This document shows, piece by piece, positions 1 to 11,315 of a stretch of 11,315 bases of DNA. Source of the DNA: Promethearchaeota archaeon (lineage in GTDB: Archaea > Asgardarchaeota > Lokiarchaeia > Sigynarchaeales > SOKP01); NCBI GenBank assembly GCA_014730295.1, contig WJIN01000218.1, positions 1-11,315 of the forward strand, written 5' to 3'. A program made the position numbers and the translations under genes. Position 1 is the first letter of the stretch; every line of letters starts with the position of its first letter. Under the pieces are notes generated by a model. It saw only the letters and a list, made by a program, of their open reading frames with translations. It had not been told where the DNA came from and did not search any database.

Positions 1-3000
1 ATATTGACATGGATTCTTGAATGTCTGAAGGTTTTAGCGTATTAAATGCCATTGGGATTATTTCTTGGCTAACCTCCCTACCTCCTAAAGCTATTAATGA
101 AAATCTAAATTGTCGATGAATATTAAATATCTGATTACGATTTTCGAAATCAAAAATACTTAAAAAGGCGTTATTATTTACCAACGTTCTAAACAAATCT
201 TGCATATAATAGTTCATAATAATTCCTGTTGGACAGACAATTCCTGTATAACCTTTTGAAGAGATTAGACGCCAAGATCTTTCAACAAATAGAGCATATG
301 TATTAATTGTTCCTTGAGATGATAAATCGAATAATCCAGAAGTACTTATATAATAATTCTGTTTTTGCATTGATTGCCAAGTTGTTTTATATTTATCAAA
401 TAAATCAATATTTTTCTCTTTGAGATTTTTTATTAAGCTTCTTCTTTCTGATTGGGTTTTTGCAGATGTAATTTCTTTACTTAATCCAGAAAAAAATTCA
501 TTTTCCATTAATCTTAATGTTTCCCATGGAGGGTTAGTTAAAATACAATCAAATCCGCCTCTTTCAGATGAAAAAACTTCAGGAAATTCCGCATACCAGT
601 GAAAAAATTGGTTTTCTTCTGCGATCTGGTCAACTTTTTGCATTAAGTCTTTTAATTGAACTTCGCTTTTTCCTTCTCTCAACTGTTCGATGATGGTGTA
701 ACTCGGGATGTTTCCTAATACATTTCCCTCAAAAGGCCAAAAAAAGGTGGAGGTCCATATATTTGCCTCATCAAGAGCTTGTTGGTATTGCTCATTTTCT
801 TTAAGCGATTCATATCTTGCTTCTTTTTCCCTTATTTTATCGGGATCTTCTTCGGACATGTCAATGATTTCTTGAAATTTTGCGCTGAAAATATCCGCCG
901 TCTTTTTCTGGGTTAAAAATGATGTAATCATGGTGGTTTGCCCCGCCTTTTTTCTCTCCTTAATCTCATCTCTTATAATTCCCCTAGCTTTATTTTGTAG
1001 ATCATTATTTTCCGGCTCAATTCCCGTGGACTTATTTCCCTTGATTGCCTTGAAAGCTTTAGGCTTAATCTTTTCAATTTTCATTTTCTGCCCCAAGCCA
1101 ATCAAGCTGTTTCCGCATTTAATGTGATTATCCAAGAAATTCAATGGCTTATCTTTTACACTGGCTCTTAACCATAAAGATATTTTAGCAAGCTCCACAG
1201 CGAGCGGATTCATATCCACCCCGTAGATACAGTGCTGAAGTACATCCCTTCGTGCGACTCGTAGATCATTTTCCAAGGGTGAGTCTTGCCCAGTTCTAAT
1301 TTCAGCAAGTTGTTTTCCCAAAAAATCTAACGCAGAAAGCAAGAAGGTACCACCTCCACAAGCGGGATCGCACACCTTAATGTTCATTATCGCATTTTCT
1401 TGATCTTTAAGGTCTTCACCTGCTTCTTCGAATCTATCTTCCACTAAAGGTTGGAGGGTGGTTCGGATTAAAATATCAATTAATTCTTTGGGGGTATAAT
1501 AAGACCCCGTGCTTTTTCTTTCGGTGCCCTCGATTAATTGGAATTGAGAGTTTTCATCAATAAACGGCTTATAGTCCAACAAAGATTCGTAAATGGCGCC
1601 GATCTCTTCTTCCCGAATTTCTAAAAAGTTAATTCGCTGCCGAATATTATTGCTTTCGGTGGTGGTTAATAATCGCACGACTTTTAGGAGAGTATCATTC
1701 GAGATTTTTAAGTTGTTTTCCTTTATAATGGATAGATTTTTATCATCAAACAAGGCACCATCATAGGAGTTAATCCCGAGAAATTCGCTTCCCTTTCCAA
1801 CCAACTTGCAAGTGAGAAATAATTTATTCCATAAATCGTAATTTTTTTCTGCTCTGATGGGTTTTTCGGCCATCATTCGTAAGGCTGAAAGCGAGAATTC
1901 TTCAAAATACAAACTACCCGCCCCGGGAAGCATTTCTCGCTGTTCGGCATATAGAATAAATATGATTCGATAGATGATGCGCAGTAGCTCGGCATAGTAC
2001 TCCATAAGATCAATCCCTTCAGAGAGTACCAAATCCAAAAATTCAGAATTTTGCTGGATCAATTCATCTCCTAACAATTCCAAGGCGTCGTGAACATTGT
2101 CTCGAAGAGAATCACCCACTTTAACTCCCTCTTTTACCGCCTCTTGCTGAAATTCATCGATGAGAAATACTTGATCCTCGGGCTTTGCAATGAATCGACT
2201 CTCATGAATGAGCGAATATATGGTGTTAAATTCCTTAACGTCTCGATTGGCAAAGATATTTTCCAAATCAAATTCTATATATCCTTTCGAATAAGTATGA
2301 TAATACGTAGTGAGTAAGCGTAACATTCTCCCGTTAGAAAGAAATAACCACTTAATTTCTGGGTTAAAATTGACAAACTGTTGGCAAATGGCGTGATGCG
2401 TGCTCTTTTTGGGATTTTCTTCAATTTTACACTCAAAATCGTCCTGAATGCCTACAAAATGAAAGAAGGGATTTTCATGCCCTTTTGATTGAAAATTGAT
2501 TTCAAACCCAGCCAAAGGACTGTCGCCATCAATGTTTTCCGTTCGCATTTCAAAAGGTTCAATCTCATATCCAAACTGCGAGAAAAGGGGATTCAACCAT
2601 TTTTCAATCAATTCTTCCCGAGACCAGTCATCAATATGAGGAGAGATCTCATCCCATTTTTCGATGCACCATTCAAATAATTTCCTTCGCTCATCTTTAA
2701 ATCGTTTTCTCTCGGTGCGGGTATCTTCTTCGATAAAAGACTCAATCTTGCCTATTTCCAATTGTTCGGGATTATCCCGTAGCCTCAATAAGATATTTTC
2801 GGTAAATAAACCGCCGCTGAGATTAATATGGCGTAAAGGAGTTAAATCATCATCTTTAGATGTTAGAGAGGATTGAATCGCTTTAGATTGAACGTTTTCC
2901 GAACCTCCCGTGGAATCATTCCCGGAATCATCATTTTTCGGAGGGTCGGTTTTATACTCTTTATGCTCTTCGTAAATGTCCCCCCTCACGTGAAAATGGT

Positions 3001-3031
3001 CGCACTTGCTACAATAATATTTTTTTGGCAT
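1..3031 (-). CDS. Eco57I/PglX-class adenine-N6 DNA methyltransferase, DrmMI-like (3' end beyond window)
   Basis: This is a large DNA adenine methyltransferase that transfers methyl from S-adenosylmethionine, probably the modification subunit of a DISARM-like system. I translated it by hand as 1010 uninterrupted codons to the left edge, where it is still open. The start is ATG at 3031, with AGGAAG about 8 bases upstream overlapping the previous gene's stop (gap 14 bases), so it is the next operon gene. Residues 7-23 form a possible zinc finger (C7, C10, H12 or H14, H23), followed by a Ser/Asp-rich linker. The conserved body begins near SGGLFTEN (72-79). STGSYYTP precedes the SAM-binding motif DPACGGGTF (555-563), then YGVDMNPLAVELAKISLW, and the catalytic NPPW at 833-836. 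After NPPW the sequence has a PglX-like pattern (STSGLFDL, then NTYALFVERSW, then VCPTG). Bases below about 600 are much more AT-rich than the rest of the gene. The assignment as a methylase is firm; the system name is inferred. Confidence 0.9.
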   Translation of the reverse strand, partial: MPKKYYCSKCDHFHVRGDIYEEHKEYKTDPPKNDDSGNDSTGGSENVQSKAIQSSLTSKDDDLTPLRHINLSGGLFTENILLRLRDNPEQLEIGKIESFIEEDTRTERKRFKDERRKLFEWCIEKWDEISPHIDDWSREELIEKWLNPLFSQFGYEIEPFEMRTENIDGDSPLAGFEINFQSKGHENPFFHFVGIQDDFECKIEENPKKSTHHAICQQFVNFNPEIKWLFLSNGRMLRLLTTYYHTYSKGYIEFDLENIFANRDVKEFNTIYSLIHESRFIAKPEDQVFLIDEFQQEAVKEGVKVGDSLRDNVHDALELLGDELIQQNSEFLDLVLSEGIDLMEYYAELLRIIYRIIFILYAEQREMLPGAGSLYFEEFSLSALRMMAEKPIRAEKNYDLWNKLFLTCKLVGKGSEFLGINSYDGALFDDKNLSIIKENNLKISNDTLLKVVRLLTTTESNNIRQRINFLEIREEEIGAIYESLLDYKPFIDENSQFQLIEGTERKSTGSYYTPKELIDILIRTTLQPLVEDRFEEAGEDLKDQENAIMNIKVCDPACGGGTFLLSALDFLGKQLAEIRTGQDSPLENDLRVARRDVLQHCIYGVDMNPLAVELAKISLWLRASVKDKPLNFLDNHIKCGNSLIGLGQKMKIEKIKPKAFKAIKGNKSTGIEPENNDLQNKARGIIRDEIKERKKAGQTTMITSFLTQKKTADIFSAKFQEIIDMSEEDPDKIREKEARYESLKENEQYQQALDEANIWTSTFFWPFEGNVLGNIPSYTIIEQLREGKSEVQLKDLMQKVDQIAEENQFFHWYAEFPEVFSSERGGFDCILTNPPWETLRLMENEFFSGLSKEITSAKTQSERRSLIKNLKEKNIDLFDKYKTTWQSMQKQNYYISTSGLFDLSSQGTINTYALFVERSWRLISSKGYTGIVCPTGIIMNYYMQDLFRTLVNNNAFLSIFDFENRNQIFNIHRQFRFSLIALGGREVSQEIIPMAFNTLKPSDIQESMSI

Positions 3032-3045
3032 TTTTTCTTTTCTTC

Positions 3046-6000
3046 CTAAGTTATAAAATTCCTAACATATTCAATTTCATCAACATTTAAATTATATAAA
3101 TCAAAAATGATTTCATCAATCTCATTTTCCAAATCTTCATTCTGTTCATTTTGAATTAATTCTTGAACCCTTTCTGAAATTCCTTCTTGATTTTCTCTTA
3201 AGTATAGGGGAATCGGTAAATTCTTAATATTTTCTAATAAAATTCTTGGAAAAAGGTCCTTTTCTTTATACATTATTGTAAAGTAGAAATTCATTAACTG
3301 TGAATTGAGTACACCCAGAATGCTATAATAGTTATAATCTTCATCAATTAGTTTTATATTATATATAGACTGAATTGTTATGAAATTATCATTCATATCA
3401 ACCATGGCATTAATAGAATCCCCAAGCTGTCGCATTAAAATTTTTGGTGATGGGTATAAGTCTTTTTTTTTCACTTTTTCTAAAGGGAGATATTTCTCTG
3501 AAAAATCAATTTTATATCTTTTAACATCTTCACCTCTAATTAATTTCTTGTTTGTAGATGTTGGCAAATCTTCAATTAATTTAGAAGTTCGCCCCATTTC
3601 CTCTCCTCTATGAGCATCGATAATATCTCCAAATAAAAAAGAGTTCATTCTTATTTTCTCAAGGATTTCTCTTACATTCTCGTTTAAAAAAAGAATCCGA
3701 GACTTAGGAAGTTCTAACAAGAATCTTTGTGGAATTGAAACATTTTCACCGAGATTATTCCGAAAGTCTTCAAGATCGGCATAACGAGAAAATGAGAGTT
3801 GATTTTCTTCATTTGGGTTTATTTTTTGTAATATTATTATTATATTTGCCACGCTAGCATCGGCAAACACATTGTTGATCTGGATTATCTTTTTTATTGT
3901 TGTATTAATCAATAAGAATGACCTAATAAATTCAAAACTACTTCGTCCTAAAAAGGAATCAGGAATAATTAATCCCATTCTCCCCCCTTTTTTTAACAAC
4001 CTATAACATCTTTCTAAAAATAAAGAGTAAAGATCATATTGTCTAACAGCTGATTGAAAACTTTTCTTGTAGTAATGCTTTTCTTCAATATTAATTTCCT
4101 TTGAACTTATATAAGGTGGATTAGTAATAATAATGTCAAAGCCTCTTCTCTTTCTTCTGAAAACTTCAGGAAACTCTAAGAACCAATGGAAGAAGTAATT
4201 TATCTGTGCGATCTGGTTTGCCTTTTTCAAAATCTCCTTGCTCTTAGCATTTATGATTCCCTCTTTGAATTCATCTAAAATGGTATTATTTGGATAATTA
4301 TTTAAGGATTCTTCTTTAATAGGCCAAAAATAAGTGGCTATATTTGAGTTACTTACATTCAATAGTTTTAAGAAATTCTTTCTTTTACGCAACCGTTTAT
4401 ATTCTACTTCTTTTTTCTTAAAATCTTTAATATCTGTTTCATCCATCTGTAATAACTTTTGAAATTTATCCAAATCCGAAATTAAATCTTCTTTTCCTGA
4501 GGTAAAAGAAGTAATGTGCATAACTTTTTTCTCAGATTTAGATTTCAAAGCTACTTCCTTTTTTATATGATTTTTTAGTTTTTTATAATCAGGTTTCAAA
4601 TCCTTATTCGCTTTATTTGGAGCTTTAAAATTTTCGGGTTGGATCATTAAATCTTTACCATATGCTTCCAATCCAATTAAAGAATTACCATTTTTGATGT
4701 GGTTATCTAGAAAATTGAGTGGTTTATCGTTAACACTTGCTCTTAACCAAAGCGAAACCTTCGACAGCTCAACTGCAAGCGGATTTCTATCTACGCCATA
4801 AATACATTTCTGAAGTACTTCTCTTCTCGCTTCTCTTAAATTTTCCTCAGAATTTATTTCAATTTCAGTATTAATTTCCGCTATTTTCCTTCCTAACAAA
4901 TCCATAGCAGATAGTAAAAAAGTACCTCCACCACATGCAGGATCACATATTTTAATTTCTTTCAGTTTATCTAATTTATGGTCAGACTTAATGTCACTTG
5001 ATTCTATCTCATTTATTGTTGATTCTAATGTGGATTTTATCAATAAATCTACAACACTTTTTGGTGTATAGTAGGAACCAGTACTTTTTCGATCATCTCC
5101 TTGAACCAATTGAAAATGAGAATTATTATCGATCTCTGGTTTATAATCAAGGAGTGATTCATAAATCGCACCAATCTCCTCTTCACTAATTTCAAGAAAG
5201 TTGATTTTTTGAAGCACATTATAGTTTTTTGATGTAGTTAATAATCTGATTATATTTAATAGGACATCATTACATACCTTAAGGTTATTATTAATAATTA
5301 TAGGTATAAAATTATCATTAAATAAACTTCCATTGAAGCAATTCACATCTAGTAAAGCATTCCCTTTATCAACTAATTTAAAAGTCAGGAAGAGCTTATT
5401 CCATAGGTCATAATGCTTTTGTGTCTTTATTGGTCTTTCTGATAAATATCTTAGTGAAGAAAGAGAAAATTCCTCGAAATAAATCGAATCAGTCTTTGGT
5501 AGCATCTCTCGTTGTTCTGCGTACAATAGAAAGATCATTCTATAGATAATTCTCAATAGCTCAGCATAGTATTTTTGAATATTAAAACTATTCTCAAGTA
5601 TTTTATCATAGAATTTTGAATTTTGTTGGATAAGTTCATCCCCTAATAATTCTAAAGCATCGTGAACGTTATCTCTGAGGTTATCGCCTATTTTTACACC
5701 TTCAGTTATAGACTCTTTTTGAAATTTCTCGATTATGGAAATATTTTCTTCAGAATCCAATATAAAATTATTTCTATGGATTGTATTATATAAAACGTTA
5801 AATTCTAATTCATCTCTATTTGCAAAAATGTTTTCTATATCAAATTCTAAATACCCTTTAGAATAATGATGATGATATGTAGTCAAGATTCGTAGTAGCC
5901 TTCCGTTAGAAAGGATTAACCATTTTATATCCTTTACAAAATTAATATATTCCTGACAGATATCATGATGAGAATCTTTTTTAGGATAATTGTTAATTTT

Positions 6001-6443
6001 AGAATCAAAATCTATGTTAACATTAATGAAATGAAAATATGGATTGTTATTTCCTTTAGACTGATAACTTAATTTGAATTCAGAGAGTGGATTATCCCTT
6101 TCGAATAGCTCAGGTTCAGGAGTGAATGGTTCTAAATCATAATTAAAACACGAAAAAAATGGGAATAACCATTTTTCTGTTAAATCTTCTAATTTCCATT
6201 TATCAATAATAACTGATATCTCGTCCCATTTTTCTACACACCATTTGAAGATAGATCTTCGTTTTTTTATAATATCTCTCCTATCTATTCTTTTATCCTC
6301 ATCAATAAAAACACTTAATTTCCCTAATTCTGTTTTCTCTGGGTTATCTCTTAATCTTAATATAATATTTTCTGTAAAAAGTCCTCCGCTCGGTCTAATG
6401 TTCCTGAGAAGTGAGTTTTTAGAGGTTATTTTTTTTCCACCAT
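3046..6443 (-). CDS. Second Eco57I-class adenine methyltransferase, paralogue of its neighbour; start out of frame at an A8 run
   Basis: This is an adenine-N6 DNA methyltransferase closely similar to the downstream gene over its first two-thirds. The body from TTG 5886 gives 946 residues with the SAM motif DPACGGGTF (315-323), YGVDRNPLAVELSKVSLW and catalytic NPPY (589-592). The tail (YDLYSLFLERCYRLL, then GLIIPDSFLG) is typical of Eco57I/TaqI-type enzymes. TTG 5886 is not the true start: hand translation of 5887-6428 in the same frame is open and aligns with the paralogue (for example SGGLFTENIILRLRDNPE, CVEKWDEIS, ILSNGR). That extension has no ATG, GTG or TTG. The only nearby ATG (6443) is one base out of frame across an A8 run (6429-6436). 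Nine A's would give a protein of about 1132 residues starting MVEKK. There is no SD before this ATG. The gene lacks the paralogue's zinc-finger N-terminus and is AT-rich (hand counts of 11-17 GC per 60 bases). It may be intact by slippage, phase-variable, inactive, or misread in sequencing. Confidence 0.85.
6429..6436 (-). other. A8 homopolymer separating the ATG from the methylase reading frame
   Basis: On the coding strand the sequence reads ATG GTG G, then eight A's, then TAACC. From the ATG at 6443 this gives M-V-E-K-K and a stop. One added A (or a -1 shift on the run) would join the ATG to the long methylase frame (ITSKNS onward), which matches the paralogue's LTSKDD. The run is seen directly; its role as a switch or slippage site is inferred. 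Confidence 0.6.
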
Positions 6444-6448
6444 TTAAA

Positions 6449-6459
6449 TTTTTTTTTTT
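6449..6459 (-). repeat. A11 homopolymer between helicase stop and methylase ATG
   Basis: On the coding strand the helicase stop TAA leads straight into this run of eleven A's, which ends six bases before the ATG at 6443 where an SD would normally sit. The position leaves no SD for the methylase. The run is also a place where length could vary by replication slippage. No function is shown. Confidence 0.5.
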
Positions 6460-9412
6460 ATTTTAGTTCAGGATAGATTAGAGTAATGGTAATTAAATCT
6501 ACGCCGACAATATCTATATCATCAATTCCTTCCAAGTCAGTGGCGATTCCTTGCTCTTGTAGATTCTTTATCATCGCCCGGCGTTCCTCTATTACTTTCG
6601 CCCTCCGTTCACTTCCTACTTCTCGTAGGAGTTCCTCAAGATTTGGTAATTCCAATGCCGATTTCAAATGCTTTTTTAACTCGATATCAATCTTACCATG
6701 ATTATTCCAATCCGAATTCCATATACTTTCCACGACTTCCTCATTCAGTTTCGTCTTGCCAAACAGGTCAACGCCGAAATTAATTATCTCTTCCATCAAC
6801 GTCTTAGGTTTAGTATTAACCACGTATCGTATCTTCACATGGAAGATTGCAGATACTTTTTTCGCTTCCATGCTTATGAATGCCGCCGTTCTCCCGTAAA
6901 ATTCATTTTCCACCGAAAATGCTTCATTCTTGATTTTTTCCACTAATCCCGACACCACGGGATTTTTAAGATTGACCCCCTCAATGTCGCTTCGAGAGGC
7001 ATTTACTTCCCTATTGGGTGTTATCAGATATTCCCTTCCGAGATCGACTCCAATATCCTTTTGAACAGGATCTGGCAGGTTAAGATTATAAGCTTGAAGG
7101 CGTTCATTCTTCAGTTCCATGGTCCCTGCGTAAAGATCCGCAGCTTTTTTCAAGAATTTTAGGAGTGTTTCTTCATTTCCGATGTGTTGTTGCGTAAATC
7201 GCATCCTTTCTTCTATTTCTCGGAGATTGATATTGGTATGCCCGTAAAATGAGTCTTCGACCATTTCTTTTATCTTTTGCTCTGAAAAGAAAACCGAGAT
7301 CAGATCCTCTACTTTAGAAGAGAAATTAAGCCATTTATCCAAGGTGCTTTGCGTGTCTTGCGTTCCTTCTTTCTCGCGTTTTGCCCTGATGTGATCCACC
7401 ACTGCTTCGGGGTCGCCGAAAAACCCGGGAACAAATCCGTAGGACTTTTTAATCTCATATGCCTTCTTTACCAGTGTTTCCAAGATATCCATTTCTAAGG
7501 TGTCTTTCATGATCAAGGTTCGAATATACACTTTCTCTTTTGGCTGCCCAAATCGATCAATCCTGCCGTTTCGCTGCTCTAAGCGATTCGGATTCCAGGT
7601 AAGTTCATAATTGATGACTTGGTCTGCGGAAAATTGCAGGTCAATTCCTTCTGCCATGCAATCGGTAGAAATTAGGATGGCTTCTTCTGATTTTAAAAAA
7701 TCGTTATAGATATCTTGCCTGTGCTGGGAAGCCATCTGACCGTGGACGGCATAAATTTCAAAATCTTTAAATTTTAAGGTCTTATCCTTTTTTTGGAGTA
7801 AATTTTGCTTGATATAATTAAGAGTGTCAATATAACGGGTAAAAATAATCACTTTTTTTGAGACCTTGAACCGATTGGGCAATATTTTATCCACCAAATC
7901 AATCATTTTATTGTCTTTTTTCTTTAATTCCGAAGCTGCTTCTTTTGCCTTTTTCAGTAAATCTTTTTCTTGGCGTAAATCGTCCATGGTCCTAGTCAAG
8001 ATTAATTTATCATTTCGAAGGTCTAATTCCTCTTCGGATAATCGATCGGTTTCATAGCCATCCATGACGGATTGTGCCGCTTCTTGAGACGAGAGTAAAG
8101 AACTCGGATCTTGAATGGCTTGGTAATTTTTCTGTAATTTTTTATCTATCTCGTTAATTCTATTATCAATGGAACATTCCAACGCATGAGGCGAACTAAT
8201 GGCTCGTTTATGGAAGTGGAGTATTGTCCAAATATTTAGCTTTTTTTCTTTAGAAAGAGTTTTTTCCGAACGCTGAAGGACGTGATCTGAGAATCTATTC
8301 AACGCTTTCATGCAATCAATAAACTGTTGGGAGGGTGTAATATATATTTCATCTGAATCTCGTTCTGGGAAGGGATTTTTGTTGTATTTACTTCCTTTTA
8401 TCCAGTCTTCCACGTCTTGCCGCCGCCTCTGGCAAATATGGTTAACCGCTAAATCTTTATTAATAATATAATCATGAGAGCTTTCCGAAGTCACCATCTT
8501 AGGATTAATCATTTCGAGGATGCTACAAAAGGAATCCTTATATCCATTATGGGGCGTGGCACTTAATAATAATAAATGCGGATATTTGTCCGCCAAATTT
8601 TTCGCAAAACCATAACTTTGCTTGAAACTCTTAGAACTCTCATCATCCGTGCCCAGATGAGGCCGCATGATGTTATGAGCCTCATCGATAATGATCATGT
8701 CCCAATCAAACTGGATGATTTCTTCTTTTACTTCGGGACGTTTCGCATAATCCACGGATACGATGATGGAATTATAATACCCCCAAGGATTACCCCCGAC
8801 CAATAATTCAGATTCCAACCTCCGCCTATTTCTGCGGGACATGATGACAGCATCAATTCCAAAAAATCGCTTGAGAATTGCTTGCCACTGCTCCCTAAGG
8901 TTAGCGGGCACCACGATCAAGACACGATTGATGCGTTTTCGCCCCATGAGTTCTTGCAAGATCAATCCCGCTTCGATGGTCTTACCGAGCCCGACATCAT
9001 CAGCCAATAGTAATCTAACGTTCTTAAAGTTCAACGCCATCAGCACCGGAACCATCTGATATGAGATAGGGATGACTTTGGAATTTTGCAGGCTAATAAA
9101 AGAAGTAGTGCCATAAATTAAATCCAATTTAATGGCATCCAACAGCAATTTCTGATAGACGGGCGATCCTATTTTATCTGGTTCAGGCCTCGGAACGACT
9201 GATTTTTTGATCGGTTCGATATTAGGTACTAAAATCTGCGTGGACGGCTGTCCAGTTATATTGCTTACGGAGTATGTTATAAAGGTCTTTTTTTCCGCTT
9301 CAATTGTCTTTTCCACAGGTGTGATTCTATCTATTCGCCACAATCTGTCCCGAGCTTCAACAATTTCGCCAATATTAAACTCGGGAAGCACTTTTTTAGT
9401 AGATTCGGTCAT
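6458..9412 (-). CDS. drmD: SNF2/RapA-type helicase, DrmD-like (DISARM class 1)
   Basis: This is a superfamily 2 DNA translocase expected to act with the adjacent methylases in recognising or processing unmodified DNA. Its 984 residues are close to the size I expect for DrmD. The N-terminus has a RapA-like small domain (GEIVEARDRLWRID, 15-28). The helicase core follows: DDVGLGKTIEAG (138-149, Walker A K144), VVPANLREQW, DEAH (243-246) and LLLSATPHNG (281-290). A long charged, probably coiled-coil insert covers about 415-505. The second RecA lobe has FTRY (524-527), STDCMAEGIDLQ (582-593) and EQRNGRIDRFGQ (612-623, motif VI). The last 350 residues are unassigned; no nuclease motif was seen. The start is ATG 9412 with GGAGGT at 9421-9426, 8 bases upstream. 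It is the first gene of the operon and ends 14 bases before the next ATG. It is GC-richer than the methylase that follows (28 of 60 at 7621-7680). The helicase call is firm; the symbol rests on the partner gene and is tentative, as the core drm genes are not visible. Confidence 0.88.
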   Translation of the reverse strand: MTESTKKVLPEFNIGEIVEARDRLWRIDRITPVEKTIEAEKKTFITYSVSNITGQPSTQILVPNIEPIKKSVVPRPEPDKIGSPVYQKLLLDAIKLDLIYGTTSFISLQNSKVIPISYQMVPVLMALNFKNVRLLLADDVGLGKTIEAGLILQELMGRKRINRVLIVVPANLREQWQAILKRFFGIDAVIMSRRNRRRLESELLVGGNPWGYYNSIIVSVDYAKRPEVKEEIIQFDWDMIIIDEAHNIMRPHLGTDDESSKSFKQSYGFAKNLADKYPHLLLLSATPHNGYKDSFCSILEMINPKMVTSESSHDYIINKDLAVNHICQRRRQDVEDWIKGSKYNKNPFPERDSDEIYITPSQQFIDCMKALNRFSDHVLQRSEKTLSKEKKLNIWTILHFHKRAISSPHALECSIDNRINEIDKKLQKNYQAIQDPSSLLSSQEAAQSVMDGYETDRLSEEELDLRNDKLILTRTMDDLRQEKDLLKKAKEAASELKKKDNKMIDLVDKILPNRFKVSKKVIIFTRYIDTLNYIKQNLLQKKDKTLKFKDFEIYAVHGQMASQHRQDIYNDFLKSEEAILISTDCMAEGIDLQFSADQVINYELTWNPNRLEQRNGRIDRFGQPKEKVYIRTLIMKDTLEMDILETLVKKAYEIKKSYGFVPGFFGDPEAVVDHIRAKREKEGTQDTQSTLDKWLNFSSKVEDLISVFFSEQKIKEMVEDSFYGHTNINLREIEERMRFTQQHIGNEETLLKFLKKAADLYAGTMELKNERLQAYNLNLPDPVQKDIGVDLGREYLITPNREVNASRSDIEGVNLKNPVVSGLVEKIKNEAFSVENEFYGRTAAFISMEAKKVSAIFHVKIRYVVNTKPKTLMEEIINFGVDLFGKTKLNEEVVESIWNSDWNNHGKIDIELKKHLKSALELPNLEELLREVGSERRAKVIEERRAMIKNLQEQGIATDLEGIDDIDIVGVDLITITLIYPELK

Positions 9413-9420
9413 AAGTATTA

Positions 9421-9426
9421 CCTCCA
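9421..9426 (-). promoter_or_regulatory. Ribosome binding site of the helicase gene
   Basis: GGAGGT on the minus strand lies 8 bases before ATG 9412 and matches the archaeal anti-SD well. It fixes the helicase start and shows that the operon's first transcript has a leader. Confidence 0.85.
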
Positions 9427-9468
9427 GTTATTTGATGATAAGTTAAAATTCCAATCATAGTTCATTAG

Positions 9469-9477
9469 TTTTATATT
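9469..9477 (-). promoter_or_regulatory. Candidate TATA box of the helicase-methylase operon
   Basis: The minus strand reads AATATAAAA here. An archaeal start site about 22-26 bases downstream would fall near 9445-9450, giving a leader of about 35 bases that carries the SD. Another A/T-rich box near 9519-9530 (ATTATAAATATG) is an alternative. Confidence 0.45.
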
Positions 9478-9592
9478 GTTTTTGTCTTGATAATTTCATA
9501 TAGTTTTTTTCATATTTATAATTTTGGCACTTAACAACTTTAATATTTACTATTTGAGTTCAATTAATATTCATTTTTCTTGGGAATAATAC

Positions 9593-9597
9593 AAAAA
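9593..9597 (-). terminator. Possible oligo-T terminator after the NYN gene
   Basis: The coding strand has a run of five T's about 50 bases past the NYN stop. Archaeal termination can occur at such runs without a hairpin. The run is short, so this is a weak call. Confidence 0.25.
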
Positions 9598-9645
9598 TTT
9601 AGTATTTCCATTTTATTGCAAGTTATATTGTTATTTTCATTCAAG

Positions 9646-10440
9646 TTATATCACACTCCTTTTTGGTAATCGTTCTAAGCATTTACATTCTAAATTCAGA
9701 TTATATTGAGTGAAATTTTCTACTATTTCTTGGTAAGTTATAATATTTTCAAATTTCTTCGAGAGATGATGACTTAAAGAGTTTTTTTCAGCAACTATAA
9801 TTATTTTTTTACCTTGTGTTCTTATTTCTCTTAAAAATGGCAGAAAATCTGCATCCCCGGCAATAATTACATACATATCTATTTCTGGATGTTGCTGCGA
9901 GTACATTCCAATATCAAATGCTATACGCGTATCTACCACATCTTTTTTCTTTCCCATTCCATTCTTAAGATGTGGTTCATTAATAAGTTTTAAGCCAGGT
10001 ATTGATTTAAGATACTTTCTCTGATTTTGCAATAAATTCCAATCACCATAAACCCGGAATTCGTTAATAACACCAAAAAGAGAAATAAAATCCTTAATTA
10101 ATGAGAAATTCGGATATCTATGAATTCCAGAGTTTCTAATAGAGATATCTAAATTGGGAAAATCACAGAATACGGCAACATTTTGTGTTCTTTTTAGTAA
10201 TTCTTTTAGAAGCTTGAATAACTTACTTACTCCTTTTAGAGCATCTTCCAACTCTTGCATGAAAGAATAAATATACTTTTTAACTTCTAATTTGGTGCCA
10301 ATTAAGTTAAATGATATGAGTTCAGGTAAGCTTAGATTTTTGAATAAAACTGCGCAATAATATGATTTTTTGTCCCTACATTTAAAGGAAGCTTTAAAAT
10401 TCTTAGTATAAAGGTTAAAAACTTCAGTCTCTTTTGTCAT
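9646..10440 (-). CDS. NYN-domain (LabA/DUF88-like, PIN-fold) putative ribonuclease
   Basis: This is a predicted metal-dependent ribonuclease of the NYN family, a cytoplasmic PIN-like fold. From ATG 10440 it has 264 residues. Residues about 1-84 form an N-terminal region I do not recognise, with a basic helical stretch (LFKLLKELLKR) near 75-84. The NYN domain covers about 87-240: VAVFCDFPNLD with D93 and N96, KKKDVVDTRIAFDIG with D167 and D170, and IIAGDADFLPFLREIRTQGK with D196 and D198. Together these give the usual acidic metal site, with the GDxDF signature intact. An upstream in-frame ATG at 10500 would overlap the ubiquitin-like gene by 59 bases. I prefer 10440, because AAGGAGG sits 8 bases before it and it follows the neighbour's stop by one base, which indicates translational coupling. 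The fold call is firm; RNA substrate and partner are unknown. The coupling suggests it works with the ubiquitin-like protein. Confidence 0.88.
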   Translation of the reverse strand: MTKETEVFNLYTKNFKASFKCRDKKSYYCAVLFKNLSLPELISFNLIGTKLEVKKYIYSFMQELEDALKGVSKLFKLLKELLKRTQNVAVFCDFPNLDISIRNSGIHRYPNFSLIKDFISLFGVINEFRVYGDWNLLQNQRKYLKSIPGLKLINEPHLKNGMGKKKDVVDTRIAFDIGMYSQQHPEIDMYVIIAGDADFLPFLREIRTQGKKIIIVAEKNSLSHHLSKKFENIITYQEIVENFTQYNLNLECKCLERLPKRSVI

Positions 10441-10441
10441 C

Positions 10442-10750
10442 TTATCCCCCTCCTTGAATTGCCATAATAGTGATGACATCTTTAGTTGGATGTATTCCAA
10501 TTTTAGAGATCTTCAGATTATCTGGTAAGACCTTGCCTTTGAAAATCAATTGGATACCAAGAATAGGGTTAAGTTTATATTCCTTTTGGATCGCGCCTTT
10601 AAATTCAGCTACGGAGAGATTTGGGACTTCTAAATTAAGTGCTTTAAAGGCATGAGTAGGGGGCGCTCCCGTCAATCTTGTTCTAAATGTTTGCTTTATT
10701 TCATTGGTTTTTATTTGATTTTTATTATTCAGATTCATTTTCATAACCAT
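10442..10750 (-). CDS. Ubiquitin-like beta-grasp protein ending in Gly-Gly-Gly
   Basis: This 102-residue protein has a ubiquitin fold over about residues 20-102. It can be aligned by eye with ubiquitin: FRTRLTG matches the first strand (IFVKTLTG), LNLEVPNLSVAEFKGAIQ the second strand and helix (ITLEVEPSDTIENVKAKIQ), IQLIFKGKVLPDN the strand with Ile44 and Lys48 (RLIFAGKQLEDG; equivalents I69 and K73), and VITIMAIQGGG the last strand and tail. A free C-terminal glycine tail is what E1-type activation needs, so it may be conjugated to proteins or act in sulphur transfer. There is an extra loop after the first strand (GAPPTHAFK) and a basic N-terminal extension of about 19 residues. No E1, E2, E3 or JAB protease is in the window. 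ATG codons at 10750, 10744 and 10738 are all possible starts. I chose the first because a TATA box lies about 30 bases upstream and no SD is present, fitting a near-leaderless mRNA. Confidence 0.87.
   Translation of the reverse strand: MVMKMNLNNKNQIKTNEIKQTFRTRLTGAPPTHAFKALNLEVPNLSVAEFKGAIQKEYKLNPILGIQLIFKGKVLPDNLKISKIGIHPTKDVITIMAIQGGG
10449..10454 (-). promoter_or_regulatory. NYN ribosome binding site inside the ubiquitin-like glycine codons
   Basis: AGGAGG on the minus strand is formed by the last base of the Gln codon and the first glycine codons of the ubiquitin-like gene. It lies 8 bases before ATG 10440, which makes that the best start for the NYN gene and couples translation of the two. 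Confidence 0.85.
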
Positions 10751-10773
10751 TTGTTTTTAATAAATTAAAACTG

Positions 10774-10790
10774 AATATATAATATATATA
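10774..10790 (-). promoter_or_regulatory. TATA box of the ubiquitin-like/NYN cassette
   Basis: A 17-base alternating A/T tract lies 24-40 bases upstream of ATG 10750. Archaeal transcription starts about 25 bases downstream of the TATA centre, so it would begin at or just before this ATG. That agrees with the absence of an SD. Confidence 0.6.
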
Positions 10791-10798
10791 CTCTGATA

Positions 10799-10830
10799 GG
10801 GACGGCAGTATAGGTTATAGGACATGTCCC
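10799..10830. promoter_or_regulatory. Candidate operator between divergent promoters
   Basis: GGACATGTCC at 10820-10829 is a perfect 10-base palindrome. GGGAC (10799-10803) and GTCCC (10826-10830) form a wider inverted repeat, and ATAGG occurs three times (10796, 10810, 10817). The element lies between the TATA boxes of the two divergent genes, so a dimeric regulator such as the neighbouring winged-helix protein could control both. This function is inferred. Confidence 0.45.
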
Positions 10831-10841
10831 ACTAACATAAA

Positions 10842-10856
10842 TATTTAAATTATATT
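10842..10856 (+). promoter_or_regulatory. TATA box of the winged-helix gene
   Basis: An A/T-rich box (TTTAAATTATATT core) is centred about 24 bases before ATG 10872, which has no SD. This fits a leaderless archaeal mRNA. Confidence 0.55.
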
Positions 10857-10871
10857 ATCTAATATTAACTT

Positions 10872-11315
10872 ATGAACATAAAAAGTGTTATACCTGACAA
10901 AATCCCAATTGAAATATTGGAAAGTGAAAGGTATGATCAATATGAAGTTTTAATCTTATACGCACTTGCGATAAATGGTCCGTTAAAACGAGAAAAATTC
11001 ATTAATAAGGAAGGAATTGACAATCGTATTAATAAAAACACATTTCATAAATACGCAAATAATTTACTCAAACAGCAATTAATTGAAAATTATCATGTAG
11101 GGAGAAAAAGTGAATATAAAATAACAACTAAAGGGGAAGACGAATTACTAAGACGATTAAAAGACTATTCCTTAGATTTTCAGACAATAAATAAACTTGA
11201 ACAAGAAAGAATAGAGAAGAAAATTCCAAAATTAATAAAATTCTTAGATGATTTCGAAATTGCGGACACAGAGATAAAATTAGAATTTTTAGATCTAATA
11301 AATGTAATTACACAT
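10872..11315 (+). CDS. Winged-helix DNA-binding protein (3' end beyond window)
   Basis: This open frame starts at ATG 10872 and reaches the right edge after 148 codons without a stop. Residues about 20-98 look like a winged helix-turn-helix: a helix (YEVLILYALAINGPLKREKF), a putative recognition helix region (NKNTFHKYANNLLKQQLIE), and a wing (YHVGRKSEYKITTKGEDELL), as in archaeal MarR/PadR-type regulators. From residue about 100 it becomes helical and charged (INKLEQERIEKKIPKLIKFL), which could be a dimerisation helix or the start of a helical repeat domain. It is transcribed divergently from the ubiquitin-like gene, with the palindrome at 10820-10829 between them, so it is a candidate local regulator. 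The DNA-binding fold is likely; the target and full length are unknown. Confidence 0.75.
   Translation, partial: MNIKSVIPDKIPIEILESERYDQYEVLILYALAINGPLKREKFINKEGIDNRINKNTFHKYANNLLKQQLIENYHVGRKSEYKITTKGEDELLRRLKDYSLDFQTINKLEQERIEKKIPKLIKFLDDFEIADTEIKLEFLDLINVITH

Follow-up and report, generated by a model that had tools for sequence, protein, structure and literature searches.

Gene content of the locus

The window, by which we mean the whole stretch of 11,315 nucleotides of Asgard DNA analysed for this report, carries a gene for a ubiquitin-like protein (Ubl) that is followed at once by a gene for a predicted NYN-domain RNase, together with a winged-helix (wHTH) regulator gene that diverges from the Ubl gene and a group of genes that resemble components of DISARM. 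The features discussed below are as follows.

2..3031, minus strand: drmMI-like methylase copy 1, cut by the window start
3046..6462, minus strand: drmMI-like methylase copy 2, Eco57I-type
6458..9412, minus strand: drmD-like SNF2 helicase (PADLOC DrmD, 368 bits), a neighbour of the Ubl-NYN pair
9646..10440, minus strand: predicted NYN-domain RNase, 264 aa, with the NYN domain at about 85-244
10438..10453, minus strand: Ubl-NYN junction, which reads Gly codons GGA GGG GGA, TAA, one base, ATG of NYN
10442..10750, minus strand: Ubl, 102 aa, with an N-terminal extension of about 22 aa and a GGG C-terminus
10751..10871, no strand assigned: intergenic region shared by the Ubl gene and the divergent winged-helix gene
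10872..11315, plus strand: winged-helix regulator, first 148 aa, cut by the window end; divergent to the Ubl gene

The genes of the minus strand are transcribed in the order Ubl, NYN, drmD-like SNF2 helicase, drmMI-like methylase copy 2 and methylase copy 1, with 233 bases separating the NYN gene from the helicase gene. The window Ubl passes the Pfam PF00240 model (31.3 bits against a cut-off of 25.4), and in the PDB its family profiles hit polyubiquitin chains as well as Mdy2, a ubiquitin-like protein. The NYN protein passes PF01936 (62.2 bits against a cut-off of 24.2), has the catalytic aspartates D93, D170 and D196 all intact and is matched by the PADLOC NYN model at 31.8 bits; from its homology and its active-site residues it is predicted to be a metal-dependent RNase. 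The N-terminal domain of this protein (residues 1-83) has a bbbb-alpha arrangement with no clear fold match, and a Pfam scan of the protein yielded no match over cut-off other than NYN. At the junction of the two genes, the ATG of NYN comes right after the Ubl stop codon with a gap of one base, and a Shine-Dalgarno-like (SD-like) GGAGG sits inside the terminal Gly codons of the Ubl gene, ahead of that ATG. An earlier reading of this DNA, made from its sequence only, had described a ubiquitin fold with a glycine tail, an NYN nuclease with an intact acidic site and a tight coupling of the two genes, and all three descriptions hold. The two genes are probably co-transcribed. The intergenic region upstream of them contains a TATA-like stretch and a 10-bp palindrome, GGACATGTCC, at 10820-10829, which is a possible candidate for an operator.

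In a tree of the Ubl family, the window protein groups with two others (P0014 and P0020, support 98/90) that share with it an N-terminal extension and a GGG at or near the end. This group stands apart from the core form of the family, a stand-alone protein of about 83 residues with an AGG end that is widespread in Asgard genomes. Residues L26, I69 and M96 of the window Ubl are invariant in a 30-row alignment of the family, and they probably correspond to the ubiquitin patch residues Leu8, Ile44 and Val70.

The genes downstream of the pair are defence genes that were absent from the finding of the earlier reading, and they resemble DrmD and DrmMI of DISARM class 1. The drmD-like gene reaches 405.5 bits with the NCBIfam DrmD model, under the curated cut-off of 610, and so falls short of a DISARM class 1 assignment; none of drmA, drmB and drmC lies within the window, whose edge cuts methylase copy 1. 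The frame of methylase copy 2 is open to about position 6462, yet it contains no ATG, GTG or TTG upstream of 5886, and the stretch 5887-6462 is mostly homologous despite the absence of such a start codon. At the six loci with the closest drmD relatives (38-73% identity), neither a Ubl nor an NYN gene occurs in the stretches fetched (0/6, including L152, where the contig ends about 300 bases beyond drmD on its upstream side), and one locus (L149) has the same drmD-methylase-methylase order as the window without the Ubl-NYN pair. At L148:3218-15510, a drmD-drmMI block, with its methylase split into two ORFs, is followed by a 1769-aa DruE/MrfA-like helicase, a mixture of DISARM-like and Druantia-like parts.

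Distribution of the pair and kinship of the regulator

The check on joint action that the sequence-only reading had put forward, namely that the pair should be kept across archaeal genomes, largely went against it. A Ubl gene and an NYN gene occur together at none of the 162 Ubl loci and at none of the 36 NYN loci that were fetched from 227 Asgard genomes, with flanks of 1.5-8 kb (less at contig ends) and with several loci sharing genomes; nor did a two-sequence profile detect a Zc3h12a-type NYN gene in the 162 Ubl loci. One genome (G098) has a Ubl gene and an NYN gene on the same contig, about 660 kb apart, and there is no sign that the 11 other NYN matches share a contig with the other Ubl matches listed (120 of 255 in one list). 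The pair has been seen once, on one contig. The lack of a second pair, taken together with the drmD loci that do not have one, indicates that the pair does not belong to DISARM and is not an operon general to Asgard archaea.

The families themselves are less restricted than the pair. NYN matches were obtained in 23 of the 227 genomes (E <= 1e-8), most of them distant, and Ubl matches in 69 (E <= 1e-5, a count that takes in fusions and a few weak matches); in a contig scan, all 65 of the loci encoding the Ubl family belonged to Loki- or Sigynarchaeal kin. The best NYN match in the 227 genomes (G098; L127:5452-12546) has a NACHT/STAND gene 361 bp upstream of it. The NACHT/STAND protein of that locus has an endonuclease-like N-terminus, and 26 bp beyond the NYN gene comes a 1027-aa protein.

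The absence of a conserved Ubl-NYN adjacency and the occurrence of the drmD block without the pair are both consistent with chance, by which a duplicated Loki Ubl gene and its regulator might have been inserted into a defence island next to an NYN gene to which they have no relation, with the small gap between the genes reflecting operon packing. Core Ubl genes, too, are often accompanied by a divergent wHTH gene (28 of 50 loci, at a distance of up to 700 bp) and by no NYN gene; the wHTH in question resembles the window regulator distantly (22.3 bits, E 3.3e-5 among 12,394 ORFs). Such an origin would be harder to reconcile with the tight spacing and with the SD-like sequence in the Gly codons, and it is also opposed by what adjoins the relatives of the regulator.

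The relatives of the window regulator that were scanned are wHTH-TPR proteins. A search with the window regulator matched 51 of the 227 genomes, with about 150 places among the matches listed. The best relative (G157, 61% identity) is encoded by a wHTH-TPR gene of 1066 aa that diverges, at a distance of 150 bases, from a gene for a Ubl fusion; the 578-aa fusion protein begins with this Ubl domain, is not fused to NYN and has a cysteine-rich end that matches no Pfam model and was read from its sequence as zinc-binding. Also close to this regulator are an SLFN_AlbA_2 gene and a TdeIII restriction endonuclease. The second-best relative (G117, 51%) diverges, at 100 bases, from a gene for a 189-aa PF11977 NYN RNase, which is followed by a HerA-type ATPase, and a distant relative (G100, 31%, at about rank 49) diverges, at 115 bases, from a gene for a 202-aa PF11977 NYN protein that is related to that of G117 and is followed by a PD-(D/E)XK-HerA protein. 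Next to the regulators of G112, G113 and G118 (45-48% identity), the divergent neighbour is a small ORF, read as a putative zinc ribbon.

When the fetched loci are taken as a whole, 28 of the 30 contain neither a Ubl nor an NYN gene by the profiles used, which accords with chance; the exceptions are G157 and G117. In a tree built from these 30 loci, G100 and the window, 15 distant loci form a group that separates with 100/100 support and the other 15 stay on the window's side, so that G157 and G117 represent 2 of 15 there; the G100 regulator falls on the same side, on a long branch. The regulators of the window and G157 are the closest pair, but their grouping is not firm, with support of 94/84 in one tree and no resolution in another. 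Comparison of contigs by eye placed a Ubl or NYN partner at three of the about 150 matches listed (G157, G117 and G100). On the assumption that, of about 3700 genes in a Loki genome, about 2 code for a Ubl or an NYN protein, the rough expectation by chance would be about 0.008 among the 15 nearest fetched loci, as against 2 observed, and about 0.08 among the about 150 places listed, as against 3 observed. The G100 locus was picked for its adjoining NYN gene and was counted only against all of the places listed; G157 was first found among loci fetched for the Ubl and is also the top match of the unbiased regulator search. Few of the regulator's kin adjoin a Ubl or an NYN gene, and they do so in defence-like surroundings; the two are joined in the window. 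Given that a Ubl or NYN gene adjoins the regulator's two closest relatives and also a third, we regard an origin of the pair by chance as rather doubtful.

The proposal of the earlier reading that the two proteins act together has consequently lost its simplest support, the conservation of the pair, and has gained an indirect one from the Ubl gene beside the G157 regulator and the NYN genes beside those of G117 and, more distantly, G100.

The NYN-HerA cassette, in which a wHTH-TPR gene is divergent to a Zc3h12a-type NYN RNase gene and a HerA-type ATPase gene, lies at L263:4226-11494 and L264:2613-8482, in two genomes, with a PD-(D/E)XK present in the L263 copy; this combination looks like a defence system. 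Near two distant wHTH-family members there is a different type of Ubl-like gene, of 84 aa (L261:10592-10846 and L238:505-759), which is not divergent to the wHTH gene and which, in the L261 copy, reaches 20 bits with PF00240, below the cut-off.

The Ubl as a possible switch of the RNase

The explanation that we favour, at a probability of about 0.42, is that the window contains a regulator-controlled, two-gene Ubl-NYN effector operon in a defence island of a Loki-type Asgard archaeon, and that the Ubl restrains or directs the RNase by binding to it. The divergent wHTH regulator would control the operon through the shared intergenic region and is probably a sensor, since the relatives scanned are fused to TPR repeats. 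The Ubl, encoded just ahead, would bind the NYN protein non-covalently, perhaps by way of the N-terminal domain of the latter, and would keep the RNase inactive, or direct it, until infection or stress. Translational coupling, through the one-base gap and the SD within the Gly codons, might keep the levels of the two proteins in step. Regulation would then be exerted on two levels, by the wHTH(-TPR) protein at the intergenic region and by the Ubl on the activity or the target of the RNase. Conjugation would not be required in this scheme, as no conjugation enzymes are seen nearby. Besides the domain matches, the spacing, the drmD-like and drmMI-like neighbours and the kin of the regulator, we count in its favour the divergent wHTH genes at core Ubl loci, with their distant similarity to the window regulator, and the NACHT/STAND gene near the NYN gene of G098. 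We infer both the binding of the Ubl to the NYN protein and the defence role of the pair.

An analogy to toxin-antitoxin pairs with the layout of VapBC can also be drawn from the order of the genes, the small one first and that for a PIN/NYN-type RNase second with one base between them, and from the defence genes that surround them. The upstream Ubl could be the antitoxin and the downstream NYN protein an RNase toxin, so that the Ubl would stand in the place of VapB. A Pfam scan, however, found no DNA-binding domain in the Ubl, and regulation may belong to the separate, divergent wHTH gene; moreover, the PF11977 NYN genes beside the same regulator family precede a large ATPase gene and have no small partner gene. 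A toxin-antitoxin pair of this kind seems to us unlikely.

Among prokaryotes, Asgard archaea are the nearest relatives of eukaryotes, and in the antiviral immunity of animals ubiquitin signalling comes together with NYN RNases, as in N4BP1 and KHNYN. Should the window indeed hold a Ubl-NYN operon that an immune-type regulator controls, one could test whether the link between ubiquitin and NYN is older than eukaryotes, and whether conjugation machinery is dispensable for the control of an RNase by a Ubl. The pair may be a switchable device that acts against viruses or in stress, akin to the known Ubl-associated and NYN-based forms of prokaryotic immunity. A broader proposal, that Asgard archaea possess a family of immune cassettes, each with a divergent wHTH-TPR sensor-regulator that controls exchangeable Ubl and NYN effectors, the window Ubl being a binding switch and an archaeal counterpart of the N4BP1 and KHNYN links, is one that we consider quite unlikely.

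Several known or newly recognized systems share parts of this arrangement. The NYN-HerA cassettes of G117 and G100 likewise have a related divergent regulator and an NYN RNase as their first gene, but consist of a PF11977 NYN and a HerA-type ATPase in place of a Ubl and a PF01936 NYN. The Bil and type II CBASS systems also place a Ubl in a prokaryotic defence setting; they are defined by E1, E2 and JAB partners, none of which is found among the six main ORFs of the window. In eukaryotes, N4BP1, which carries the ubiquitin-binding CoCUN domain (PMC6681339), and KHNYN are likewise cases in which an NYN RNase is functionally joined to a ubiquitin-fold protein in an immune context. In the window NYN protein a Pfam scan found no such domain, and the Ubl is encoded as its operon partner. 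KHNYN carries a NEDD8-binding CUBAN module that is related to CoCUN. A prokaryotic combination of a ubiquitin-fold domain with a PIN-related RNase is known as the Ubl-Mut7-C fusion (PMC1779556), in which a MoaD/ThiS-like Ubl is fused to a Mut7-C RNase, whereas the window has separate genes for a PF00240-type Ubl and an NYN protein. The CRISPR-associated NYN protein of a Bacteroides fragilis type III system is linked to prokaryotic defence and has the same catalytic triad as the window protein; its suggested role is crRNA trimming, and the accessible part of that paper mentions no Ubl partner (PMC11346440). No paper that joins NYN, ubiquitin and Asgard was found in the literature searched, and NYN, ubiquitin and DISARM are absent from the main text, in the parts available, of two surveys of archaeal defence (PMC11291487, PMC12988326).

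The core Ubl family and the question of conjugation

The sequence-only reading had also mentioned tagging by the Ubl, and this suggestion found no support: none of the six main ORFs of the window encodes an E1, E2 or JAB protein, which makes conjugation less likely. A covalent role could still be imagined if an E1-like enzyme encoded elsewhere on the chromosome activated the Ubl, which would then tag the NYN protein or viral proteins. The Gly-Gly tail, present in all 30 rows of the Ubl alignment, argues for such a modifier, as does a gene cluster, one scanned member of which belongs to the ThiF family, that is found no more than 8 kb from the core Ubl gene in 15 of 65 loci and makes activation by a chromosomal E1 possible. 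The ThiF-type gene is, however, 4 kb away from the core Ubl gene at L009, the single locus for which a distance is given, and together with the lack of E1, E2 and JAB in the window this leads us to consider covalent modification very unlikely.

The core Ubl genes have some peculiarities of their own. Among 66 distinct tails from L001-L065, all picked with a motif in which GG is obligatory, 20 stop at GG, 40 continue for exactly one residue and 6 for more, and the extra residues resemble those of ubiquitin precursors that need trimming. The same Ubl domain occurs inside a 3954-aa Loki ORF (L155:3-11864) and inside others of 317-1495 aa; in the seven large ORFs of this kind that were scanned, no Pfam domain besides the ubiquitin-like one was found at E <= 0.01. 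The core gene also has what looks, from its sequence, like a conserved non-AUG start: 17 of 58 genes (L008, L010-L014, L020, L021, L025-L030, L046, L047 and L052) lack any ATG, GTG or TTG in the stretch from the preceding stop codon to the conserved start, and the codon at the start position is ATT in 15 of them and ACG in 2, mostly behind a GTGA-type stretch.
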